A stretch of 64,000 nucleotides of DNA from Desulfovibrio desulfuricans DSM 642. Its GTDB lineage: Bacteria > Desulfobacterota > Desulfovibrionia > Desulfovibrionales > Desulfovibrionaceae. The stretch lies in NCBI RefSeq assembly GCF_000420465.1, contig NZ_ATUZ01000016.1, positions 62,001 to 126,000 on the forward strand. The letters run 5' to 3'. Position 1 is the stretch's first letter, and each line of letters starts with the position of its first letter. A program made the translations under genes and the position numbers. The notes below the pieces were generated by a model, which saw only the letters and a program-made list of their open reading frames with translations, had not been told where the DNA came from and made no database searches. Positions 1-64,000 of the stretch are shown here, piece after piece.

Positions 1-468
1 CGCCTTGTGCTGCAAAAAATCCCCAATGTCCGCTTTTTCATGGCTGGCAGCGGAGACATGCTGCCGGCGTTGATCCGCAGGGCAGGGCAGTTGCGCATGG
101 GGCGGCGCTTCCATTTTGCCGGATTTTTGCGCGGCGAGGATGTGGACCGCATGTTCGCCCTCAGCGATCTTTATGTCATGCCTTCAGTCTCCGAGCCTTT
201 CGGCATAACGCCGCTGGAGGCCATGCTTTACGATGTGCCGGTGCTGCTCTCGCGCCAGTCGGGCGTTTCAGAAGTGCTGGAGCACGCCCTCAAGGCTGAT
301 TTTTGGGATACGCGCGACATGGCCGACAAAATCTGCGCCGTGCTGCGTTACCCCTGCCTTGCCGCCGAACTGGTGAAAAACTGCCGCGAAGAAATGAAAT
401 CCATTAGATGGGAAAATGCCGCCGACCAATTGCTGACCATTTACCGGGATGTCCTTGGAGGTCACTGA
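1..468 (+). CDS. Glycosyltransferase family 4, C-terminal part (cut by window start)
   Basis: The reading frame is open from the first base, so only the last 155 residues are seen. They form the nucleotide-sugar-binding half of a GT-B glycosyltransferase. Visible are the strand-loop near GSGD, the FAGFL strand, and the E-x7-E motif in SEPFGITPLE, which in GT4 enzymes contacts the donor sugar. The stop overlaps the next start (TGATG at 466-470), so this gene is translationally coupled to the GH57 gene and the synthase/phosphorylase fusion. By context it probably handles alpha-glucan or glycogen, but the acceptor cannot be told from this fragment. Confidence 0.85.
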   Translation, partial: RLVLQKIPNVRFFMAGSGDMLPALIRRAGQLRMGRRFHFAGFLRGEDVDRMFALSDLYVMPSVSEPFGITPLEAMLYDVPVLLSRQSGVSEVLEHALKADFWDTRDMADKICAVLRYPCLAAELVKNCREEMKSIRWENAADQLLTIYRDVLGGH

Positions 469-1724
469 TGCCTGCGCTATGTCTGTGTTTCAATATACAT
501 GAGCCGTACCAGTTCCGCCGCTACACGGTTTTCGATATGGGGCAGAGCTCCGTTTACGAAGACGATGACCGCAACTGCGAAACCATGCTGCGCGCGGCGC
601 GCCTATGTTATCTGCCAGCCGCAGAAATGCTGCTCAGGCTTGTGCGCCGTCATGAAGGCGCGTTTGCGGTATCGCTGTGCGTTTCGGGCACCGCTCTGGA
701 TCTTTTTGAGCAGTACACCCCTGAAGTCACAGAAAGCCTGTGCGCCCTCGCGGCTACGGGCTGCGTGGAATTTGTTGCCGAAACCTCGGCGCATTCGCTG
801 GCCTTTCTGTATTCACGCGAGGAATTTGACAGACAGGTCAAGGCGCAGAGCGCGCGCATCAAAAAACTGTTTGGCAAAAAGCCCACCACCTTCATGCATA
901 CGGAATGCGTGTTCAACAATGACCTTGCCGCCGCCTTGCAACAGCTTGGTTTTAAAACCGCGCTGGCCGAGGGTGCGGATCAGGTGCTTGGCTGGCGCAG
1001 CCCCAACTGGGTGTACCGCCCGGTTTCCGGCCCCAAGATGAATCTTTTACTGCGCAATACGGCCCTTTCTGACGACATGGGCCTGCGCTTTGGCGACAGG
1101 GGCTGGAGCGACTGGCCGCTCACAGCCGACAAGTTCGCCTCGTGGTGCCACAGCCTGGGCGACAAGGCGGATGTGATCAATATTTACAATGATTTTCATA
1201 TATTCGGCCTGCGTCATGGGCAGGATTCGGGCATCTTCGATTTTATGTCGGCCCTGCCCGAGGCCCTGCTGCGCGACAACCGCTTCAGGTTTGCCACGCC
1301 CGGCTCCATTGCCGGAAAGCGCGCCCCCGCCGGAGAGGTGGACGTGCCCCAGTTCGTGTCGTGGGAAGAAAGCGGCCATGACCTGACCTCGTGGCTTGGC
1401 AACGACATGCAGAAAGACGCCATCCATACGCTTTACAGCCTGGCCGCCCTGGTGAGGGCCAGCGGCGACAAGATGCTGCTGCACGACTATGAGCGCCTGC
1501 AAACCGCCGACCATTTCCGGCACATGTCCACCAAGTGGTTTTCCGGCCCTCGGCAGGACAGACCCAGCCCCTTTGACAGCCCCTATGATGCCTATATCAC
1601 CTATATGAATGTGCTGGCAGATTTTGAGCTGCGTCTTGAAGCCGCAGAACTGGCAGGCAAGGAACTCAAGCCCCGCAGGGCACGCAAGAACAGCCTCCGT
1701 TCCGGCACTAATGCGTCCGTTTAA
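468..1724 (+). CDS. GH57 family glycoside hydrolase / alpha-glucan-acting enzyme
   Basis: A 418-residue protein of the GH57 (thermostable alpha-amylase, 4-alpha-glucanotransferase) fold. The N-terminal strand carries NIHEPYQFR (H11), matching the H-Q-P-Y region of the family. The segment HTECVFNND contains E146, which aligns with the family nucleophile, and IYNDFHIFG contains D242, aligning with the acid/base Asp, so both catalytic residues look intact. The start at 468 overlaps the upstream stop and fits the family N-terminus; in-frame upstream codons would add unrelated residues. It lies 29 bp before the glycogen synthase/phosphorylase fusion and belongs to the same operon. Probably cytoplasmic alpha-glucan debranching, branching or transfer; the exact reaction is not determined. 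Confidence 0.88.
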   Translation: MPALCLCFNIHEPYQFRRYTVFDMGQSSVYEDDDRNCETMLRAARLCYLPAAEMLLRLVRRHEGAFAVSLCVSGTALDLFEQYTPEVTESLCALAATGCVEFVAETSAHSLAFLYSREEFDRQVKAQSARIKKLFGKKPTTFMHTECVFNNDLAAALQQLGFKTALAEGADQVLGWRSPNWVYRPVSGPKMNLLLRNTALSDDMGLRFGDRGWSDWPLTADKFASWCHSLGDKADVINIYNDFHIFGLRHGQDSGIFDFMSALPEALLRDNRFRFATPGSIAGKRAPAGEVDVPQFVSWEESGHDLTSWLGNDMQKDAIHTLYSLAALVRASGDKMLLHDYERLQTADHFRHMSTKWFSGPRQDRPSPFDSPYDAYITYMNVLADFELRLEAAELAGKELKPRRARKNSLRSGTNASV

Positions 1725-1753
1725 GCCAATCGGCCTTTCCATAAGGAGAAAGC

Positions 1754-4700
1754 ATGAATTTCGATAATACCACCGTCACGTTGTTTGAGGTCAGTTGGGA
1801 AGTCTGCAACAAGGTGGGGGGCATCTACTCTGTGGTCAGCAGCAAGGCATTGCAGGCTGTAGAGCAGTTTGGCGAGGACTATTTTCTCCTTGGCCCGTCC
1901 CTGGCGGAGAATGTGGGTTTTGAAGAAACTGACGAGAATATCTGGGATTCGCTCCGTCTTGCATTTGCTACAAAGGATCTCAAATGCCGTATGGGCCGCT
2001 GGAATATCCCCGGTCGCCCCAAGGCCATTCTGGTGGATTTTGCCAAGAGATATTCCAGTAACCAGCTTTTGTACGATCTGTGGAAAAATTACGGTGTGGA
2101 TTCGCTTTCCGGAGGATGGGACTATATTGAACCCGTCATGTTCGCCACGGCCTGCAGTGCGGTTATCGCGGCCATTCATGAAAGCCGTGTAGAACCCCTT
2201 GAGGGACGTAGCGTTGCCCTGTTCCACGAATGGATGTGCGGCGCGGGCCTGCTTTCACTCAAAAAAATGTCACCCGGCATAGGCACGGTATTCACCACCC
2301 ATGCCACCATGCTTGGGCGGGCCATGGCCGGAACCGGGCGGGATATCTATTCCAACCTGCGCAGCATCAACCCCGCCAACGAGGCCGCAGCCCTGAACAT
2401 CACGGCCAAGTGGTCGCTTGAGGGGGCCAGCGCGCGCGAGGCGGACGTGTTCACCACCGTCAGCCCCATCACCGGGGAGGAATCAACGGTGCTGCTGGGG
2501 CGGCAGCCTGATGTCATCACCACCAACGGTCTGGATATGCGGGTTATCCCCGATTATTCCGTAGACCGCTCCCGCCCCACTGAACACCGGGCGCGCATAG
2601 TGGAGGCCTCCAACCGCTTTCTACGTTGCGAACTGCCCGCAAACACACGCATTTTTGCCATTTCTGGCCGCTATGAAATGCACAACAAGGGCGTGGACAT
2701 CTTTCTTGATGCCCTGGCAAAACTTGAGCAAAGCCTCGCGGGCACGGACGCTTCCATTCTGGCCCTGTGCCTTGTCATGGGCGGGCATACGGGCGTTAAT
2801 GCCGCTGCGGTTTCTGGCGACCCCGAGGCCAACGACAACGGCCTGCCCTTTATCTGCACGCATTTCGCCTGGAACGCGCCGCAAGATCCGATTCTCAATG
2901 CCTGCCATCGGTTGGGTCTGAACAACAGGCCGGAAAACAGGGTCAAGGTCATCTTTGTGCCAGCCATGCTCAATGGGGAAGACGGCTTTTTGAATATGCC
3001 CTACGATGATGTCATGTCGGCCTGCGATGTGGGTTGCTTCCCCTCCTGGTACGAGCCGTGGGGGTATACGCCGCAGGAAAGCGCGGCCTGGGCCGTGCCC
3101 ACCATTACCACTGATCTTTCAGGTTTTGGCATGTGGGCGCGCACACAGTTGCAGGAGGGGGCCGCTGCGCCCAAGGGCGTGTGCGTCATGCCCCGCCGGG
3201 GCATGAACCTTGAGCAAAGCGCCACAGTGCTGCACGAGCATCTGATCCGCGCCGCCACCTGCGCAGTGGATGATTTGCCCCAATGGCGCGCGGAGGCGCG
3301 TGCGCTGGCGGAAAAATCATCGTGGCAGTTCTTTTTTGAAAACTACGTCAGAGCCTTTGAAATAGCCTTCAAAAAAGCCTCCACCCGGATTAACTGTGAT
3401 TGCGGGCATGCGGCTCTGGCGAGGGTGCTTTCCACATCGTGTTCTGCCACGCCATTTTTGCGGCCCATAATGGCTGTTGCCGAGGTGCCGGAAGAGCTTT
3501 CCCGCCTGCGCGACATTGCCCGCAACGTGTGGTGGTGCTGGCACGACAAGGCCAAGGCCCTGTTCATGGCCCTGAGCCCCTCCCATTGGGAAAACTGGCG
3601 TAATCCTCTCAGAGTGCTGGAGCAGGCCGATCCGGAGCGCTTCCGCGATCTGCTGGAAAATGAAGACTACATGAATCTTTACCGTGAGGTCGTCGCCAAG
3701 TTTGACGCCTACATGGCCGAGCCCATCCGTTCGCTCAGCACGGATGTGACGCCAGAAGCCCCCATTGCCTACTTTTCCACAGAATACGGCCTGAGCGAAT
3801 CCATCCCCATTTATTCCGGCGGGCTGGGCGTCCTCTCTGGCGATCACCTCAAGTCAGCCTCGGACATGGCTATCCCCCTGGTGGGCGTTGGGCTTTTATA
3901 CAAAAACGGGTACTTCCGGCAGGATATAGACGCCGATGGGCGGCAGGTGGCCCAGTATCCCGTCAACAACTTCGGCCTCATGCCCATTTCGATGGTGTAC
4001 GATGCGGACAATCAGCCGGTCTATGTGCAGCTTGAACTGCCGGGCCGTCTGCTGTTTGCAAGGGTGTGGAAACTGGCCGTGGGCCGCATAACCCTGTACC
4101 TCATGGATACGGACACCCGTCGCAATACTGATGAAGACCGCCGCATTACCGACAAGCTCTATGAGGCCAACCGCGAGGTACGCCTGTTGCAGGAAATGCT
4201 GCTGGGCATGGGCGGCATGCGGCTGCTGCGCACGATGCGCATAATGCCCAGCGTTTTTCATATGAATGAAGGGCACTCGGCCTTTATGGCAATGGAACGC
4301 CTTCAGGAATGCCTGAGCATGGGCATGAACTATACCGAGGCAACTGTGCGAGTGCGCTCCAATACGGTCTTTACCACGCACACGCCCGTGCCTGCTGGCA
4401 ACGAATCGTTTTCTCTGGAGCTGATGGAACGGTATTTCAGCGGGATCGCCGCCAACCTTGGTTTGTCCTGGCAGCAATTTGTGCAGCTTGGGCAGATAGA
4501 GGGCGGCAACAGCAATTCCTTTGAAATGACGGTGCTGGCTTTGCGGCATTCGTGCTGGGCCAACGGTGTGAGCCGTCTGCACGGTGTTGTTTCGCGCCAC
4601 ATGTGGAACAACCTCTGGAAAAGCCTGCCCGTGGCGGAAACGCCCATCGGGCACGTTACCAACGGTATTCACATGCCGTCCTATGTGGGCAGCTGGATGC

Positions 4701-6010
4701 ATGAACTGCTGCACCAGTACCTTGGTTCTGGCTGGATGCAGTCGCCTCCCGGTTCCGGCGTATGGGACAAGGTGGACCAGATTCCTGACGAGGCCTTCTG
4801 GGCGGCCCGCATGCACCAGAAGGAAGCCCTGCTTGACGACCTGCGCCGCCGGATCCCGGAATTTATCCAGAAGTTTCATCTGTCAGCGGATGAGCGCAAG
4901 CACATGGAATCCATGCTCAAACCCGATACCCTCATCATCGGTTTTGCCCGCAGATTCGCCCCCTACAAGCGCGCCACGCTGATTTTTGCAGACCCGGACA
5001 GGTTGGCCCGCATACTCAGCAATACCAATCGGCCTGTGGTGCTGGTATTTTCCGGCAAGGCGCATCCAGCGGACGAGGCGGGCATCAACATGATTCAGGA
5101 AGTGCTGCGCATGTGCCGCGACGAGCGCTTTCTGGGCCGCATATTCTTTGTGGAAAACTACAGTCTGGCTGTATCGCGCATTATGGCGCAGGGCTGCGAT
5201 GTCTGGCTCAATACGCCGCGCAGGCCGCACGAGGCCTCGGGCACCAGCGGTATGAAACTGCCCGTCAACGGCGGCATCAACCTGAGTATTTCTGACGGCT
5301 GGTGGTGCGAGGGCTATAACCGGCAGAACGGCTGGACCATTGGTCCGGTGGTTTCCACAGAACTGCCCAGCAGCGAGCAGAATGACTACGCCGATGCCGA
5401 GGACCTGTATTCACTACTGGAAAACGCTGTTGTACCCCTGTACTTTGAGCGCGATGCAGAAGGCCTGCCCCTGGAATGGATTGCCACGGCCAAGCGTTCA
5501 CTTAAAAGTCTCACGGCCATGTACAGCAGCAACCGCATGCTCAATGATTATATACGCCAGTTTTATCTGCGGGCAGCGCGCAGGCGCAACATGCTGCGCG
5601 ACAACAACTGGGAGGCCTGCCGTGCCCTTGCCGCATGGCAGAGTGATTTGCCCGCGCGCTTTGGCACGGTCAAGGTGGACGAACTGACCATCAGCGGTGT
5701 GGAAAACAATACCATGATCTGCGGCGAACCCGTGAGTGTGCAACTGCGCATGCACCTTGGCGAAATGAAGCCGCAGGAAATTCTGGTGCAGCTTGTGATC
5801 GGGCAGGCGCTCATTAACGGCAGCTTCCGCGACAAGCCGGAAATATTGCGGCTTGAACCAAGAGCAGGAGAAAACGGACAGGAATGCATGCGCTATACCG
5901 CAAGTTACATTCCAACGTTCAGCGGTCATTACCGATACGGCGTACGCATCATGCCCGTGCATCCGGCGCAGGCTTCGCCGCTGGAAACGGATAATATCCT
6001 CTGGGCCTAG
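1754..6010 (+). CDS. Fused GT3 glycogen synthase - GT35 alpha-glucan phosphorylase
   Basis: A 1418-residue two-enzyme fusion. Residues 1 to about 545 are a GT3 (eukaryote-type) glycogen synthase: the start has EVSWEVCNKVGGIYSV and the donor site has SWYEPWGYTPQE with the E-x7-E pair. After a short linker, residues about 575-690 are the DUF3417 module that precedes bacterial alpha-glucan phosphorylases (RNVWWCW), followed by the GT35 catalytic domain. The PLP-binding lysine is K1168 in GTSGMKLPVNGG. The last 80 residues look like a beta-rich accessory domain. SD AAGGAG lies before the ATG at 1754. One chain thus carries glycogen synthesis and phosphorolysis, usually separate and oppositely regulated enzymes. 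No glgC is seen in the window. Confidence 0.93.
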   Translation: MNFDNTTVTLFEVSWEVCNKVGGIYSVVSSKALQAVEQFGEDYFLLGPSLAENVGFEETDENIWDSLRLAFATKDLKCRMGRWNIPGRPKAILVDFAKRYSSNQLLYDLWKNYGVDSLSGGWDYIEPVMFATACSAVIAAIHESRVEPLEGRSVALFHEWMCGAGLLSLKKMSPGIGTVFTTHATMLGRAMAGTGRDIYSNLRSINPANEAAALNITAKWSLEGASAREADVFTTVSPITGEESTVLLGRQPDVITTNGLDMRVIPDYSVDRSRPTEHRARIVEASNRFLRCELPANTRIFAISGRYEMHNKGVDIFLDALAKLEQSLAGTDASILALCLVMGGHTGVNAAAVSGDPEANDNGLPFICTHFAWNAPQDPILNACHRLGLNNRPENRVKVIFVPAMLNGEDGFLNMPYDDVMSACDVGCFPSWYEPWGYTPQESAAWAVPTITTDLSGFGMWARTQLQEGAAAPKGVCVMPRRGMNLEQSATVLHEHLIRAATCAVDDLPQWRAEARALAEKSSWQFFFENYVRAFEIAFKKASTRINCDCGHAALARVLSTSCSATPFLRPIMAVAEVPEELSRLRDIARNVWWCWHDKAKALFMALSPSHWENWRNPLRVLEQADPERFRDLLENEDYMNLYREVVAKFDAYMAEPIRSLSTDVTPEAPIAYFSTEYGLSESIPIYSGGLGVLSGDHLKSASDMAIPLVGVGLLYKNGYFRQDIDADGRQVAQYPVNNFGLMPISMVYDADNQPVYVQLELPGRLLFARVWKLAVGRITLYLMDTDTRRNTDEDRRITDKLYEANREVRLLQEMLLGMGGMRLLRTMRIMPSVFHMNEGHSAFMAMERLQECLSMGMNYTEATVRVRSNTVFTTHTPVPAGNESFSLELMERYFSGIAANLGLSWQQFVQLGQIEGGNSNSFEMTVLALRHSCWANGVSRLHGVVSRHMWNNLWKSLPVAETPIGHVTNGIHMPSYVGSWMHELLHQYLGSGWMQSPPGSGVWDKVDQIPDEAFWAARMHQKEALLDDLRRRIPEFIQKFHLSADERKHMESMLKPDTLIIGFARRFAPYKRATLIFADPDRLARILSNTNRPVVLVFSGKAHPADEAGINMIQEVLRMCRDERFLGRIFFVENYSLAVSRIMAQGCDVWLNTPRRPHEASGTSGMKLPVNGGINLSISDGWWCEGYNRQNGWTIGPVVSTELPSSEQNDYADAEDLYSLLENAVVPLYFERDAEGLPLEWIATAKRSLKSLTAMYSSNRMLNDYIRQFYLRAARRRNMLRDNNWEACRALAAWQSDLPARFGTVKVDELTISGVENNTMICGEPVSVQLRMHLGEMKPQEILVQLVIGQALINGSFRDKPEILRLEPRAGENGQECMRYTASYIPTFSGHYRYGVRIMPVHPAQASPLETDNILWA

Positions 6011-6046
6011 GCGTTTTACCGCTCTTTATGGGCTGAAAGCTAGTTA

Positions 6047-6086
6047 TGCCGCGCTCCGTGTTTGAACGGGGCGCGGCAGTTTTTTT
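6047..6086 (+). terminator. Intrinsic terminator after glycogen operon
   Basis: Stem of TGCCGCGC paired with GCGCGGCA plus CCGT/ACGG with one wobble, followed by a run of seven T. It lies 37 bp after the fusion gene stop. Confidence 0.85.
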
Positions 6087-6214
6087 GCTGGGGGAGGGCG
6101 ATGCCTGTATTGATGGCATTGCCAAGGCATAAGGGGTGTCTTATGATTTGGCACTATGCCCACAGCCATACGCTGAATCCCTGGGCGGCCTGCACCACAT
6201 ACCTTGGGGGAATT

Positions 6215-7402
6215 ATGATCTACCGCCGCGCTGTTTCGTCCCGGTTTTCTCAAGTTCCACGTGTTGCTTGTCTGTCGGTCATCCTTGGCGTGGCGTGTCT
6301 CATGATGGTTGCCTGCGCTGGCATAAAAACGCGTGAAGCAGATGATCTCCGTAGCACGGTAGTGGCGCTGGCTGCAAAAAAAGCAGCCTTGCCGGAAGTT
6401 CCTGGGCTTTCGGTTGCCTTGCTGCGCAAGGGGGAGGATACCCCCGTGTGCGCTGCCTTTGGCAATACCTCGCTGGAAAATCCCACGCCCATGACTACAG
6501 CCTCGCGGTTTAAAATAGGCTCTGTAACCAAGGTTTTTACGGCTACGCTTATCCATCGCCTTATTGAAGAGGGCAAGCTGGACTACAACACACCCATAAG
6601 TCGATTTTTCCCCACCTATCCCAACGGCAAGAATATTACCGTGCGCAATCTGCTGGAGCACACGTCGGGCATGCCGGAAATGCTTGCCCTTGTGCAGGTG
6701 CAGCAGAATTTGGCCCGTTACTGGTCAGCAGTGGAGCTTATTGACATGGCGGCAAAGCAGCCGCCTCTGTTCCGGCCCGGCACACGGCAGCAATATTGTA
6801 ATACCGGTTTCCTCATGCTTGCTGTTATTGCCGAAAAAATTACTGGCCGCCCCTATGGGGAGCAGGTGCTCGACATGTTTGTGGGCAAGCTGGGCATGAA
6901 GTCCCTGATGGTGGGCGTGGACGGAGCGGTGGTCACTCGCCTGGCAAATGGTTACACTTCTAACGGGAGCGAAATGCAACTGCCACTGGCAGCCAGTATT
7001 GCCATTGCCAAGGGCACAGGCAACCTTGAAGCCGCCCCGGATGATGTGGTGCGCCTTGTAAATCTTGACCGCGTGCTGAAAAACAACGTTCTTGAATCGT
7101 TGCCTCTCAGGCCTCTGGTTTTGCCAGATGGAAAGGAGGCCGTATCCATCTCAAAGAATAATCACTATGTCAGCAGTGAACTTGATGGTTGCACACTCTT
7201 TTTATTCAACGAACCCAGCATAGATCTGACAGGCAAGCTTGGATTATTCCCCGGCTTTGGCACGGCGTATTTTTATGACCGTCAGACAGGCTATGCCGTT
7301 GCTGTGAGCGTGAACAACGAAAAGGCCATTTCGCATGCCATAGCTCTGGGAGCGGAGATATTGCAGGCCATGAGGCAGCGGAGTGCGGAAACGGCACGTT
7401 GA
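6215..7402 (+). CDS. Serine beta-lactamase-like lipoprotein (class C/esterase fold)
   Basis: A 395-residue exported protein. The N-terminus has a hydrophobic stretch ending in LMMVAC, a plausible though non-ideal lipobox, so it is likely a lipoprotein. The mature part is a beta-lactamase/transpeptidase-like domain (PF00144 type). S-x-x-K is seen in KIGSVTKVF, and a Y-x-N equivalent in QQYCNTGF where Tyr-Cys-Asn replaces the usual Tyr-Ser-Asn. Such proteins include D-aminopeptidases, esterases and peptidoglycan hydrolases, and true beta-lactamase activity should not be assumed. The start at 6215 is preceded by GGGGG; codons further upstream are in frame but lack an SD. It stands alone between two terminators. 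Confidence 0.85.
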   Translation: MIYRRAVSSRFSQVPRVACLSVILGVACLMMVACAGIKTREADDLRSTVVALAAKKAALPEVPGLSVALLRKGEDTPVCAAFGNTSLENPTPMTTASRFKIGSVTKVFTATLIHRLIEEGKLDYNTPISRFFPTYPNGKNITVRNLLEHTSGMPEMLALVQVQQNLARYWSAVELIDMAAKQPPLFRPGTRQQYCNTGFLMLAVIAEKITGRPYGEQVLDMFVGKLGMKSLMVGVDGAVVTRLANGYTSNGSEMQLPLAASIAIAKGTGNLEAAPDDVVRLVNLDRVLKNNVLESLPLRPLVLPDGKEAVSISKNNHYVSSELDGCTLFLFNEPSIDLTGKLGLFPGFGTAYFYDRQTGYAVAVSVNNEKAISHAIALGAEILQAMRQRSAETAR

Positions 7403-7443
7403 TCTGCGCCAACTTGGGCATCTGTCCTGTGAATGCATGAAAC

Positions 7444-7479
7444 AAGGATGCGGCTGTTCTCTGGAACAGCCGCATCCTT
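7444..7479. terminator. Perfect hairpin between convergent genes
   Basis: A perfect 16-bp stem (AAGGATGCGGCTGTTC and its complement) with a 4-base loop lies between the convergent hydrolase and diguanylate cyclase genes. T-richness is modest and better on the minus side. Probably a bidirectional terminator. Confidence 0.75.
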
Positions 7480-7498
7480 GAGTATCAGGCAACAAGCC

Positions 7499-9742
7499 TT
7501 ATTGCAGTGGGTCGCCCTGCTGCGCATCGCCGTTCATTTCTTTATAAAACACGCATCTGTTTCTGCCCAGTTTTTTTGCCGCATAGGTGGCCTTGTCTGC
7601 CTTATTGAACAGTTCGGCATAGGTTGTGCCGTCCCGTGGGCTGCATGCCACGCCAACGCTGGCGGTCAGGGTGAGGCATGAGTGCTGGTCGCAGCATTGG
7701 GTGTGCAGTTGTTCCACAAGTATGTGGGCGCGCTCGCGTATGCCGTGCAGCGACATCTTTTCTGTACAGAAAACCAGAAATTCATCGCCGCCGATGCGTC
7801 CCACAATGTCCACGCCACGGAAATTGCGGCGGATGATTTGGGCCATGTCAAAGAGGGCCTTGTCGCCCCTGGCATGGCCGAAACGGTCATTGACGCCTTT
7901 GAAATTGTCAAAATCAACCATGAACATGGCGTAGAATTGCGGCAGGGGGGATTCGTGCGTTTCCAGAAATTGCGATACGGCTTTCTCCGTAGACATCTTG
8001 TTGCGCATGCCGGTGCCGCTGTCGCGCGTGGCCTGGGTGCGTAATTGCAGCTCCAGAGATTTCTGTTTGTCGATATCTGTAATAATGCCAATGGAGTAGA
8101 TAGGGGCACCCTGGGTATTGGCAATGTTGGAGGCCTCAATGCGAAACCAGCGGTATTCCCCCTCGGCATCACGCAAACGGGCTTCAAGGGTGCATTTATG
8201 CTGGTGCGGCGCAAGGCGCACTTCTTTTTGAAAAGCCACCAGGCGTTCCTGATCGTCAGGAAACAGCGGGATGGCCGGGTCGTTCTCGAGGATATTGAAA
8301 ACAGCGCCGAAGGTGTGCAGCCATTGGGCCGAACAGGAAAAATAGCCGTTGACCAGATTTTGTTCAAATATGTTGATGTCGTGCTGTTCCAGAATAAACT
8401 GGTAACGTTCATCGGATATGCGCTTGGAAAGCGCCGCTTCTTTATTGTGGGTAATGTCAAAGACAATGCTTTGTATGTACGATCGGCCGTGTTCAATGTT
8501 GACCACGGATCCTTTGTGGTACAGCCATATCAATGCTCCGCTCTTGGTGCGGGTGCGGTATTCCACATCTATGGGCTGGCTGTTTTTCATCTGCTTGCGC
8601 ATGGTGCGCAGCGTGGATTCACGGTCTTGTTCATACACTGTGGCAGAAAAACTGTTGCCGTATGTTTTTTTAAATTCCGCCTCGGTAAAGCCGAGCATTT
8701 TTACATAATTGGGGCTGACAAAAAGGAATATGCCGTCAGGACTGAAAAACTTGAGCACCCCGCCGGACATGCTGGTGATGATGGAGCGGTAATCCTCCTG
8801 CTGGCGGCGCAGCTTGCGGGAGGAGTTGCGCTCGAGCAACAGCAGGAATGTAAGGATTATGCCAGCCAGAATGACCAGCCGCCAGACAAGCTCGTTGGTG
8901 ATGAGCGACTGTTTTGAAGCTGCCGCATTGCCTGCTTGCTGCGGAACAAAGGAAACCATGCGCCAGCCAAAACGTTCAACAGGCGCTGTGGCGATGAAAA
9001 GGCCCGTGGCTTTGTCAAAAAAAGTCATGGACTGCTGTGCGCCGTCTGCAAATTTTTGCCGCAATATGGCCGCAACATTCGGGGGAAGTCCGCATGCGGT
9101 GAACGAAGCAAAGAGGTCATCCATGGCCTTGCCGGGGGGCGGCGACCAGAACAGGGGCTGGCCTGAATCGTCAAAAACCATGTTGTAGGTGTTGTTGCTG
9201 AACGCCCACGTTTCCATATTGGTTTCTATGGCTTCTGCCGGGAATTCGCTGATAAGAACCGCTTGTACGCTGCCGTGGGCAACCAGCGGGTTGGCAATGA
9301 TCAGAACCCGTGGGCTGGTGGTGCCGCCAGCGGTGGCAACATGGGTCAAGCCCTGGCGTGCGCGTAAAAAGATCGGGTCGTTGCTGTAGTCTGTCTGCGC
9401 CCCTCCGCCGTCAAAGCCCTTTCCTTCTGCATCAACAATGCTGAAACGCCTTACGCCATGGGCGTAAAACAGGGGGGCAAGGGCAAGCACGTATTCCCTG
9501 CTGACGCGGTATTCCTGCTGCGCCAGATACTTGGTCATGCCGCTCATTTCCATCATGCTGCTGCGAACAGACTGATAAAAATTGTTGCCCGCGCGGGCGT
9601 TCACCTCGGCAAGGCGCGTAAGCGTAGTGGCAGAGATGGTTGATGTAATATCGCTTGCGTAATCATGAATAAAAAAAATGGGGGCAAGAAATAAGAGAAC
9701 AAGAACGGCAAATGATATGAGAGGCTTGGAGATATCTGACAT
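7499..9742 (-). CDS. Membrane diguanylate cyclase (Cache-like, PAS, GGDEF)
   Basis: A 747-residue sensor. Residues 8-26 are a first membrane segment, followed by about 250 residues of periplasmic Cache-like sensor domain. A second membrane segment (WRLVILAGIILTFLLLL) comes before two PAS-type regions, the first with SPDGIFLFVSPNYVKMLGF. The C-terminus is a GGDEF domain with the full signature at 651-655. An RxxD inhibitory site (R642-x-x-D645) sits five residues upstream, so an active, product-inhibited cyclase making c-di-GMP is expected. The periplasmic ligand is unknown. The gene is monocistronic with a long leader. It may feed the c-di-GMP-linked secretion block at 50-61 kb, but nothing in the sequence proves that. 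Confidence 0.92.
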   Translation of the reverse strand: MSDISKPLISFAVLVLLFLAPIFFIHDYASDITSTISATTLTRLAEVNARAGNNFYQSVRSSMMEMSGMTKYLAQQEYRVSREYVLALAPLFYAHGVRRFSIVDAEGKGFDGGGAQTDYSNDPIFLRARQGLTHVATAGGTTSPRVLIIANPLVAHGSVQAVLISEFPAEAIETNMETWAFSNNTYNMVFDDSGQPLFWSPPPGKAMDDLFASFTACGLPPNVAAILRQKFADGAQQSMTFFDKATGLFIATAPVERFGWRMVSFVPQQAGNAAASKQSLITNELVWRLVILAGIILTFLLLLERNSSRKLRRQQEDYRSIITSMSGGVLKFFSPDGIFLFVSPNYVKMLGFTEAEFKKTYGNSFSATVYEQDRESTLRTMRKQMKNSQPIDVEYRTRTKSGALIWLYHKGSVVNIEHGRSYIQSIVFDITHNKEAALSKRISDERYQFILEQHDINIFEQNLVNGYFSCSAQWLHTFGAVFNILENDPAIPLFPDDQERLVAFQKEVRLAPHQHKCTLEARLRDAEGEYRWFRIEASNIANTQGAPIYSIGIITDIDKQKSLELQLRTQATRDSGTGMRNKMSTEKAVSQFLETHESPLPQFYAMFMVDFDNFKGVNDRFGHARGDKALFDMAQIIRRNFRGVDIVGRIGGDEFLVFCTEKMSLHGIRERAHILVEQLHTQCCDQHSCLTLTASVGVACSPRDGTTYAELFNKADKATYAAKKLGRNRCVFYKEMNGDAQQGDPLQ

Positions 9743-9994
9743 GTCTCATTATCCGTGGTTTTTGAACCAGGGTAGGCCGTTGAGACGAAAGAACCCCTGG
9801 GCATGGCCCGGGAGTTTGTATCTGCACGGTGCGTCAAAAGAGCCGCTGAGTATCAGTTGCTGATGTTCCAGCTGTATCGTGGGAGTCTCTGTATCATTGC
9901 CAAAAGCCGGGAAAGAGAAAATTCTTCTGTCTGTACATTCCCTGTTATGCATAAGGAAAGTGCAATCAGTATTAGCAGTCGTGATATTTTCTAG

Positions 9995-10024
9995 AGTTTA
10001 CGTGCGGTTTCCAGATGTTGTCAA
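9995..10024 (-). promoter_or_regulatory. Candidate promoter of diguanylate cyclase gene
   Basis: On the minus strand TTGACA (10024-10019), an 18-bp spacer and TAAACT (10000-9995). It would give a leader of about 250 bases before the start at 9742. Matched by eye only. Confidence 0.35.
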
Positions 10025-10172
10025 CATATATGGTCTGGATAATATTGTTTATTTGCAGCGAACTATAACACAATGGATTAACTGTTAAAAATATTGTCGA
10101 GGCCCAATTTGCAATGGCGGGATGTGATCTGCCCCATGTGAGGCAATCACATTACAGCTTGGCAAAAACAGC

Positions 10173-10200
10173 AAAAGGCCCTGCAAAAGCAGGGCCTTTT
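10173..10200 (-). terminator. adk intrinsic terminator
   Basis: Perfect stem AAAAGGCCCTGC / GCAGGGCCTTTT with a 4-base loop. On the minus strand it is followed by TTTTGCTGTTTTT. It lies about 80 bp after the adk stop. Confidence 0.85.
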
Positions 10201-10278
10201 CTATACATAACCGCTATACAGCAAGATGTTTGTCTGGCAGACCGCCGAGGCAGGCGCTCTTGCCTGTAGAATGGTAAA

Positions 10279-10950
10279 CTAGGCAAGCTTGGAGAGCAGG
10301 GTTTCCTTGATGGAATCAATGCTGCCTTCGCCATTCAGTTCGATGTATTTGGTCTTGCCAGCGCCAGCGAGGTCCTTGTAGAAGTAAGCGGCGGCCAGGG
10401 TGCCATCGGTGGTGTTGTAGTAAATGTCGTGACGCTTGTTGATGGCGGTTTCGTCCTGGTCGTCGGAACGGCTGGAAAGCGCGCCGCCACAGACGCGGCA
10501 GACATCGCCGTTGGGCTTGATGGCGTCAATAAAGATGTTGTTGGGGTGGTTGTTGTTATTCTTGCAGAGGCGGCGGCCCATGATGCGGTTTTTGGCCACT
10601 TCGCGGGGCAGAAGAATTTCAATCACGTAGTCAAGCTGCATGCCTTCTTTCTGAAGGGCGTCCCACAGCTTCTGGGCCTGCACGGTATTGCGGGGGAAGC
10701 CATCAAGCAGCCAGCCCTGCTGCCCCTTGGTTTTCAGGGTTTCCAGCACCATGGGAATGGTGATGTCATCGGGCACGAGGTCGCCGCGATCAATGTAAGC
10801 CTTGGCTTTTTTGCCCAGCTCGGTGCCGCCGCCGATGTGTTCACGGAAGATGGCCCCGGATTCGATGTGGGCGAGGTTGTACTTCTGCTTGATCAGGTCG
10901 CCCTGAGTGCCTTTGCCGCTGCCGTTGGGGCCAAAAATAAGGATATTCAC
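10279..10950 (-). CDS. adk: Adenylate kinase with metal-binding LID
   Basis: A 223-residue adenylate kinase (AMP + ATP to 2 ADP). The P-loop is GPNGSGKGT at residues 7-15, followed by the AMP-binding region and DGFPRN at 83-88. The LID carries C129, H135, C151 and C154 in the spacing C-x5-H-x15-C-x2-C. As I recall, this arrangement and numbering match the D. gigas enzyme that binds Zn, Co or Fe. The start is the GTG at 10950, preceded by GGAGAG. It fits the family N-terminus (NILIFGPNG), whereas longer in-frame starts add unrelated residues. The gene lies downstream of the asmA-like gene on the same strand but has its own terminator. Confidence 0.96.
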   Translation of the reverse strand: MNILIFGPNGSGKGTQGDLIKQKYNLAHIESGAIFREHIGGGTELGKKAKAYIDRGDLVPDDITIPMVLETLKTKGQQGWLLDGFPRNTVQAQKLWDALQKEGMQLDYVIEILLPREVAKNRIMGRRLCKNNNNHPNNIFIDAIKPNGDVCRVCGGALSSRSDDQDETAINKRHDIYYNTTDGTLAAAYFYKDLAGAGKTKYIELNGEGSIDSIKETLLSKLA

Positions 10951-11082
10951 TGGTACTCTCCTTGCCGGAACCGAGTTAGTTTGTGCAAAAAAGAACACAA
11001 CTGGCACCCTATCCCCTAAAATAGGCCCTGTCAACGGGTGCTGGGAAGAATGCTCGACATGTTGCAGCCCACGGGCCGCTGC

Positions 11083-14000
11083 CTAACGAAAGAGCTTCCA
11101 GGTGCCTTCCACCACGCTGCCGAGCACATCCACAAAACCCTGGGTGATGCCGCCAATGGTGTTGAGCAGCAGCTTGCCAGCGCCAATGGATGTTTTGCTG
11201 TTGTCCAGGCTGCCATAAAGGCGCATGGGGAATTCTGGAAGATTCTTCATGTTTACGGTAAAGTTACAGTCAAGGGTCTCACTGTTGAGGTCTATCCATC
11301 CGCCGCCGGTAACAGTGATATCCTGCCCCTTGAGATAAAAATCACCACTTTTTGCAATGCCGTTGGTGATTGCGCCGGAGCTGCCCGCAGCATCAAAGCG
11401 GGTGGGTTTGCCCTTGAGCTGACCGTCTTTGTCGCGCGACTGGTAAAAGCCATTATGAACGTTGAAGCGCCATTTGCCGTTAAGGCGTGCAGGCAACTGG
11501 TTTGCCCCTGTCAGTTCCGCGTCAACCTCGGAGCTTATGCTCGCGCGCCCGCCAAGGGCAGCGCTGCCGCCGCGATCCTTGCTTGCTGCGGCAAGGTCAA
11601 AGCCCTCGATGGACAGGGCATTGGCAAAACCCATCCCTTTGTTGAAGCGCATTTCACCATGCGCAGACACGGGCGAGCCATAAAATTTGCCGCCCTGGCT
11701 TTCATAACGCAGGGTTCCGTTCTCCATCCTGGCTTTAAGGCGCAGGTCATCGGTGCGCAGTTTCCACAGGGTGAGCTGGCCAACGTGCGCTTCGCCCTCA
11801 GCGGAAAACGCCCGCATGAAGCGCAGATCCCACGGTTTGCTCTCAGCCTTTTTTTTGTTCTTGCCGCCATCTGCCTGCCCGGCGGGCTTGTCGCCCACAT
11901 AGCGGTCAAGATCAATCTGCGGAGCGGAGAGCTTGAATCGCAGGGCCAGCTCCTTGCGCCAGTCAAGGCTGATACTGCCGGAAATATCGTTTTGATCCAC
12001 CTTGGCTCGGAACTCTGACAGCGCCAGGGATCCGCTATCGCCCTTGAAGGCAGTGTCCAGCTCGATCCGGCGAAGGGGTTGGGGCACATTGGGGTTGGCA
12101 GCGCCAAGCAGACGCAGTGTTTTTGTGCTGTCCGGGATAAAGGCGGAAACCTTGCCCTGCCAGACCATGCCGTCCTTGCCCATGCCCAGTTGCCCAGCGC
12201 CGGAAATGTCCGCCCCAAGGGCGTTCACGTGCATGTCTGTTGCCGAAAGCTGGTTGCGCGCCGCCTGACAACTGAATTTGCCGCTGATCTGCGCTTGCAG
12301 GCCGTCTGGCTGGAAGGATTTTTCCGGGCTGAGGCTCAGGCTGATGGTGCCGGGCAGGTTTTGAAAATCCATGTTGCCGCCGCCCTGGCCATCGCCGCTG
12401 AACCAGAGCCTGCCGTTAAGGCCCACGCTGGCATCAATGCCTTCATCTTCAATGGTGGCGGTCCACTGGCCTTCAAGGCCCAGACGGCTTTGCTCCCAGG
12501 CCGCCGTGCGGGCTTTAAGGCTTACATCAAGCGCTTTAAAGCCCACTGCGCCGGGGGAGGCCTTGCCGGGGATATTGTTCGGCGGGCGCAACTGGCCTTT
12601 TTCGGCCCGGGCGCTTACCGTGCCGCGCAACTTGCCCAGAAAAACATCCAGCTCCCGCCCCTGGCTCATAACGTCCACATCACCGCGCAGCTTGCCGCCG
12701 CTCACGGGCATGACCGGGAGGTCTTTTGCCAGATTATCGCCGTTAACGTCACGCATGTGCAGGCGGATGGCGTAGGGGGTATCCGGGTGACCGCCCATGA
12801 TGGTGTCGCCCTTGACGCTGCCGCCGTACAAAGTGGCGTCAACAATCAGCAGCGTGTCTTCAAAATGCGTGACCTGGTCGACCAGCCCCTGCTTAATGAC
12901 GACCAGCGCGTCGTTGATGACAATGGGGCCGTAGTTCACCTGGGTTGCGCCCAGGCGGATGTTGTAATCAAGACCTATTTCGCCGGGTTCGACCGGTTTG
13001 CCGGGCATGGGGGTGATCGGCCCGTGGCCATATCGCGGTTCGGCAGGCAATACCCCAACCGATTCAGGGATGGCGCGCCCCAGATTCACAGTCTCGGCCT
13101 TGAGATCCAGCAGCAGTTCTGGCCTGGCCCAGCTCGCAACGCCGCCGGAACCCAAAAAGCGGCTGCCCGCGGCGGTTACATCAATATGCGGAACGCGCAG
13201 CCCTTTGCCGTCCACTGAAAAATCAAGAGTGCCAAGGGTTACTTCGTCCAGCGCCACCTGAAGGCCGGGCGCCAGATTGCGGGCAAAGCCCAGCCACTCC
13301 GTCAGGCTTGCGCGCTGCAGCTGCAGGCGGCCTTCAATCCTGAATGTGTCCGGCCCGCCCAGGCGCAGCATACCGTTGACGTTCACATCATCCTGCCCAA
13401 GCCGCAGGCGCAGGTTTTCAAGGCTGATGCCTTGATCTTCCTTGTTGCGTTGGGCCACGGTGCCGGTCACATGGGCAGGCAGCAGCACTTCATCCTTGCG
13501 CAGTTCGCCTTCAAGGTCGCTGGTCAGGCTCCAGCCATTGGCATCAGCCTTGAGACCCAGCGCAAAGTTGAGGCGGGCCAGCCAGTTGGGCAACTGCATG
13601 GTGCCCTTGACCGCCAGTTGCGGCGTTCTTGCCAGTGGGGCCGAGAGGTCTGTCTTGCCTTCCAGATTGAGGTGTTCAATCCGGGCTGGCGTTTGACCTT
13701 CTGGCTGAAGAATCGCTGTGGCGCAAAAAAAGTTGCCCTCAAGGCGAGTGGCCGAGGCTGTTTCCACATCGCATTGCAGCCCGCTTGCCGTCAGCTGTGT
13801 TTTGTCCTCGCCTGTGATGTCCACTTCGCCCTGCGAAACAGCCAGCCTGAACCGACCCGGCAAAATGCCCGGCAAAAGAGCCGTGCCTCCAGTAGTGTCC
13901 CCGGCAAGCCGGGCCAGCCATGATTGCACGGAGTCCTGCGCAGGGGGCTGCTCTTGCGCGGCAGCGTTTTGCAGGGGGGCCGCCGCATCGGTTACGGCCG

Positions 14001-14550
14001 GGATTGTTGCATCTTGTGTCGGTGGATTGCTGGCCTTTGCCGCTGGGGATGCGGCAGGTTGAGAGGCAGATTTTGGGGACGCCTTTTGGGGGGTTGCGCT
14101 CTTTTCTTGCACGGCCTGAGCTTCAGTCGGTTGGGCGGCTTCGGCATCGTCTGGGAACAGATAGGGCAAGCTGAGCGCCACGGGCAGTTCGCCCTTGAGG
14201 CGGGGGCGCAGCAGGGTGATATTGCGGGGCAGCAGTTCGCCGCGCAGCAGCGCCAGAAAGTCGGGCCGGAGTGTGGCGTAGGCAACGGTAAAATTAAAGT
14301 TCTTGCCCTCCACGCTGGCATTGCTGACAGCCAGGGAGGGCAGCGGCAAAAGGGCCACATTGACCGATTCAACAGTAATATCCAGGCCGGTGCTGGCGGC
14401 AATCTGTTCAATATAATGTTGGGCCAGCGCCTCGGGATTGCGTTGCAATAGCCAAAAGACCGCCGCCGACATAGCCGACAGGGTTAACAGAAGCGCCAGA
14501 AAAATGCGCGTGATAAGGCGAAGTCGGCTAGGGTTGAGCAGCATGTGCAT
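11083..14550 (-). CDS. Large AsmA-family protein
   Basis: About 1155 residues. One N-terminal membrane segment (residues ~12-35) precedes a long periplasmic beta-rich chain of AsmA type, the family linked to outer-membrane assembly and phospholipid transport between membranes. Features include the N-terminal AsmA pattern (ITVESVNVALLP, GKNFNF) and a C-terminal AsmA_2-like stretch with repeated GG(G)xIxL strands. A low-complexity Ala/Pro/Gln/Lys insert at about residues 130-205 is probably a flexible linker. The start at 14550 (MHMLL) is chosen because it opens directly on the basic-then-hydrophobic leader; the SD is weak and a start 81 bases earlier is possible. The exact lipid role is unknown. 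Confidence 0.82.
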   Translation of the reverse strand: MHMLLNPSRLRLITRIFLALLLTLSAMSAAVFWLLQRNPEALAQHYIEQIAASTGLDITVESVNVALLPLPSLAVSNASVEGKNFNFTVAYATLRPDFLALLRGELLPRNITLLRPRLKGELPVALSLPYLFPDDAEAAQPTEAQAVQEKSATPQKASPKSASQPAASPAAKASNPPTQDATIPAVTDAAAPLQNAAAQEQPPAQDSVQSWLARLAGDTTGGTALLPGILPGRFRLAVSQGEVDITGEDKTQLTASGLQCDVETASATRLEGNFFCATAILQPEGQTPARIEHLNLEGKTDLSAPLARTPQLAVKGTMQLPNWLARLNFALGLKADANGWSLTSDLEGELRKDEVLLPAHVTGTVAQRNKEDQGISLENLRLRLGQDDVNVNGMLRLGGPDTFRIEGRLQLQRASLTEWLGFARNLAPGLQVALDEVTLGTLDFSVDGKGLRVPHIDVTAAGSRFLGSGGVASWARPELLLDLKAETVNLGRAIPESVGVLPAEPRYGHGPITPMPGKPVEPGEIGLDYNIRLGATQVNYGPIVINDALVVIKQGLVDQVTHFEDTLLIVDATLYGGSVKGDTIMGGHPDTPYAIRLHMRDVNGDNLAKDLPVMPVSGGKLRGDVDVMSQGRELDVFLGKLRGTVSARAEKGQLRPPNNIPGKASPGAVGFKALDVSLKARTAAWEQSRLGLEGQWTATIEDEGIDASVGLNGRLWFSGDGQGGGNMDFQNLPGTISLSLSPEKSFQPDGLQAQISGKFSCQAARNQLSATDMHVNALGADISGAGQLGMGKDGMVWQGKVSAFIPDSTKTLRLLGAANPNVPQPLRRIELDTAFKGDSGSLALSEFRAKVDQNDISGSISLDWRKELALRFKLSAPQIDLDRYVGDKPAGQADGGKNKKKAESKPWDLRFMRAFSAEGEAHVGQLTLWKLRTDDLRLKARMENGTLRYESQGGKFYGSPVSAHGEMRFNKGMGFANALSIEGFDLAAASKDRGGSAALGGRASISSEVDAELTGANQLPARLNGKWRFNVHNGFYQSRDKDGQLKGKPTRFDAAGSSGAITNGIAKSGDFYLKGQDITVTGGGWIDLNSETLDCNFTVNMKNLPEFPMRLYGSLDNSKTSIGAGKLLLNTIGGITQGFVDVLGSVVEGTWKLFR

Positions 14551-14689
14551 TCTCGCGTCTTGACGCCTTGGGGCGTCGAGGCTAGGTTTTGAACCTATTG
14601 CAAATCGGGCCTGTTGGCAACTGTCAGGCATGAGATGCCAAGCACTGTGCGCAGTTAGCGCAGAACCACATTACTGTTGCCGGGGGCGC

Positions 14690-15742
14690 ATGAAGCGGCT
14701 TTTGTGGATAGGCAGTCCTTTTTTTAGCGACGCCCTTTCTTCCTGCGGCTGGGATGCTGTGGCCCGGCACAATTTTGAGCATGCCGCCGTGTTTGGCTGG
14801 CATGATCTGGTGCGTATCGCGGGTTTTGAGCCAGACGTGCTGGTAGTGGCCGACAAAAGCCGCGCTCCCTATGTGCTTGGCGTAGAGGACTTTCCGTGCC
14901 TCACTGTGTTCTACAGCGTGGATTCTCACATCCATTCGTGGCAACCGTATTACGCTCAGGCTTTTGATGTATGCATTGCGTCTTTGCGCGATCATTTGCC
15001 GCGTTTTGCAGGGCCATATCTGCCCGCAGATCGGGTGTGGTGGTCACCTGCCTTTGCCTGGGCTCAGGATGCGCCCGAGCCGCAGACTGCCAAGGATATG
15101 GACTGCGTGTTTGTGGGCACGGTCAATGCCAATCTGCCGTGCCGCACGGCCTTTCTGGAAAAGTGCCGCAGCGGATTGCCGGAATTGCAGATTGTAACCG
15201 GCTCCTACCGCCATTTATACGCAAGGGCGCGGGTGGTGCTGAACCACTGCGAGCACGGCGACCTGAACTTTCGGGTTTTTGAGGCCTTGGGCTGCGGCAG
15301 TTGCCTTGTGACCCCACGCATCGGGCACGGGCTGACGGATATTTTTGCCGAGGGCGAGCACATGCTCTGCTATGGGGCGGATACGGCGGACAATGGCAGC
15401 ATTGTAGATGCTGCCACCGCTGCTGGCGAGGCTGTGGCTCATGTGCGCTATCTGCTTGAGCATCCGGATGTTGCTGCGCGCATGGGGCAGGCCGCGCTGG
15501 CCTGCATAGACGGAGGCCATAGGGCGGTGCACCGCGCAAGAGCATTCAGCGACAGGGTGCGCGCCCTCCTGACCAGCGACCCGCAGTGCGTTGCGCGCCG
15601 CAGGGGCAGGGCCGCAGCCATCCGCAAGGATTATCTGCGTTTGCCCTATTTGCATTGGGCCGAGGAGTTGCGCGGTACCGGGTTGAGCGAGGCATATCTG
15701 GCGGCTGCCAAGGGGAAATTCGGTCTGACAGGGCGGGAATGA
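14690..15742 (+). CDS. CgeB-like glycosyltransferase
   Basis: A 350-residue cytoplasmic protein. The C-terminal half has NFRVFEALGCGSCLVTPR, matching the Glyco_trans_1_2 domain of CgeB/spore-maturation-type glycosyltransferases, with the conserved R-x-F-E-A and G-C-G. The N-terminal half is a Rossmann-like acceptor domain. The start at 14690 follows GGGGGCGC and fits the first beta strand (KRLLWIGSP). In Desulfovibrio such genes often serve protein or surface-glycan glycosylation; the donor and acceptor here are not known. It is divergent from the asmA-like gene and convergent with the small membrane protein downstream. Confidence 0.8.
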   Translation: MKRLLWIGSPFFSDALSSCGWDAVARHNFEHAAVFGWHDLVRIAGFEPDVLVVADKSRAPYVLGVEDFPCLTVFYSVDSHIHSWQPYYAQAFDVCIASLRDHLPRFAGPYLPADRVWWSPAFAWAQDAPEPQTAKDMDCVFVGTVNANLPCRTAFLEKCRSGLPELQIVTGSYRHLYARARVVLNHCEHGDLNFRVFEALGCGSCLVTPRIGHGLTDIFAEGEHMLCYGADTADNGSIVDAATAAGEAVAHVRYLLEHPDVAARMGQAALACIDGGHRAVHRARAFSDRVRALLTSDPQCVARRRGRAAAIRKDYLRLPYLHWAEELRGTGLSEAYLAAAKGKFGLTGRE

Positions 15743-15747
15743 GCATT

Positions 15748-15781
15748 AAAAAAAACGTTGAGGATGGGTATTCTCAACGTT
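15748..15781 (-). terminator. Terminator of small membrane protein gene
   Basis: Stem AACGTTGAG / CTCAACGTT with a 10-base loop. On the minus strand it is followed by eight or nine T. It also separates the convergent glycosyltransferase gene. Confidence 0.85.
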
Positions 15782-15789
15782 GATGGTGT

Positions 15790-16173
15790 TTAATTTCTGC
15801 TGTTCCTGCCCGATGAAGCAGGGATGCCCACAGCCGGGTCAAAATGCAGATCCAGCGCCGGGTCTACATCGGGCGCAACGCTGACGCTCTGTGCGGGTTC
15901 ATCAAAACTCAGATGCAGCAGGGGGTCTTGCGCTGGCTGCGGCGCAGGGCGGGGCGCAAGGCGAGCGGCTCCCCTTGGGGTGAACTCTGCATCGGCAGGT
16001 TCCGTCACGTCCAGCGCGTCAAGGCGTGATTCCAGCGAGCGCAGCAGCACACGCATCTGGGCGTGCTCTTCGTGCAGCGCCCTGCAAAGTTTTTCCTGGC
16101 TGCGCAGCATGTGATACAGCACGGCCAGTATTCCGAAAAAACACAAAAAAATGAAAAGCATGATGGAAAACAT
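15790..16173 (-). CDS. Small single-pass membrane protein, unknown function
   Basis: A 127-residue protein. Residues 1-22 (MFSIMLFIFLCFFGILAVLY) are a strong N-terminal membrane anchor. A short coiled-coil-like segment follows (QEKLCRALHEEHAQMRVLLRS), then a Pro/Ala-rich, acidic tail with no recognisable domain. The start at 16173 is supported by GGAGG six bases upstream; a longer frame to 16236 has no SD. The topology resembles small envelope scaffolds, but that is only a shape resemblance. It is divergent from the radical SAM gene, with starts 83 bp apart. Confidence 0.7.
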   Translation of the reverse strand: MFSIMLFIFLCFFGILAVLYHMLRSQEKLCRALHEEHAQMRVLLRSLESRLDALDVTEPADAEFTPRGAARLAPRPAPQPAQDPLLHLSFDEPAQSVSVAPDVDPALDLHFDPAVGIPASSGRNSRN

Positions 16174-16256
16174 GGCAGGCCTCCAAAAATACGGGCCGGG
16201 AAGGCCCGGCCAGCAGTTTTTATATACGTTCAACACTTCTTGGGCAAGGAGCTTTT

Positions 16257-17684
16257 ATGGCCGCGCAACATATTGAACCGCATCTTGTAATGGCAGACGA
16301 GCGCGGCAATATCTATGACGATCCCGATCTGCTCATGGTCTGTCGGCGTGGCGCGCAGTGGGGGCTGCCGCGTCCGGACGAACTGATTCCCCTGCCGGAG
16401 GAAAGCGAGTTTTTTCTGTTGCCTGGCAGGCAGGCTGTTGGCCTTGACCCCGAAACCGGGCACATCGCGCCCCCAGAGGGAGAGGCCCAGCTTGCCGTGG
16501 CGGCTTTTGCCGCACCCGGCTACACGCTTTCGGCCCATCCTGCCTATGAAAGCGGCGAAAACGCGCCCATGTTGCCCCTGTTTGCCTATGGGGCCGTGGG
16601 GTTCGCCAGAGGGCGGTTCTATATCTGCGCCCGCAGGGTGGATACCGAACCCCGGCAGATTTTCAGCAATATTCCGCGTGGCCGCATTGAACAGGGCGCC
16701 CGCGCCCTGCTGCGCGATTACCCCAAGAACAGGCTTATCCGGCATATTATGGACAACTGCGTGGCGCGCTACGATTGCCCTGCGGGCCGCAACTTTGCTC
16801 TGGGCCGCTACGAGGCCCCGTTGCCGTCGTCCCGCGCCTGCAACGCCAGCTGTATTGGCTGTATTTCCGCGCAGGAGAAGGATTCGCCCATTCAGTCAAC
16901 GCCGCAGTGCCGCCTTGCCTTTACGCCCAGCCCGGAAGAGCTGGCCGAGGTCATGCGCGTCCATTCCGGGCGCGAAACCCGTACGCCCATTTATTCTTTT
17001 GGGCAGGGTTGCGAGGGCGATCCGCTCATGAACCCCGATCTTCTGGTGGAGAGCGTGCGCCAGTTCCGCGCGGGCGAAGGCCCAGGCACGGTCAATTGCA
17101 ATACCAACGCCTCCCGGCCCGAGGCTGTGATCCGCCTCGCGGAAGCCGGGCTGACCAGCATGCGCGTGAGCCTGAACAGCGCCCGAGGCGGCCTCTATGA
17201 GCGCTATTACAGGCCATCCGGCTATTCTTTTGACGATGTGCGCGCCTCCATCCGCGAGGCCCGCAGCCGTGGCATCTGGGTTTCGCTGAACCTGCTAGTC
17301 TTCCCCGGTGTTACGGATACGGAAGAAGAACTGGACGCTCTGGCGCGTCTGGTGGGCGAAAACGGCGTGAGCATGATCCAGTGGCGCAACCTCAATATTG
17401 ATCCCGAATGGTACTTCAAACTCATGAGCGGCGGCGAGGGGCAGCAGAAACTGGAACTCTCGCCCAGCATGGGGCTGACATCGTTCATGAAGCGCCTCAA
17501 AAAGCTCTGCCCCTGGCTGCGTTACGGCTATTTTAACCCCTATCTGGGTGAAAAGGCCGAACTTGCCGCGCCCATGCCGGGAGAATGGACAATGCCAGCC
17601 CCGCGCGCCAGAGAAGCGGCAACGGAAGATGGGCTGGACGCCGGGGCGGAAGAGGACTCGCGCAACGGTTCAGACAGCGAATAA
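16257..17684 (+). CDS. Radical SAM protein, unknown substrate
   Basis: A 475-residue protein. Residues 1 to about 190 are an N-terminal domain I do not recognise. The radical SAM core follows with the cluster motif CNASCIGC (C-x3-C-x2-C). Further along are FGQGCEGDP, the SAM-contacting NCNTNAS strand, and VSLNLLVFPGVTD. No SPASM-like extra Cys cluster is evident in the C-terminal 60 residues, which are charged and low in complexity. AAGGAG precedes the ATG. It is monocistronic with a strong terminator. The reaction cannot be inferred from sequence or neighbours; many Desulfovibrio genomes carry a protein of this type. Confidence 0.87.
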   Translation: MAAQHIEPHLVMADERGNIYDDPDLLMVCRRGAQWGLPRPDELIPLPEESEFFLLPGRQAVGLDPETGHIAPPEGEAQLAVAAFAAPGYTLSAHPAYESGENAPMLPLFAYGAVGFARGRFYICARRVDTEPRQIFSNIPRGRIEQGARALLRDYPKNRLIRHIMDNCVARYDCPAGRNFALGRYEAPLPSSRACNASCIGCISAQEKDSPIQSTPQCRLAFTPSPEELAEVMRVHSGRETRTPIYSFGQGCEGDPLMNPDLLVESVRQFRAGEGPGTVNCNTNASRPEAVIRLAEAGLTSMRVSLNSARGGLYERYYRPSGYSFDDVRASIREARSRGIWVSLNLLVFPGVTDTEEELDALARLVGENGVSMIQWRNLNIDPEWYFKLMSGGEGQQKLELSPSMGLTSFMKRLKKLCPWLRYGYFNPYLGEKAELAAPMPGEWTMPAPRAREAATEDGLDAGAEEDSRNGSDSE

Positions 17685-17710
17685 TTAGCGTATTCTGCCG
17701 GTTAACATTT

Positions 17711-17749
17711 TCGGAGCCTTGCAAGTTGTGCGGGGCTCCGATTTTTTTT
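17711..17749 (+). terminator. Terminator after radical SAM gene
   Basis: Stem CGGAGCC / GGCTCCG with a 15-base loop, followed by ATTTTTTTTC. Confidence 0.9.
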
Positions 17750-17905
17750 CGCCTTTGTTTATTTTTGTGACCGATATCACAGTTTTTTCCTGCTAGCAGT
17801 GCTGAGGTGAAGTTGCGTAGGGTGTGATTTCCGCACAATCTGCCCGAAAATCAGCGGGCACAGACGGCAGGGATGCAGCAAAAAAAGTCTTGATGATTCT
17901 TTCCC

Positions 17906-17957
17906 TTGACAGGTGAATCGAACATCCCTATCCATTTAGAAAATGAATTTCAATTTT
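17906..17957 (+). promoter_or_regulatory. Flavodoxin promoter with Fur box
   Basis: TTGACA (17906-17911), a 17-bp spacer and TATCCA (17929-17934). It is followed at 17939-17957 by a 19-bp GAAAATGAA-T-TTCAATTTT element. By my comparison this matches 12 of 19 positions of the classical Fur consensus. Its position over the likely transcription start fits repression by Fur-iron. Confidence 0.65.
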
Positions 17958-17964
17958 AAAATAA

Positions 17965-18432
<468 letters not shown>

Positions 18433-18477
18433 AATTCTGCTGCGCACGGCGTTAAGCCTTCCGGCTGCGTCATATGG

Positions 18478-18533
18478 GCCCGCTGTGTTTCAGGTCAGTG
18501 TCATGTCTGCCCTGAAGCCAGCGGGCTTTTTTC
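18478..18533 (+). terminator. Terminator after flavodoxin gene
   Basis: Outer stem GCCCGCTG / CAGCGGGC enclosing an inner TTCAGG / CCTGAA stem, followed by TTTTTTC. Confidence 0.85.
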
Positions 18534-18681
18534 TTTGCGTTCATAGCGCAGCTTTTCCCCGTGTCCTACGCTCTGGTTGAACCGGTGCGCAGACAAGGCA
18601 TTGCGCCTCTTGCCAAACCCTTACGTCAAGTGCAAAATTATCGTTCGCAGGAGCGAAACGTAACGGACAAGCGAGGAGTTC

Positions 18682-19668
18682 ATGGCAATTCTGGTTTGCG
18701 GCGGTGCCGGGTATATTGGTTCCCACAATGTGCGCGCCCTTTTGGAGCGTGGCGAAACACCTGTGGTGCTTGACAATTTTCTTACGGGCCATCGTGGTTC
18801 TGTTCCGCAGGATGTGCGCCTCTATTCCGGCGATATGCGTGATCCGGCATTGCTTGATGCCGTATTTTCAGAACAGCCCATTGAGGCCGTGATGCACTTT
18901 GCCGCCTGCTCCCTTGTGGGTGAGAGCATGGAGCAGCCGCTCAAATATTTTCAGAACAACATACATGGCATGATGGAGCTGCTTGAAGCCATGGCGCGCC
19001 ACGGGGTGGACAAGATCGTTTTCTCGTCCACGGCTTCGGTCTATGGCGAACCTGATGTCGTTCCCATTCCCGAGCACGCGCCCCTGCGGCCCACCAATCC
19101 CTATGGCGAAAGCAAGCTCGCCATGGAGCGGATGATGCATTGGGTGGGAAGGGCGCACGGTATCCGCTCTGTTATCCTGCGTTATTTCAATGTGGCGGGC
19201 GCATGGCCTCAGGGCCTTATTGGCGAGGATCACAGGCCGGAAAGTCACCTTATCCCCATCATTCTTCAGGTGCCGCTGGGCAAAAGACCCCATGTCACCA
19301 TTTTTGGCGATGATTATCCCACACCGGACGGTACGTGCATTCGCGACTACCTGGACGTGATGGAACTTGCCGACGCGCATCTGCGCGCTGTGGATTACCT
19401 GCGTGGCGGCGGCGGCAGCGAAGTGTGCAACCTGGGCAACGGCACGGGATTTTCTGTGCGGCAGATGGTGGAAGCCGCGCGCCGTGTGACCGGGCGCGAC
19501 ATTGCCGTCAGCATCGGCGCTCGCCGCCCCGGCGATCCGGCACGGCTGGTGGCCTCCGCCCAGCGCGCCGCCGAGGTGCTGGGCTGGACAGCGCGCGCTG
19601 ATATAGACAGCATCATCGCCTCGGCCTGGAGTTGGCATTCGCGTAATCCAGATGGGTTTGCCGAATAA
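18682..19668 (+). CDS. galE: UDP-glucose 4-epimerase
   Basis: A 328-residue short-chain dehydrogenase/reductase of the extended GalE type. The NAD-binding motif GGAGYIGS is at residues 7-14. The catalytic Ser/Thr is in FSSTASVYG and the YxxxK pair in NPYGESK. It interconverts UDP-glucose and UDP-galactose in the cytoplasm, supplying galactose for surface polysaccharide. SD GAGGAG precedes the ATG. It is followed 156 bp later by the MsrBA gene on the same strand, with no obvious terminator between, so cotranscription is possible. Confidence 0.95.
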   Translation: MAILVCGGAGYIGSHNVRALLERGETPVVLDNFLTGHRGSVPQDVRLYSGDMRDPALLDAVFSEQPIEAVMHFAACSLVGESMEQPLKYFQNNIHGMMELLEAMARHGVDKIVFSSTASVYGEPDVVPIPEHAPLRPTNPYGESKLAMERMMHWVGRAHGIRSVILRYFNVAGAWPQGLIGEDHRPESHLIPIILQVPLGKRPHVTIFGDDYPTPDGTCIRDYLDVMELADAHLRAVDYLRGGGGSEVCNLGNGTGFSVRQMVEAARRVTGRDIAVSIGARRPGDPARLVASAQRAAEVLGWTARADIDSIIASAWSWHSRNPDGFAE

Positions 19669-19824
19669 CATGCCGGTTTGCGCCGCAACTGTCTTGCGCC
19701 TGTCCGCTCTGCGGATGGGCGCTTTTTGTGCGGTGCGCCGGAAGGGCAGACCGTGCATCCCCCTCGACATGATCGCCCTTGTGCTTATGTAAAACGTATG
19801 CGCTGCCTGCGCCGGGAGGAACCC

Positions 19825-20940
19825 ATGCCCAGATTAGGACGAACGAGTTGTCTCCTTATTTGCACATTCATGCTGTTGGCTCTGCTGCCGGGTCTGCCGC
19901 TGGCGGTCTTTGGAGCTTCGCCCTCAGCTTCGGAGGTTTCGATGCAAAACACATATCCCATGCCGCCGCTTTCAGGCCTTGAGGCGGACGTGCTGTTGCG
20001 CAAGGCCACAGAGCCGCCCAATACGGGCAAATATGTCAACAATCATGAGGCGGGCACCTATATCTGCCGCCAGTGCGGCATGCCGCTCTATCATTCTGAC
20101 GACAAGTTCGAGTCCGGCTGCGGCTGGCCCAGCTTTGACACGGCAGTGCCTGGTGCGGTGCGCCGTGTGCCCGATGCCGATGGCCGCAGGGTTGAGATTA
20201 TCTGCGCCAACTGCGGTGGGCATCTGGGGCATGTGTTTGAGGGCGAAGGATTCACAGAAAAAAACACGCGCCATTGCGTCAATTCGCTGTCCATGAGTTT
20301 TGCCCCTGCGGGCAGCGATGCGGAAAAAGCGGCTCTGGGGCGGCTGGCTGCCCAAAAGGAAACCTCCGCTGCCGGAGGCGCTCCGCTGGCGGATGTGGGA
20401 GCTTCGGAGCAGGACGTTGCCTCTGGAGGATGCACGGCCACAGCTATTGTGGCTGGCGGCTGCTTCTGGGGGGTGGAAGACGCTTTTCAGAAAATACCGG
20501 GAGTGTGCGAGGCGATATCGGGTTATACGGGCGGTCACACGGTCAACCCCAGTTATGAAGACGTGTGCCGGGGCGATACCGGCCATGCGGAGTCCGTGCT
20601 GGTGCGCTATAACCCCTCGCGCGTGGGCTACGAGCAGATTTTGCGCCGCTTTTTTGAAATTCACGACCCAACCCAGCTCAACAGGCAGGGGCCGGACTGG
20701 GGCGAGCAGTACCGCTCTGCGGTCTTTTATAAGGGGGCGGAGCAAAAGGCTGTGGCAGAAAAGCTGGTGGCCCGCCTGCGGGAGCTTGGCTACAAGATGG
20801 TTACGCAGATTGCGCCTGCCGGGCCTTTTTATGAGGCCGAGGCCTACCACCAGGATTTTGCCCGCCGCACGGGGCGGGGCGTATGCCACATGTCTGTGCC
20901 GCGCTTTTCGCAGCGGGTGGATGGAAGCCCGGTTAAGTAA
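19825..20940 (+). CDS. msrBA: Exported methionine sulfoxide reductase MsrB-MsrA fusion
   Basis: A 371-residue protein with an N-terminal signal peptide (residues 1 to ~31), so it should act in the periplasm. MsrB comes first (about 40-165): zinc Cys C81/C84 and C127/C130, GCGWPSF, and catalytic C151 in RHCVNS. A low-complexity linker follows, then MsrA (about 205-365) with catalytic C213 in GGCFWG and the conserved GYTGG and GHAE motifs. It repairs both R- and S-methionine sulfoxide in one polypeptide. The start at 19825 has GGGAGGA upstream and opens the signal peptide; longer frames lack an SD. The electron donor is not evident nearby. Confidence 0.94.
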   Translation: MPRLGRTSCLLICTFMLLALLPGLPLAVFGASPSASEVSMQNTYPMPPLSGLEADVLLRKATEPPNTGKYVNNHEAGTYICRQCGMPLYHSDDKFESGCGWPSFDTAVPGAVRRVPDADGRRVEIICANCGGHLGHVFEGEGFTEKNTRHCVNSLSMSFAPAGSDAEKAALGRLAAQKETSAAGGAPLADVGASEQDVASGGCTATAIVAGGCFWGVEDAFQKIPGVCEAISGYTGGHTVNPSYEDVCRGDTGHAESVLVRYNPSRVGYEQILRRFFEIHDPTQLNRQGPDWGEQYRSAVFYKGAEQKAVAEKLVARLRELGYKMVTQIAPAGPFYEAEAYHQDFARRTGRGVCHMSVPRFSQRVDGSPVK

Positions 20941-20990
20941 AAGGTTTGGTGAGGGCAGCGGCCCGCTATTTTCACCCATTGCACGCAGAC

Positions 20991-21047
20991 AGGCCCGTTT
21001 CAGGTGGTGGAGCATTTGCTCTCCCTGAAACGGGCCTGAATTTTTTT
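20991..21047. terminator. Terminator between msrBA and ald
   Basis: Perfect 14-bp stem AGGCCCGTTTCAGG / CCTGAAACGGGCCT, then GAATTTTTTT on the plus strand. It lies between two convergent genes. Confidence 0.88.
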
Positions 21048-21060
21048 GAATCTTTTGCAG

Positions 21061-22179
21061 TTAACGCAGAATCTGGGCAGTGGAGGCGCAGGGCAGGCCA
21101 AAGGCTTCGGCCACGCCAGCAAAGGTGCACTGCCCATCAACCGTATTCAGGCCGCGCTCAAGGGCGATATTTTCGCGGCAGGCGTTCTTCCAGCCTTTGT
21201 CCGCCAGTTCCAGGGCAAAGGGCAGGGTCGCGTTGGTCAAGGCATAGGTTGAAGTGACCGGCACGGCGCCGGGAATGTTGGCAACGGCATAGTGGATGAC
21301 GCCGTGCTTTTCATAGGTGGGTTCGTGGTGGGTTGTGGGCCTGCCCGCCGTGGTTTCAAACGAACCGCCCTGGTCAATGGCCACGTCCACCACCACGCTG
21401 CCGGGGCGCATGGTTTTGATCATGGCTTCTGTCACCAGTTTCGGGGCCATGGCGCCGGGAATAAGCACGGAGCCGATAACAAGGTCGGACTCCTGAACAG
21501 CCCCGGCGATATTGTATTCATTGGAAGCAAGGGTCTGGACGCGGGAAGAGAAAATGTCGCCCAGATAGCGCAGGCGGTTCAGATTGTTGTCCAGAATGGT
21601 AACTTCCGCGCCAAGGCCCATGGCCATCTTGGCGGCTTCCGTACCCACGGTGCCGCCGCCCACAATGGCGACCCTGGCGCGCTGCACACCAGCCACGCCG
21701 CCCAGCAGCATACCCGCGCCGCCTGCCTGTTTGGTCAGGATGTAGGAACCCATCTGCACGGCCATACGGCCCGCTACTTCAGACATGGGGGCCAGCAGCG
21801 GCAGGCTGCGATCCTTGGGCTGTACGGTTTCGTAGGCAAGGCCCACCACCCCGGAATTGAGCAGGGCGTCGGTAAGTTTCTTGTCCGCCGCAAGGTGCAG
21901 GTAAGTAAAGAGCAGCAGACCGGGGCGAAAATATTTGTATTCGCTGGGCAGTGGTTCCTTGACCTTCATGATCATTTCAGCCTTGGCCCATACATCGCCC
22001 ACTGGCAGCATGCTCGCGCCAGCCTTGGCAAATTCGTCATCGCCAATACGGCTGCCAAGCCCTGCGCCGCTTTCTACCAGAACCTTGTGCCCGTGGTCAG
22101 TGAGCGCCTTGACCCCGGCGGGCGTGATGCCCACACGGTATTCATCGGCCTTGATCTCCTTGGTGACGCCAATAATCAT
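21061..22179 (-). CDS. ald: Alanine dehydrogenase
   Basis: A 372-residue NAD-dependent L-alanine dehydrogenase (alanine to pyruvate plus ammonium). It shows the canonical start ([20 protein letters not shown]), the substrate-site Lys/His region, and the NAD fold [15 protein letters not shown]. The conserved DVAIDQGG and [11 protein letters not shown] motifs lie towards the C-terminus. The start at 22179 has GAGGA upstream. In Desulfovibrio it allows alanine use as carbon and electron source. The gene is the last on its strand before a convergent terminator. Confidence 0.96.
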
Positions 22180-22308
22180 GGATAGTCCTCGCAAGCTTAT
22201 GGTTGTGGCGAAACCGGCAATGCCGATCACGCGGGGGCATGCTTCTTCCATGGTCTGGGGCGCGGGGGGGATGACGCCTTGCGGGCGGCCTGATCCGCCC
22301 GATATGAA

Positions 22309-22337
22309 ATCGTATATTTTTTCCCGTTTATCAGCAA
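22309..22337 (-). promoter_or_regulatory. Candidate ald promoter
   Basis: On the minus strand TTGCTG (22337-22332), a 17-bp spacer and TACGAT (22314-22309), about 130 bases before the ald start. A GC-rich 7-bp hairpin (22282-22301) lies in the leader. Confidence 0.4.
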
Positions 22338-22365
22338 TAAAATTGCAATGTTTTGCGGAGTGTTC

Positions 22366-23436
22366 TTACAGGCAATCGCACAAGGTGCGTTCCCGCAATG
22401 ATTTGAGCCGGATGCCGCCGTTGAGGATTTCGCCCCGCAGTTCGCGCAGCCGGCGATCCATATCCGGGGGAAGATTCTTGCCAGCCGCAGCCTTGAAAGG
22501 CTCCATGGACGTAATGTCCACACCGCCGTTTTGCAGATCGCGCACGAGGATTTCCTTGCCTGCAAAGTGGCCGGATGCCGTAGCGGCTATGATGTCGTAC
22601 GTGGCCTTGTTGGGGTGCTTGAGGATGGAGGTGAGCACATGGCCGGGCAGCAGATTGTCCTTGTCGGTGTTCAGGCCCACGGCGTAGGCGTTGCGCGCTT
22701 TAACCTCCTGCAAGGCAGGGCCGTTGCCCATGCCGCTGGCCAGCACCAGGATGTCCGCTCCCTGGTCGAGCAGATTCTTCGCTGCGGCGCGGCCAGCCTC
22801 CGCATTGGCAAAAGAACCTGTAACCGTGTTGACGACACGCACCTCAGGATCAATCACGCGCGCGCCCTCTGTGAATCCTCCCAGCAGGGAGCGCATGGAG
22901 GGGCAGTCCTCGCCCGTTATCCAGCCGATAATCTTGCGTCCGCTTATGCCGGGCATGCCGGTCTGGCGCGCAAGCATGGCCGCAGCCGCCCCGGCAAGAT
23001 AGGCCGCCTGCTCGTCGGCAAAGGTTACGGACATTATATTGGGCGCGCGGATGCCGGCATCAATGCAGCCAAACATGGTGCGGCGAAAGTTTGCGGCGTT
23101 GTTGCGCAGCACTTCGTGCAGGCCATTGGAGGCCACCAGCACCAGATCATTGTTGCCCGAAGCCGTACGAAACATTTCCTGAAGCGCCGCCTCGTCATGC
23201 CCTGGCTGGGCTGTAATCACTGCGGCCTTGATGCCCAGTTCGCGCTCGGCCTGCCTCAGGCCGTCAACAAGGCTGTCGTTCCAGTCGTTGTCGCCCGTAG
23301 GCGTTTCAAGCAACAGGGCCACGCGCAAGGGGCCTTGCGGCTTTTCGGCGCCAGCGCAATGGGCGGGCTGGGAAAAGCCAAGGCAAAGGAAGAGCAGAAG
23401 TGTCAGCATAAGGGACACGGGGCGGAGTGAGAACAT
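22366..23436 (-). CDS. BMP-family (PnrA/Med-like) substrate-binding protein
   Basis: A 356-residue exported protein with a signal peptide (residues 1 to ~28, ending near PAHCAG; the Cys context is a poor lipobox). The mature chain is the Bmp/PnrA periplasmic-binding fold with ETPTGDNDWN at its start, GLHEVLRNN, and a DEQAAYLAG segment typical of nucleoside-binding BMP proteins. Such proteins deliver nucleosides or related ligands to an ABC importer, but no permease or ATPase gene is adjacent, so it is an orphan here. AAGGAAAA precedes the ATG. Ligand not determined. Confidence 0.85.
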   Translation of the reverse strand: MFSLRPVSLMLTLLLFLCLGFSQPAHCAGAEKPQGPLRVALLLETPTGDNDWNDSLVDGLRQAERELGIKAAVITAQPGHDEAALQEMFRTASGNNDLVLVASNGLHEVLRNNAANFRRTMFGCIDAGIRAPNIMSVTFADEQAAYLAGAAAAMLARQTGMPGISGRKIIGWITGEDCPSMRSLLGGFTEGARVIDPEVRVVNTVTGSFANAEAGRAAAKNLLDQGADILVLASGMGNGPALQEVKARNAYAVGLNTDKDNLLPGHVLTSILKHPNKATYDIIAATASGHFAGKEILVRDLQNGGVDITSMEPFKAAAGKNLPPDMDRRLRELRGEILNGGIRLKSLRERTLCDCL

Positions 23437-23840
23437 GGATTTTCCTTGGAATGAATGTGCGGGCAGCGGGAGTTGTTTTTTAAGGTTTTGGGCAGGCAGA
23501 CCGCGCCTTTTTCGCCATGCGCAATATATCGCTGTGGCTTTTGCGGCGCAAGAACATCTGCTGGCGGACAGTGCGCAAATAAATGCAAAATTTTTTTATG
23601 TGTTTAATTTTTTAATAAGGCTGAATGCCGCCAATTATATCCATCAAGTTTAATTTAACTTATTTTGTTGTTGTCAGCAAAATTTATAGTTTGATTAATC
23701 AAACAAGTTAACGTACACACCTTGACTTGCGAATGTGAAATAAATAACGTGTTGCTTGTGAACAAAGTAACATGAAGTGCAGGATTGTTATTGCGATAAT
23801 TCTGCTGAAATTATTGAAAATTATTGCAAGGAAGGTTCCC
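23437..23840. other. AT-rich divergent control region
   Basis: No gene. It is markedly AT-rich from 23580 to 23840, separating the BMP gene (minus) from the HydG-like gene (plus). It holds a perfect palindrome GTTTGATTAATCAAAC at 23689-23704. Next comes a possible plus-strand promoter: TTGACT (23722-23727), a 17-bp spacer and TAACGT (23745-23750). Confidence 0.5.
23689..23704. promoter_or_regulatory. 16-bp perfect palindrome upstream of hydG-like gene
   Basis: GTTTGATTAATCAAAC, 18 bp ahead of a candidate -35 element. The form suggests a dimeric regulator site; the regulator is unknown. Confidence 0.5.
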
Positions 23841-25232
23841 ATGTCTGTTGATGCACAGCCTCGCTGGTTTGATGCCCAGGCCATTGGTACAGCTCTGGAA
23901 AGGGAAACAGCACCTGACGCCGCAGAGCTTCGGGATATCCTCAACAAGTCACTTGAATTGCAGCCTTTAACCTTGGCGGAAACCGTTGCCCTCATGCGTG
24001 TGCAGGACGGGGTGGGCGTTGGCCGCATCATGGCTGCCGCCGATGAAGTTAAGCAAAAGGTTTACGGCGACCGCATTGTGCTTTCTGCACCCCTGCACAT
24101 CTCCAACCACTGCGGCAGCGAATGCCTGTATTGCGCCAACCGCAAAAGCAACAAGGCCGTTGAGCGCAAGTACATGACCTCGCCTGAAATGCGCGAGGCA
24201 GCCCTCAAGCTTATCCGTCAGGGGCACAAACGTATTTTCCTTGTCAGCGGGCAGTTGCCCAATGCCGATATTGAATATCTGGCCGAGGCCATCAGCATCC
24301 TGTACACAGCCTTTGACGGCGTGGGCGAAGTGCACAGCGTCAACGTAAACGTGGGCGCTCTGGAATCGCACGAGTATGCCGCCCTGCTGGAATCGTATGT
24401 GGGAACCGTGCTGATCTATCAGGACACCTACCACGAGGCCAGTTATCGCGCGGCCCACATCTCTGGCCCCAAGAGTGATTACTACGCCCGGCTGAACGCC
24501 GCAGATGTTGCCTTTCAGGCGGGTGTGCCGGACGTGGGCGGCGGCCTGATGCTGGGTCTTGGCCCCTGGCAGTATGACCTGCTGGGTATTGTGCAGCATC
24601 AGGCGCACTTGTTGCGGGCCTATGACACCGGCTGCCGCACCCTGAGCCTGCACCGCATGCGTTGCGCCCCCGGCAGCAACATGCAAACGCCCTATCCCGT
24701 GAGCGATGCCGACTACCTGCGCTGCGTGGCCATTGCCCGGCTGGCGGTTCCTTACGCTGGCATCATCCTGACCACCAAGGAACCTGCGGGCCTGTGGCGC
24801 GATGGCTGTAGCGCGGGCGCTTCGCAACTGCTCACAGGCAGCGTTGCCAACCCCTACGGCAACTGGATTGACAATCCCGAGCACAAGGTTCCCTACCCCA
24901 TTGGCGAAGACTGCCATGTGGATGAAGTGGTGCGTTTTCTGCTGGAAGAAGCTCGCCACCTGCCGTCATTTTGCGCGGCCTGCCCCCGGTTGGGGCGCAC
25001 GGGCGAGGAGTTCCTTTCCATGGTGCGCGAGTGCGGCATGAAAAACCAGTGCGGCCCCAACTCTGCGGCGTCGTTCCTGGAATTTCTGCTGCACTACGCA
25101 ACGCCTTATACGCGCATGATTGGCGAACAGCTGTTGGCCGAAAAAATGGACAGGATGACCACGGGTGAGCTTGGCGCGGCCAAGAGGCTGCTGACCAAGG
25201 TGCGCGCTGGCCGTATTGACGAATTCATTTAA
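23841..25232 (+). CDS. HydG-type radical SAM enzyme (H-cluster maturase or close paralogue)
   Basis: A 463-residue radical SAM protein. The SAM cluster motif is C91-x3-C95-x2-C98 (CGSECLYC). At the C-terminus C378, C381 and C404 form the C-x2-C-x22-C site that in HydG holds the second iron-sulfur cluster, where tyrosine-derived CO and cyanide are built onto iron. The overall order follows HydG (RIVLSAPLHISNHC, YHEASYRAAHISGPKSDY, FCAACPRLGRTG). However, the usual GPHTISVPR-like segment reads GCRTLSLHR, with Arg266 where I expect His. No hydE or hydF is nearby. AAGGAAGG precedes the ATG at 23841. Either a diverged HydG or a paralogue with another job. Confidence 0.85.
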   Translation: MSVDAQPRWFDAQAIGTALERETAPDAAELRDILNKSLELQPLTLAETVALMRVQDGVGVGRIMAAADEVKQKVYGDRIVLSAPLHISNHCGSECLYCANRKSNKAVERKYMTSPEMREAALKLIRQGHKRIFLVSGQLPNADIEYLAEAISILYTAFDGVGEVHSVNVNVGALESHEYAALLESYVGTVLIYQDTYHEASYRAAHISGPKSDYYARLNAADVAFQAGVPDVGGGLMLGLGPWQYDLLGIVQHQAHLLRAYDTGCRTLSLHRMRCAPGSNMQTPYPVSDADYLRCVAIARLAVPYAGIILTTKEPAGLWRDGCSAGASQLLTGSVANPYGNWIDNPEHKVPYPIGEDCHVDEVVRFLLEEARHLPSFCAACPRLGRTGEEFLSMVRECGMKNQCGPNSAASFLEFLLHYATPYTRMIGEQLLAEKMDRMTTGELGAAKRLLTKVRAGRIDEFI

Positions 25233-25543
25233 CAGACCGCTTGCAGATAAAACCCTCAACGGCGAGCGTACTCTGTTATTAACGCAAAAAGGCGGGCTTT
25301 ATGCCCGCCTTTTTGCGTGTTGACAGCGTCAACACAGTCGGAAATCAGGAGCCGGTTGCGGCTTTGCCGCACCGATGAGCGACTGGTTTCCGTGTATTCC
25401 GCCCGGCGGCTTTGCTGACGCTGGCGGCGCAAATGCCGCAAAGCGGCGTTTGATCAGTATCAGTCGGGCTTCATGCCCGCCTTTTTGTGTGTTGGCGTTG
25501 TCAGGTTGTGTCAGCAGTCAGCTCCCCGGCCAGCCTATCCACA
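25233..25543. other. Intergenic region with duplicated terminator-like hairpins
   Basis: No gene. It holds the terminator at 25282-25318 and a second, related copy near 25462-25490 (CGGGCTTCATGCCCGCC then TTTTTG). GC-rich short inverted repeats such as GCGGCTTTGCCGC lie between them. Confidence 0.6.
25282..25318. terminator. Terminator after hydG-like gene
   Basis: Perfect 16-bp stem, core GGCGGGC / GCCCGCC, with flanking A and T runs and a 5-base loop. It works in either direction. Confidence 0.88.
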
Positions 25544-27001
25544 CTAAGTAAAGAAAAACCAGGTCAGCAGAGCGAACAGCGGCACAAGAATGCAGACCGA
25601 CCACAGAATGTAGCCGAAAAATCCGGGCATACGCACGCCCTGATCTTCCGCAATGGCTCGCACCATAAAGTTGGGCGCGTTGCCTATGTAGCTGCATGCG
25701 CCCATAAAGACCGCGCCAGCCGAAATGGCCGCCAGAGTTTCGGGCATATGGTGCATGAGCGTTTGCGCATCACCCCCCGCCGTGTTGAAAAAGACCATGT
25801 AGGTCGGGGCGTTATCCAGAAAACTGGAAAGAATGCCCGTCAGCCAGAAGTACATGGCATTGACCGGCTGCCCATCGCGCGAGACCAGTTCCACCAGCGG
25901 GGCCAGCGCGCCGGAGGTTCCTGCCTTGAGAATGGCCATGGCCGGAATCATGCTGACAAAAATACCAAAGAACAGTTGGGCCACTTCTTCAATGGGCCCC
26001 CACGAAAAACCGTTCAGTTCGCGGCATCTGCGGCTGGTATGGCGCATGGAAAGCCACGCCAGGAAGAGCAGGGCGGCATCGCGCAGCACGTTTTGCGCTT
26101 CCAGCGGCACACCGCCCACCGTGGCGATGGTTCCCAGCGGGAACAGACCGGAAAGCAGCACGGCAAGCACCACGCCAAGCAGAAACAGCAGGTTGATCTT
26201 GCCGTCAAGTCCGAGTTTTTCCTGGCTGGGCAGTACCTGCCCCGGCCTCTCTGGCGCGGCGTCAGCAGGGCTGCTCGGCGGTACGGGGCGGCCTTCCTTG
26301 TTATAGAGCACCATGTCCAGAACAAAATAGATTGCCAGCAGGGCTGTGGACAGGCTCAGGGTTTTCAAAAACAGGTGCGAGGTAGTCCAGAAAAAGTCCA
26401 CGCCCTTCAAAAAACCCAGAAACAGCGGCGGATCGCCCAGGGGCGAGAGGGAACCGCCGATGTTTGCCACCAGAAAAATGAAAAATACCACAGAATGCAC
26501 GCGGTACTTGCGGTGCGCATTGGCCCGCAGCAACGGGCGCACAAGCAGCATGGCGGCTCCTGTGGTGCCCATCCAGCTTGCCAGCACGGTTCCTATGGCG
26601 AGAATGCCCAGATTCACTGGCGGAGTGCCTGTGAGGGAGCCTTTAAGGCGTACCCCGCCCGCAACCGTGTACAGCGAAAAAAGGAGTACAAGGAAAGGCA
26701 CGTAATCCAGCAGGATGATGTGGCAGAATTCATAGAAGGTCACGCCGGGGCCATAGGCCGCAAGGCATGGGACAAGAAAGGTGAGCGCCCAGAAAATGGA
26801 AATCTTGCCTCGATGATGTTCCCAGAAAACATGGGCGGTCAGCGGCAGTATGGCTATGGAAAGCAGCATGCCCGCAAAAGGGATGATCCACCATGCGGAG
26901 AGGGTGCCGGGAACTGTAAGATGGTCGGCGGCGGCAAGAGCCGTGTAGGGAGTAAGCAGCAGTGCGCTCAGAGCATATGCAGAGAGGCGGAGTAGATTCA
27001 T
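25544..27001 (-). CDS. NhaD-like sodium:proton antiporter
   Basis: A 485-residue polytopic membrane protein of the ion transporter (IT) superfamily, closest in look to NhaD-type antiporters. A signal-like first segment (residues 1-24) precedes about 11-12 hydrophobic helices. Conserved-looking loops are NIGGSLSPLGDPPLF, SSFLDNAPTYMVFFN and CSYIGNAPNFMV, which resemble the two re-entrant half-sites of the family. It probably exchanges Na+ for H+ at the inner membrane. AGGAGC precedes the ATG at 27001. It is monocistronic, convergent with the HydG-like gene. A citrate- or arsenite-type IT transporter is less likely given the N-A-P loops. Confidence 0.85.
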   Translation of the reverse strand: MNLLRLSAYALSALLLTPYTALAAADHLTVPGTLSAWWIIPFAGMLLSIAILPLTAHVFWEHHRGKISIFWALTFLVPCLAAYGPGVTFYEFCHIILLDYVPFLVLLFSLYTVAGGVRLKGSLTGTPPVNLGILAIGTVLASWMGTTGAAMLLVRPLLRANAHRKYRVHSVVFFIFLVANIGGSLSPLGDPPLFLGFLKGVDFFWTTSHLFLKTLSLSTALLAIYFVLDMVLYNKEGRPVPPSSPADAAPERPGQVLPSQEKLGLDGKINLLFLLGVVLAVLLSGLFPLGTIATVGGVPLEAQNVLRDAALLFLAWLSMRHTSRRCRELNGFSWGPIEEVAQLFFGIFVSMIPAMAILKAGTSGALAPLVELVSRDGQPVNAMYFWLTGILSSFLDNAPTYMVFFNTAGGDAQTLMHHMPETLAAISAGAVFMGACSYIGNAPNFMVRAIAEDQGVRMPGFFGYILWSVCILVPLFALLTWFFFT

Positions 27002-27182
27002 GTTGCTCCTGAAAAAAGTGAATGGATTGCAGGCCGATAAGAAAAATCGGCCAAGACTAGTGCATTAAATGTACCCGAATTGGCATTATCCGTCCATCCC
27101 TGCAGATCGGCGCACTTGCCTGAAAGGCCGTTTTCTGCCACACAAGGGCAGCAATCAATTACAATAGTGTAAGGAATCAGCT

Positions 27183-27773
27183 ATGCCCAAAGAACCTACG
27201 GCACGGCGCAAGGCCCGCTTTCTGGAAGTGCTGAGTCACCGCCAGCCGGACCTAACGCTGGTGCTTGCCAATATTCACGACCCGCACAACGTTTCGGCCA
27301 TTTACCGCTCGTGCGATGCCTTTGGCGTCAGCCGTGTGCACCTGTATTACACCAACACGGCTTTTCCCGCGCTGGGGCGCAAGACCTCTGCCTCTGCCCG
27401 CAAGTGGGTGGAAAGCGTGCGCCATAAAACCAGCGAAGACATGCTTGCCGACCTGCGCGGTCAGGGCATGCAGGTGCTTGCTACCTCGTTTACAGAAAAG
27501 GCCCGCCCCATGCGGGAATGGGATTTTACCTGCCCCACAGCAGTGATTATGGGCAACGAGCACAGCGGCGTTGAGCCGGAACTGCTGGCCGCCGCCGATG
27601 GCGAGCTGTACATCCCCATGTACGGCATGATCCAGAGCTTCAACGTGTCTGTGGCTTCGGCCATTATTCTTGCAGAAGCAGCCCGCCAGCGCGAGGCCGC
27701 AGGCATGTACGCCACCCCGCGCTTTGATGAGGCAACTCTCGCAACCCGTCTTGGGGAGTGGCTGGAAAAATAG
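27183..27773 (+). CDS. TrmH/SpoU-family tRNA 2'-O-methyltransferase
   Basis: A 196-residue SPOUT methyltransferase. The three family motifs are present: NIHDPHNVSAIYRSCDAFG (motif 1, with the catalytic Arg), VIMGNEHSGV (motif 2) and IPMYGMIQSFNVSVASAI (motif 3). It uses SAM to methylate a ribose 2'-OH; TrmH itself acts on G18 of tRNA, and the length and N-terminus fit TrmH better than the longer rRNA-specific RlmB. AAGGAA precedes the ATG. It stands ahead of the EamA transporter gene, 112 bp apart, possibly cotranscribed but functionally unrelated. Confidence 0.88.
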   Translation: MPKEPTARRKARFLEVLSHRQPDLTLVLANIHDPHNVSAIYRSCDAFGVSRVHLYYTNTAFPALGRKTSASARKWVESVRHKTSEDMLADLRGQGMQVLATSFTEKARPMREWDFTCPTAVIMGNEHSGVEPELLAAADGELYIPMYGMIQSFNVSVASAIILAEAARQREAAGMYATPRFDEATLATRLGEWLEK

Positions 27774-27885
27774 CGATAGCCCGAACTGGCCGATATCCGG
27801 CCACGAAAGCCTGGGCCGCCCGCGCGGCGTATGCGGGCGATACTTCGGGCTTCCGCCGCATGTAACTATTCGCCAATGAATAGTC

Positions 27886-28773
27886 ATGAACAATCCCGCG
27901 TTGATCTGTCAGGCCTATGCTTTTGCCACTGTTGTACTGTGGTCAACCGCCTATGTGTACACCAAGGTTGCGCTGGCGTTTTTTACGCCGGGGCCGCTGG
28001 GCCTTGTGCGGTGCGCGGTGGCATCGCTGGCATTTGTTGGGATTCTGCTGGCAAGGGGCAGGGCGAGCGGGGGATTTTTTGTTCCTTCTGTCCGGCATCT
28101 GCCCCTGTTTGCGGCGTCAGGGCTGAGCGGTTTCACGCTGTATCTGCTGGCCTTCAATGAGGGTTCCATCTCCCTCAATCCCACCACCAACTGCATTGTC
28201 ATTTCCACAGCACCCATTCTGACGGCGGCGCTGGCACGCCTGTTCTTCAGCGAGCGTTTGCCCGTGCTGCGCTGGCTTGCGCTTGCCCTGGCATTTGGCG
28301 GCGTAGTGGTGATGAACGGCGGCGGGCGCGGATTTATGCTGGCTCCCGGCATGGGCTGGGTGCTGGTGGCCGCAGTGCTCATAAGCCTGTATAATATTAC
28401 GCAGCGCACATTGTCGCGGCACTACGGATCCATGGAAATCGCGGCCTGGAGTTTCTTTGCGGGTACGCTCTTTTTGCTGTACTGCCTGCCGCAAACCGTG
28501 CCCCAGGTCCAGGCTGCGCCCGCCAGGGCGCTCTGGCTTGCGCTTTTTCTGGGGATTTTCCCCAGCGCGGCTGCCTATCTGCTCTGGACAAAAGCCCTTG
28601 CCCTTGCCCCGCGCACAAGCCTTGTGACCAACTACATGTTCCTGACGCCCTTTTTGTCCATGCTGCTTGATTTCGTGGTGACGGGCGGCCTGCCTGAGGC
28701 CTCCACCTTTGCGGGCGGGGCGATCATCATGGGGGCTTTGGTACTGTTCAGCCTTGCGGGCAAGCGGGGCTAA
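27886..28773 (+). CDS. EamA/DMT-family transporter
   Basis: A 295-residue inner-membrane protein with ten predicted helices in two EamA repeats (first around 9-135, second around 155-290). Each repeat ends in the family-type pattern of small residues and a late SER- or LTPF-like loop (FFSERLPVLRW, YMFLTPFLSMLL). The family exports amino acids, metabolites or drugs; the substrate is not predictable here. The start at 27886 fits the first helix, but the SD is poor (the region before it is AT-rich with no clear GGAG). Confidence 0.83.
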   Translation: MNNPALICQAYAFATVVLWSTAYVYTKVALAFFTPGPLGLVRCAVASLAFVGILLARGRASGGFFVPSVRHLPLFAASGLSGFTLYLLAFNEGSISLNPTTNCIVISTAPILTAALARLFFSERLPVLRWLALALAFGGVVVMNGGGRGFMLAPGMGWVLVAAVLISLYNITQRTLSRHYGSMEIAAWSFFAGTLFLLYCLPQTVPQVQAAPARALWLALFLGIFPSAAAYLLWTKALALAPRTSLVTNYMFLTPFLSMLLDFVVTGGLPEASTFAGGAIIMGALVLFSLAGKRG

Positions 28774-28856
28774 ACGGTTCTTTTGCTTTCTGGCAACGTC
28801 AGAGAATAAAATAGCCATGTAGCTGTTGCCGCCACGTTGACTTTTTACACAAAAAC

Positions 28857-28898
28857 AAGGCCCGTTTCTGCTGGATGTTTCCGGCAGAAACGGGCCTT
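28857..28898. terminator. Terminator between EamA gene and exported-protein gene
   Basis: Perfect 15-bp stem AAGGCCCGTTTCTGC / GCAGAAACGGGCCTT with a 12-base loop, between two convergent genes. Confidence 0.85.
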
Positions 28899-28938
28899 TC
28901 CCTTGCGGGAACCCAACCCTGATTTTTATGCTGAGCTG

Positions 28939-29550
28939 CTAATCAGCCTGCGGCTGCACCAGCTTGTCAAAACTTTTGCCATTCCACTGAAAACTTACGT
29001 CATTGTCTACCGGAACATGGGCCATGCCCGTATTGGTCCAGAACATGGGCTGCGCCTTGAGGCCGCCAAGGCCAAGGCAGATCATGACCGTAGCCTGGAC
29101 ATCGGGCGGCATTTTGCGGCCCGGGGCAAAAAAGGCGCTTATGTCCGGCTCTTGCGGGGTGTCCACAGGCACGGCGCGGCCTGATGTGTCAACCCGCCAC
29201 AGCTCAAGGGTGCACACAGCGCCGCCCAGAGTGCCGAATGCGGCAAGTACGGAGCCGTCCGTGGCGTTGCGGAACAGGCGCAGGGCAACGGCTGTATCCC
29301 TGAACGGCATGGAGGCGAACACCAGAACGTCCTCCGTTTCTCCGGCGATCTCCCAAAATTCCGAATGCCCTGCGGAAAGCAGTTTCTGCTTTTCCTGCGG
29401 GCTCAGACCTTCAGGAGTGTTTTCAAAAATACTTTCGGGCAGCAGTGCAAAGATACTGCGGGCATTGACCTCGCTTTCGGTGGCCTGCGCAGAATCCGAC
29501 AGTGCGGCAAGCAACAGAACAATCAGTAAACAATGTATATGACGCGGCAT
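28939..29550 (-). CDS. Exported protein of unknown function
   Basis: A 203-residue protein with a signal peptide (MPRHIHCLLIVLLLAALSDSAQA, cleavage expected after QATES or nearby). The mature region of about 180 residues has no domain I recognise. It has two Cys (in AVCTLELW and VMICLGLGG) and several short beta-strand-like patches, so a small globular periplasmic fold is likely. GGGAGGA lies directly before the ATG. It is divergent from uvrA, 211 bp away. No neighbour points to a role. Confidence 0.75.
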   Translation of the reverse strand: MPRHIHCLLIVLLLAALSDSAQATESEVNARSIFALLPESIFENTPEGLSPQEKQKLLSAGHSEFWEIAGETEDVLVFASMPFRDTAVALRLFRNATDGSVLAAFGTLGGAVCTLELWRVDTSGRAVPVDTPQEPDISAFFAPGRKMPPDVQATVMICLGLGGLKAQPMFWTNTGMAHVPVDNDVSFQWNGKSFDKLVQPQAD

Positions 29551-29761
29551 ACATCCTCCCGCAGACAGATGGTTGCAGAAACAGACGTGCTGTAAAAATT
29601 TTTATACCGCTTTCGGCAAGGCTTGTCCATGCACGCAGGCAAAGGATTGCGCGATCCGGGCGGTTGGGCGGCGGCGGGCGCATTTTGCAGCGGCTGGCGC
29701 GCGCAAAAATACGCTGGCTCTGCCCTTGCCAATGCCCCTTGGGCCGCTTACATATGCTTTC

Positions 29762-32719
29762 ATGAACACAAGCAAGCCCTGCATCCACATCGAAAAGGCC
29801 CGCCAGCACAATCTCAAAAACATCAGCCTGGACATCCCCCGCGACGAGCTGGTGGTGATTTGCGGCCCGTCAGGTTCCGGCAAGTCAACGCTGGCGTTCG
29901 ATATCGTGTACGCCGAAGGCCAGCGCCGCTATGTGGAATCGCTGTCTGCCTACGCCCGCCAGTTTTTGCCCCAGATGGACAAGCCGGACGTGGAAAAGAT
30001 CGAGGGGCTTTCGCCCGCAATCTCGCTTGAACAGCAGAGCGTTTCGCGCAACCCGCGTTCAACCGTGGGAACGGTCACGGAAATTTACGACTTTTTGCGC
30101 GTATTTTTTGCCCGGCTTGGGCGCATGTATTGCCCCCAGTGCGGGCGGCCCATCGAGGCCCGCGCAGCAGATGAAATCATTGGCGATATCATGGCCCTGC
30201 CGCAGGGCACCAAGTTTATGGTCATGGCTCCGCTGGTGGAACTTCAGAAGGGCACGCACCAGGACAAGTTCAAAAAGCTCAAGGCCGAAGGCTTTGCCCG
30301 TGTGCGCGTCAACGGCGAGTTTTATACGCTGGACGATGTGCCCACGCTGGACAAGAACAAGAAGCACTCCATTGATCTGGTGGTTGACCGCCTGGTGAAC
30401 AAGGAGGGCATTCGGGGGCGTCTGGCGGATTCGGTTGAGCTGGCCCTGCGCTACGGGGAGGGCCGACTTGTGCTGCACGAGCCGGACAAAGCCGCCGCAG
30501 GGCAGGATGCAGACACAGTGCATTCCACCACCTCGGTATGCGCGCATTGCCGTATTTCTCTGCCCGCGCCCAGCCCGCAGCTGTTTTCGTTCAACGGGCC
30601 GCAGGGCGCCTGCCCGCGTTGCGTGGGCCTCGGCGGCGTGGATTATTTTGAGCCGCGCCTCATTGCGCCCAACATGGGCCTTTCGCTGAACACGGGCGCG
30701 CTGTTGCCCTGGGCCACGGACAAAATGTTCAGCCGCTATGAGGACTCCCTCAAGGCTCTGGGCAAGCGCTTCAAATTTCAGCTTTCCACGCCGCTGGAGC
30801 AGTTTAGTGAAGATGCGCTTTCCGCTCTTTTTTACGGAGAGGATGAACAGGGCCGCCCAGCGCGCGCCTCGTTGGGCCTGCGCCGCAACTGGATGGGCGG
30901 CAGCGTTGCCCTTGGTGCTGGCGGCGATTATCAGAGCGAGCATTTTTCTGACGCACTGCGTGCGCAGGGGCAGGTGGGCGTGAGCGAAAAACGCTGGCCC
31001 GGCGTTATTCCTCTGCTTGAAAGCGGTATGCAGTACGGCGATGCCTGGCGCGAGGCCCTGTCTCGTTATCGGCAGACCATGGACTGCCCGGACTGCCACG
31101 GAGCACGGCTGAACACCAACGCGCTTTCCGTGCGGGTGGACGATCTGAATATCGCGCAGTTCTGCAACCTTTCGGTTGAGCGCGCGCTGGAATGGCTGGA
31201 AAAACGCGAATTTACAGGGCGGCATGTTGTCATTGCCGAACCACTCATGAAGGAACTGACCCACCGCCTGTCGTTTATGCGCAGCGTGGGGCTTGAGTAT
31301 CTTTCGCTGGGGCGCTCCATGTCCACGCTTTCGGGCGGCGAGGCCCAGCGCATCCGTCTGGCATCGCAGCTCGGCTCGGGCCTTGTGGGCGTTACCTACG
31401 TGCTGGACGAACCCTCCATCGGTTTGCATCCGCGTGATAACGAGCGGCTGCTGGGAACCCTGCGTTCACTCCAGGCGCGCGGCAATACCGTGCTCGTGGT
31501 GGAGCATGACGAGGCCACCATCTGCGCGGCGGATACGGTCATTGAGCTTGGCCCCGGCTCCGGTTCACAGGGCGGCGAAATCATGTTTCAGGGGCGGGTG
31601 GACGACCTGCTCGGCAAGGCGGATACCCTCACGGCCCGTTACCTGCGTGGCGATGACGTGATCGCCCTGCCGGACGAGCGGCGCGAAGGGCAGGGGGCGC
31701 TGGTCATGCACGGCATCACCACCAACAATCTGCGCGATATTGATTGCCGCATTCCTCTGGGCGTGCTCACCTGCGTGACCGGGGTTTCCGGCTCCGGCAA
31801 GAGTTCGCTGGTGGTGGATACGCTCTACAAGCATGTGGCCCTCAACCTTGGCCTGCGCGTGGATCAGCCCGGCACCATCGGCGGGCTGGAATACGAAAAA
31901 GGCTCCGCGCCTGTGGAGCGCATAGTGGCCATTGACCAGACCCCCATTGGACGTACGCCGCGTTCCAATCCCGCCACCTACACCAAGATTTTTGACGAGA
32001 TTCGCAATATTTTTGCCATGACGCAGGACGCCCGCAAACGCGGCTACAAGCCGGGGCGTTTCAGCTTTAACGTGCGCGGGGGCCGTTGCGAGGCCTGCGG
32101 CGGCGACGGGCAGATTCGTGTTGAAATGCACTTTTTGCCCGATGTGTATGTGACTTGCGACGTGTGCAAGGGCAAGCGCTATAACCACGAAACCCTTGAA
32201 GTGCGCTACAAGGGGCTGAACATCGCCGAGGTGCTCGACCTGACCGTGCATCAGGCCCGCCAGCTCTTTGAAAACTATCCCTCGCTGGAGCGCCGCCTTG
32301 CCGTGCTGGAAGAGGTGGGGCTGGAATATCTGCGGCTGGGGCAGCCCGCCACAACGCTTTCGGGCGGCGAAGCCCAGCGCATCAAGATTTCGCGCGAGCT
32401 GGGCAAGCGGTCCCTGCCGGGAACCATGTACATTCTTGACGAGCCAACCACGGGCCTGCACATGCACGAGGTGGGCAAGCTCATCAAGGTGCTGCATGCG
32501 CTGGTGGACAGGGGAGCAAGCGTGGTGGTTATCGAGCACAATACAGACATGATTCTGGCATCCGACCATGTGCTGGATATGGGCCCCGGCGGCGGAGAAA
32601 ACGGCGGGCAGATAGTCTCTGCCGGAACGCCCGAGGCCATAGTGGCCGACCCCAATTCCGTCACCGGGCGCTTCCTCATGCAGGAGCGGCTGGACAGGCT
32701 CAAGCGCAGACGGGAATAA
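29762..32719 (+). CDS. uvrA: Excinuclease ABC subunit A
   Basis: A 985-residue UvrA, the DNA-damage-recognition ATPase of nucleotide excision repair. The first Walker A is GPSGSGKST (residues 35-43), with the first zinc module around YCPQCG and the CAHC/CPRC pair. The first ABC signature is [14 protein letters not shown] with LDEPSIGLH. The second half has Walker [10 protein letters not shown], zinc finger CEACGG...CDVCKG, signature [12 protein letters not shown] and LDEPTTGLH. All ATPase elements look intact. The start at 29762 fits the family N-terminus ([13 protein letters not shown]). The SD is weak and the frame is open further upstream, so the start is the least certain point. Confidence 0.96.
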
Positions 32720-32782
32720 CATCCTCAAATAAAATAAACTGTCAGACTGCCGTAATGCCCTGTTGCATGACGGCCTTGTTGG

Positions 32783-32813
32783 GCGCATCCGGTTTACCGG
32801 ATGCGCTTTTTTT
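32783..32813 (+). terminator. uvrA terminator
   Basis: Perfect 10-bp stem GCGCATCCGG / CCGGATGCGC with a 4-base loop and seven T. Confidence 0.92.
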
Positions 32814-32865
32814 GTCAGCCATCCCGGGAGTGAGTGAATGGATCGGGTCATATGTTCGTTCAGAA

Positions 32866-32917
32866 TTTTTGTTGACATGGAAACAATTTTTTACGATTGT
32901 TTCCATGTCAACAAAAA
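32866..32917 (+). promoter_or_regulatory. Perfect 22-bp inverted repeat at marR promoter/leader
   Basis: Two exactly complementary 22-bp arms (32866-32887 and 32896-32917) are separated by 8 bp. Each arm contains TTGACA read outward to inward: plus strand at 32872-32877, minus strand at 32911-32906. The right arm ends directly at the SD (AAAGGAG, 32916 on) of the MarR gene starting at 32927. It fits an operator for the adjacent MarR dimer, and in RNA it would form a hairpin that abuts the ribosome site. Confidence 0.85.
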
Positions 32918-32926
32918 GGAGCAGTC

Positions 32927-33400
32927 ATGAATCAGCCTCACAGGATTGTAGCCGAGCTCATCAAAATTTCTGAGCATGCCGATGCCTTCAGGCATGGGAG
33001 AGAAGACTTTTTTGATGACCTGAACCTCACGGAGGTTCATTGCATCCATTGGATAGGAACTCTTGATCATGCCAATGTGACAAAGGTTTCTAACGAGATG
33101 GGCATGACGCGTGGGGCCATAAGTAAAATATGCAAAAAGCTGCTGAAAAAAAACTTTATCGAAAGTTATCAGGAACCGGAAAATAACAAAAATATCTATT
33201 TCAGGGTTGCAGATGGCGGGAAAAAAATATTTGAAGCCCACAAAATCAACCATGACAAGACATTTGGTGAAAAGGTCTGCATCGTAGATAAATATGATGA
33301 AGATGAACAGGCGATAATACTGCGTTTCCTCATGGATATTAACGCATTTGTTGAACGCGGTTTTGAACAGATTTACACAAATTGCGAGAAAGATGAATAA
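32927..33400 (+). CDS. MarR-family transcriptional regulator
   Basis: A 157-residue winged-helix regulator of the MarR family. The DNA-binding part covers about residues 40-100: VTKVSNEMGMTRGAISKICKKL is the recognition helix region, followed by a wing around EPENNKNIYFRV. The flanking helices for dimerisation are predicted at both ends. AAAGGAG lies before the ATG at 32927. It probably represses its own operon through the 22-bp inverted repeat just upstream. Its stop overlaps the first possible MFS start (TAATG). Codon usage is AT-rich (many AAA, AAT, ATA), unlike neighbouring genes, which suggests acquisition by transfer. The effector is unknown. Confidence 0.88.
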   Translation: MNQPHRIVAELIKISEHADAFRHGREDFFDDLNLTEVHCIHWIGTLDHANVTKVSNEMGMTRGAISKICKKLLKKNFIESYQEPENNKNIYFRVADGGKKIFEAHKINHDKTFGEKVCIVDKYDEDEQAIILRFLMDINAFVERGFEQIYTNCEKDE

Positions 33401-34584
33401 TGGAGAATACTATAATGAATTCAGCAACAGTCAGAAAAGGCGTTGTGTATTCCATATCGTTCGCGCATATGCTGAATGACTGGTATATGAATATTATTCC
33501 TATACTTACGCCATTTCTCATTGCGGCTGGTTTTGGTATTGGGGAGGTTTCGTTTGCCATTTCCGCCTTTACCATTACCTCATCGCTTTCGCAGCCGCTT
33601 ATTGGCTATATGGTGGACAGAAAAAACCAGAGCTGGATGATATATGTGGGCACGGCCTGGCTGGCGATACTGCTGAGCTGCATAGGTCTGACCCACAGCT
33701 CCACCATGCTGATTGCGCTTGCGGCCCTTGCCGGTCTTGGAGCTGCGGCTTTTCATCCGCAGGCATCGGCTATGGTTAGTGCCGCGAGCGGGCAGAAAAA
33801 GGGGATGTATCAGGCCGTTTTTGGTGCTTCGGGGAATCTTGGCTGGGCGCTGACTCCCCTGTTTGTCATCCCGCTGGTGGAACGGTTTGGCCTGAGCGTC
33901 ACGCCCTACTTTGTGGTGCCGGGCATTATTGTTACGATATTATTGGCCTTCAAGGCTCAGAAAACCCCCGCAAGATCGCAGGCAGAAACAGTGCCGATGA
34001 TGGAGACCCTGCGCCCCGCCTGGAAAGAGCTGAGCAAGCTGGTGCTGATTATTGCTGTCCGCACACTGACCTATTCCGGCCTTGTGGCCTTTCTTCCTCT
34101 GTACCTGCAACAGCAGGGCATGAGCTTGTCCGTCTGCTCCCACTTGCTGTTTATTCTGCTGCTTTCTGGCGCAGCAGGCGGCATAGCGGGCGGTTATCTT
34201 TCAGACAGGTTCGGTAAAACCATTGTTATTTTCTTGTCCCTGGCCCTCTCCCCCATTTTTTTCTACCTCTTTCTGCATGTTGGCGCAGGCCTGCAACCTG
34301 TAGTGTTTGCCCTGGCCGGGGCGACGCTTCTTTCGTCCTTCTCGCCCATTGTGGTGCTGGCGCAAGAGCTGCTTTTCCGGCAGGCCGCAATGGCCTCAGG
34401 ATTTTCACTGGGATTTGGCATCGGCATTGGTGGACTTGGCGTTGGCCTTGTTGGGCTTGTCATCCAGTATGCAGGTCTTGCCCTTGCCATCAATATGCTG
34501 ATCTGCCTGCCCTTTGTCGCTGCCTGCATAGCCCTGACGCTGAAAGGCCGCAAAGCATTGGAGCAGGCGGGGTTTGCACCGTAG
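33400..34584 (+). CDS. MFS transporter, fosmidomycin-resistance (Fsr)-like
   Basis: A 394-residue major facilitator protein with twelve predicted helices. The N-terminal AHMLNDWYMNIIPILTPFL and the GYMVDRKNQSW loop between helices 2 and 3 resemble the Fsr subfamily of drug:proton antiporters. AAFHPQASAMVS is also typical of Fsr. Downstream, GGYLSDRFGKT is the second-half loop. Translation may start at 33400, overlapping the regulator stop, or at the ATG 33415 with GGAGA upstream. It is coexpressed with the MarR gene, so an inducible efflux pump is likely. The substrate is unknown. Confidence 0.87.
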   Translation: MENTIMNSATVRKGVVYSISFAHMLNDWYMNIIPILTPFLIAAGFGIGEVSFAISAFTITSSLSQPLIGYMVDRKNQSWMIYVGTAWLAILLSCIGLTHSSTMLIALAALAGLGAAAFHPQASAMVSAASGQKKGMYQAVFGASGNLGWALTPLFVIPLVERFGLSVTPYFVVPGIIVTILLAFKAQKTPARSQAETVPMMETLRPAWKELSKLVLIIAVRTLTYSGLVAFLPLYLQQQGMSLSVCSHLLFILLLSGAAGGIAGGYLSDRFGKTIVIFLSLALSPIFFYLFLHVGAGLQPVVFALAGATLLSSFSPIVVLAQELLFRQAAMASGFSLGFGIGIGGLGVGLVGLVIQYAGLALAINMLICLPFVAACIALTLKGRKALEQAGFAP

Positions 34585-34641
34585 CGCCGCTGGCCGATGA
34601 GGTCGGTGACTTTTTGCGGTCTCATTGGGCAGTATGAAAAA

Positions 34642-34676
34642 AGCCCCGGCACCTGGTACAGGCCAGGTCCGGGGCT
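34642..34676 (-). terminator. Terminator of FeoB-associated peptide gene
   Basis: Stem AGCCCCGG / CCGGGGCT with an inner ACCTGG / CCAGGT. A T run follows on the minus strand. It also serves the convergent MFS gene. Confidence 0.8.
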
Positions 34677-34748
34677 GAGCCGGTTCGCGTTCTGCTTACA
34701 TGACGAACCGGAGGAGGGGGCGTGTGTGGGTGGGGCTTGCCTTGCTCT

Positions 34749-34961
34749 CTACTTTTTGGGATCAAGTTTCAGTCGTTTGCTTTCAAGGCGCTGCGCTTCG
34801 GCATCGTTGGGAGTGCAGCCGCATGAGCTTTTTTTGCCATCTCCGCAGCCGCCATCACAACAGCCGCATTTGCCCTTGCTGACCGCCGTATAAATCCTGC
34901 GGCCAAAGTAATATGCAGCAGCAATTATGCACAGTATGACGATAATCAGTTGAATATCCAT
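34749..34961 (-). CDS. FeoB-associated Cys-rich membrane protein
   Basis: A 70-residue protein: one N-terminal membrane helix (residues 3-20), then a Cys/Gly-rich segment (KGKCGCCDGGCGDGKKSSCGC) and a charged tail. This is the layout of the FeoB-associated Cys-rich proteins found near ferrous-iron uptake genes. GAGGTGA precedes the ATG at 34961; the frame extends upstream but without support. No feoA or feoB is in the window. A Fur-box-like inverted repeat lies 70 bp upstream and a Fur-family gene is the next gene, so iron control is very likely. Confidence 0.85.
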   Translation of the reverse strand: MDIQLIIVILCIIAAAYYFGRRIYTAVSKGKCGCCDGGCGDGKKSSCGCTPNDAEAQRLESKRLKLDPKK

Positions 34962-35030
34962 GTCTTCACCTCTTGTCTCCCCAACTTCCTTGCGGCGCAG
35001 GGAGGATGTGCGAGTAGTCTGCCCCAATAG

Positions 35031-35053
35031 AAAATGAATGTCAACTTCATTTT
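35031..35053 (-). promoter_or_regulatory. Fur box at FeoB-associated peptide promoter
   Basis: Inverted repeat AAAATGAA-7-TTCATTTT, with TTGACA of the minus-strand promoter (35044-35039) in its centre. Binding by Fur would block the -35 element. Confidence 0.75.
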
Positions 35054-35108
35054 GGCCGACGACAAAAATTCTTCTCGGGTGAAAAGCACACATTCATCCT
35101 CAAAGGAA

Positions 35109-35135
35109 TAAAAAAGGGCTGCCCAAGGGCAGCCC
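35109..35135 (-). terminator. Terminator of Fur-family gene
   Basis: Perfect 9-bp stem GGGCTGCCC / GGGCAGCCC with a 2-base gap and T run on the minus strand. A-rich on the other side too. Confidence 0.85.
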
Positions 35136-35166
35136 GAAAAAATCGCTAAAGCTCGAACCGTGGGTC

Positions 35167-35628
35167 TTAGTCGTCCTTGGCGGCCTTGTCTCGGCAATCC
35201 TTGCAGATGCCGTACAGGTTATGCACATGACCGCGCAGCTTGAAGCCGTATTTTTCAGCCATTTCGCGCTGGAGTTTTTCAATGCGCGGATCGCAGATCT
35301 CCACAATCTTGCCGCAGTCAAGGCAGACAAGGTGATCGTGATGGCTGTCCGGCTTGGCAATTTCGTAGCGGGTGATGCCGTCGCTGAAGTGGATTTCCAT
35401 GGCAAGGCCCGCATCGCAAAGCAGCTTGAGCGTACGGTATACGGTGGTTTGGCCGATGCCGGAATCGCGCTTGATTACGTGCTGATAAAATTCTTCAAGC
35501 GAGTGGTGCCCAGGCAACTCAAAAAAAGCCTCGGCTATGATGCGGCGCTGGGATGTGGTGTTCAGGCCTTTGCGGCTCATGAAATCCAGAAATTCCGAAA
35601 GACCGGCATTGTTTTGCTGTGTTGTCAT
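35167..35628 (-). CDS. fur: Fur-family metal/peroxide regulator
   Basis: A 153-residue Fur-family repressor. The winged helix covers residues ~15-85 (NTTSQRRIIAEAFFELPGHHSLEEFYQH, TTVYRTLKLL). Metal ligands are in the HHDHLVCLDCGK motif, the ExxDP loop, and the second Cys pair near the C-terminus (GICKDCR). The His-His-Asp-His and both C-x2-C pairs fit a zinc-structural Fur or PerR. Sequence alone does not separate Fur from PerR. It lies between a Fur-boxed iron peptide and AhpC, so either would make sense. The start at 35628 is supported by GGGGGTGGG. Confidence 0.88.
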   Translation of the reverse strand: MTTQQNNAGLSEFLDFMSRKGLNTTSQRRIIAEAFFELPGHHSLEEFYQHVIKRDSGIGQTTVYRTLKLLCDAGLAMEIHFSDGITRYEIAKPDSHHDHLVCLDCGKIVEICDPRIEKLQREMAEKYGFKLRGHVHNLYGICKDCRDKAAKDD

Positions 35629-35707
35629 ATATATGCCCACCCCCAAATAACAAGTGTGCGTTTGTCAAAACTGTCGATGCGCTCAGGGCTTGCAGTCGCC
35701 AGCATGT

Positions 35708-35736
35708 AGGATACCTTTTGGCCTAAAAAATGGCAA
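35708..35736 (-). promoter_or_regulatory. Promoter of Fur-family gene
   Basis: On the minus strand TTGCCA (35736-35731), a 17-bp spacer and TATCCT (35713-35708), giving a leader of about 75 bases. Confidence 0.55.
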
Positions 35737-35860
35737 AAAGCAATGCAGCGCCTAAAAGGCGATTGCGCACAGTTTTACTGCCCTTCAAACTATGGTAGGG
35801 TTGTGGCGCGTGGAGAGCAAGGGCGTGTGCGAAAAAAAGAGATTTTTCAGCCGTAATTTC

Positions 35861-35889
35861 TTGACAGATTAAATAGGATTGAATACTGT
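35861..35889 (+). promoter_or_regulatory. ahpC promoter
   Basis: TTGACA (35861-35866), a 17-bp spacer and TACTGT (35884-35889), 63 bp before the start codon. The spacer and -10 zone are AT-rich, as expected for a Fur/PerR target, but no clean palindrome was found. The rest of the divergent region (35629-35860) holds no gene. Confidence 0.6.
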
Positions 35890-35951
35890 TTTCAAAACAA
35901 ACTTGCAGCAACCTCTGCCGGAGCGTCACGCTTCGCCATAAGGATACAATC

Positions 35952-36518
35952 ATGGGAAATCTCATCAATAAAGCGGTTGAAGCTTTCAATGTAAAGGCTT
36001 TTCACGGTGGCGAGCTGAAAACGGTTACCGAAGCAGATATCAAAGGCCACTGGTCCGTCTTCTTTTTCTATCCAGCTGACTTTACCTTTGTGTGCCCCAC
36101 GGAGCTGGAAGATTTGGCAGACAACTACGAGCAGTTCAAAAAGCTCAATTGCGAAGTCTATTCCGTATCGACAGACAGCGCTTTTGTGCACAAAGCCTGG
36201 GCAGATGCCTCGCCCAGTATTGCCAAGATTCGCTACCCCATGCTGGCAGACTGCGCCGGAACGCTCTCCAACGCGTTCGGCGTCATGATTGAAGGCGCAG
36301 GGCAGGCTTTGCGCGGCAGTTTTCTGGTAAATCCCGATGGCGTCATCAAGGCCTATGAAATCCACGACACGCCTATTGGCCGCAATGTTGAAGAATTGCT
36401 GCGCAAGCTGGAAGCAGCGCAGTTTGTGGCCGAACACGGCGATCAGGTTTGCCCCGCCCGCTGGAAGCCCGGCAGCGCTACCCTTAAGCCCGGCCTTGAT
36501 CTTGTAGGCAAGATCTAG
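35952..36518 (+). CDS. ahpC: Peroxiredoxin (alkyl hydroperoxide reductase C)
   Basis: A 188-residue typical 2-Cys peroxiredoxin. Peroxidatic C48 is in DFTFVCPTE and resolving C167 in QVCPARWKPG, close to the spacing of E. coli AhpC (46 and 165). It reduces hydrogen peroxide and organic hydroperoxides in the cytoplasm. AAGGA precedes the ATG. No ahpF is adjacent, so the reductant probably comes from elsewhere (thioredoxin-like or rubredoxin-based). It is divergent from the Fur-family gene, which may regulate it. Confidence 0.96.
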   Translation: MGNLINKAVEAFNVKAFHGGELKTVTEADIKGHWSVFFFYPADFTFVCPTELEDLADNYEQFKKLNCEVYSVSTDSAFVHKAWADASPSIAKIRYPMLADCAGTLSNAFGVMIEGAGQALRGSFLVNPDGVIKAYEIHDTPIGRNVEELLRKLEAAQFVAEHGDQVCPARWKPGSATLKPGLDLVGKI

Positions 36519-36588
36519 GCAGATATTTCCCACACGCAGACACAGCCCCTTTCTCTTCCTCCAATGCCCTCCTCAGGCAACCCCGCTG

Positions 36589-36621
36589 AAAGAGGCCAGC
36601 ACGTAAGTGTTGGCCTCTTTT
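36589..36621 (+). terminator. ahpC terminator
   Basis: Stem AAAGAGGCCAGCAC with TTGGCCTCTTT, one mismatch zone, followed by T. It lies about 70 bp after ahpC. Confidence 0.8.
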
Positions 36622-37216
36622 GACGTGTGGGCAACTTGGGAAAAGGCAAGTAACGCAGAAAGGCAGCGAAAGAAAAGGCAAAGGCCGGGGGAGAGTTTTT
36701 GCGGGGTGAGTGAGCCTGTCAGGCTGATTTACGCAAACCCGACTTTTGCGCCCTGAATGCGTCAGCGCCGGGATTTTGATGCTCACGTACATGAGTACGC
36801 TGCGCTCAAAATTCCGGCGCTTCCTTTTCAGGTCGCAAAAAGCGTATTTTGCAAATTCGCCCAACACCAGCCATCGCCTCCGCATCCGCTCCGGCGAGTT
36901 TAAGGAAGGCAACGCCACGACCATCTTCTGGTGACGGGGTGGGGTTCACGTTGCGCGCAAATTTTTAATTATCAACGGTGTCTGAAGTTATTGGCTGAAA
37001 CGGACTCACATTCAAAGCGAAAGCGTCCTCTGGCATTAACGCGGCGCGGAGGGAGATCACCTGAGCGAGCGCAGCGAGCGAGGGAAGCTTCCGCAGCAGA
37101 TGCCGTGTTGCCCTCGTCATGCTAAGGAATTTGGAAAGCTCATCTTGGGGGTGCTTCGGGGGGATGCAAGGGGGGCCGAGAAGGGGGCGCAGCCCCATAA
37201 CCGGCCCCGCCTTGCT

Positions 37217-37424
37217 GCGCGCCGCACAGGCGTCTCAAACTTCGCCGGAGGGCGAAACGCCGTGCCCGAAGGGCAGCAACTGTTCACAACACCACGCCGG
37301 GGAGGCGAAATCGCGCGCCGCGCAGGCGTCCCAAACTCCGCCGGAGGGCGAAACACCGTGCCCGAAGGGCAGCAACTACTCATAACTCCACGCCACGCAG
37401 CAAAAATGTGCGCCGCGCAGGCGT
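37217..37424. repeat. Tandem ~95-bp intergenic repeat (2 full units + partial)
   Basis: Units start at 37217, 37313 and 37408 (periods 96 and 95), each opening with GCGCGCCGC or GTGCGCCGC then AGGCGTC. The two full units share most bases. Each holds two small hairpins: CGCC-GGAG-GGCG and TGCCC-GAA-GGGCA. Not coding in a convincing way. Confidence 0.8.
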
Positions 37425-37426
37425 CC

Positions 37427-37461
37427 AAAAAAGAGGCCAGCACTCACGCGCTGACCTCTTT
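37427..37461 (-). terminator. Terminator of Fe-alcohol dehydrogenase gene
   Basis: Stem AAAGAGGCCAGC / GCTGACCTCTTT with one mismatch. A T run follows on the minus strand. Confidence 0.75.
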
Positions 37462-37500
37462 CAATTGCAACGCACTAAGCGTTGGCAATGGCGATCTGTC

Positions 37501-38712
37501 TTAAGCCATGTGCTTGAGAGAATTGTTATAGATGCGCGCCACGCGTTCCCGCGTACCTTCCACAGGCGCAACGGAAATCAGCAGGCCCAGCGAAGGGGTC
37601 TGTTCCACCAGATCACAGAACTTGTCCACGTCAGCAGCGGTCACGCCGATGTCGTCAAGCTTCTGCGGCACGCCCACACTGGCAAGCCACTGCTCCACAG
37701 CCTTGGCGGCCTGCGGGGCTTCTTCCGGCAGGCCCTTGAGGCCGGGGGCCAGGGGCGCAAGAATATGCGCCAGCACATCGGGCCGGGCGGGGTAGCATTC
37801 CAGAATGACTGCGGGCAGCAGAACGGCAAGGCCAAGGCCGTGCGACAGGTCGGGGCTGACGGCGCTCAGGGGGTGCTCAAGCGCATGCGTGAAGTGCAGC
37901 AGACCGTTATCAAATGCCACGCCTGCCTGCATGGCGGCGTAGCACAGCTGGTAGCGGGCCTTGAGGTCGCCGGGGTCGGCGAGGGCGGCGGGCAGCCACT
38001 GGTGCACGAGCCGGATGGTTTCTGCCGCAAGCGAAATGGCAAAGGGGTTGGTGACCGTGGTGGTGGCGGCTTCCACCACATGGTTGACGGCGTCAATGGA
38101 CACATAACGCGTCTGGTCGGGCGAAAGCCCAGTCATGAGCGCGGGGTCGTCAATGGCAAAGCGGGGATAAATGCAATCGTAAGCGATGGCGGGCTTGTAG
38201 TTCAGCTTGGTCACAGTTGCCACGGCAAAGCGGTTGACTTCACTGCCGGTGCCGTGGGTAAGGTTGATGGCAATGATGGGCAGGGCCGCTTGCGGCGTAA
38301 AGCGGAAGCAGTACAGATCATCGCCAGTCTTGCCGGGGTTTGCCAGCAGGATGGCGGCGCTCTTACCGCAGTCGATGGGGCTGCCGCCGCCTATGGCCAA
38401 CACTGCGCCCGCATTGACTGAACGGCCCAAGGCTGCGGCCTCGTCCACGCTGTCGGTAGTGGGGTTGGGGGTGACGCGGTTGTAGAGCGCGAGCGTGACG
38501 CCGTGCTTTTGTGCTGCGGCTTCAACCTTGTCCCAAGCGCCGGTGATTTTGTATGAACGCCCGCCGCAAACGCAGAGTATGGACGTGATGCCCTCGCTCT
38601 TAAGCTGGGCAAGGATATCGTCTATTTTATCAATGGCCCCAACGCCCAGATAGGTAGTTGTCTTAACGCGAATTTCGCGCACATTCTTGTAATCGGCAGC
38701 TTGATCCCACAT
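37501..38712 (-). CDS. Iron-containing alcohol dehydrogenase
   Basis: A 403-residue group III (Fe-ADH) NAD(P)-dependent alcohol dehydrogenase. The cofactor loop is AIGGGSPIDCGKSAA. The metal-site residues lie in SIDAVNHVVEA (Asp and His), FTHALEHPLSA (His) and PDLSHGLGLAVLLP (His), so the D-H-H-H set appears complete. It is probably cytoplasmic, oxidising ethanol or similar alcohols, a standard electron source in Desulfovibrio. GGAGGA precedes the ATG at 38712. Monocistronic. The real substrate and whether iron or zinc is bound cannot be decided. Confidence 0.94.
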   Translation of the reverse strand: MWDQAADYKNVREIRVKTTTYLGVGAIDKIDDILAQLKSEGITSILCVCGGRSYKITGAWDKVEAAAQKHGVTLALYNRVTPNPTTDSVDEAAALGRSVNAGAVLAIGGGSPIDCGKSAAILLANPGKTGDDLYCFRFTPQAALPIIAINLTHGTGSEVNRFAVATVTKLNYKPAIAYDCIYPRFAIDDPALMTGLSPDQTRYVSIDAVNHVVEAATTTVTNPFAISLAAETIRLVHQWLPAALADPGDLKARYQLCYAAMQAGVAFDNGLLHFTHALEHPLSAVSPDLSHGLGLAVLLPAVILECYPARPDVLAHILAPLAPGLKGLPEEAPQAAKAVEQWLASVGVPQKLDDIGVTAADVDKFCDLVEQTPSLGLLISVAPVEGTRERVARIYNNSLKHMA

Positions 38713-39141
38713 ATGATCCTCCAGTGTGCTATGGTACGTATCCGCCGCGAGGGCGGGTTGATTGAAATTTTGTTATTTTTTTCACATGTGATGTTTATAA
38801 AAACTTTCAGGCAGATAGTAAAGCTCTTTGAGCGCACAAACATTTTTCATGCAAATTTTATTGGCGGCAGAAGCTGGCGGCGGCATGCAGAACGGCGCTG
38901 CACAGCGCGCTCAGAACTTTGAGAAGAGGGCATGTTCCGATGTGGGCGGAGTCGTCATCAAGGTTTATGGCATGCCGCCACGTGCTGCACACCGAGGCAA
39001 AAAAAGGAGGCTCCCTTGCGGGGGCCTCCTTCAGTAAATCAGGGAAACTGCTCTGCAAGGATTTTTTGAAAACTCTTGGCGCGAAATGCGGGCAGACAGG
39101 CTTTTGTCCGCCTTACGAGAGCATTTCAGGCGCTAAATGCT
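38713..39141. other. Intergenic region between Fe-ADH and thiC
   Basis: No gene. It has an AT-rich stretch at 38760-38860 upstream of Fe-ADH containing the palindrome TCACATGTGA at 38782-38791, and the thiC terminator at 39000-39031. Confidence 0.55.
39000..39031 (-). terminator. thiC terminator
   Basis: Stem AAGGAGGC / GCCTCCTT with a GC-rich loop and a T run on the minus strand. It lies about 110 bp after thiC. Confidence 0.8.
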
Positions 39142-40422
39142 CTAATGGCCGCGCAGCATCTTGACGGAGCAGAATTTGCCGCACATGGCGCAGACTTCTT
39201 CCGTTTTGTGGTCTTCGCGGCGTTTTTCAAGCATCTGCGGGTCAAGGGCGGCCTTGGACATGGCCTCCCAGTCCAGAGCCTTGCGGGCTGCGTTCATGGC
39301 AGCCTCGCGGGCAACGGCGGCGGGGCGGCCAAGGGCCACTTCGCCCACATGGGCGGCCACGCGTGAGGCCATGACGCCAGCGCGCACGTCCGCCTCGTCA
39401 GGCAGGGTGAGGTGTTCGGCAGGGGTGAGGTAGCACAGAAAGTCCACGCCAGCCTCAACGCCCATGGCGCCGCCGATGGCTCCGGCAATGTGGTCATAGC
39501 CGGGGGCGCTATCGCAGCACAGGGGGCCGAGCACATACAGGGGGGCATTGTTGGTCAGGCGCTTGATGCCCTGAATCTGGGTGCGCACCTGATTGAGCGG
39601 CACGTGGCCAGGGCCTTCGATCATGCATTGCACGCCGCGTTCAAGGGCATATTTGGCAAGCTGGCCCAGATTGATGACTTCTTCCCACTGGGCGGCATCG
39701 CCAGCGTCCACGCCCGCGCCGGGGCGCAGGCCGTCGCCCAGCGACAGGGTGACGTTGTAGGGGCGGCAGATGTCCAGCAGGCGGTCGTAGTATTCCAGCA
39801 GCGGATTCTCGCGGTTGTTCTCAAGCATCCAGCGGGCGAGCATGGAGCCGCCGCGCGAAACAATGCCCAGCACGCGGTTGTTTTTGACGGCCATTTCGGC
39901 GCCGCGTTTGGAAAGGCCGCAATGCACGGTGATGAAGTCTACACCCTGCTCTGCCTGCTTGGCGATTTCGGCAAACAGGGCATCGGGCTGCATGGTTGCG
40001 ATATCCAGCTCCGCGTCCAGAATCTGCTGGCCCACGGCATAGAGTGGCACCGTGCCGAGCGGCAGGGGGCAGGCCTTGAGCATGCCAAGGCGCAGGGAGT
40101 CAAGGTCGCCCGCGATGGAAAGATCCATCACGGTGTCGGCTCCGGCATCAAGGGCAGCCTTGATTTTGCGTTCTTCCGTAGCGGGGCAGTTGCACAGGGG
40201 CGAAGTGCCGATGTTGGCGTTCACCTTGATGCGCGAGGGCTGGCCCACAAGAATGGGCTTGAGGTTGGGATGCGCGGGGTTGCCCAGCAGCACCATTGTG
40301 CCCGCCTCGATGGCTTCAACAATGGATTCGGGGGTGAGTTGTTCTTCCTCGGCCAGATTGGTGAGGTGTTTGTCCAGCAGGCCGCTCAGAGCGGAATTCT
40401 GCGAACGAAAAGATGCAGACAT
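39142..40422 (-). CDS. thiC: Phosphomethylpyrimidine synthase
   Basis: A 426-residue ThiC, which turns aminoimidazole ribotide into the thiamin pyrimidine (HMP-P) by radical SAM chemistry. The VNANIGTSP segment, SRGGSMLARW and EGPGHVPLNQ are typical. The C-terminal C-x2-C-x4-C motif (CAMCGKFC) binds the 4Fe-4S cluster. The start at 40422 has GAGGCA upstream. A TPP riboswitch and attenuator precede it on the same strand, so it is shut off by thiamin pyrophosphate. Other thi genes are not in the window. Length is that of the shorter bacterial/archaeal ThiC type. Confidence 0.97.
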   Translation of the reverse strand: MSASFRSQNSALSGLLDKHLTNLAEEEQLTPESIVEAIEAGTMVLLGNPAHPNLKPILVGQPSRIKVNANIGTSPLCNCPATEERKIKAALDAGADTVMDLSIAGDLDSLRLGMLKACPLPLGTVPLYAVGQQILDAELDIATMQPDALFAEIAKQAEQGVDFITVHCGLSKRGAEMAVKNNRVLGIVSRGGSMLARWMLENNRENPLLEYYDRLLDICRPYNVTLSLGDGLRPGAGVDAGDAAQWEEVINLGQLAKYALERGVQCMIEGPGHVPLNQVRTQIQGIKRLTNNAPLYVLGPLCCDSAPGYDHIAGAIGGAMGVEAGVDFLCYLTPAEHLTLPDEADVRAGVMASRVAAHVGEVALGRPAAVAREAAMNAARKALDWEAMSKAALDPQMLEKRREDHKTEEVCAMCGKFCSVKMLRGH

Positions 40423-40454
40423 GGTTGTGCCTCGCGGGTTGCGACGCAGGGCGC

Positions 40455-40491
40455 AAAAAAAAGCCACAAGCAGCGGAACAGCGTCGTGGCT
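40455..40491 (-). terminator. Riboswitch-controlled terminator in thiC leader
   Basis: AGCCAC / GTGGCT stem with GCAGC / GCTGT-like inner pairing and a run of about seven T on the minus strand. It lies directly after the TPP aptamer, which suggests control of transcription. Confidence 0.8.
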
Positions 40492-40496
40492 GCGGC

Positions 40497-40586
40497 TTCC
40501 CTACGGCAGTGCGAACTGCGTCAGGTTCATAGGGTCTGGGTTTATCCCACTCTCAGCCGCCAGATCTTGCGATCCGCGGCTCCCCT
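40497..40586 (-). promoter_or_regulatory. TPP riboswitch (THI element)
   Basis: Read on the minus strand the conserved blocks are GGGGAGC, GGCTGAGAGTGGGA, ACCCTATGAACCTGACGCAG and the closing GTAGGGA. These match the thi-box helices and pyrimidine/pyrophosphate pockets of the TPP aptamer. It lies 75 bp ahead of thiC. Confidence 0.95.
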
Positions 40587-40680
40587 AGCACTGGTTACAT
40601 GGATACTCCGTATGCCACCCGCTGTAAAGCCCGCCCTGCAATGCCTTGCATTTACCTGCCCCGGCTGGCATAGACGAGCT

Positions 40681-42045
40681 ATGGCAAGAAAACGTTTTTT
40701 GAGTCCCTTCACCTGGCCGGTGTTGTCATTCCTTGCGGTTATCGTTGCGGGGTCAGTACTGCTCGGCCTGCCTTCAAGCTGGGCCAGGGGCCAGAGCATA
40801 AGCCCCATAGACGCCTGCTTTCTCGCAACCTCGGCTGTCTGCGTTACCGGTCTTTCGCCGCTGGACATAAGCGAGGTGCTCAGTCCTTTCGGCAAGGGGG
40901 TGCTGCTGTGCCTCATCCAGACCGGCGGGCTGGGGGTCATGACCTACACAAGCATCATTTTTCTGTTGTGGCGCAATAACGTGCCCTTCAACAGCCGCGA
41001 AGCCGTGAGTCAGGCCCTGCTGTGGGGTGACTTCAGTCTTGCCGCATTTTTGCGGCAGGTGCTCGGGCTGGTTTTTGGCATTGAGGCTGTGGCCGCATTC
41101 CTGCTCTGGCTGCACGACCCTGTATTTTTCTACCCATTCAGTGCCGTGTTTCATGCTGTTTCAGCCTTCTGTAATGCAGGCTTTGCCTTGAGCACAGCCA
41201 ACCTGGCTCTTTTTCGGGATGACGTGGCCGTCAATGCCATTATTGCGGCTAGTGTCGTGCTAGGCGGCCTAGGCTTTGGCGTGCTGCGGGAATTTCTGGG
41301 CATCTGCACGGGAGGGCGCCTGGGCGCGCCTGTGCGCCGCCTCAGCCGCTTCAGCCGACTGGTAGTCAAAACAAGTTTTCTTCTTATTGTTCTCGGCTGG
41401 GTGGGCATGTTCGCCATCGAGTTCTGGCGGGGGAGCGTGCCGAGAACCGTGGATGGATGCGCCGACCTTGGCATCACCATGTTTTTTCATTCGGTGGTGG
41501 CGCGTACCGCAGGCTTCAGTTCCATTGACCTCGCTGGGCTGGGCGATGCCACCCTGCTGGTGTTGATAGCCCTGATGTTTATCGGCGGTGGCCCCGGTTC
41601 GTGCGCAGGCGGCATCAAGGTTGTGACTTTTCGCGTGCTTGCGGGCTACATTGCCGCCCAGTTCAGGGGAGACAGCCAGATTGTGCTTGAAGGACGCGGC
41701 GTGTCGGCAGAGAACGTCAGCCGGGCGCTGACCCTGTTTTTTGCCTACTCCATGTTGGTGGGGATTTCTGTCTTTCTGCTTGCCATTACGGAAGGCGATG
41801 TTGTTGCCGGAGCAGGCACGCAGGCTGCGCCCTTTTTGCGCCTGCTGTTTGAAGAAGTTTCGGCACTTGGCACTGTGGGGCTTTCCGTAAATTTAACTCA
41901 GGATTTGAGTTCTGCGGGCAAGGGAATCATAATTTTCAGCATGTTTGCGGGCCGGGTGGGCATTTTGAGCCTGCTCATGGCGGTGCAGAGCCTGCGGTCA
42001 AAAAAGGCCTACAGCGTGGCAGAGGCCCAGCTTCCCATCGGGTAG
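40681..42045 (+). CDS. ktrB: TrkH/KtrB-type potassium uptake channel subunit
   Basis: A 454-residue inner-membrane protein of the TrkH/KtrB family, made of four M1-P-M2 repeats. Selectivity-filter segments with a key Gly are visible as SAVCVTGLSP, SAFCNAGFAL, ARTAGFSS and SALGTVGLS. It takes up K+ together with its RCK regulator encoded 42 bp downstream. The start at 40681 fits the first helix; the SD is weak (GACGAG), and the frame stays open through the antisense of thiC, which is not used. The size and lack of the extra N-terminal helices of TrkH favour KtrB. Confidence 0.9.
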   Translation: MARKRFLSPFTWPVLSFLAVIVAGSVLLGLPSSWARGQSISPIDACFLATSAVCVTGLSPLDISEVLSPFGKGVLLCLIQTGGLGVMTYTSIIFLLWRNNVPFNSREAVSQALLWGDFSLAAFLRQVLGLVFGIEAVAAFLLWLHDPVFFYPFSAVFHAVSAFCNAGFALSTANLALFRDDVAVNAIIAASVVLGGLGFGVLREFLGICTGGRLGAPVRRLSRFSRLVVKTSFLLIVLGWVGMFAIEFWRGSVPRTVDGCADLGITMFFHSVVARTAGFSSIDLAGLGDATLLVLIALMFIGGGPGSCAGGIKVVTFRVLAGYIAAQFRGDSQIVLEGRGVSAENVSRALTLFFAYSMLVGISVFLLAITEGDVVAGAGTQAAPFLRLLFEEVSALGTVGLSVNLTQDLSSAGKGIIIFSMFAGRVGILSLLMAVQSLRSKKAYSVAEAQLPIG

Positions 42046-42087
42046 GCGGGCCTGCCCGGTCGTGGCCTGACGGTCAGAGAGGTAATT

Positions 42088-42747
42088 ATGGCGGAAAAGA
42101 AACTGGAAATCGGCGTTATTGGCCTTGGCAAATTTGGCCTGCGCATGGCCTCCACCCTGGTGTCGCTGGGGCATACAGTGCTTGGCATTGATATGTCCGA
42201 GGCCAGGGTGCAAAGGGCGGAAGAAGCGCTGGATACCGTATACAAGGCCGATGCCACCAATATTGCCGTGCTGCGGTCGCTGCACGTGCAGGATCTGGAC
42301 TGGGTGGTGATCAGCGTTGGGGAAAGCGTGGAGCAGTCACTGAGCATCACCCTCAACGTGCAGGAGCTGAACGGCCCCAAAATATGGGTAAAAGCTTCCA
42401 ACGAAGAACACAAAAAAATTCTGCAACGCCTGCATGTTACCCGCGCAATGGTGCCGGAAACAGAGGCTGCCGTCATGGCGGCCCACCAGTTGACCCATCC
42501 CGGCATGCTCGACCTTATCCCCAAGTACGGCGGCATTGCCATTCAGGAACTGCGCGTGGATGAGTGGGACGGGAAAACCCTTATTGAATTGAACCTGATA
42601 CAGCAGTTCAACGTCATGGTCATGGGGATTCGCCCGGCGGGAAAAAACGCCTTTGTTTTTGTGCCGCCAGCCACAACAATTCTGCACAAGGGTGATTCTC
42701 TGGTTGTGGCGGGAAGGGCCGATTCCATGCGCATGCTCAAGCCCTGA
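42088..42747 (+). CDS. ktrA: Potassium uptake regulatory subunit (RCK)
   Basis: A 219-residue cytoplasmic protein. The RCK_N Rossmann fold is at residues ~7-130 (GVIGLGKFGLRMASTLVSLGH, the nucleotide-binding GxGxxG, with an acidic residue at the end of the second strand in GID). The RCK_C domain is at ~140-215. It gates KtrB in response to ATP/ADP or NAD(H). GAGAGG precedes the ATG. It follows ktrB by 42 bp and has a terminator directly after, so ktrB-ktrA form a two-gene operon. Confidence 0.93.
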   Translation: MAEKKLEIGVIGLGKFGLRMASTLVSLGHTVLGIDMSEARVQRAEEALDTVYKADATNIAVLRSLHVQDLDWVVISVGESVEQSLSITLNVQELNGPKIWVKASNEEHKKILQRLHVTRAMVPETEAAVMAAHQLTHPGMLDLIPKYGGIAIQELRVDEWDGKTLIELNLIQQFNVMVMGIRPAGKNAFVFVPPATTILHKGDSLVVAGRADSMRMLKP

Positions 42748-42812
42748 GTCATGTCGGAACCGGGCCCGAAACTTTCCCGAGCCTGACAAGATTGCCGGAT
42801 ACGAACAAAAAG

Positions 42813-42846
42813 CGGCCTTCCCCTGAACCGGAGAAGGCCGTTTTTT
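42813..42846. terminator. Terminator after ktrA
   Basis: Stem CGGCCTTC / GAAGGCCG with a 12-base loop and six T, just inside the convergent space with the antiporter gene. Confidence 0.88.
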
Positions 42847-42851
42847 GTGTC

Positions 42852-44174
42852 TTATCCCTGACGGGCAGGGCGTGGTTTGCCCACATAGAAAATGAACGTG
42901 CCCAGCATGACAATGACAGCGCCGGACAGGGCGTTTTTTCCCGCGCCGGAAAAGGCGATGAGGCAGAACATGCATGCGCCGAGCGATGCCGCCACCTTAA
43001 GCCATGCGGCCCGGTTGCGCAGGCCATACCGTTTGAGCAGCGCCAGAGCAGAGTAATAATAGGCCGGGAGCGTCAGCAGCACTGCCACGCTGGTAATGCT
43101 GTTGAACAGATCCTGCGTGTCGCCGGAGCGGCTGACAGCCATCATCAAAAGCAGCATGGCGCTCATCATGCAGGCAGAAAGAACCAGCCCAGACACGGGT
43201 TGGCCCTTGGCGTTTTTTCTGCCAAAGATCGGCGGCAGGGTGCCGTCCTGCGCGGCACGGCAGCCAGCGTTGGAAACAAGCATTATCCATGACCCCAGTG
43301 AGGCCAGGCAGGCAAAGGCGGTCACTGCCGAAACCATGTCCGGCACCAGATGGGCCAGAGGCAGCCCTGCGCAGATATGGCCCATGGCCAGCGAAAAGGG
43401 CGCCCCGGATTCCGCCATCTGCTTTGCGGGAAACATACCCGATATGGCCGTGCAGGAAAGTATGTACACAAGCCCGGCCAGAGCCGTGCCAATGAGGGTG
43501 GAAAGCGGAATGTTGCGCTTGGGGTTTTCCACCACTGCTGTGTTCACCGAGGCGCTTTCAATCCCTATGAAGCTCCAGATGCAAAGCACAACGGCGCTCA
43601 TGACTGAGCTGCCTGCGGGTTTGCCCCCGGCAAGCCAGTTGGCGGAAAACACCGCAGGGTCAAAATACAGCCAGCCCACGGTGCCTGTGATGAATACGGG
43701 GATCAGCAGCAGGACGACCCCGATGGAAACAAGCCTGCCTATCCAGGCCGCGCCCAGAATGTTCACGCCTGTGAATATCCAGATAAGGGCCAGTGATGCG
43801 AAGCCTGCCCACAGGGGATGCTCCAGCGCGGGAAAGAATACCGAAAGATAGTCCACGCCGGTTATGGCTACGGCCAGATTGCCTATCCAGTTGGCGTGAT
43901 AATAGAGCAGGCCCGTCTGATAGCCCAGCTCCGGCCCTATTTCGCTGGCATAGGCAATGGGGCCGCCCTCCTGCGGGTCTTCCATGCCCAGCCGGGCAAA
44001 TACATAGGCCAGGCCCATGGCTCCCAGAATGGCCACAAGCCAGCCTATGACTGATATGCTGCCGATGCCCGCAAGGTTTGCGGGCAAAAGAGCAATGCCA
44101 GACCCCATCATGTTGCCCGCCACAACAGTGATGCAGGCGAAAAGACCAAGTTTTTTCGTGCCCGGCGTGGTCAT
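42852..44174 (-). CDS. adiC: Arginine:agmatine antiporter-like permease (APC family)
   Basis: A 440-residue APC-family transporter with twelve predicted helices. It resembles E. coli AdiC closely: NMMGSGIALLPANLAG (the substrate-site GSG loop of helix 1), GYQTGLLYYHANWIGN, WSFIGIESASV and GSWIMLVSNAG, where the Trp corresponds to the AdiC gating Trp region. It should import arginine in exchange for agmatine. AAGGACGG precedes the ATG. It lies 69 bp after the arginine decarboxylase gene on the same strand, an arrangement that supports this role over a putrescine or cadaverine antiporter. Confidence 0.85.
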   Translation of the reverse strand: MTTPGTKKLGLFACITVVAGNMMGSGIALLPANLAGIGSISVIGWLVAILGAMGLAYVFARLGMEDPQEGGPIAYASEIGPELGYQTGLLYYHANWIGNLAVAITGVDYLSVFFPALEHPLWAGFASLALIWIFTGVNILGAAWIGRLVSIGVVLLLIPVFITGTVGWLYFDPAVFSANWLAGGKPAGSSVMSAVVLCIWSFIGIESASVNTAVVENPKRNIPLSTLIGTALAGLVYILSCTAISGMFPAKQMAESGAPFSLAMGHICAGLPLAHLVPDMVSAVTAFACLASLGSWIMLVSNAGCRAAQDGTLPPIFGRKNAKGQPVSGLVLSACMMSAMLLLMMAVSRSGDTQDLFNSITSVAVLLTLPAYYYSALALLKRYGLRNRAAWLKVAASLGACMFCLIAFSGAGKNALSGAVIVMLGTFIFYVGKPRPARQG

Positions 44175-44243
44175 GGCTGCCGTCCTTTTGCTGCGGTTAA
44201 AAATTGCTCTCCGGCGCTCCGGGGCAGGAATCAGCGGACATGG

Positions 44244-46544
44244 CTACTTTTTTATGCACAATACGCTGAAGTATTTTTTGCCGTCGCGCTCTATGCGCTC
44301 TACGCCGTGGATGTCGCTTTCATAACCGGGAAAGGCATTTTCAAAGTTCTGGCGCGCCTCAAGATAGGCAAATATGGGTTCCGCAACCTCGTTCATGATT
44401 TCGCCGCCCATCATGACGGGAATGCCTGGTGGGTAGGGCACAATCATGACAGCCGGAACGCGTCCGCGCAGGTCGGCCAGTTCCACATATTCCACATTGT
44501 GGCGCACCACTTCATGGTAGGCTTCCGCAGGCCGCATGACCTGATCAGGTATGCCCTGAAAGGCTGCCTGCATCTTGTCCAGTAGTTTGTGTTCGCGGAA
44601 GTGGCGGTGGATGGCGTTGCTGTGGTCTCTGAGGCCAACACCCTTGTATGTTTCAGGGAAGGCGGCATAAAGATCGGGCAGAGCCACGCTCAGCGGGGCA
44701 TTGGCGTCATAGAGTTGCTTGAATTTGAGCAGGCCCGAGATGAGCGCCCCTTCCTTGGCCTTGGTAGTGCCGATGGAGTTGAGCAGCAAAAAGGAATAAT
44801 AGTCGGTTTTTTCGCACACAACGCGGTGCCGGATCAGGTAGTTGGTGACAATGGCAGCAGGAATGCCCGTATCCGCCATTGTGCCGTCTTCCGCGAGGCC
44901 GGGCGTGATGAAGGTCAGCTTGATGGGGTCAAGCATGACGTAATCCGGCTCAATATCGTCAAAACCGTGCCAGTTGTTGTCGCTGTTCAGCACCCAGGGG
45001 AGCTGGTTCTCTGCCAGATACTCGGCGGGCACTTCCAGAAAGTCATGCATGCCCTTCTGGTAAGGAACCCTTATGGGCTGCCACATGCTGAAAAACCAGT
45101 CGCCCCTGGCGGTCATTTCCCGCTCCATGAGGGTGATCTTGCGGCGGATGCGAACGGCCTCGGTAATGGTGTCGCGCAGCAGCACCTCGCCGTCGTCGTC
45201 CATCATTTTGGTAGCCACATCAAGCGAGGCGATCATGCTGTATTGCGGCGATGTGGAGCCGTGCATCATGTAGGATTCGTTGAGTTCATCGCGGTTGATC
45301 CGTACATGCGTGCCGTGCTTTACGTGCAGCATGGAGGCCTGTGAAAAGGCCGTGAGCAGCTTGTGGGTGGACTGCGAGCAGAAAATGGGCGGATGATCGG
45401 CCACATTGTCGGCATCCGTCATGCCGTAGTGGTTCTCATACATGGGGCTGAATCGGGCGTAGGCGTACCACGCCTCGTCAAAATGCAGGTTGTCCACGCT
45501 CTTGCGGAGCTGCTTCTTGATGTTGGTTACGTTGTAGCACAGCCCGTCATAGGTGGAATTGGTGAGGGCAGACATCTTGACCCGGCAGCTTTTCAGCTCG
45601 TCAGGAATGAGCTTGTTGGCGGCGATTTTTTTGTGGATGCTTTTTTCTGAAAATTCGGAAAGCCTGCACGGCCCGATGATGCCGCGCCGGTTGCGCCGTG
45701 GCGTCATATACACGGGGTAGGCCTCGGTAATGACCATGGCGTAGTTGAGCGATTTGTGACAGTTGCGGTCAACAAAGGCGATGTCGTCGCGCAGCACCTG
45801 GCTGCGCCAGATGATCTGGTTGACGTTGGAGGTGCCGTTGAGCACATAAAAAGTTATGTCCGCCCCAAAGACTCTGGCGGAATTTTCTTCCGCATCGCCA
45901 ACCGGGCCGTTGTGGTCAAGCAGGGAGCCAAGCTCGGGCACGGAAATGGAAAGGTCGGCGCGAAAGACGTTTTCGCCAAAAAATTTGTGCATGGCCACGC
46001 CTGCGGGGCTTTTGAGAAATCCCTCGCCGCCCATATGCCCAGGCGTGTGCCATGCGTATTTGTATTCATTGGCGTAGCGGGCCATGCCGCCGAAAAAGGC
46101 CGGATACACCGTTTGCAGGTAATCGCTGACCAGCACTTCAATGCGTCCGGCCAGAAAATCCACGGTATCTGTTATCTTCCAGATGCAGTCGTCCACCTTG
46201 GAAAGAACATCCGTGGGCAGATTCTCCAGTTCGGAATGGTCAGTGAGCAGCACGACCGGGATGGTTTTGTTGCGCTGGCGGATGCCCTCAAGCAACTCCG
46301 CTGCCGTTGCCTGTTCTCCGGGGTCTTCACGCTGTATATCCCAGTCTATTATGACAGTTCCAAGGTCGGCGCGAGATGCAAAAATATTTATTGCGTCTTC
46401 ATATCGCAAGGATATGAGAACAGAGCAGCCCTTGTTTTCCACAAGCTGCTTTTTCAGGTCGCGCAGCCTGCAACCTTCATCTGTTGCCGCATCAAATTCA
46501 CCAGAAACAATCAGCACAGGCCATTCATGCTTGTCTATGGGCAT
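44244..46544 (-). CDS. adiA: Biodegradative arginine decarboxylase (AdiA-like)
   Basis: A 766-residue fold-type I PLP decarboxylase of the Orn/Lys/Arg family. The N-terminal ~130 residues are the receiver-like wing domain. The core has WHTPGHMGG, VVDRNCHKS-type FVDRNCHKS, and the PLP lysine K395 in QSTHKLLTAFSQAS. The C-terminal VPYPPGIP loop is conserved. Along its length it matches AdiA better than CadA or SpeC. It converts arginine to agmatine and CO2, consuming a proton. AAGGAG supports the start at 46544. Forms an operon with adiC. Confidence 0.9.
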   Translation of the reverse strand: MPIDKHEWPVLIVSGEFDAATDEGCRLRDLKKQLVENKGCSVLISLRYEDAINIFASRADLGTVIIDWDIQREDPGEQATAAELLEGIRQRNKTIPVVLLTDHSELENLPTDVLSKVDDCIWKITDTVDFLAGRIEVLVSDYLQTVYPAFFGGMARYANEYKYAWHTPGHMGGEGFLKSPAGVAMHKFFGENVFRADLSISVPELGSLLDHNGPVGDAEENSARVFGADITFYVLNGTSNVNQIIWRSQVLRDDIAFVDRNCHKSLNYAMVITEAYPVYMTPRRNRRGIIGPCRLSEFSEKSIHKKIAANKLIPDELKSCRVKMSALTNSTYDGLCYNVTNIKKQLRKSVDNLHFDEAWYAYARFSPMYENHYGMTDADNVADHPPIFCSQSTHKLLTAFSQASMLHVKHGTHVRINRDELNESYMMHGSTSPQYSMIASLDVATKMMDDDGEVLLRDTITEAVRIRRKITLMEREMTARGDWFFSMWQPIRVPYQKGMHDFLEVPAEYLAENQLPWVLNSDNNWHGFDDIEPDYVMLDPIKLTFITPGLAEDGTMADTGIPAAIVTNYLIRHRVVCEKTDYYSFLLLNSIGTTKAKEGALISGLLKFKQLYDANAPLSVALPDLYAAFPETYKGVGLRDHSNAIHRHFREHKLLDKMQAAFQGIPDQVMRPAEAYHEVVRHNVEYVELADLRGRVPAVMIVPYPPGIPVMMGGEIMNEVAEPIFAYLEARQNFENAFPGYESDIHGVERIERDGKKYFSVLCIKK

Positions 46545-46910
46545 TGGCGCGCTCCTTACCATCACAGCGGCAAGTAGAGGGTGTGCGCAGAAGGCAATGG
46601 CTGCGCGTGGTGAGGGGATGATGCAGATTGGATGCCTATCTATCTTTTATCGCTCAAAGTATAAACTTTGTCCATTTGTGTTTGACCGAGGTTCATTGAA
46701 AATTGTGCATTTTTAGTGAGGACTTACACAATATATTTAAGCGGCATTGCGGAATGCTCCGGATATTTTTTATATAACCCGCCATCGCGCGCTGGTTTGC
46801 ACCTGTCGCGCGTTTAGGAGCATCTTGGTAGTTGGTGTGCGGCGTGGCTCATATTGTCCGCCGTATGCTGGGTTGCGCATGCTTGTGCGCGGGGCGAGGC
46901 TTGGGGAAAA
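46545..46910. other. adiA upstream region
   Basis: No gene. It is AT-rich near 46640-46760 with the adiA promoter candidate. The remaining part towards 46910 is GC-rich and shows nothing clear apart from short CGCGCG inverted repeats. Confidence 0.5.
46646..46674 (-). promoter_or_regulatory. Candidate adiA promoter with palindrome in spacer
   Basis: On the minus strand TGGACA (46674-46669), a 17-bp spacer and GATAAA (46651-46646). A 6-bp inverted repeat CAAAGT-ATAA-ACTTTG (46655-46670) fills the spacer, a possible operator site. Confidence 0.45.
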
Positions 46911-47960
46911 TCAGCGACTGGGGGAGGCGTCCTCGCCGGGGAGCGCCCACCAGGGCAAGCCCCGCCATGCGGCGTTAAGCGCCTTCTCATGCGCGGGCCA
47001 TTGGGGCGAAAAGCGGGCGAGCTCCTCCCTGTAAGCCGGGGAATGATCCATCTGGCGCAAGTGGCACAACTCATGCCAGCACAAGTGCTCCAGCAGCGGG
47101 GCTGGCAGAAGCAAGGCGCGCCAGTTGAGGCTGATGCGTCCCTCAGGATTTGCAGGGGCGAGATATGAGCCGCTTTGGGCAAAGAATGGGGCCGCGTCAT
47201 GTGTGGCGGGCAGGGGCGGGGTGGAAAAAAAGTTGCGGATGCGCGTGGTGAGCTGTTCCAGCGATCTGGGGCGACCCAAATTCCCTTGCGGCAGTTTTGA
47301 CCGCTGCGCTTCGGGCTGAGGGGGTTGGCCCCGACGCAGGCGGGCGCAACTGCCCCAGCGCCCGCTCTGGTCCCGCACGCTCACACCTGCAAGGGCAAAC
47401 CCTTCCATGGCCGCAAGCTGTTCCAGATACGGCGGCAGCAGGCGGGCTGCTTTTTTGCGGCACCACTGGCGCAAGGCCTGCGCGCATAGGGATATGTCAT
47501 CTACGGCGCCATACAGGCGCACCTGATCCGCGCTTTCCACCAGCAGCAAACGCCGTGCGCCGTTGGCAACCTGTACTGTGGCGGTCTTGGCGGTTTGCGC
47601 CGTGGCGGCTTTGCGGCCTGCCGCCATGTCGCCACTGGGCGTGACGGCAAAAATTTCGCCCGTGAGCGGCAGGGTGATGCTTGGAGGTAACTGGGGGGCG
47701 GGCACCCTGCGCAGCAGGGTTGTGCGGGCGCGCTCCAGCCAGGGCAAAAAGAGCGGCAGGCTTGATTGAAGCTGCGCTGGCCCCATGGTCAGCGGGATAG
47801 TCAGCACAAGGTCGCCCCGAGGCGTGAGCGACAGTTTTGCCCTGCGCGCACGGGGTGAAAGGCGCACTGACGCCGTCAGGCGCGTGCCATCGGCCAGGGT
47901 AAATTCTACCGTGGCGGGCAGATCGTGCAGGGGGGCGACAGAGACTTTGCGGGCAGGCAT
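46911..47960 (-). CDS. YgjP-like zinc metallopeptidase domain protein with insertion
   Basis: A 349-residue protein of the YgjP/DUF45 (M48-related) type. The zinc motif is HELCHLRQMDH (HExxH) followed by the downstream FSPQW. RWGSC, the family's strand before the active site, is present. In most relatives RWGSC is followed within about 10 residues by ISLNW, but here about 70 residues lie between (ARLRRGQPPQPEA to GRISLNWR), rich in Pro, Gln and Arg. The N-terminus is a short beta-rich segment. No good SD is seen before the start at 47960, so it may be misplaced. Probable cytoplasmic peptidase-like protein; substrate unknown. Confidence 0.72.
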   Translation of the reverse strand: MPARKVSVAPLHDLPATVEFTLADGTRLTASVRLSPRARRAKLSLTPRGDLVLTIPLTMGPAQLQSSLPLFLPWLERARTTLLRRVPAPQLPPSITLPLTGEIFAVTPSGDMAAGRKAATAQTAKTATVQVANGARRLLLVESADQVRLYGAVDDISLCAQALRQWCRKKAARLLPPYLEQLAAMEGFALAGVSVRDQSGRWGSCARLRRGQPPQPEAQRSKLPQGNLGRPRSLEQLTTRIRNFFSTPPLPATHDAAPFFAQSGSYLAPANPEGRISLNWRALLLPAPLLEHLCWHELCHLRQMDHSPAYREELARFSPQWPAHEKALNAAWRGLPWWALPGEDASPSR

Positions 47961-48161
47961 GCGGCCACGCTGCCAGAGGCGGCCAAGGCTGTAAAGACTG
48001 CCTGCGGCATGGTTGTTGCTCTACTACCTGCGGAAAGGTGCATCCGGCAGGTTTTGCCGGGTGCAAACCCGTTGGGCAGCCGCACCCAGGGGTTTTGTGG
48101 GGGAGCCACTATTAAAAATGATGCGGTATTTCGCAGCCAAGATTACTGCGGGGGGCGTCAT

Positions 48162-48668
48162 ATGAGTACAACAGGGATTGGTAATCTGTTGGGTTCCAGC
48201 AGCGCTGAGGCGGTTTACAAGGTGGGTCTGGGGTCGAATACCATTCGCACACGCAGCGATTCGTCCGATTCAGGCGACACCGTTGATATATCTGATGAAG
48301 CCAAGAAGCTCTTTTCTGAAAAGATCCACATGTATGACAAGGGTTCGTCCACGACTGCGACGTCGCAATCTGCGGAAAACAAGGGCGATACTTCTGCCGA
48401 AACTGCCGATGGTGAAACCGGCGAGGCCGGTGGCGGGGGGGCAACCAAGGCCGGTGGCGCTGGCGGCGGTGGCGGTAACGACAGTTCTTCCGATCCTGCC
48501 GAGAAGATCAAGAAGCAGATTGCGGCCTTAAAGAGCCAGCTTTCCAGCCTGGCCAGCCACGCGGGCAGCGCCACCAGCGCGGCGGTGGAAAGCAAAATCC
48601 AGTCGCTCGAGTCGCAGATTGCAGCTCTTGAAGCACAACTTGCTGAAGCGGAGTCGACTTCTGCTTGA
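48162..48668 (+). CDS. Gly-rich protein with C-terminal coiled coil
   Basis: A 168-residue protein with no signal peptide and no Cys. The N-terminal ~60 residues are Ser/Thr/Asp-rich (SDSGDTVDISDEAKKLF, a pattern also seen near the ends of flagellar anti-sigma or FlgM-like proteins). A Gly-rich hinge follows (about residues 85-110), then two heptad-repeat segments (PAEKIKKQIAALKSQLSSLA and ESKIQSLESQIAALEAQLAEAE). It is somewhat like FlxA-type proteins, but that is a weak resemblance. GGGGGG lies before the ATG at 48162; a longer in-frame extension has no support. It ends at the rubrerythrin promoter. Confidence 0.68.
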   Translation: MSTTGIGNLLGSSSAEAVYKVGLGSNTIRTRSDSSDSGDTVDISDEAKKLFSEKIHMYDKGSSTTATSQSAENKGDTSAETADGETGEAGGGGATKAGGAGGGGGNDSSSDPAEKIKKQIAALKSQLSSLASHAGSATSAAVESKIQSLESQIAALEAQLAEAESTSA

Positions 48669-48693
48669 CATAGGAATTATTCCTAATTAGAGT
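48665..48693 (+). promoter_or_regulatory. Rubrerythrin promoter with palindromic operator
   Basis: TTGACA (48665-48670), a 17-bp spacer and TAGAGT (48688-48693). The spacer begins with the perfect palindrome TAGGAAT-T-ATTCCTA (48671-48685). The AAT-N-ATT core resembles PerR/Fur-family sites. It overlaps the stop codon of the preceding gene. Confidence 0.7.
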
Positions 48694-48784
48694 GATTCAA
48701 CAAGAGGGGCGCTGTTGCTCGTGCCCTTTTTTGCCGTTGCGCCAATAGGCGCGCAGCCACCAATCATTCCAAGGAGAAGACGCT

Positions 48785-49360
48785 ATGAAATCGCTGAAAG
48801 GCAGCCAGACGGAAAAAAATATTCTTACAGCCTTTGCTGGTGAATCTCAGGCGCGTAACCGCTACGACTACTTTGCCGGGCGGGCCAAGAATGACGGATT
48901 TGTGCTGGTGCAGGAAATTTTTGTAGAAACTGCCTTGCAGGAAAAAGAACACGCCAAGCGCCTGTTCAAATTTCTTGAAGGCGGGGATGTAGAAATCACG
49001 GCGGCGTACCCCGCCGGGGTAATCGCTGACAGCGAAGCCAATCTTATCGCAGCCGCCAGTGGCGAAAACCACGAGCACACCGTCATGTATCCTGAATTTG
49101 CGGCTATGGCTGACAAGGAAGGCTTTTCCGAGGTCGCTGCAGTCATGCGCCAGATTGCCGTTGCCGAGGCCTACCATGAAAAGCGTTTTCTTACGCTTGC
49201 CAAGGATATCAAGGAAGGGCGCATGTTCATGCGTACCAAGCCCACGGTATGGCGTTGCCTGAACTGCGGCTGTCTTGTGGAGGGCGATCACGCTCCCGAG
49301 ATGTGCCCCGCGTGCGCGCATCCCAAGGCCTACTTTGCAGAGCTTAACTACACGTTCTAG
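48785..49360 (+). CDS. rbr: Rubrerythrin
   Basis: A 191-residue non-haem iron peroxidase, the length of D. vulgaris rubrerythrin. The four-helix ferritin-like domain carries the diiron ligands E20, E53-x2-H56, E94-x2-E97 and an E-x2-H pair near 128-131. The C-terminal rubredoxin domain has C158/C161 and C174/C177. It reduces hydrogen peroxide in the cytoplasm of anaerobes. AAGGAG precedes the ATG. The upstream palindrome in its promoter fits peroxide- or iron-responsive control shared with ahpC. Confidence 0.97.
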   Translation: MKSLKGSQTEKNILTAFAGESQARNRYDYFAGRAKNDGFVLVQEIFVETALQEKEHAKRLFKFLEGGDVEITAAYPAGVIADSEANLIAAASGENHEHTVMYPEFAAMADKEGFSEVAAVMRQIAVAEAYHEKRFLTLAKDIKEGRMFMRTKPTVWRCLNCGCLVEGDHAPEMCPACAHPKAYFAELNYTF

Positions 49361-49517
49361 GCGGCATTGGCTCCGGGAGATTTTGTCTTGCCCGTTTGCA
49401 CAATGCTGCTGACAGCACGGGATGCGTGCCAAAGGCACTCACCGGACGAGATGACGTCTTCCCCGTAACTATCTTGAATTATTGTCTACAGGTATCAGTC
49501 GAACTGCGTCGACCACA

Positions 49518-49550
49518 AGCGCCAGGCCTTTTGGGTCTGGTGCTTTTTTT
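49518..49550 (+). terminator. Terminator-like hairpin
   Basis: AGCGCCAG / CTGGTGCT stem with one G-T wobble and a 7-T run. It is 157 bp past the rbr stop, so it ends either the rbr transcript or a small RNA from this region. Confidence 0.75.
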
Positions 49551-49621
49551 GCGAAGCGGCATGCTTCTGACGCAGAGCCGTCACCGTTGAGCGGCAGCAT
49601 GGCTAATGCGTGCCTTGTTGG

Positions 49622-49728
49622 ATTTGAAAAGTAATCAAATATCTACTATGCAAAGTTTTTGCGTGTAAATATAGTTGGGGCAGTTGTCTTTTGCTGTTTC
49701 CGGCCATTTGAAAGGTATCTAAATATCT
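49622..49728. repeat. Two 23-bp direct repeats, 84 bp apart
   Basis: Copies at 49622-49644 and 49706-49728, each ATTTGAAA...AAATATCT, identical at 19 of 23 bases. The distance is a whole number of DNA turns (8 x 10.5). They lie 160-260 bp upstream of the tolC start, a possible activator or repressor site pair. Confidence 0.65.
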
Positions 49729-49885
49729 TGCAGGACTGGGACTAACTGGTTACAGCTAGTACAAGGCGTGTCGTTATATGGGTGGGGAAGGGACTCTGCC
49801 ATCTGTGTAATGTGGTCCATACTGGTCGATATGCCCACAAGCGGGAGAATGCGGACGGTGCATTTTTCAAGCTGAGGAGTCAACC

Positions 49886-51286
49886 GTGAAACAGATTATC
49901 TGGGGAGCACTTTTTTCCCTGCTTTTGGCAACGGCGGCCACTGCGGCTGAAACCGGTTATCCCCCACCCCCGCCAGCGGGGAAGCCGCTTTCGGTCGAGG
50001 ACTCCATCTATGGAGTGCTGCGTAATCACCACAATCTGCGGGGCATGATCGAAAACCGTGAGGTGCTGGATCATGAGGTAACGCGCGCTCAGGCTGGCTT
50101 TGGCCCCCGCGTTGACGTTACAGGGCAGGCTGGCGGCAGCGTCTTGAGCGATTCAAGCACCCGCAGCCAGAATCTTGATTCGCAGATGTGGGGCAAGGTG
50201 GGCTATAGCGCCCAGCTTGTGCAACCCATATGGGATGGTTTTGCCACCCGTTCGCGCGTTCGCACTGCCAAATCCACTCTCGAATCCCAAAAATACCGCG
50301 TATTCGATACGGCTACATCGCTTTCTCTTGATGCGATTATCGCCCATATTGATTTGCTGCGCCGCAGAAAAATCTACGAGCTTTCCGAAGAAAACGTGGT
50401 CCACCACAAGTCTCTTGTGGGGCAGGCCCAGGATCGCGCCAGCCTTGGCGCGGACACTGCCGCAGACGTAACCCAGGCGCAGTCGCGCTTGCAGCGGGCG
50501 CTTTCAAGCCTTTCTGAAGCCAAGGCATCCCTGCTTGTGGCCGAGGAAACCTATACCCGGCTTACCGGCTTGCCAGCTGCCAGCCGCTTGCAGACCGTGA
50601 CCATGCCGCCCCAGCTTTACCCCGCATCGCAGGCTGTTCTGGAAAAGGCAAAAAAAAGCAATCCCAAACTCGCCGCCTATTTGCAGGATATCCGTGCTTC
50701 GCGCGCCGAGCGTGAACTGGCGGATGCGGCCTTTTCTCCCGAGCTCAATCTTGAAGCAGGCCCTAACTATACCAATCTTGGCGGCACAAGTGATCGCTGG
50801 GTGTACAGTTTTGACGTCATGGGCGTTGTGCGCTGGAATATCTTCAACAGTGGGGCAGACGTGGCTGAACGCCGCGCCGCTTCAGCCCGCATGCGCCAGT
50901 CGCGTCAGGTGATGTACAATTTTATTGATGATCTCAAGCTGGATGTGGACAGCACCTGGGTCAACTATCTTGCTGCCCAGGAACAGTACAACCACTATTC
51001 CAAAGCCATAGAGTACAACAAGTACACGCGCACCGCCTATATTGAACAGTTCCAGATTGGTAAGCGCAGTATTCTGGACGTGCTGGATACAGAAAGTGAG
51101 CTGTACAATTCTGCAACCCAGGCAGAAACTGCCCGGGGCAATATTCTTGTGGGCGCATACAGGCTTTCGGCGCTCACGGGCAATATGCTGCCAGAAATGT
51201 CCATCAACACCGGCCCGCTTGGGCACAGCGCGCCCAAGGAACCGGAAGATCCCCGCGAGGAGTTCGCTCCTGGCTGGTTCAACTGA
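49886..51286 (+). CDS. TolC-family outer-membrane channel
   Basis: A 466-residue outer-membrane efflux/secretion protein with a signal peptide (residues 1-20, ending ATAAE). Two TolC repeats of long coiled helices are seen, with the conserved turn-region patterns GxxADVTQAQSRL and GKRSILDVLDTESELYN. The start is the GTG at 49886, preceded by GAGGAG. It is the first gene of the type I secretion block. The GC-rich ABC transporter gene starts 221 bp downstream, with no clear terminator between them. Confidence 0.93.
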   Translation: MKQIIWGALFSLLLATAATAAETGYPPPPPAGKPLSVEDSIYGVLRNHHNLRGMIENREVLDHEVTRAQAGFGPRVDVTGQAGGSVLSDSSTRSQNLDSQMWGKVGYSAQLVQPIWDGFATRSRVRTAKSTLESQKYRVFDTATSLSLDAIIAHIDLLRRRKIYELSEENVVHHKSLVGQAQDRASLGADTAADVTQAQSRLQRALSSLSEAKASLLVAEETYTRLTGLPAASRLQTVTMPPQLYPASQAVLEKAKKSNPKLAAYLQDIRASRAERELADAAFSPELNLEAGPNYTNLGGTSDRWVYSFDVMGVVRWNIFNSGADVAERRAASARMRQSRQVMYNFIDDLKLDVDSTWVNYLAAQEQYNHYSKAIEYNKYTRTAYIEQFQIGKRSILDVLDTESELYNSATQAETARGNILVGAYRLSALTGNMLPEMSINTGPLGHSAPKEPEDPREEFAPGWFN

Positions 51287-51506
51287 TAAACCATTCCGCA
51301 TGCCCCGGTTAAGCCGGGGCATGCGGCGCTTTTTAAAGGGCGCAAATCCTTCTTTACCAGGTCGGGATCATTGGCTGACCCATGCGGCGCGCCTTGTGCC
51401 CCAGGCCTGTAGAGGGAATCCCCTCGGGGGACGGGATTTGCCGCTCTGCGCGAAGATAACGAAAGGATGATGCTGAGTTATCCCCATCAGCATCAATGGA
51501 ATATGC

Positions 51507-53870
51507 ATGGATACAATTTCCGCGGATTCAGAAGAAAAGGCACAGCTCACATCACCTGAACAGGAATCCGGCGGCAGCCGGGCTCCGCAAAAAAAAGCAG
51601 ACACGGCACCGGAGCAAGCCTCCAGCCTTGCAGGACACAACTCAACCCAGGTACCGCGCGCAGCGCCGACCATGGGGCCGTTGCGGCCTTCAGACGTGGA
51701 CTTTATGCCCGGCTTGTTGCGCAGCCTTTCGGTCTTGATGCGCCTGCGCGGGCGGGTAGTGTCGCCGCATGTGCTCATGGCCGGGCTTTCGGGCAGCAAG
51801 GTAACGCCTCAGGCCTGCCTGCGGGCGGCCCGCAAGGCTGGGCTGGCCGGGCGTATCGCCTATCGCCCTGATATCGCAGATATCCCAGGCCTTGTGCTGC
51901 CGTGCATTCTGTTGCTCTCCCACGACCGTTCGTGCGTGCTCACAGCCCTTGACGGCGACATGGCCGAGGTGATTTTTCCCGAAACCAGCGAAAGCACGCA
52001 GTTGGTGCCAGTAGAGGCATTGACGGACGAATACTCCGGCTATGCGCTCTTTGCAGCAGTGGAAGCCGCGCCGGATGACCGTTCCGAACGTCTCAGTATT
52101 GCCCGAGGCAAGCGCTGGTTCTGGGATGTGCTGCGGTATTACGCGCCCATCTACAGGCACGTGGCCCTGGCCAGCGTGGTCATCAACCTCATTGCCGTGG
52201 GCAGCCCGCTGTTTGTCATGAATGTCTATGACCGTGTGGTTCCCAACAATGCCATAGAAACATTGTGGGTTCTGGCCAGCGGCATCTGCATTATCTACAT
52301 GTTCAATTTTCTGCTTTCGGCGCTGCGCACGCATTTTGTGGATGTGGCGGGCCGCAATGCGGATATCGTTCTTTCCAGTTCGCTGGTGGAAAAGGTGCTT
52401 TCCATGCGGCTGGATGCCAAGCCCGAATCCACGGGGGCGCTGGTGAACAACCTGCGCGAATTTGAGCAGTTGCGCGAATTTTTCAGTTCCTCAAGTCTGC
52501 TTGCCTGCATTGACCTGCCTTTTCTGGTTATTTTTCTGCTGCTTACGGCCTTCATTGGCGGCCCTATGGTGCTGCTGTCCATTGGGGCAATGCCCATCAT
52601 GATCGGCATTGGCCTGCTGCTTCAGCACCGTTCGCGCATGAGCGCCGAGGCCAGCTACAAGCAGAACATGCAAAAAAATGCTTTGCTGGTGGAAATTGTG
52701 GGCGGGCTGGAAACGCTCAAGTCCTGCATGGCCGAAAGCCGCATGCAGAAGCTGTGGGAATCTGTGGTAGGCCTTTCGGCCCGCTCCAACAGTGAATCCC
52801 GCAAGTATAACAATCTTGCGGTCACATCTTCCATGCTTATTACCCAGCTGGTTACTGTGGCCATGGTGGTGTGGGGCGTGTACCGCATATCTGATGGCCT
52901 CATGACCATGGGCGCGCTTATCGGCTGCAATATTCTGGTGGGGCGCACAATGGCTCCGCTGCTCCAGATGGCCTCCCTGCTGACCCGTATGCAGAATTCG
53001 CATGTGGCCCTCAAGGCGCTGGACATGCTGATGATGCTGCCTTCTGAAAATCAGGCGGAAAAAACCTGCATGGATTTTGGCATGCTGCGGCCTTCGTTCT
53101 CTCTTGAAGGCGTTTCATTTGCCTACCCCCGGCAGGAGCGCCTGGCTCTGGAGCATGTTTCACTACGCATTGAGCCTGGTGAGCGCGTGGGCATTATCGG
53201 GCCCATGGGATCAGGCAAAAGCACGCTGTCAAAGCTCCTCATCGGCCTTTACCAGCCCAAGGAAGGGGCGGTGAAGTTTGGCGACGTGGACATCAGGCAG
53301 ATTCCCAGCATGGAACTGCGTGGCCGCGTGGGTGTACTGCCGCAGGATGTGGTGCTCTTTTACGGCAGCATTCGCGACAACATTGCCCTGGGGGACCCCA
53401 CCATCAACGATCACCTCATTCTGCGCGCCGCCTCCCTGGCTGGCGTCACAGACTTTTTGCGCAACAATCCCGCTGGCTTTGCCGCGCAGGTGGGCGAGCA
53501 GGGCAAGGCGCTTTCTGGCGGGCAGCGTCAGGCGGTGGCCTTGGCGCGCGCTTTGGTGCGCGACCCTGAGGTGCTCATTCTGGACGAGCCCACCAGCAAT
53601 ATGGACACGGATTCAGAACTGCTGCTGCAAAAAAGGCTGCAATCGGTCATTGGCGGGCGCACCCTTGTGCTTGTGACCCACCGGCTCTCCATGCTGCGCA
53701 TAGTGGATCGGCTCATTGTTATGGAAGGCGGACAGATCAAGCTGGACGGCCCTCGCGATGCTGTATTGCAGAGCCTGCGCGACCGCTCGAAAAAGAACGT
53801 GACCAATGTGCAGCAGACCGCCCCGCCGAAAAAGTCTGCGGACGCCTTTGCCCATGCCGCCAACGCCTGA
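51507..53870 (+). CDS. Type I secretion ABC transporter (LapB/LssB-like)
   Basis: A 787-residue inner-membrane exporter of type I secretion. A low-complexity N-terminus (1 to ~62) is followed by a C39-like domain (about 65-195) that lacks the catalytic Cys of true peptidases, so the substrate is probably not cleaved. The six-helix TM domain covers about 205-500. The ATPase has Walker A GPMGSGKST at 565-573, the signature LSGGQRQAVALARAL and Walker B VLILDEPTSNMD. It pairs with the TolC- and HlyD-like genes on both sides. LapB-type exporters move large RTX adhesins. No such substrate is visible in the window. Confidence 0.93.
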   Translation: MDTISADSEEKAQLTSPEQESGGSRAPQKKADTAPEQASSLAGHNSTQVPRAAPTMGPLRPSDVDFMPGLLRSLSVLMRLRGRVVSPHVLMAGLSGSKVTPQACLRAARKAGLAGRIAYRPDIADIPGLVLPCILLLSHDRSCVLTALDGDMAEVIFPETSESTQLVPVEALTDEYSGYALFAAVEAAPDDRSERLSIARGKRWFWDVLRYYAPIYRHVALASVVINLIAVGSPLFVMNVYDRVVPNNAIETLWVLASGICIIYMFNFLLSALRTHFVDVAGRNADIVLSSSLVEKVLSMRLDAKPESTGALVNNLREFEQLREFFSSSSLLACIDLPFLVIFLLLTAFIGGPMVLLSIGAMPIMIGIGLLLQHRSRMSAEASYKQNMQKNALLVEIVGGLETLKSCMAESRMQKLWESVVGLSARSNSESRKYNNLAVTSSMLITQLVTVAMVVWGVYRISDGLMTMGALIGCNILVGRTMAPLLQMASLLTRMQNSHVALKALDMLMMLPSENQAEKTCMDFGMLRPSFSLEGVSFAYPRQERLALEHVSLRIEPGERVGIIGPMGSGKSTLSKLLIGLYQPKEGAVKFGDVDIRQIPSMELRGRVGVLPQDVVLFYGSIRDNIALGDPTINDHLILRAASLAGVTDFLRNNPAGFAAQVGEQGKALSGGQRQAVALARALVRDPEVLILDEPTSNMDTDSELLLQKRLQSVIGGRTLVLVTHRLSMLRIVDRLIVMEGGQIKLDGPRDAVLQSLRDRSKKNVTNVQQTAPPKKSADAFAHAANA

Positions 53871-53943
53871 AAAATTCGGCTTTGCTGAAGACCTTGGCTT
53901 TTTGTTTTGAAATGACCGCCCAGCGGTTTTTGGAGAAGGGCGC

Positions 53944-55905
53944 ATGCAGTTGCCACAGAAAACTATGGATATGACCGGGGCTGAAAATCAGCCAGAACAT
54001 AAAGCAGGGGCGCAATGCGGCACGTCAAAGCCCGATGTGCTCCTGCCCCCTGGCGTGGAGCCTTCGGTCTTTCCGCAGCCGGGCGGCATGCCGGGCATGC
54101 CCTTTGGCTCACATTTTTCACGGCCCAATATTGACGCGCCCCTGCCCGCCATGCCCGGCAGCGATAACATGCTGGAACCTGCCGCTGATTCTGGCGCAGC
54201 CGCCCCCATTGGGTCAGGCCCGGATGCTGGCGCTGGCCGATTACCTGATCTGGATGCGCTGATGGCCGATCTGGGCCAGAATGCCGGAGACATGCAGCCC
54301 ATGGGGCTGGATGCTGCCGCCGCCAAAAAGAAAGAACCGAGCAATCTTGAGCTTTTTTTGCGTCAGTTGCTGCTGGGCGGGGAGCACGAACAACACCCGG
54401 ATAAAAGCCTGCGGCAGTCGTTGCATGAAACTGTAGACAGAATTTTGGGCAAAGGCGGTCAGCAGGGAGCTGGCGGCATGTCGGGCGCTCAGCAGCAGGG
54501 CAATCCCGGCCTGTTCGCAGCCATGGACGCGCCCCTGCGCGGCCTGACGCCCGATGATATCCTTTTTGCCAACGAAGTGGACGCAGCCCTCGCCCGGCGG
54601 CCCAAGTTCGGCGTGCGCGCGCTGTCCATCAGCGTTGGCGCGTTTTTTTTGTGCCTGATCATTTGGGCGGCTGTTGCCAGCGTGGATGAAGTGACCCATG
54701 CGGAAGGTTCGGTTGTTGGTTCGCAGCGTACCCAGACCATCCAGAACCTTGAGGGCGGCATTCTGCGCGCAGTGCTTGTGCACGAAGGGCAGATTGTGGA
54801 CAAGGGGGCGGTGCTGGCGCAACTGGACAATGAGATGGCCGAAAGCGCCTACCGCGACGCCGTAAACAAGGCCATGGAAAACAGCCTCGCCATCATCCGC
54901 CTTGAAGCCGAGATCAAGGGCGACAAGCCTGTTTTTCCAGAAAATTTTGACATGTGGGCAGAAAAAGTCATTGGCCGCAGGGTTGAGGCTGGCATGCTGG
55001 GGCGCATCCACCAGATCGTTCAGGATCAGGAAAATGCCTGGCACAGCCGCCGCGATCAGCTCAATGCGGAAATTGATGTTTTGCAGTCCCAGTATGTGCA
55101 GCGCCTGCATGATGTGGAAGAACTGACGGCCCGCAAGGTGCAGCTTGACCGCAGCCTCGAGCTTTCCATCGAGCAAAAGAATACTGCCTACGCCCTTGTG
55201 CAGCGCAACAACTTTTCCAAGCTGGAATACCTCGGCATGCAGCAAAAGGTTGTGGAATTGCAGGGCCAGATAGATTCTCTTGCCGCCACAATCCCCAAGG
55301 CCAAGGCCGCTGCGGACGAGTCCAAGCAGCGCATAGCATCCCGCAGGGCCGAGCAGATTGCGGCGGTTACTGACGAGATCAACAAACGCAGGCAGGAACT
55401 CAATTCACTGCGCGAAAATCTTTCGGCAGGGCGCGACCGCGTAACCCGCACAGAACTGCGCGCTCCTGTGCGCAGCACGGTCAAGCAGATATACATTTCC
55501 ACCGTGGGCGGCGTGGTCAAACCCGGAGAACCCATCATGGACCTTGTGCCGCTTGACGACACACTGGTGGTGGAAGCCAAGGTCAAACCGCAGGATGTGG
55601 CCTTTCTGCGCCCTGGGCAGAATGTCATGGTCAAGGTTTCAGCCTATGATTTCTCCATTTACGGCGGGATTGAAGGCAAGCTTGAATCTATCAGCGCCGA
55701 TACCATTGAAGACAAAAGGGGCGAGCATTTTTATCTTGTAAAGATCCGCACCCAGAAAAACGCCATTGTCTACCATAATGAATCTCTGCCCATTATGCCG
55801 GGCATGGTGGTGACGGCAGACATTATGATCGGCAAAAAAACCGTGCTGGATTATCTGCTCAAGCCCATTCTCAAGGCCAAGCAGAATGCCCTGCGCGAGC
55901 GGTAG
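53944..55905 (+). CDS. HlyD-family type I secretion adaptor with long N-terminal extension
   Basis: A 653-residue periplasmic adaptor. The single membrane helix is at about residues 223-246, much later than usual. The first ~200 residues form an unusual cytoplasmic Pro/Gly/Ala-rich region with one amphipathic helical part (ELFLRQLLLGGEHEQHPDK, DKSLRQSLHETVDRILG). The periplasmic part has the HlyD start GSVVGSQRTQTIQNLEGG, long coiled-coil helices (about 290-500), and the C-terminal beta barrel with LRAPVRSTVKQI and PGEPIMDLVPLDD. GGAGAAGG precedes the ATG. It bridges the ABC transporter and TolC. The extension is without an obvious match. Confidence 0.92.
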   Translation: MQLPQKTMDMTGAENQPEHKAGAQCGTSKPDVLLPPGVEPSVFPQPGGMPGMPFGSHFSRPNIDAPLPAMPGSDNMLEPAADSGAAAPIGSGPDAGAGRLPDLDALMADLGQNAGDMQPMGLDAAAAKKKEPSNLELFLRQLLLGGEHEQHPDKSLRQSLHETVDRILGKGGQQGAGGMSGAQQQGNPGLFAAMDAPLRGLTPDDILFANEVDAALARRPKFGVRALSISVGAFFLCLIIWAAVASVDEVTHAEGSVVGSQRTQTIQNLEGGILRAVLVHEGQIVDKGAVLAQLDNEMAESAYRDAVNKAMENSLAIIRLEAEIKGDKPVFPENFDMWAEKVIGRRVEAGMLGRIHQIVQDQENAWHSRRDQLNAEIDVLQSQYVQRLHDVEELTARKVQLDRSLELSIEQKNTAYALVQRNNFSKLEYLGMQQKVVELQGQIDSLAATIPKAKAAADESKQRIASRRAEQIAAVTDEINKRRQELNSLRENLSAGRDRVTRTELRAPVRSTVKQIYISTVGGVVKPGEPIMDLVPLDDTLVVEAKVKPQDVAFLRPGQNVMVKVSAYDFSIYGGIEGKLESISADTIEDKRGEHFYLVKIRTQKNAIVYHNESLPIMPGMVVTADIMIGKKTVLDYLLKPILKAKQNALRER

Positions 55906-56065
55906 AGCGAAAATGCGGGCGGGCATGCCTATCCTGCCGCAAGCCAGCATTTTCAGTGTTCAATGATTCAGAAATCGGCGCAGTCTGGGGCAAGCCGTTC
56001 GGGCATGTACCCTCTGGGTTATTATACAGGTTTATCGAGACGCGCAGCCCGATGAAGGAAAATAT

Positions 56066-58201
56066 ATGGCACCCCAAGAACTGACTCTCCCAGGCGTAGC
56101 CCAGCGCAACCGCAAGGCGGCGCTGACCATGTCGGCACTGTTTGTGCTGGCGCTCTGCCTGATTTTTATTTTTGCACGTTGGTATCTGCATGATTCGCGC
56201 GCCCAGCTGCTGCGTGAAATGGGACAGGACATGAACTCCCAGGCCTCGGGCAAGGTGGCCCTGCTCACCGTGTGGTCTGGCACCCTTGCCGGTCAGGTAA
56301 ATATTTTTGTCACGCAGGATATGCTGCGGCTTTTCGCCGCAGAGGTTGCCAGTGCGGGTGTGCCCGCCACGGATATGCTGCAGATGGCCCGGCAAAGCCA
56401 GAATGGGGCCGAAGCGGATACGATGCCCCCGGCGGGCACTGCCAGCAACAGTGACCCCCTGAAAAAAATTGCCCCGCGCCTTCCGTTGATGGTCGACTAT
56501 CTCAGCGACTTCATGGAGAAAAACAGCTTCAGCGGCGCGAGCCTGGTTAACACAGACATGCAGATGTACCTCGCCCCGGAAGGAGTGCAGCCGCCTGATG
56601 AGGAGCAGAGGCCCTATTTGCAGCAGGCCCTGAACAGCAAACAGCCTGTTCTCATGCCTGTGCGGCGTGAAAACGGCAGGCTTGTCATGGATATGGCCTT
56701 TCCCATTTTTGCGCCTTTGTATGTGGATTCAACCGGCGACAGGGTGGTTTCCCTGTTGCTGGCCACCTACAGCGTCTTGCCTGTAACCGCTGCGGCAACG
56801 GGCGAAGCGGGCAATGGCAGCCAGTACAATACATTTATTCTTCAATCCTTTGGTGAAAAGCTGCAACGCATTGCACCTACCGAAGTGTCGGGCGTGTCAG
56901 ATTTGCCCGGCTGGTCGCTGCATGATGAAAAACTGCCGCTTGGCACACGTATTGATCCCGGCCTGCCGGAAGGCGAGCGCGAGATATACGGGCTTGCCCT
57001 GCCCGTGCCCAACCTGCCCTGGCTTGTGGAGCAAACCTTGCCCGTGAGCCGTATTGATGAAAGATTTGCCGGCATAAAGCAGAACGTTGTTGTGGCTTCA
57101 CTGATCATGGCTGCGCTGGTTGGCGGCCTGCTGGCCGCCCTGTGGTGGAGCCTTGTGAGCCGTAACGAGCGCGCCGTGGCGGAGCAGATGCACAAGCTCT
57201 ATCTGGTGGTCAACCAGCAAAAGCAGATCATGGACGGCGTAAATTCCGCCCTGTCGGCAGGCATCGTGCTCAACGACCTGAACGGCGTCATCCATTACGC
57301 CAACCAGAGCTTTGCCCGTTTGTGCGGCAGGGAAAAAGCCACGGAACTGCGCGGGCTGAAATATTCCGAGCTGGATATGGAGCTTGCCCGCAGCCTTGTA
57401 ACCCACACGCTGGCCGTACACAGGGCGGGTGAACCCTTCAGCTTTGCCGAAGCCCTTCTGGTGGATGGCAAGCTGCGCTATTACCTTACCTCCTGCACTC
57501 CGTTTCGGGATGAAAACGGGCGCCTCTCGGGCATGGTCTCCGTGTACAGCGACATGACGGATATTGCTGTGGCGCAGCAGCGTTCGCAGCAGATGGTCGC
57601 CCAGACCGTCAACGCTTTCGTCAAGGCCATCGAGGCCGTTGACACCTATCTGCGCGGGCAGTCGGCCTTTACGGCGCAACTGGCGGTTTCTCTGGCCTGC
57701 GGGCTTGGCCGCAACGATGCGGAAACCCTTGCCACCCTGCGCACGGCAGCCAATCTTTCGCATGTGGGCATGATCCAGCTGCCCAAGGATCTGCTCACCA
57801 AGACAGGCGCACTCTCGGCGCAGGAACGGGCTTTGCTGCAACAGCATGTGGAATTTGCCCGCGAGGCCCTGGCAGACATCGACTTTGGCCTGCCGGTGCT
57901 GGAGGCCATCACCCAGATGTACGAGCGCCTGGACGGCAGCGGCTATCCCCTTGCCCTGAATGATGGGGCCATCTGTCTGAACGCCCGTATTCTGGCGGTT
58001 GCCAATACCTTCTGCGCGCTTATGCGGCCACGCTCCTACCGCGAGGCGCACAGTACGGAAGATGCCCTGAATATTCTGTCCGAAACTCCGCCCAAGTATG
58101 ACGCCACCGTTGTTGGCTCTTTGCGGGCTTTTCTGGAAACAGAGCCGGGTATGGTTTTTCTGGAGCATTTGCTTGGCGATCCGCAGCCAAACAGCGCCTA
58201 A
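56066..58201 (+). CDS. Membrane sensor with PAS and degenerate HD-GYP domain
   Basis: A 711-residue membrane protein. A first helix is at residues ~20-40, then about 310 residues of periplasmic sensor (dCache-like), a second helix (VVVASLIMAALVGGLLAALWW), a PAS domain around 400-510, and an HD-GYP-like domain from ~530. The GYP triplet is kept (G626-Y627-P628 in DGSGYP), but the HD pair reads S565-H566 and the HHH segment before it reads TQMYERL. It is probably not a phosphodiesterase; it may bind c-di-GMP and signal. AAGGAAAA precedes the ATG. It follows the secretion genes in the same direction. Confidence 0.87.
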   Translation: MAPQELTLPGVAQRNRKAALTMSALFVLALCLIFIFARWYLHDSRAQLLREMGQDMNSQASGKVALLTVWSGTLAGQVNIFVTQDMLRLFAAEVASAGVPATDMLQMARQSQNGAEADTMPPAGTASNSDPLKKIAPRLPLMVDYLSDFMEKNSFSGASLVNTDMQMYLAPEGVQPPDEEQRPYLQQALNSKQPVLMPVRRENGRLVMDMAFPIFAPLYVDSTGDRVVSLLLATYSVLPVTAAATGEAGNGSQYNTFILQSFGEKLQRIAPTEVSGVSDLPGWSLHDEKLPLGTRIDPGLPEGEREIYGLALPVPNLPWLVEQTLPVSRIDERFAGIKQNVVVASLIMAALVGGLLAALWWSLVSRNERAVAEQMHKLYLVVNQQKQIMDGVNSALSAGIVLNDLNGVIHYANQSFARLCGREKATELRGLKYSELDMELARSLVTHTLAVHRAGEPFSFAEALLVDGKLRYYLTSCTPFRDENGRLSGMVSVYSDMTDIAVAQQRSQQMVAQTVNAFVKAIEAVDTYLRGQSAFTAQLAVSLACGLGRNDAETLATLRTAANLSHVGMIQLPKDLLTKTGALSAQERALLQQHVEFAREALADIDFGLPVLEAITQMYERLDGSGYPLALNDGAICLNARILAVANTFCALMRPRSYREAHSTEDALNILSETPPKYDATVVGSLRAFLETEPGMVFLEHLLGDPQPNSA

Positions 58202-58219
58202 TAGGTACAGGGGTTAACA

Positions 58220-59497
58220 ATGCGCATTCTTTTTCTGAATTCTGTTTTTCCTGGTCGCTTTCGTTCTCTTGCCCAGGCCTTTGGCGCATCCCAGAACAAT
58301 ACCGTGCTGTTTCTTGCAGAAACCGGGCAAAAACTTGCTATTCCCGGTGTGCGGCGGCTGCGTCTGGCGCCGCCTGCACCCTATGAAAGCGATGACCCGG
58401 CAGAAAAGGAAATCGTAACGCGCCTGCGGCGTGGCGCGCGGGCGGGCAATGCCCTGCTGTCGCTGCGGAGAAACGGTTTTGTCCCAGATATTATCTGCGC
58501 TGCGGCAAGCATGGGCGGCAGCTTTTACGTGCGCGACATCTTCCCCAAGGCTTTTTATGTGGCTCAGGGCGACTGGTTTTACAACAACGGCGAGAGCCAC
58601 TGCTTTTTTACGCGTGGCAACCCTCGCCCCCCGGCGGATTTTGCCCCCCTGCGGGTTTCCAATCTGTGGGAATACAACGCGCTGGGCGAATGCCAGCTTG
58701 CCGTTACCTCCTCCCTCTGGCAGCGCGCCCAGTATCCCCCCGCGTTGCAACGCGACATAAAGGTTGTGCCCAGCGGCATCAACACTCGCTTTTTTTTGCC
58801 CGGCGAGGAAAAAAAGGATGGCGATGCCACCGGCGATGGCGTTGCTGATTCCTGGGGATGCGCAAGCAATGAGCTGGTGACCTTTTGCGGCCCCATGCAC
58901 GATCCCGCGCGCGGCTTTGACCAGTTTCGCAAGTGCCTGCCGCGTCTGCTTGAATTGCGCCCAAACTGTCTGGTGGTGCTGGCCTGGCTTGATATTGCCC
59001 AGACCGGGCGCAAGCAGAATGGCGGCGCAGATACGCCAGCCGAATGCTCCGAGACCGGCAAGGCCATGCGCCGCGCGGTGGATATTCTGGGCATTGACCA
59101 GAGCTTCCGGGCGCGTGTGCACCTGCTTGGCGCGCGTTCGCTCAAGGAATACCGGACCATGCTGCAACATTCCACCGCCCATGTGTATCTGGCGGCGCCG
59201 CATGTGTTTTCCACCGGTTTGCTTGAGGCCATGGCCTGCGGCTCACTGGTCGTGGCATCAGACACGCCTCCCGTGCGCGAAGTGGTGCAGGACGGCGTAA
59301 ACGGCTTTTTGTGCGACTTCTGGGATCATGAAAACATGGCGCAAAAACTGGCCGATGTGCTGGCGCGGGCTCCGCAGCTGGGACATGTGCGGCGTAATGC
59401 GCGGCAGACTGTGCTGCGCTCGTATGACGCGGATGTGCAGACGCGCAGATTTATGGATCTGATCAGCGCAAGCATGAAGACCCGGGCAGAAGGCTGA
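58220..59497 (+). CDS. GT4-family glycosyltransferase
   Basis: A 425-residue GT-B glycosyltransferase. The N-terminal half has a leading strand MRILFLNSVFPG and the GDWFYNNGES region. The C-terminal half has PSGINTRFF, FCGPMHDPARGFDQF, and HVFSTGLLEAMACG, where a typical Ser/Glu pair of the family holds the donor. The insert EEKKDGDATGDGVADSWG is low in complexity. Spacing is 18 bp after the HD-GYP-like gene, so it is in the same operon and possibly glycosylates the exported surface protein or makes surface glycan. Donor and acceptor unknown. Confidence 0.88.
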   Translation: MRILFLNSVFPGRFRSLAQAFGASQNNTVLFLAETGQKLAIPGVRRLRLAPPAPYESDDPAEKEIVTRLRRGARAGNALLSLRRNGFVPDIICAAASMGGSFYVRDIFPKAFYVAQGDWFYNNGESHCFFTRGNPRPPADFAPLRVSNLWEYNALGECQLAVTSSLWQRAQYPPALQRDIKVVPSGINTRFFLPGEEKKDGDATGDGVADSWGCASNELVTFCGPMHDPARGFDQFRKCLPRLLELRPNCLVVLAWLDIAQTGRKQNGGADTPAECSETGKAMRRAVDILGIDQSFRARVHLLGARSLKEYRTMLQHSTAHVYLAAPHVFSTGLLEAMACGSLVVASDTPPVREVVQDGVNGFLCDFWDHENMAQKLADVLARAPQLGHVRRNARQTVLRSYDADVQTRRFMDLISASMKTRAEG

Positions 59498-59569
59498 CAT
59501 CAGGCCAGCCGGGACGGCCTTGCTGCACCGGGCGGTATGCTGCGCGGGGCTGACCGGCAATAGTCCGGC

Positions 59570-61195
59570 TTACAACCCCTGCATGGCGAGCCTTGCTTCA
59601 AATTCGTGCGAAGGCTCAGGTTTGGCGTAAAAAAAGCCCTGCGCCGTGTAGCAGCCCAGCTTCATGATGATGGCAGACTGTTCTGCTGTTTCCACCCCTT
59701 CGCTGATGACATTCATGCCAAGATCCGAAGCCAGGCGAATGATATTGCCAAGCACTATCTGCGCCCGTTGCCCCGGCAGGTCGCGCTGGATGAAGCTGCG
59801 ATCAATCTTGAGGCAGTCCGCGTCAAGCATCTGCACAATACCCAGGGACGAATAGCCTGCGCCAAAATCGTCAATGGCCGTTTTAAAGCCCATTTCCTTC
59901 AGTTGAACGATCTGTAGCCAGACAGCTTCAGGGTTGTTCATGATGGCGCTTTCGGTGATTTCCACTTCCAGCAGGTGGTGCGGCACGGAATAGCGGTCGG
60001 CAATATCCGCAAGCCGCTGGGTAAAGTGGGGACGGTCAAAATGCAGCCGCGAAAAATTGCATGAAACAGAATGCAGCGGAAGGTTGCGCGTCTTCCAGCT
60101 GCGCAGGTTGCGGCAGGCCTGCTCAAATACAAAAAAATCAATGGACGTCACAAGGCCGTTGCGTTCAAACATGGGGATAAAACTGCCCGGCAGCAGCATT
60201 CCCCGTGAGGGATGATCCCACCGCACCAGCGCCTCGCTGCCAGTAATTGCTCCTGTGCGCATGTTCACCTTGGCCTGATACCACACCTGCATTTCACCGT
60301 TGGTCAGGGCGTCCTCCAGCTTGCCGTTCAGTTCATGGCTCAGCAAAGCTTCCTGCCGCATATGCTCGTTGTAGAGCACCATGGGCATGCCGGACGAACG
60401 TTTGGCTTCCAGCCGCGCATAGTTGGCCAGATCCAGCATAAGCTGCACGTCCCTTTCCTGCTCCCTGGGTACGCGGTAGGCTCCGTAGACGGTGCGCACT
60501 GTGTAGGGCAGCGCCTGACTACGCCGCCATTCGTCCAGTTCCCTGTCCATTTCGCGGACCCTGCCCGAAAGCTGCTCCCATGTATCAAACCGCAAGAGCA
60601 GAACAAAGAGGTCAGAGGATATTCTGGCACAGCACTCTTCTGGAAGGATGTTACGTTGCAAAACCGCCGCGTAGGCCTGTAACAGCCTGTCGCCCATACC
60701 AAATCCGAACTGGTCGTTGATTGTCTTGAACTGGCAGATATCACCGGAAAGCAGCATGTAGTCAGAGGTGACCTGGGTGGTTATGAGGCTGTCGCACAGC
60801 ACCTTGAATTTTTCCATGTTGGGCAGGCCGGTCAGTTCATCCTTGTTCATCTGGGCTTCCATACGGCAGATGCGGCTGCACTTGGAACCCAGGCAGTAGA
60901 ACAGAAAGATGATGACGCCCAGGAAAAAGGCAATGAGGCCGCCAATAACCTGGAAAGGATGCTTCCGAACGGCGCAGTCTATGCACTGGTCCATACGGGC
61001 TGCAAGGGAGTGCTCTTCTTCCGGCGGGTACACCGGCAAGCCTGCCTGATCGTTGAATGGAGAGGTTGATACGGCTGCGGAGGATGCATCCTGCGCGGTT
61101 GTGGAATCTGCGGCTGCCTGCGCTGGCATCAGGCTCGCAAAAAGGCAGCAGAGCAGGAGCATCAGCGGGGAAAGGCGGAGGCGAAGTGTCTTCAT
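59570..61195 (-). CDS. c-di-GMP phosphodiesterase (degenerate GGDEF, intact EAL)
   Basis: A 541-residue membrane protein. A signal-like or TM segment (residues 1-28) is followed by a short periplasmic part and a TM helix (about 82-103). The GGDEF domain has lost its signature (SSDLF at 193-197). The EAL domain (from ~300) keeps EAL at 321-323, the Asn in CNFSRLHF, E in EITES, DDFGAGYSS, K in LKIDRSF, and EGVET, so the hydrolytic site looks intact. It should break c-di-GMP. Its position, convergent with the secretion and glycosyltransferase operon, fits local control. GAGGAC lies 11 bases before the ATG. Confidence 0.9.
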   Translation of the reverse strand: MKTLRLRLSPLMLLLCCLFASLMPAQAAADSTTAQDASSAAVSTSPFNDQAGLPVYPPEEEHSLAARMDQCIDCAVRKHPFQVIGGLIAFFLGVIIFLFYCLGSKCSRICRMEAQMNKDELTGLPNMEKFKVLCDSLITTQVTSDYMLLSGDICQFKTINDQFGFGMGDRLLQAYAAVLQRNILPEECCARISSDLFVLLLRFDTWEQLSGRVREMDRELDEWRRSQALPYTVRTVYGAYRVPREQERDVQLMLDLANYARLEAKRSSGMPMVLYNEHMRQEALLSHELNGKLEDALTNGEMQVWYQAKVNMRTGAITGSEALVRWDHPSRGMLLPGSFIPMFERNGLVTSIDFFVFEQACRNLRSWKTRNLPLHSVSCNFSRLHFDRPHFTQRLADIADRYSVPHHLLEVEITESAIMNNPEAVWLQIVQLKEMGFKTAIDDFGAGYSSLGIVQMLDADCLKIDRSFIQRDLPGQRAQIVLGNIIRLASDLGMNVISEGVETAEQSAIIMKLGCYTAQGFFYAKPEPSHEFEARLAMQGL

Positions 61196-61513
61196 GTGAC
61201 GGTGTCCTCGGTCTTCCTGGCGTAGGTGCTGCCAATGGTTGCGAGTGTCCCCATATTAGGCTGTTTGGCTACGGCCGGGAGCATGCCGGAGTCACGGACG
61301 GCCTTTGCATTCTGCGCCAAAGGGAGATGATGCATTCAATATAGGGTGCTGCTCGCGAAAAAGTCAAACGCTTCCACGGAGTACGGAGTCATCACCGAAA
61401 GAAGGCCTGCCGCTTCGGGAGGCGGAGGCCGCGGTACGCGTTTTGCCCCCCGGCTGTCAACCTGAACGCAATCAGGGCACAGGCATGGGCCGGGGGGCAG
61501 GGAATATAAAGGA
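61196..61513. other. Intergenic region upstream of EAL gene
   Basis: No gene. It holds an 11-bp inverted repeat TGCCCCCCGGC (61444-61454) / GCCGGGGGGCA (61499-61509) with a 44-base loop just past the aminotransferase stop. It lacks a T run, so it is a weak terminator candidate. Confidence 0.5.
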
Positions 61514-62620
61514 TTACAGGCAGGCGGCAACTGCCGCCACAAGGCGGTCAATAGGTTCTTCGCGCGCGCCTTCGCCCATGACGCCAACGCGCAGCACCTT
61601 GCCAGCCAGGGCGCCAAGGCCGCCAGCCACTTCAATTTTGTGATCCTTGCGCAGGCTGGCGCGCAGGGCATTGGCGTCCACGCCTTCGGGCGGCACAAAC
61701 AGGTTGACCTGGGGCGCGGCCCCTTCAGTCACATAGGGCTTGAAGCCAAGCTTGCCCATTCCCAGTTTGAGCCTTTCGTGCATGGCCTGATGCCGCGCAA
61801 ACGAGGCCTCAAGGCCCTCGACCAGCAGGTTGTCCAGGGCTTGATGCAAGCCATAATACATATTGATGGGGGCGGTATGGTGATAGGTACGCGGTGTGCC
61901 TTCCCAGTATTTGCGGATAAGCGGCACATCCAGATACCAGTTGGGGATCTTGGTTTTGCGGCGCGCCATGGCCTCCATTGCTGCCTCGGAAAACGAGGCG
62001 GGTGCAAGACCGGGAGGAGTGGAAAGGCATTTTTGCGAACCGCTGTAAAAAGCGTCGATGCCCCATTCGTCCACGCGTACATCCACACCGCCCAGACCGG
62101 CCACGCTGTCCACCAGAAAAAGCGTATCGCTGTTTTTGACCAGCGCGCCGAGTTCGGCCACAGGATTGTTCACGCCGGTGGATGTCTCGGCATGCACCAC
62201 GGCAAGAATCCTGTATTTTTTCTGCGCCAGCTGTTTCTTCACTGCGTCCACAGAGATGGGCGCGCCCCACGGGCATTCCACAGTGTCTACCAGCGCGCCA
62301 AGGCGCGAGGCCACTTCAACCATACGCGAGCAGAACAGGCCGTTGTTGACAATAAGCACGTTGTCGCCGTGTTCCACCAGATTGACAAAGCAGGCTTCCA
62401 TACCTGCGGAGCCTGTGCCTGAAATGGGAAACGTCACGGCATTGCGCGTTTTGCACACAGCGCGAAGCTGCTCTTGCAGGGCGTCCATAACCTTGATGCA
62501 GTCAGGGTCAAGATGCCCGAGAGTGGGCAGGCTCATGGCCTCAAGCACGTTGGCCGCAACCGGGCTGGGGCCGGGGGCCATCAGAAGCACATGGTCCAGT
62601 GTTCCGAAAACCGTGGTCAT
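61514..62620 (-). CDS. Class V aminotransferase (alanine/serine-glyoxylate type)
   Basis: A 368-residue PLP aminotransferase of the AGT/serine-pyruvate family. The N-terminal APGPSPVAANV and TGSAGMEACF are typical. The PLP-binding lysine is K197 in SGSQKCLSTPPGLAP, with an Asp-containing strand VDSVAGLGGVDV before it. It may interconvert alanine or serine with glyoxylate, pyruvate or related oxo acids. Cytoplasmic. AGGAGAT precedes the ATG. No neighbour defines the donor pair, so a more precise name is not justified. Confidence 0.92.
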   Translation of the reverse strand: MTTVFGTLDHVLLMAPGPSPVAANVLEAMSLPTLGHLDPDCIKVMDALQEQLRAVCKTRNAVTFPISGTGSAGMEACFVNLVEHGDNVLIVNNGLFCSRMVEVASRLGALVDTVECPWGAPISVDAVKKQLAQKKYRILAVVHAETSTGVNNPVAELGALVKNSDTLFLVDSVAGLGGVDVRVDEWGIDAFYSGSQKCLSTPPGLAPASFSEAAMEAMARRKTKIPNWYLDVPLIRKYWEGTPRTYHHTAPINMYYGLHQALDNLLVEGLEASFARHQAMHERLKLGMGKLGFKPYVTEGAAPQVNLFVPPEGVDANALRASLRKDHKIEVAGGLGALAGKVLRVGVMGEGAREEPIDRLVAAVAACL

Positions 62621-62943
62621 GACAATCTCCTGGTTTGTGTGGGGGCCTGCGCTGGCAGGTCCATGCCGGGCGCTTGCTGCGACGGCGGATAGAGAACGCT
62701 ACCACGCATGGAAATGTTTCGGAACCGTCTTGCGGGGGGCGTGCCCGGCATTGTGGAACGGTGTACTTTTTGGGGTGAACCGCTCGACTGTCAGGTGTGT
62801 GTGGGTGCAGAAGGGGCGGTACGCTCGAGGCCCACAGTAAGGCACTTGCCGCCTGCACTTTTTAAAACCCTTGTGGTTCCCCGTGGATGCTGCCAGCTAG
62901 AAGCGTGGTTCACCAGAAGGCCTGACCTGATTGCACAGTCTGC

Positions 62944-62989
62944 GGCCATGCGCATTTTTGGAGATTGCGCATGGCCGTTTTGCGTTTTT
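62944..62989 (+). terminator. Hairpin with T-rich tail, no gene upstream
   Basis: Perfect stem GGCCATGCGCA / TGCGCATGGCC with an 11-base loop, followed by GTTTTGCGTTTTT. It would end a plus-strand transcript, but no plus-strand gene lies upstream, so a small RNA is possible. Confidence 0.55.
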
Positions 62990-63258
62990 GAGATAATGCT
63001 TGCCGGGAGCGGCCATGATTTGCCTTTGCAGCGGCAGAGGCGGGGGGTGAAAAAAATTTTAACCGGCATCCCTCTGACAGATTGTAAGCCAGCAGCGCGG
63101 AAATTTGGCTGCGTTCTGCAAAAAAATGACACTGTGACAGGTATGTGTCAGAAATTTTTTTTATATCTAGAGTTTGTTTAACCTGCTTAAATATAGATAA
63201 ATATGCAATATTGAGCCAAAGTTGCTCTTTTTTGGTAAAAATTTTTGCACGATAGGGC

Positions 63259-63287
63259 TTGCAAAGTGTTTAGGCCTTCCATATATT
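63259..63287 (+). promoter_or_regulatory. Porin promoter
   Basis: TTGCAA (63259-63264), a 17-bp spacer and TATATT (63282-63287), preceded by AT-rich sequence (63040-63250) that may act as an UP-like element. Confidence 0.7.
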
Positions 63288-63368
63288 CACACCGAAGCGG
63301 GAAACCGCTCCATAGGCGTTTGTATGAAACCATAGTCCCAAGCGGGGCAAAAGAAAGGAAGGATAACC

Positions 63369-64000
63369 ATGAAAAAGATCGCTACTCTTCTGTTGGCGGC
63401 CGGCCTTGTGTTCGGCGCTGCCACGGGCGCCAGCGCCATCGACTTCAAGGCCAAGGGCCAGTGGCTCATGAGCTTCGACTACGGCCAGAACGGCGGTTTC
63501 ACCGGCGGTAACGGTAAGACGGGCTTCAACCAGTCCAACAAGGCCTACAAGGGCGAAGACGAATTTGAAGCTCGTCAGCGCGTTCGTCTGCAGTTGGACG
63601 CCGTGGCTTCTGAAGCCCTGTCCGGCACCGTGTTCTTTGAAATCGGCGACCAGACCTGGGGCCGTTCCGACCAGGGCGGTTCCCTTGGCGCTGACGGCAA
63701 CAACGCTGTCGAAGTGAAGAACGCCTACATCGACTGGCTCGTTCCCCAGACCGACCTGAAGATCCGCATGGGCATTCAGGGCATGGCTCTGCCCAGCTTC
63801 ACCACCGGCAGCAACATCTTCAACGATGACGTGGCCGGCATCACCGCCTCCTACCAGTTCAACGAAACCGTTGGCGTGACCGCCCTGTGGGCCCGTCCTT
63901 ACAACGACAACTACAGCAACAGCTTTGACCACAACAGCAACCGCACCAACTACATGGACAACATGGACGTGTTTGCCCTGCTGGTGCCTCTGACCTTTGA
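63369..64000 (+). CDS. Outer-membrane porin, Desulfovibrio type (cut by window end)
   Basis: The first 210 residues of a porin; the frame is open at the window end. A signal peptide (MKKIATLLLAAGLVFGAATGASA) is followed by a mature start IDFKAKGQWLMSFDYGQ. Alternating short beta strands and Gly/Asn/Asp-rich turns follow (DEFEARQRVRLQLDAVA, VKNAYIDWLVP), as expected of a trimeric 16- or 18-strand barrel. AAGGAAGGA lies before the ATG, and codons are mostly those of a highly expressed gene. Together with the strong promoter, this suggests a major outer-membrane protein. Confidence 0.9.
   Translation, partial: MKKIATLLLAAGLVFGAATGASAIDFKAKGQWLMSFDYGQNGGFTGGNGKTGFNQSNKAYKGEDEFEARQRVRLQLDAVASEALSGTVFFEIGDQTWGRSDQGGSLGADGNNAVEVKNAYIDWLVPQTDLKIRMGIQGMALPSFTTGSNIFNDDVAGITASYQFNETVGVTALWARPYNDNYSNSFDHNSNRTNYMDNMDVFALLVPLTF

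Follow-up and report, generated by a model that had tools for sequence, protein, structure and literature searches.

Among repressors of the MarR family, ZitR is described as binding two imperfect palindromes that lie over the -35 and -10 elements of its own promoter (PMC6372160), and CouR is described as a repressor whose inverted-repeat boxes lie over predicted -35 hexamers of the form TTGAcA (PMC4737184). Template switching at short inverted repeats, in turn, is reported to copy one arm of such a repeat into the other (PMC8794818, PMC8604942). In this study, we analyzed a perfect inverted repeat in front of a marR gene of Desulfovibrio desulfuricans, located in a window of 64,000 nucleotides (the whole stretch of DNA that was analyzed; positions are counted from its first letter). 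Comparison with related loci makes it likely that this repeat functions at the DNA level, as an operator for two MarR dimers over a single promoter that would serve marR and the MFS transporter gene behind it, in which box 2 mirrors box 1 exactly and the two arms change together.

Results

Geometry and rarity of the inverted repeat

The repeat consists of two arms of 22 nt (arm 1, 32866-32887; arm 2, 32896-32917) that are 100% complementary and separated by an 8-nt spacer, TTTTTACG (32888-32895), and TTGACA is present in both arms. The original prediction had described exactly these arms, this spacer length and one TTGACA per arm, all of which we could confirm in the sequence; it had also placed the repeat in contact with the ribosome site, and GGAG indeed follows directly after arm 2. 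Both arms were kept in all five genus orthologs of the locus, and the spacer was fixed in length and variable in sequence.

When perfect inverted repeats with loops of 0-30 nt were collected from the window, the 22-bp arm was the longest, followed by arms of 17, 16, 15 and 15 bp, and the maximum arm in ten Markov-1 simulations of the 64-kb window was 12 bp. The repeat is not due to chance. Its length is rare in its own genome, not unique: 400 kb of another contig of this 3.39-Mb genome contained 21 perfect repeats with arms of at least 14 bp and loops of 3-20, two of which had arms of at least 20 bp and GC contents of 0.58 and 0.60, both GC-richer than the marR repeat. One of these two, a perfect 26-bp inverted repeat on contig C11 (L068:14253-14309) with a 5-bp loop and a T-rich tail, is probably a terminator, and the other (20 bp) is without a T-run. 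Contig C11 also holds an AT-rich perfect 16-bp inverted repeat with a 10-bp loop, directly after a tRNA-like 3' end (L075:17355-17396). For the 22-bp repeat itself, a terminator was considered and rejected, as the repeat is AT-rich, no T-run follows either arm, and a terminator of uvrA is already present upstream.

The marR locus and its genus orthologs

The uvrA frame ends at 32719 and is followed by an intrinsic terminator (32781-32813, + strand), which separates uvrA from marR. The marR gene (32927-33400, + strand) encodes 157 aa with the helix MTRGAISK, and its membership in the MarR family is based on a winged-helix domain above the Pfam cut-off (PF01047, 41.6 bits against 24.6). It is preceded by a Shine-Dalgarno-like AGGAG (32917-32921, + strand), whose first base lies in arm 2 and whose GGAG is kept in five of five orthologs. 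The MFS transporter gene (33415-34584, + strand; PF07690, 118.7 bits) comes next, with an in-frame ATG also at 33400.

The five genus orthologs are those of the window genome (G000) and of G074, G052, G042 and G013; the MarR proteins of the latter four are 96%, 96%, 81% and 81% identical to that of the window, respectively. All five loci have perfect 22-bp arms, an 8-bp spacer and an arm 1 that starts at position -61 from the start codon, and in all five marR is followed by the MFS gene, the frame of which is cut short in G013. A strict pattern of the double arm matched the same five orthologs among 288 family genomes, and a relaxed two-box pattern matched six of the 288. The recognition helix (residues 57-73) and the wing (residues 78-95) of MarR are identical in all five proteins.

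A predicted structure of MarR, built on the five orthologous proteins, was of low quality (mean pLDDT 62.5). The best PDB match of the window MarR was FabT (6jbx, E 3e-8), and chains of ZitR and AdcR were among the best matches. The FabT model of NCBIfam (NF050133) gave the best NCBIfam score, 56.9 bits, which is far below its cut-off of 200 bits, and the model of the AdcR/ZitR zinc family (NF038251) gave 54.1 bits, also far below its cut-off of 175 bits. Three histidines of the window MarR, H38, H105 and H109 (window 33038-33253), are kept in all five genus orthologs and align with H42, H108 and H112 of AdcR, which we take to be zinc-site residues in both numbering and role; FabT has histidines in the same columns. 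A metal is a possible ligand for the window MarR.

Two boxes inside the arms

Each arm contains one 18-bp box of MarR type, which is a weaker palindrome in itself. Such a weaker palindrome is the usual form of the site for one MarR dimer, and thus the repeat should be read as two boxes and not as one 52-bp site. Box 1, TTGTTGACATGGAAACAA (32869-32886, + strand), is symmetric at 14 of its 18 positions, and similar boxes are found beside other MarR genes with the MTRG helix; box 2, its mirror copy (32897-32914, - strand), is 28 bp away from centre to centre. It had been predicted that the repeat is much longer than a usual MarR site and may bind two dimers. The length is real, but its excess is accounted for by the presence of two sites, and the binding of two dimers is supported by the sequence, in that each arm has one box and paired boxes accompany the same recognition helix in other genes.

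To score boxes, we used a scale with a maximum of 16 on which two letters were allowed at two positions per half. We examined 300 bp upstream of each of 52 MarR homologues, with 200 simulations per upstream region for p-values. Two boxes with at least 15 of 16 were present in eight of the 52, namely the five orthologs and three further genes of the same genus (group 2: G021, G055 and G026), whose proteins are ~25-28% identical over the aligned part. All eight share the helix MTRG[AG][IV]SK, and the best upstream box of the other 44 homologues scored at most 13.

Six additional genes were collected blind to the boxes: a DNA pattern that represented only the helix led to a MarR gene in another genus (G257), and five orthologs from four genera (G252, G250, G212, G345 and G293) were found by protein similarity. 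In five of these six genes both boxes scored 15 or 16; the exception was G345 (15 and 13), whose second box does not exceed the highest-scoring chance boxes in the survey. All five orthologs found by protein similarity carry the helix and a good box. Overall, the helix MTRG[AG][IVM]SK occurred in 14 MarR genes, 13 of which have two boxes of 15 or 16, with centre-to-centre spacings across the 14 operators of 26, 28, 29, 30, 31 or 36 bp. Because these genes are related, they appear to represent a strong pattern rather than 14 independent events. The DNA pattern for the helix matched 11 places in 10 of 395 sampled genomes of the phylum; seven of these places were MarR genes with two boxes, and four were non-MarR frames without boxes.

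With regard to gene context, an MFS gene follows marR in G250, G252, G257 and G212; it is 50-52% identical to that of the window in the three compared, and the one in G212 was judged by look. In G345 and G293 (L135 and L140) this place is taken by a gene that we presume to be molybdopterin oxidoreductase-like. The marR genes of group 2 (L018, L094 and L095) are divergent from a 196-aa gene, which in G021 belongs to the cyclase family PF04199, and on its marR side the G021 locus has a frame that looks uvrA-like, ~1.5 kb away from the boxes. An ortholog of group 2 in G059 (L117), which was excluded from the 14 genes, has the helix MPRGGISK and not MTRGGISK; inspection by eye of its 190 bp upstream revealed neither boxes nor a cyclase-like leftward frame, and it is possibly a natural case of site loss.

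We also searched for further sites of the same kind. When the own genome was scanned for single boxes, allowing up to three mismatches, 23 matches were obtained, including the two arms (12 forward and 11 reverse), versus 21 for the control (9 and 12), and near-perfect symmetric boxes with at most one mismatch occurred at 10 places in nine of 79 genomes of the genus versus eight for a reversed control pattern. Three of these 10 places adjoin a MarR homologue, in G021, G055 and G026. As neither scan exceeded its control, the box gains no independent support from a regulon in the own genome or the genus.

Predicted promoter and transcription start

The predicted promoter of marR lies inside the repeat. 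Its -35 element, TTGACA (32872-32877, + strand), is a consensus match only and is situated within box 1, in the half facing away from box 2; the predicted -10 element, GATTGT (32895-32900, + strand), is spaced 17 bp from it and overlaps arm 2. In all five genus orthologs this pair, TTGACA-17-GATTGT (TTGACG-17-TATTGT in G042), was the best forward match to a promoter weight matrix that is not calibrated to the promoter rules of this organism. A stricter consensus scan of the region found no promoter, since GATTGT is a weak -10 that matches three of six positions. Given that the conserved match is located inside the repeat, the marR mRNA should start near 32906, within arm 2, and contain only the end of that arm. 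Moreover, the gap between arm 1 and the T-run of the uvrA terminator, as located by eye, is only about a dozen bases in G013, which leaves little room for another promoter.

Related operators have comparable elements at the same place of the box: TTTACA-17-TAnnnn in G257, G252, G250 and G212, with weak -10s that match little beyond TA, and TTGACT-17-AATTAT in G293. In G345, TTGACA is accompanied by AAAATG at 17 bp, and therefore the spacing would have to be 16 (TAAAAT). All three operators of group 2 have a leftward TTGACn-17-TAnnTT, which faces the divergent cyclase-family gene.

On the opposite strand, the mirror image of the marR elements provides a possible leftward promoter with TTGACA (32906-32911, - strand) and AATTGT (32883-32888, - strand). 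The pattern TTGACA-17-nATTGT is found on both strands in four of five orthologs, and TTGACG-17-nATTGT in the fifth, so that the repeat carries promoter-like elements in both directions, all being consensus matches only. Two reverse-strand pairs compete in the scores: a 15-bp-spaced TTGACA/AAAATT in G000 scored slightly above the mirror pair, and TTGAAA-18-AAAAAT in G074 outscored the forward promoter. Leftward initiation from the repeat is possible. The suggestion of outward-facing promoters is thus half borne out: TTGACA-17 pairs point both ways, each with its -10-like partner at the edge of the opposite arm, yet an evident gene to be served is present on the right only.

Mirror identity of the arms

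When box 1 was compared with the mirrored box 2, the five genus orthologs had no mismatch, with arms identical at 22 of 22 positions, whereas each of the nine other two-box operators had 3-6 mismatches in 18. Given these mismatches and the range of centre spacings among the 14 operators, mirror images do not seem to be a requirement for the recognition of two separate boxes. Within the genus the two central bases of the box vary, being AT in G000, G074 and G052, GC in G042 and AA in G013; in the last, the AA centre breaks the symmetry within the box and leaves the symmetry between the arms intact. The arms are near each other, joined by a short spacer, identical and changing together through three centre states, as would be anticipated for arms subject to template switching. 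If the arms changed independently, the chance that arm 2 repeats the pattern of arm 1 at the two central positions would be 4.6e-4 to 9.3e-4, under a simple star-tree model that uses fourfold-site rates and assumes three lineages descending from an ancestor already mirrored.

A direction of change is suggested by the six orthologs from other genera. Their box 1 begins TTGTTGAC or TTGTTTAC, and their box 2 ends GGAAACAA, GGAATCAA or AGAAACAA in six of six, never GTCAACAA; the mirrored TTGAC of arm 2 accordingly seems to be a derived state, such as a reverse copying of arm 1 into arm 2 would produce. Within the genus, however, box 2 of the more distant group 2 operators also ends GTCAACAA in three of three, where a real leftward gene can be served, and hence the GTCAACAA of arm 2 could have another origin.

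Discussion

The proposed two-dimer operator

We infer the following sequence of events from the comparison of these loci. The outer half of box 1 contains the predicted -35 element, and the predicted -10 element lies at the inner edge of box 2; MarR dimers bound to the two boxes would thus shut out RNA polymerase. MarR would thereby repress its own gene and the transporter gene until a ligand releases it. In the lineage of the five species, box 2 would have become an exact mirror of box 1. As the mirrored stretch takes in the TTGAC of the -35, a possible leftward promoter that has no evident target would have been created as well. Arm-to-arm copying, by template switching at a quasi-palindrome, and not selection, would then keep the mirror.

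Alternative explanations

The original prediction had included a hairpin in the mRNA that ends at the Shine-Dalgarno sequence. Such a hairpin in the marR leader would control translation or mRNA stability, and the changes in the arms would be compensatory. The region 32850-32950 does fold at -37 kcal/mol (z -6.66), the arms co-vary in the five orthologs, and GGAG is located directly 3' of the stem. However, the best conserved promoter match places the start inside the repeat, so that of the two arms only the last part of arm 2 would be transcribed into the leader, and folding of a leader that begins at about 32906 revealed nothing unusual (z +0.58). The terminator of uvrA in G013, whose T-run by eye is only about a dozen bases away, and the boxes of orthologs from other genera, which are not mirror images of each other, also speak against an RNA stem. 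In addition, the 110 arm pairs do not include a single G-U pair, while one such pair is present nearby, in the uvrA terminator of G042, and an Rfam search of 32600-33100 with E values up to 1 returned 15 weak matches, none at the gathering score and 13 of them to microRNA models. We therefore regard control by a leader hairpin as very unlikely and did not retain this part of the prediction.

Several processes may maintain the exact mirror in the proposed two-dimer operator. We tentatively suggest, and with more doubt than confidence, that a replication template switch in the ancestor of the five species may have copied box 1 with its -35 into box 2, giving a two-way promoter, and that the same process has since kept the arms identical; the basis for copying is three distinct arm states in five genomes. 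One could argue that selection preserves a symmetric bidirectional promoter and operator, in which leftward and rightward transcripts both matter, since TTGAC[AG]-17-nATTGT is found on both strands in five of five orthologs and a divergent cyclase-family gene is faced by the predicted leftward promoter of group 2 (n=3), whose layout is the same. But in four of five orthologs nothing other than the 3' end of uvrA with its terminator lies leftward of the repeat (the contig of G052 ends 176 bp upstream), and it would be left unexplained why the base that follows the -35, which is T, C or A, changes jointly with its mirror base. Such selection is therefore improbable, although a serious alternative. 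We consider it equally unlikely that the repressor reads the central bases, directly or via DNA shape, and that the protein of each species selects the same centre in both boxes. It is true that both boxes are sites of one protein, that AT and GC centres are self-complementary and look mirrored by themselves, and that two of the nine other operators have equivalent centres (AA/AA in G257, direct; TT/AA in G293, mirrored), so that some preference for the centre may exist. Nevertheless, the centres differ in the remaining seven whichever way they are read, and the AA of G013, which is not self-complementary, required the right one of two orientations to be mirrored. A changed specificity is also an unlikely cause of the centre changes because the DNA-reading parts, residues 57-73 and 78-95, are identical in the five proteins.

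Implications and comparison with known systems

If the proposed operator is correct, paired changes in a conserved inverted repeat would by themselves be no evidence of an RNA stem: here, a DNA operator without such a stem would show the paired substitutions that are usually taken as proof of RNA structure. The locus would be a candidate case of covariation that arises in DNA only, for which the related, unmirrored operators could serve as natural controls, and the repeat might offer a small site for assays of template switching within a promoter. Furthermore, the link between the helix MTRG[AG][IVM]SK and a box of approximately TTGTTKMCnnGKMAACAA suggests that the protein may allow prediction of the operators in this MarR group.

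Among the matches listed in the open-licence literature, none dealt with a mirror-identical MarR operator or with arm-to-arm copying in operators. The mutation described at template-switch hairpins shares with the present case a reverse-complement copying that changes several bases at once and keeps arms identical; the parts of those reports that describe it concern RNA genes and coding repeats of yeast, whereas the repeat studied here is probably a DNA operator, and its RNA should lack both arms together (PMC8794818, PMC8604942). Bidirectional promoters are similar in having pseudo-symmetric DNA that could engage RNA polymerase either way, but as presented in the relevant section of that source they share a symmetric -10, while the symmetry in the window is that of two putative repressor boxes with -35 and -10 in separate arms (PMC12825309). 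FabT, the best PDB match, differs in that the window marR adjoins a transporter gene and not genes of fatty-acid synthesis. The CouR operator, in the portion of the article devoted to it, has one inverted repeat with shorter arms between divergent promoters, compared with two boxes over one promoter here (PMC4737184). The closest match is the zit (adc) operator of ZitR/AdcR in Lactococcus and Streptococcus, in which a dimeric MarR-type repressor likewise has two palindromes over its own promoter; its box, TTAACYRGTTAA, is unlike that of the window, and the text describing that operator makes no mention of mirror identity between its two boxes (PMC6372160). The sequence around marR has the same layout, with two box-like palindromes over the TTGACA/GATTGT of the regulator's own operon. 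Thus, judged from the sequences compared, the two-box autorepressor architecture appears to be ordinary, and the exact, co-changing mirror, which the five species share and which is absent from all nine other operators, appears to be an uncommon twist on it.
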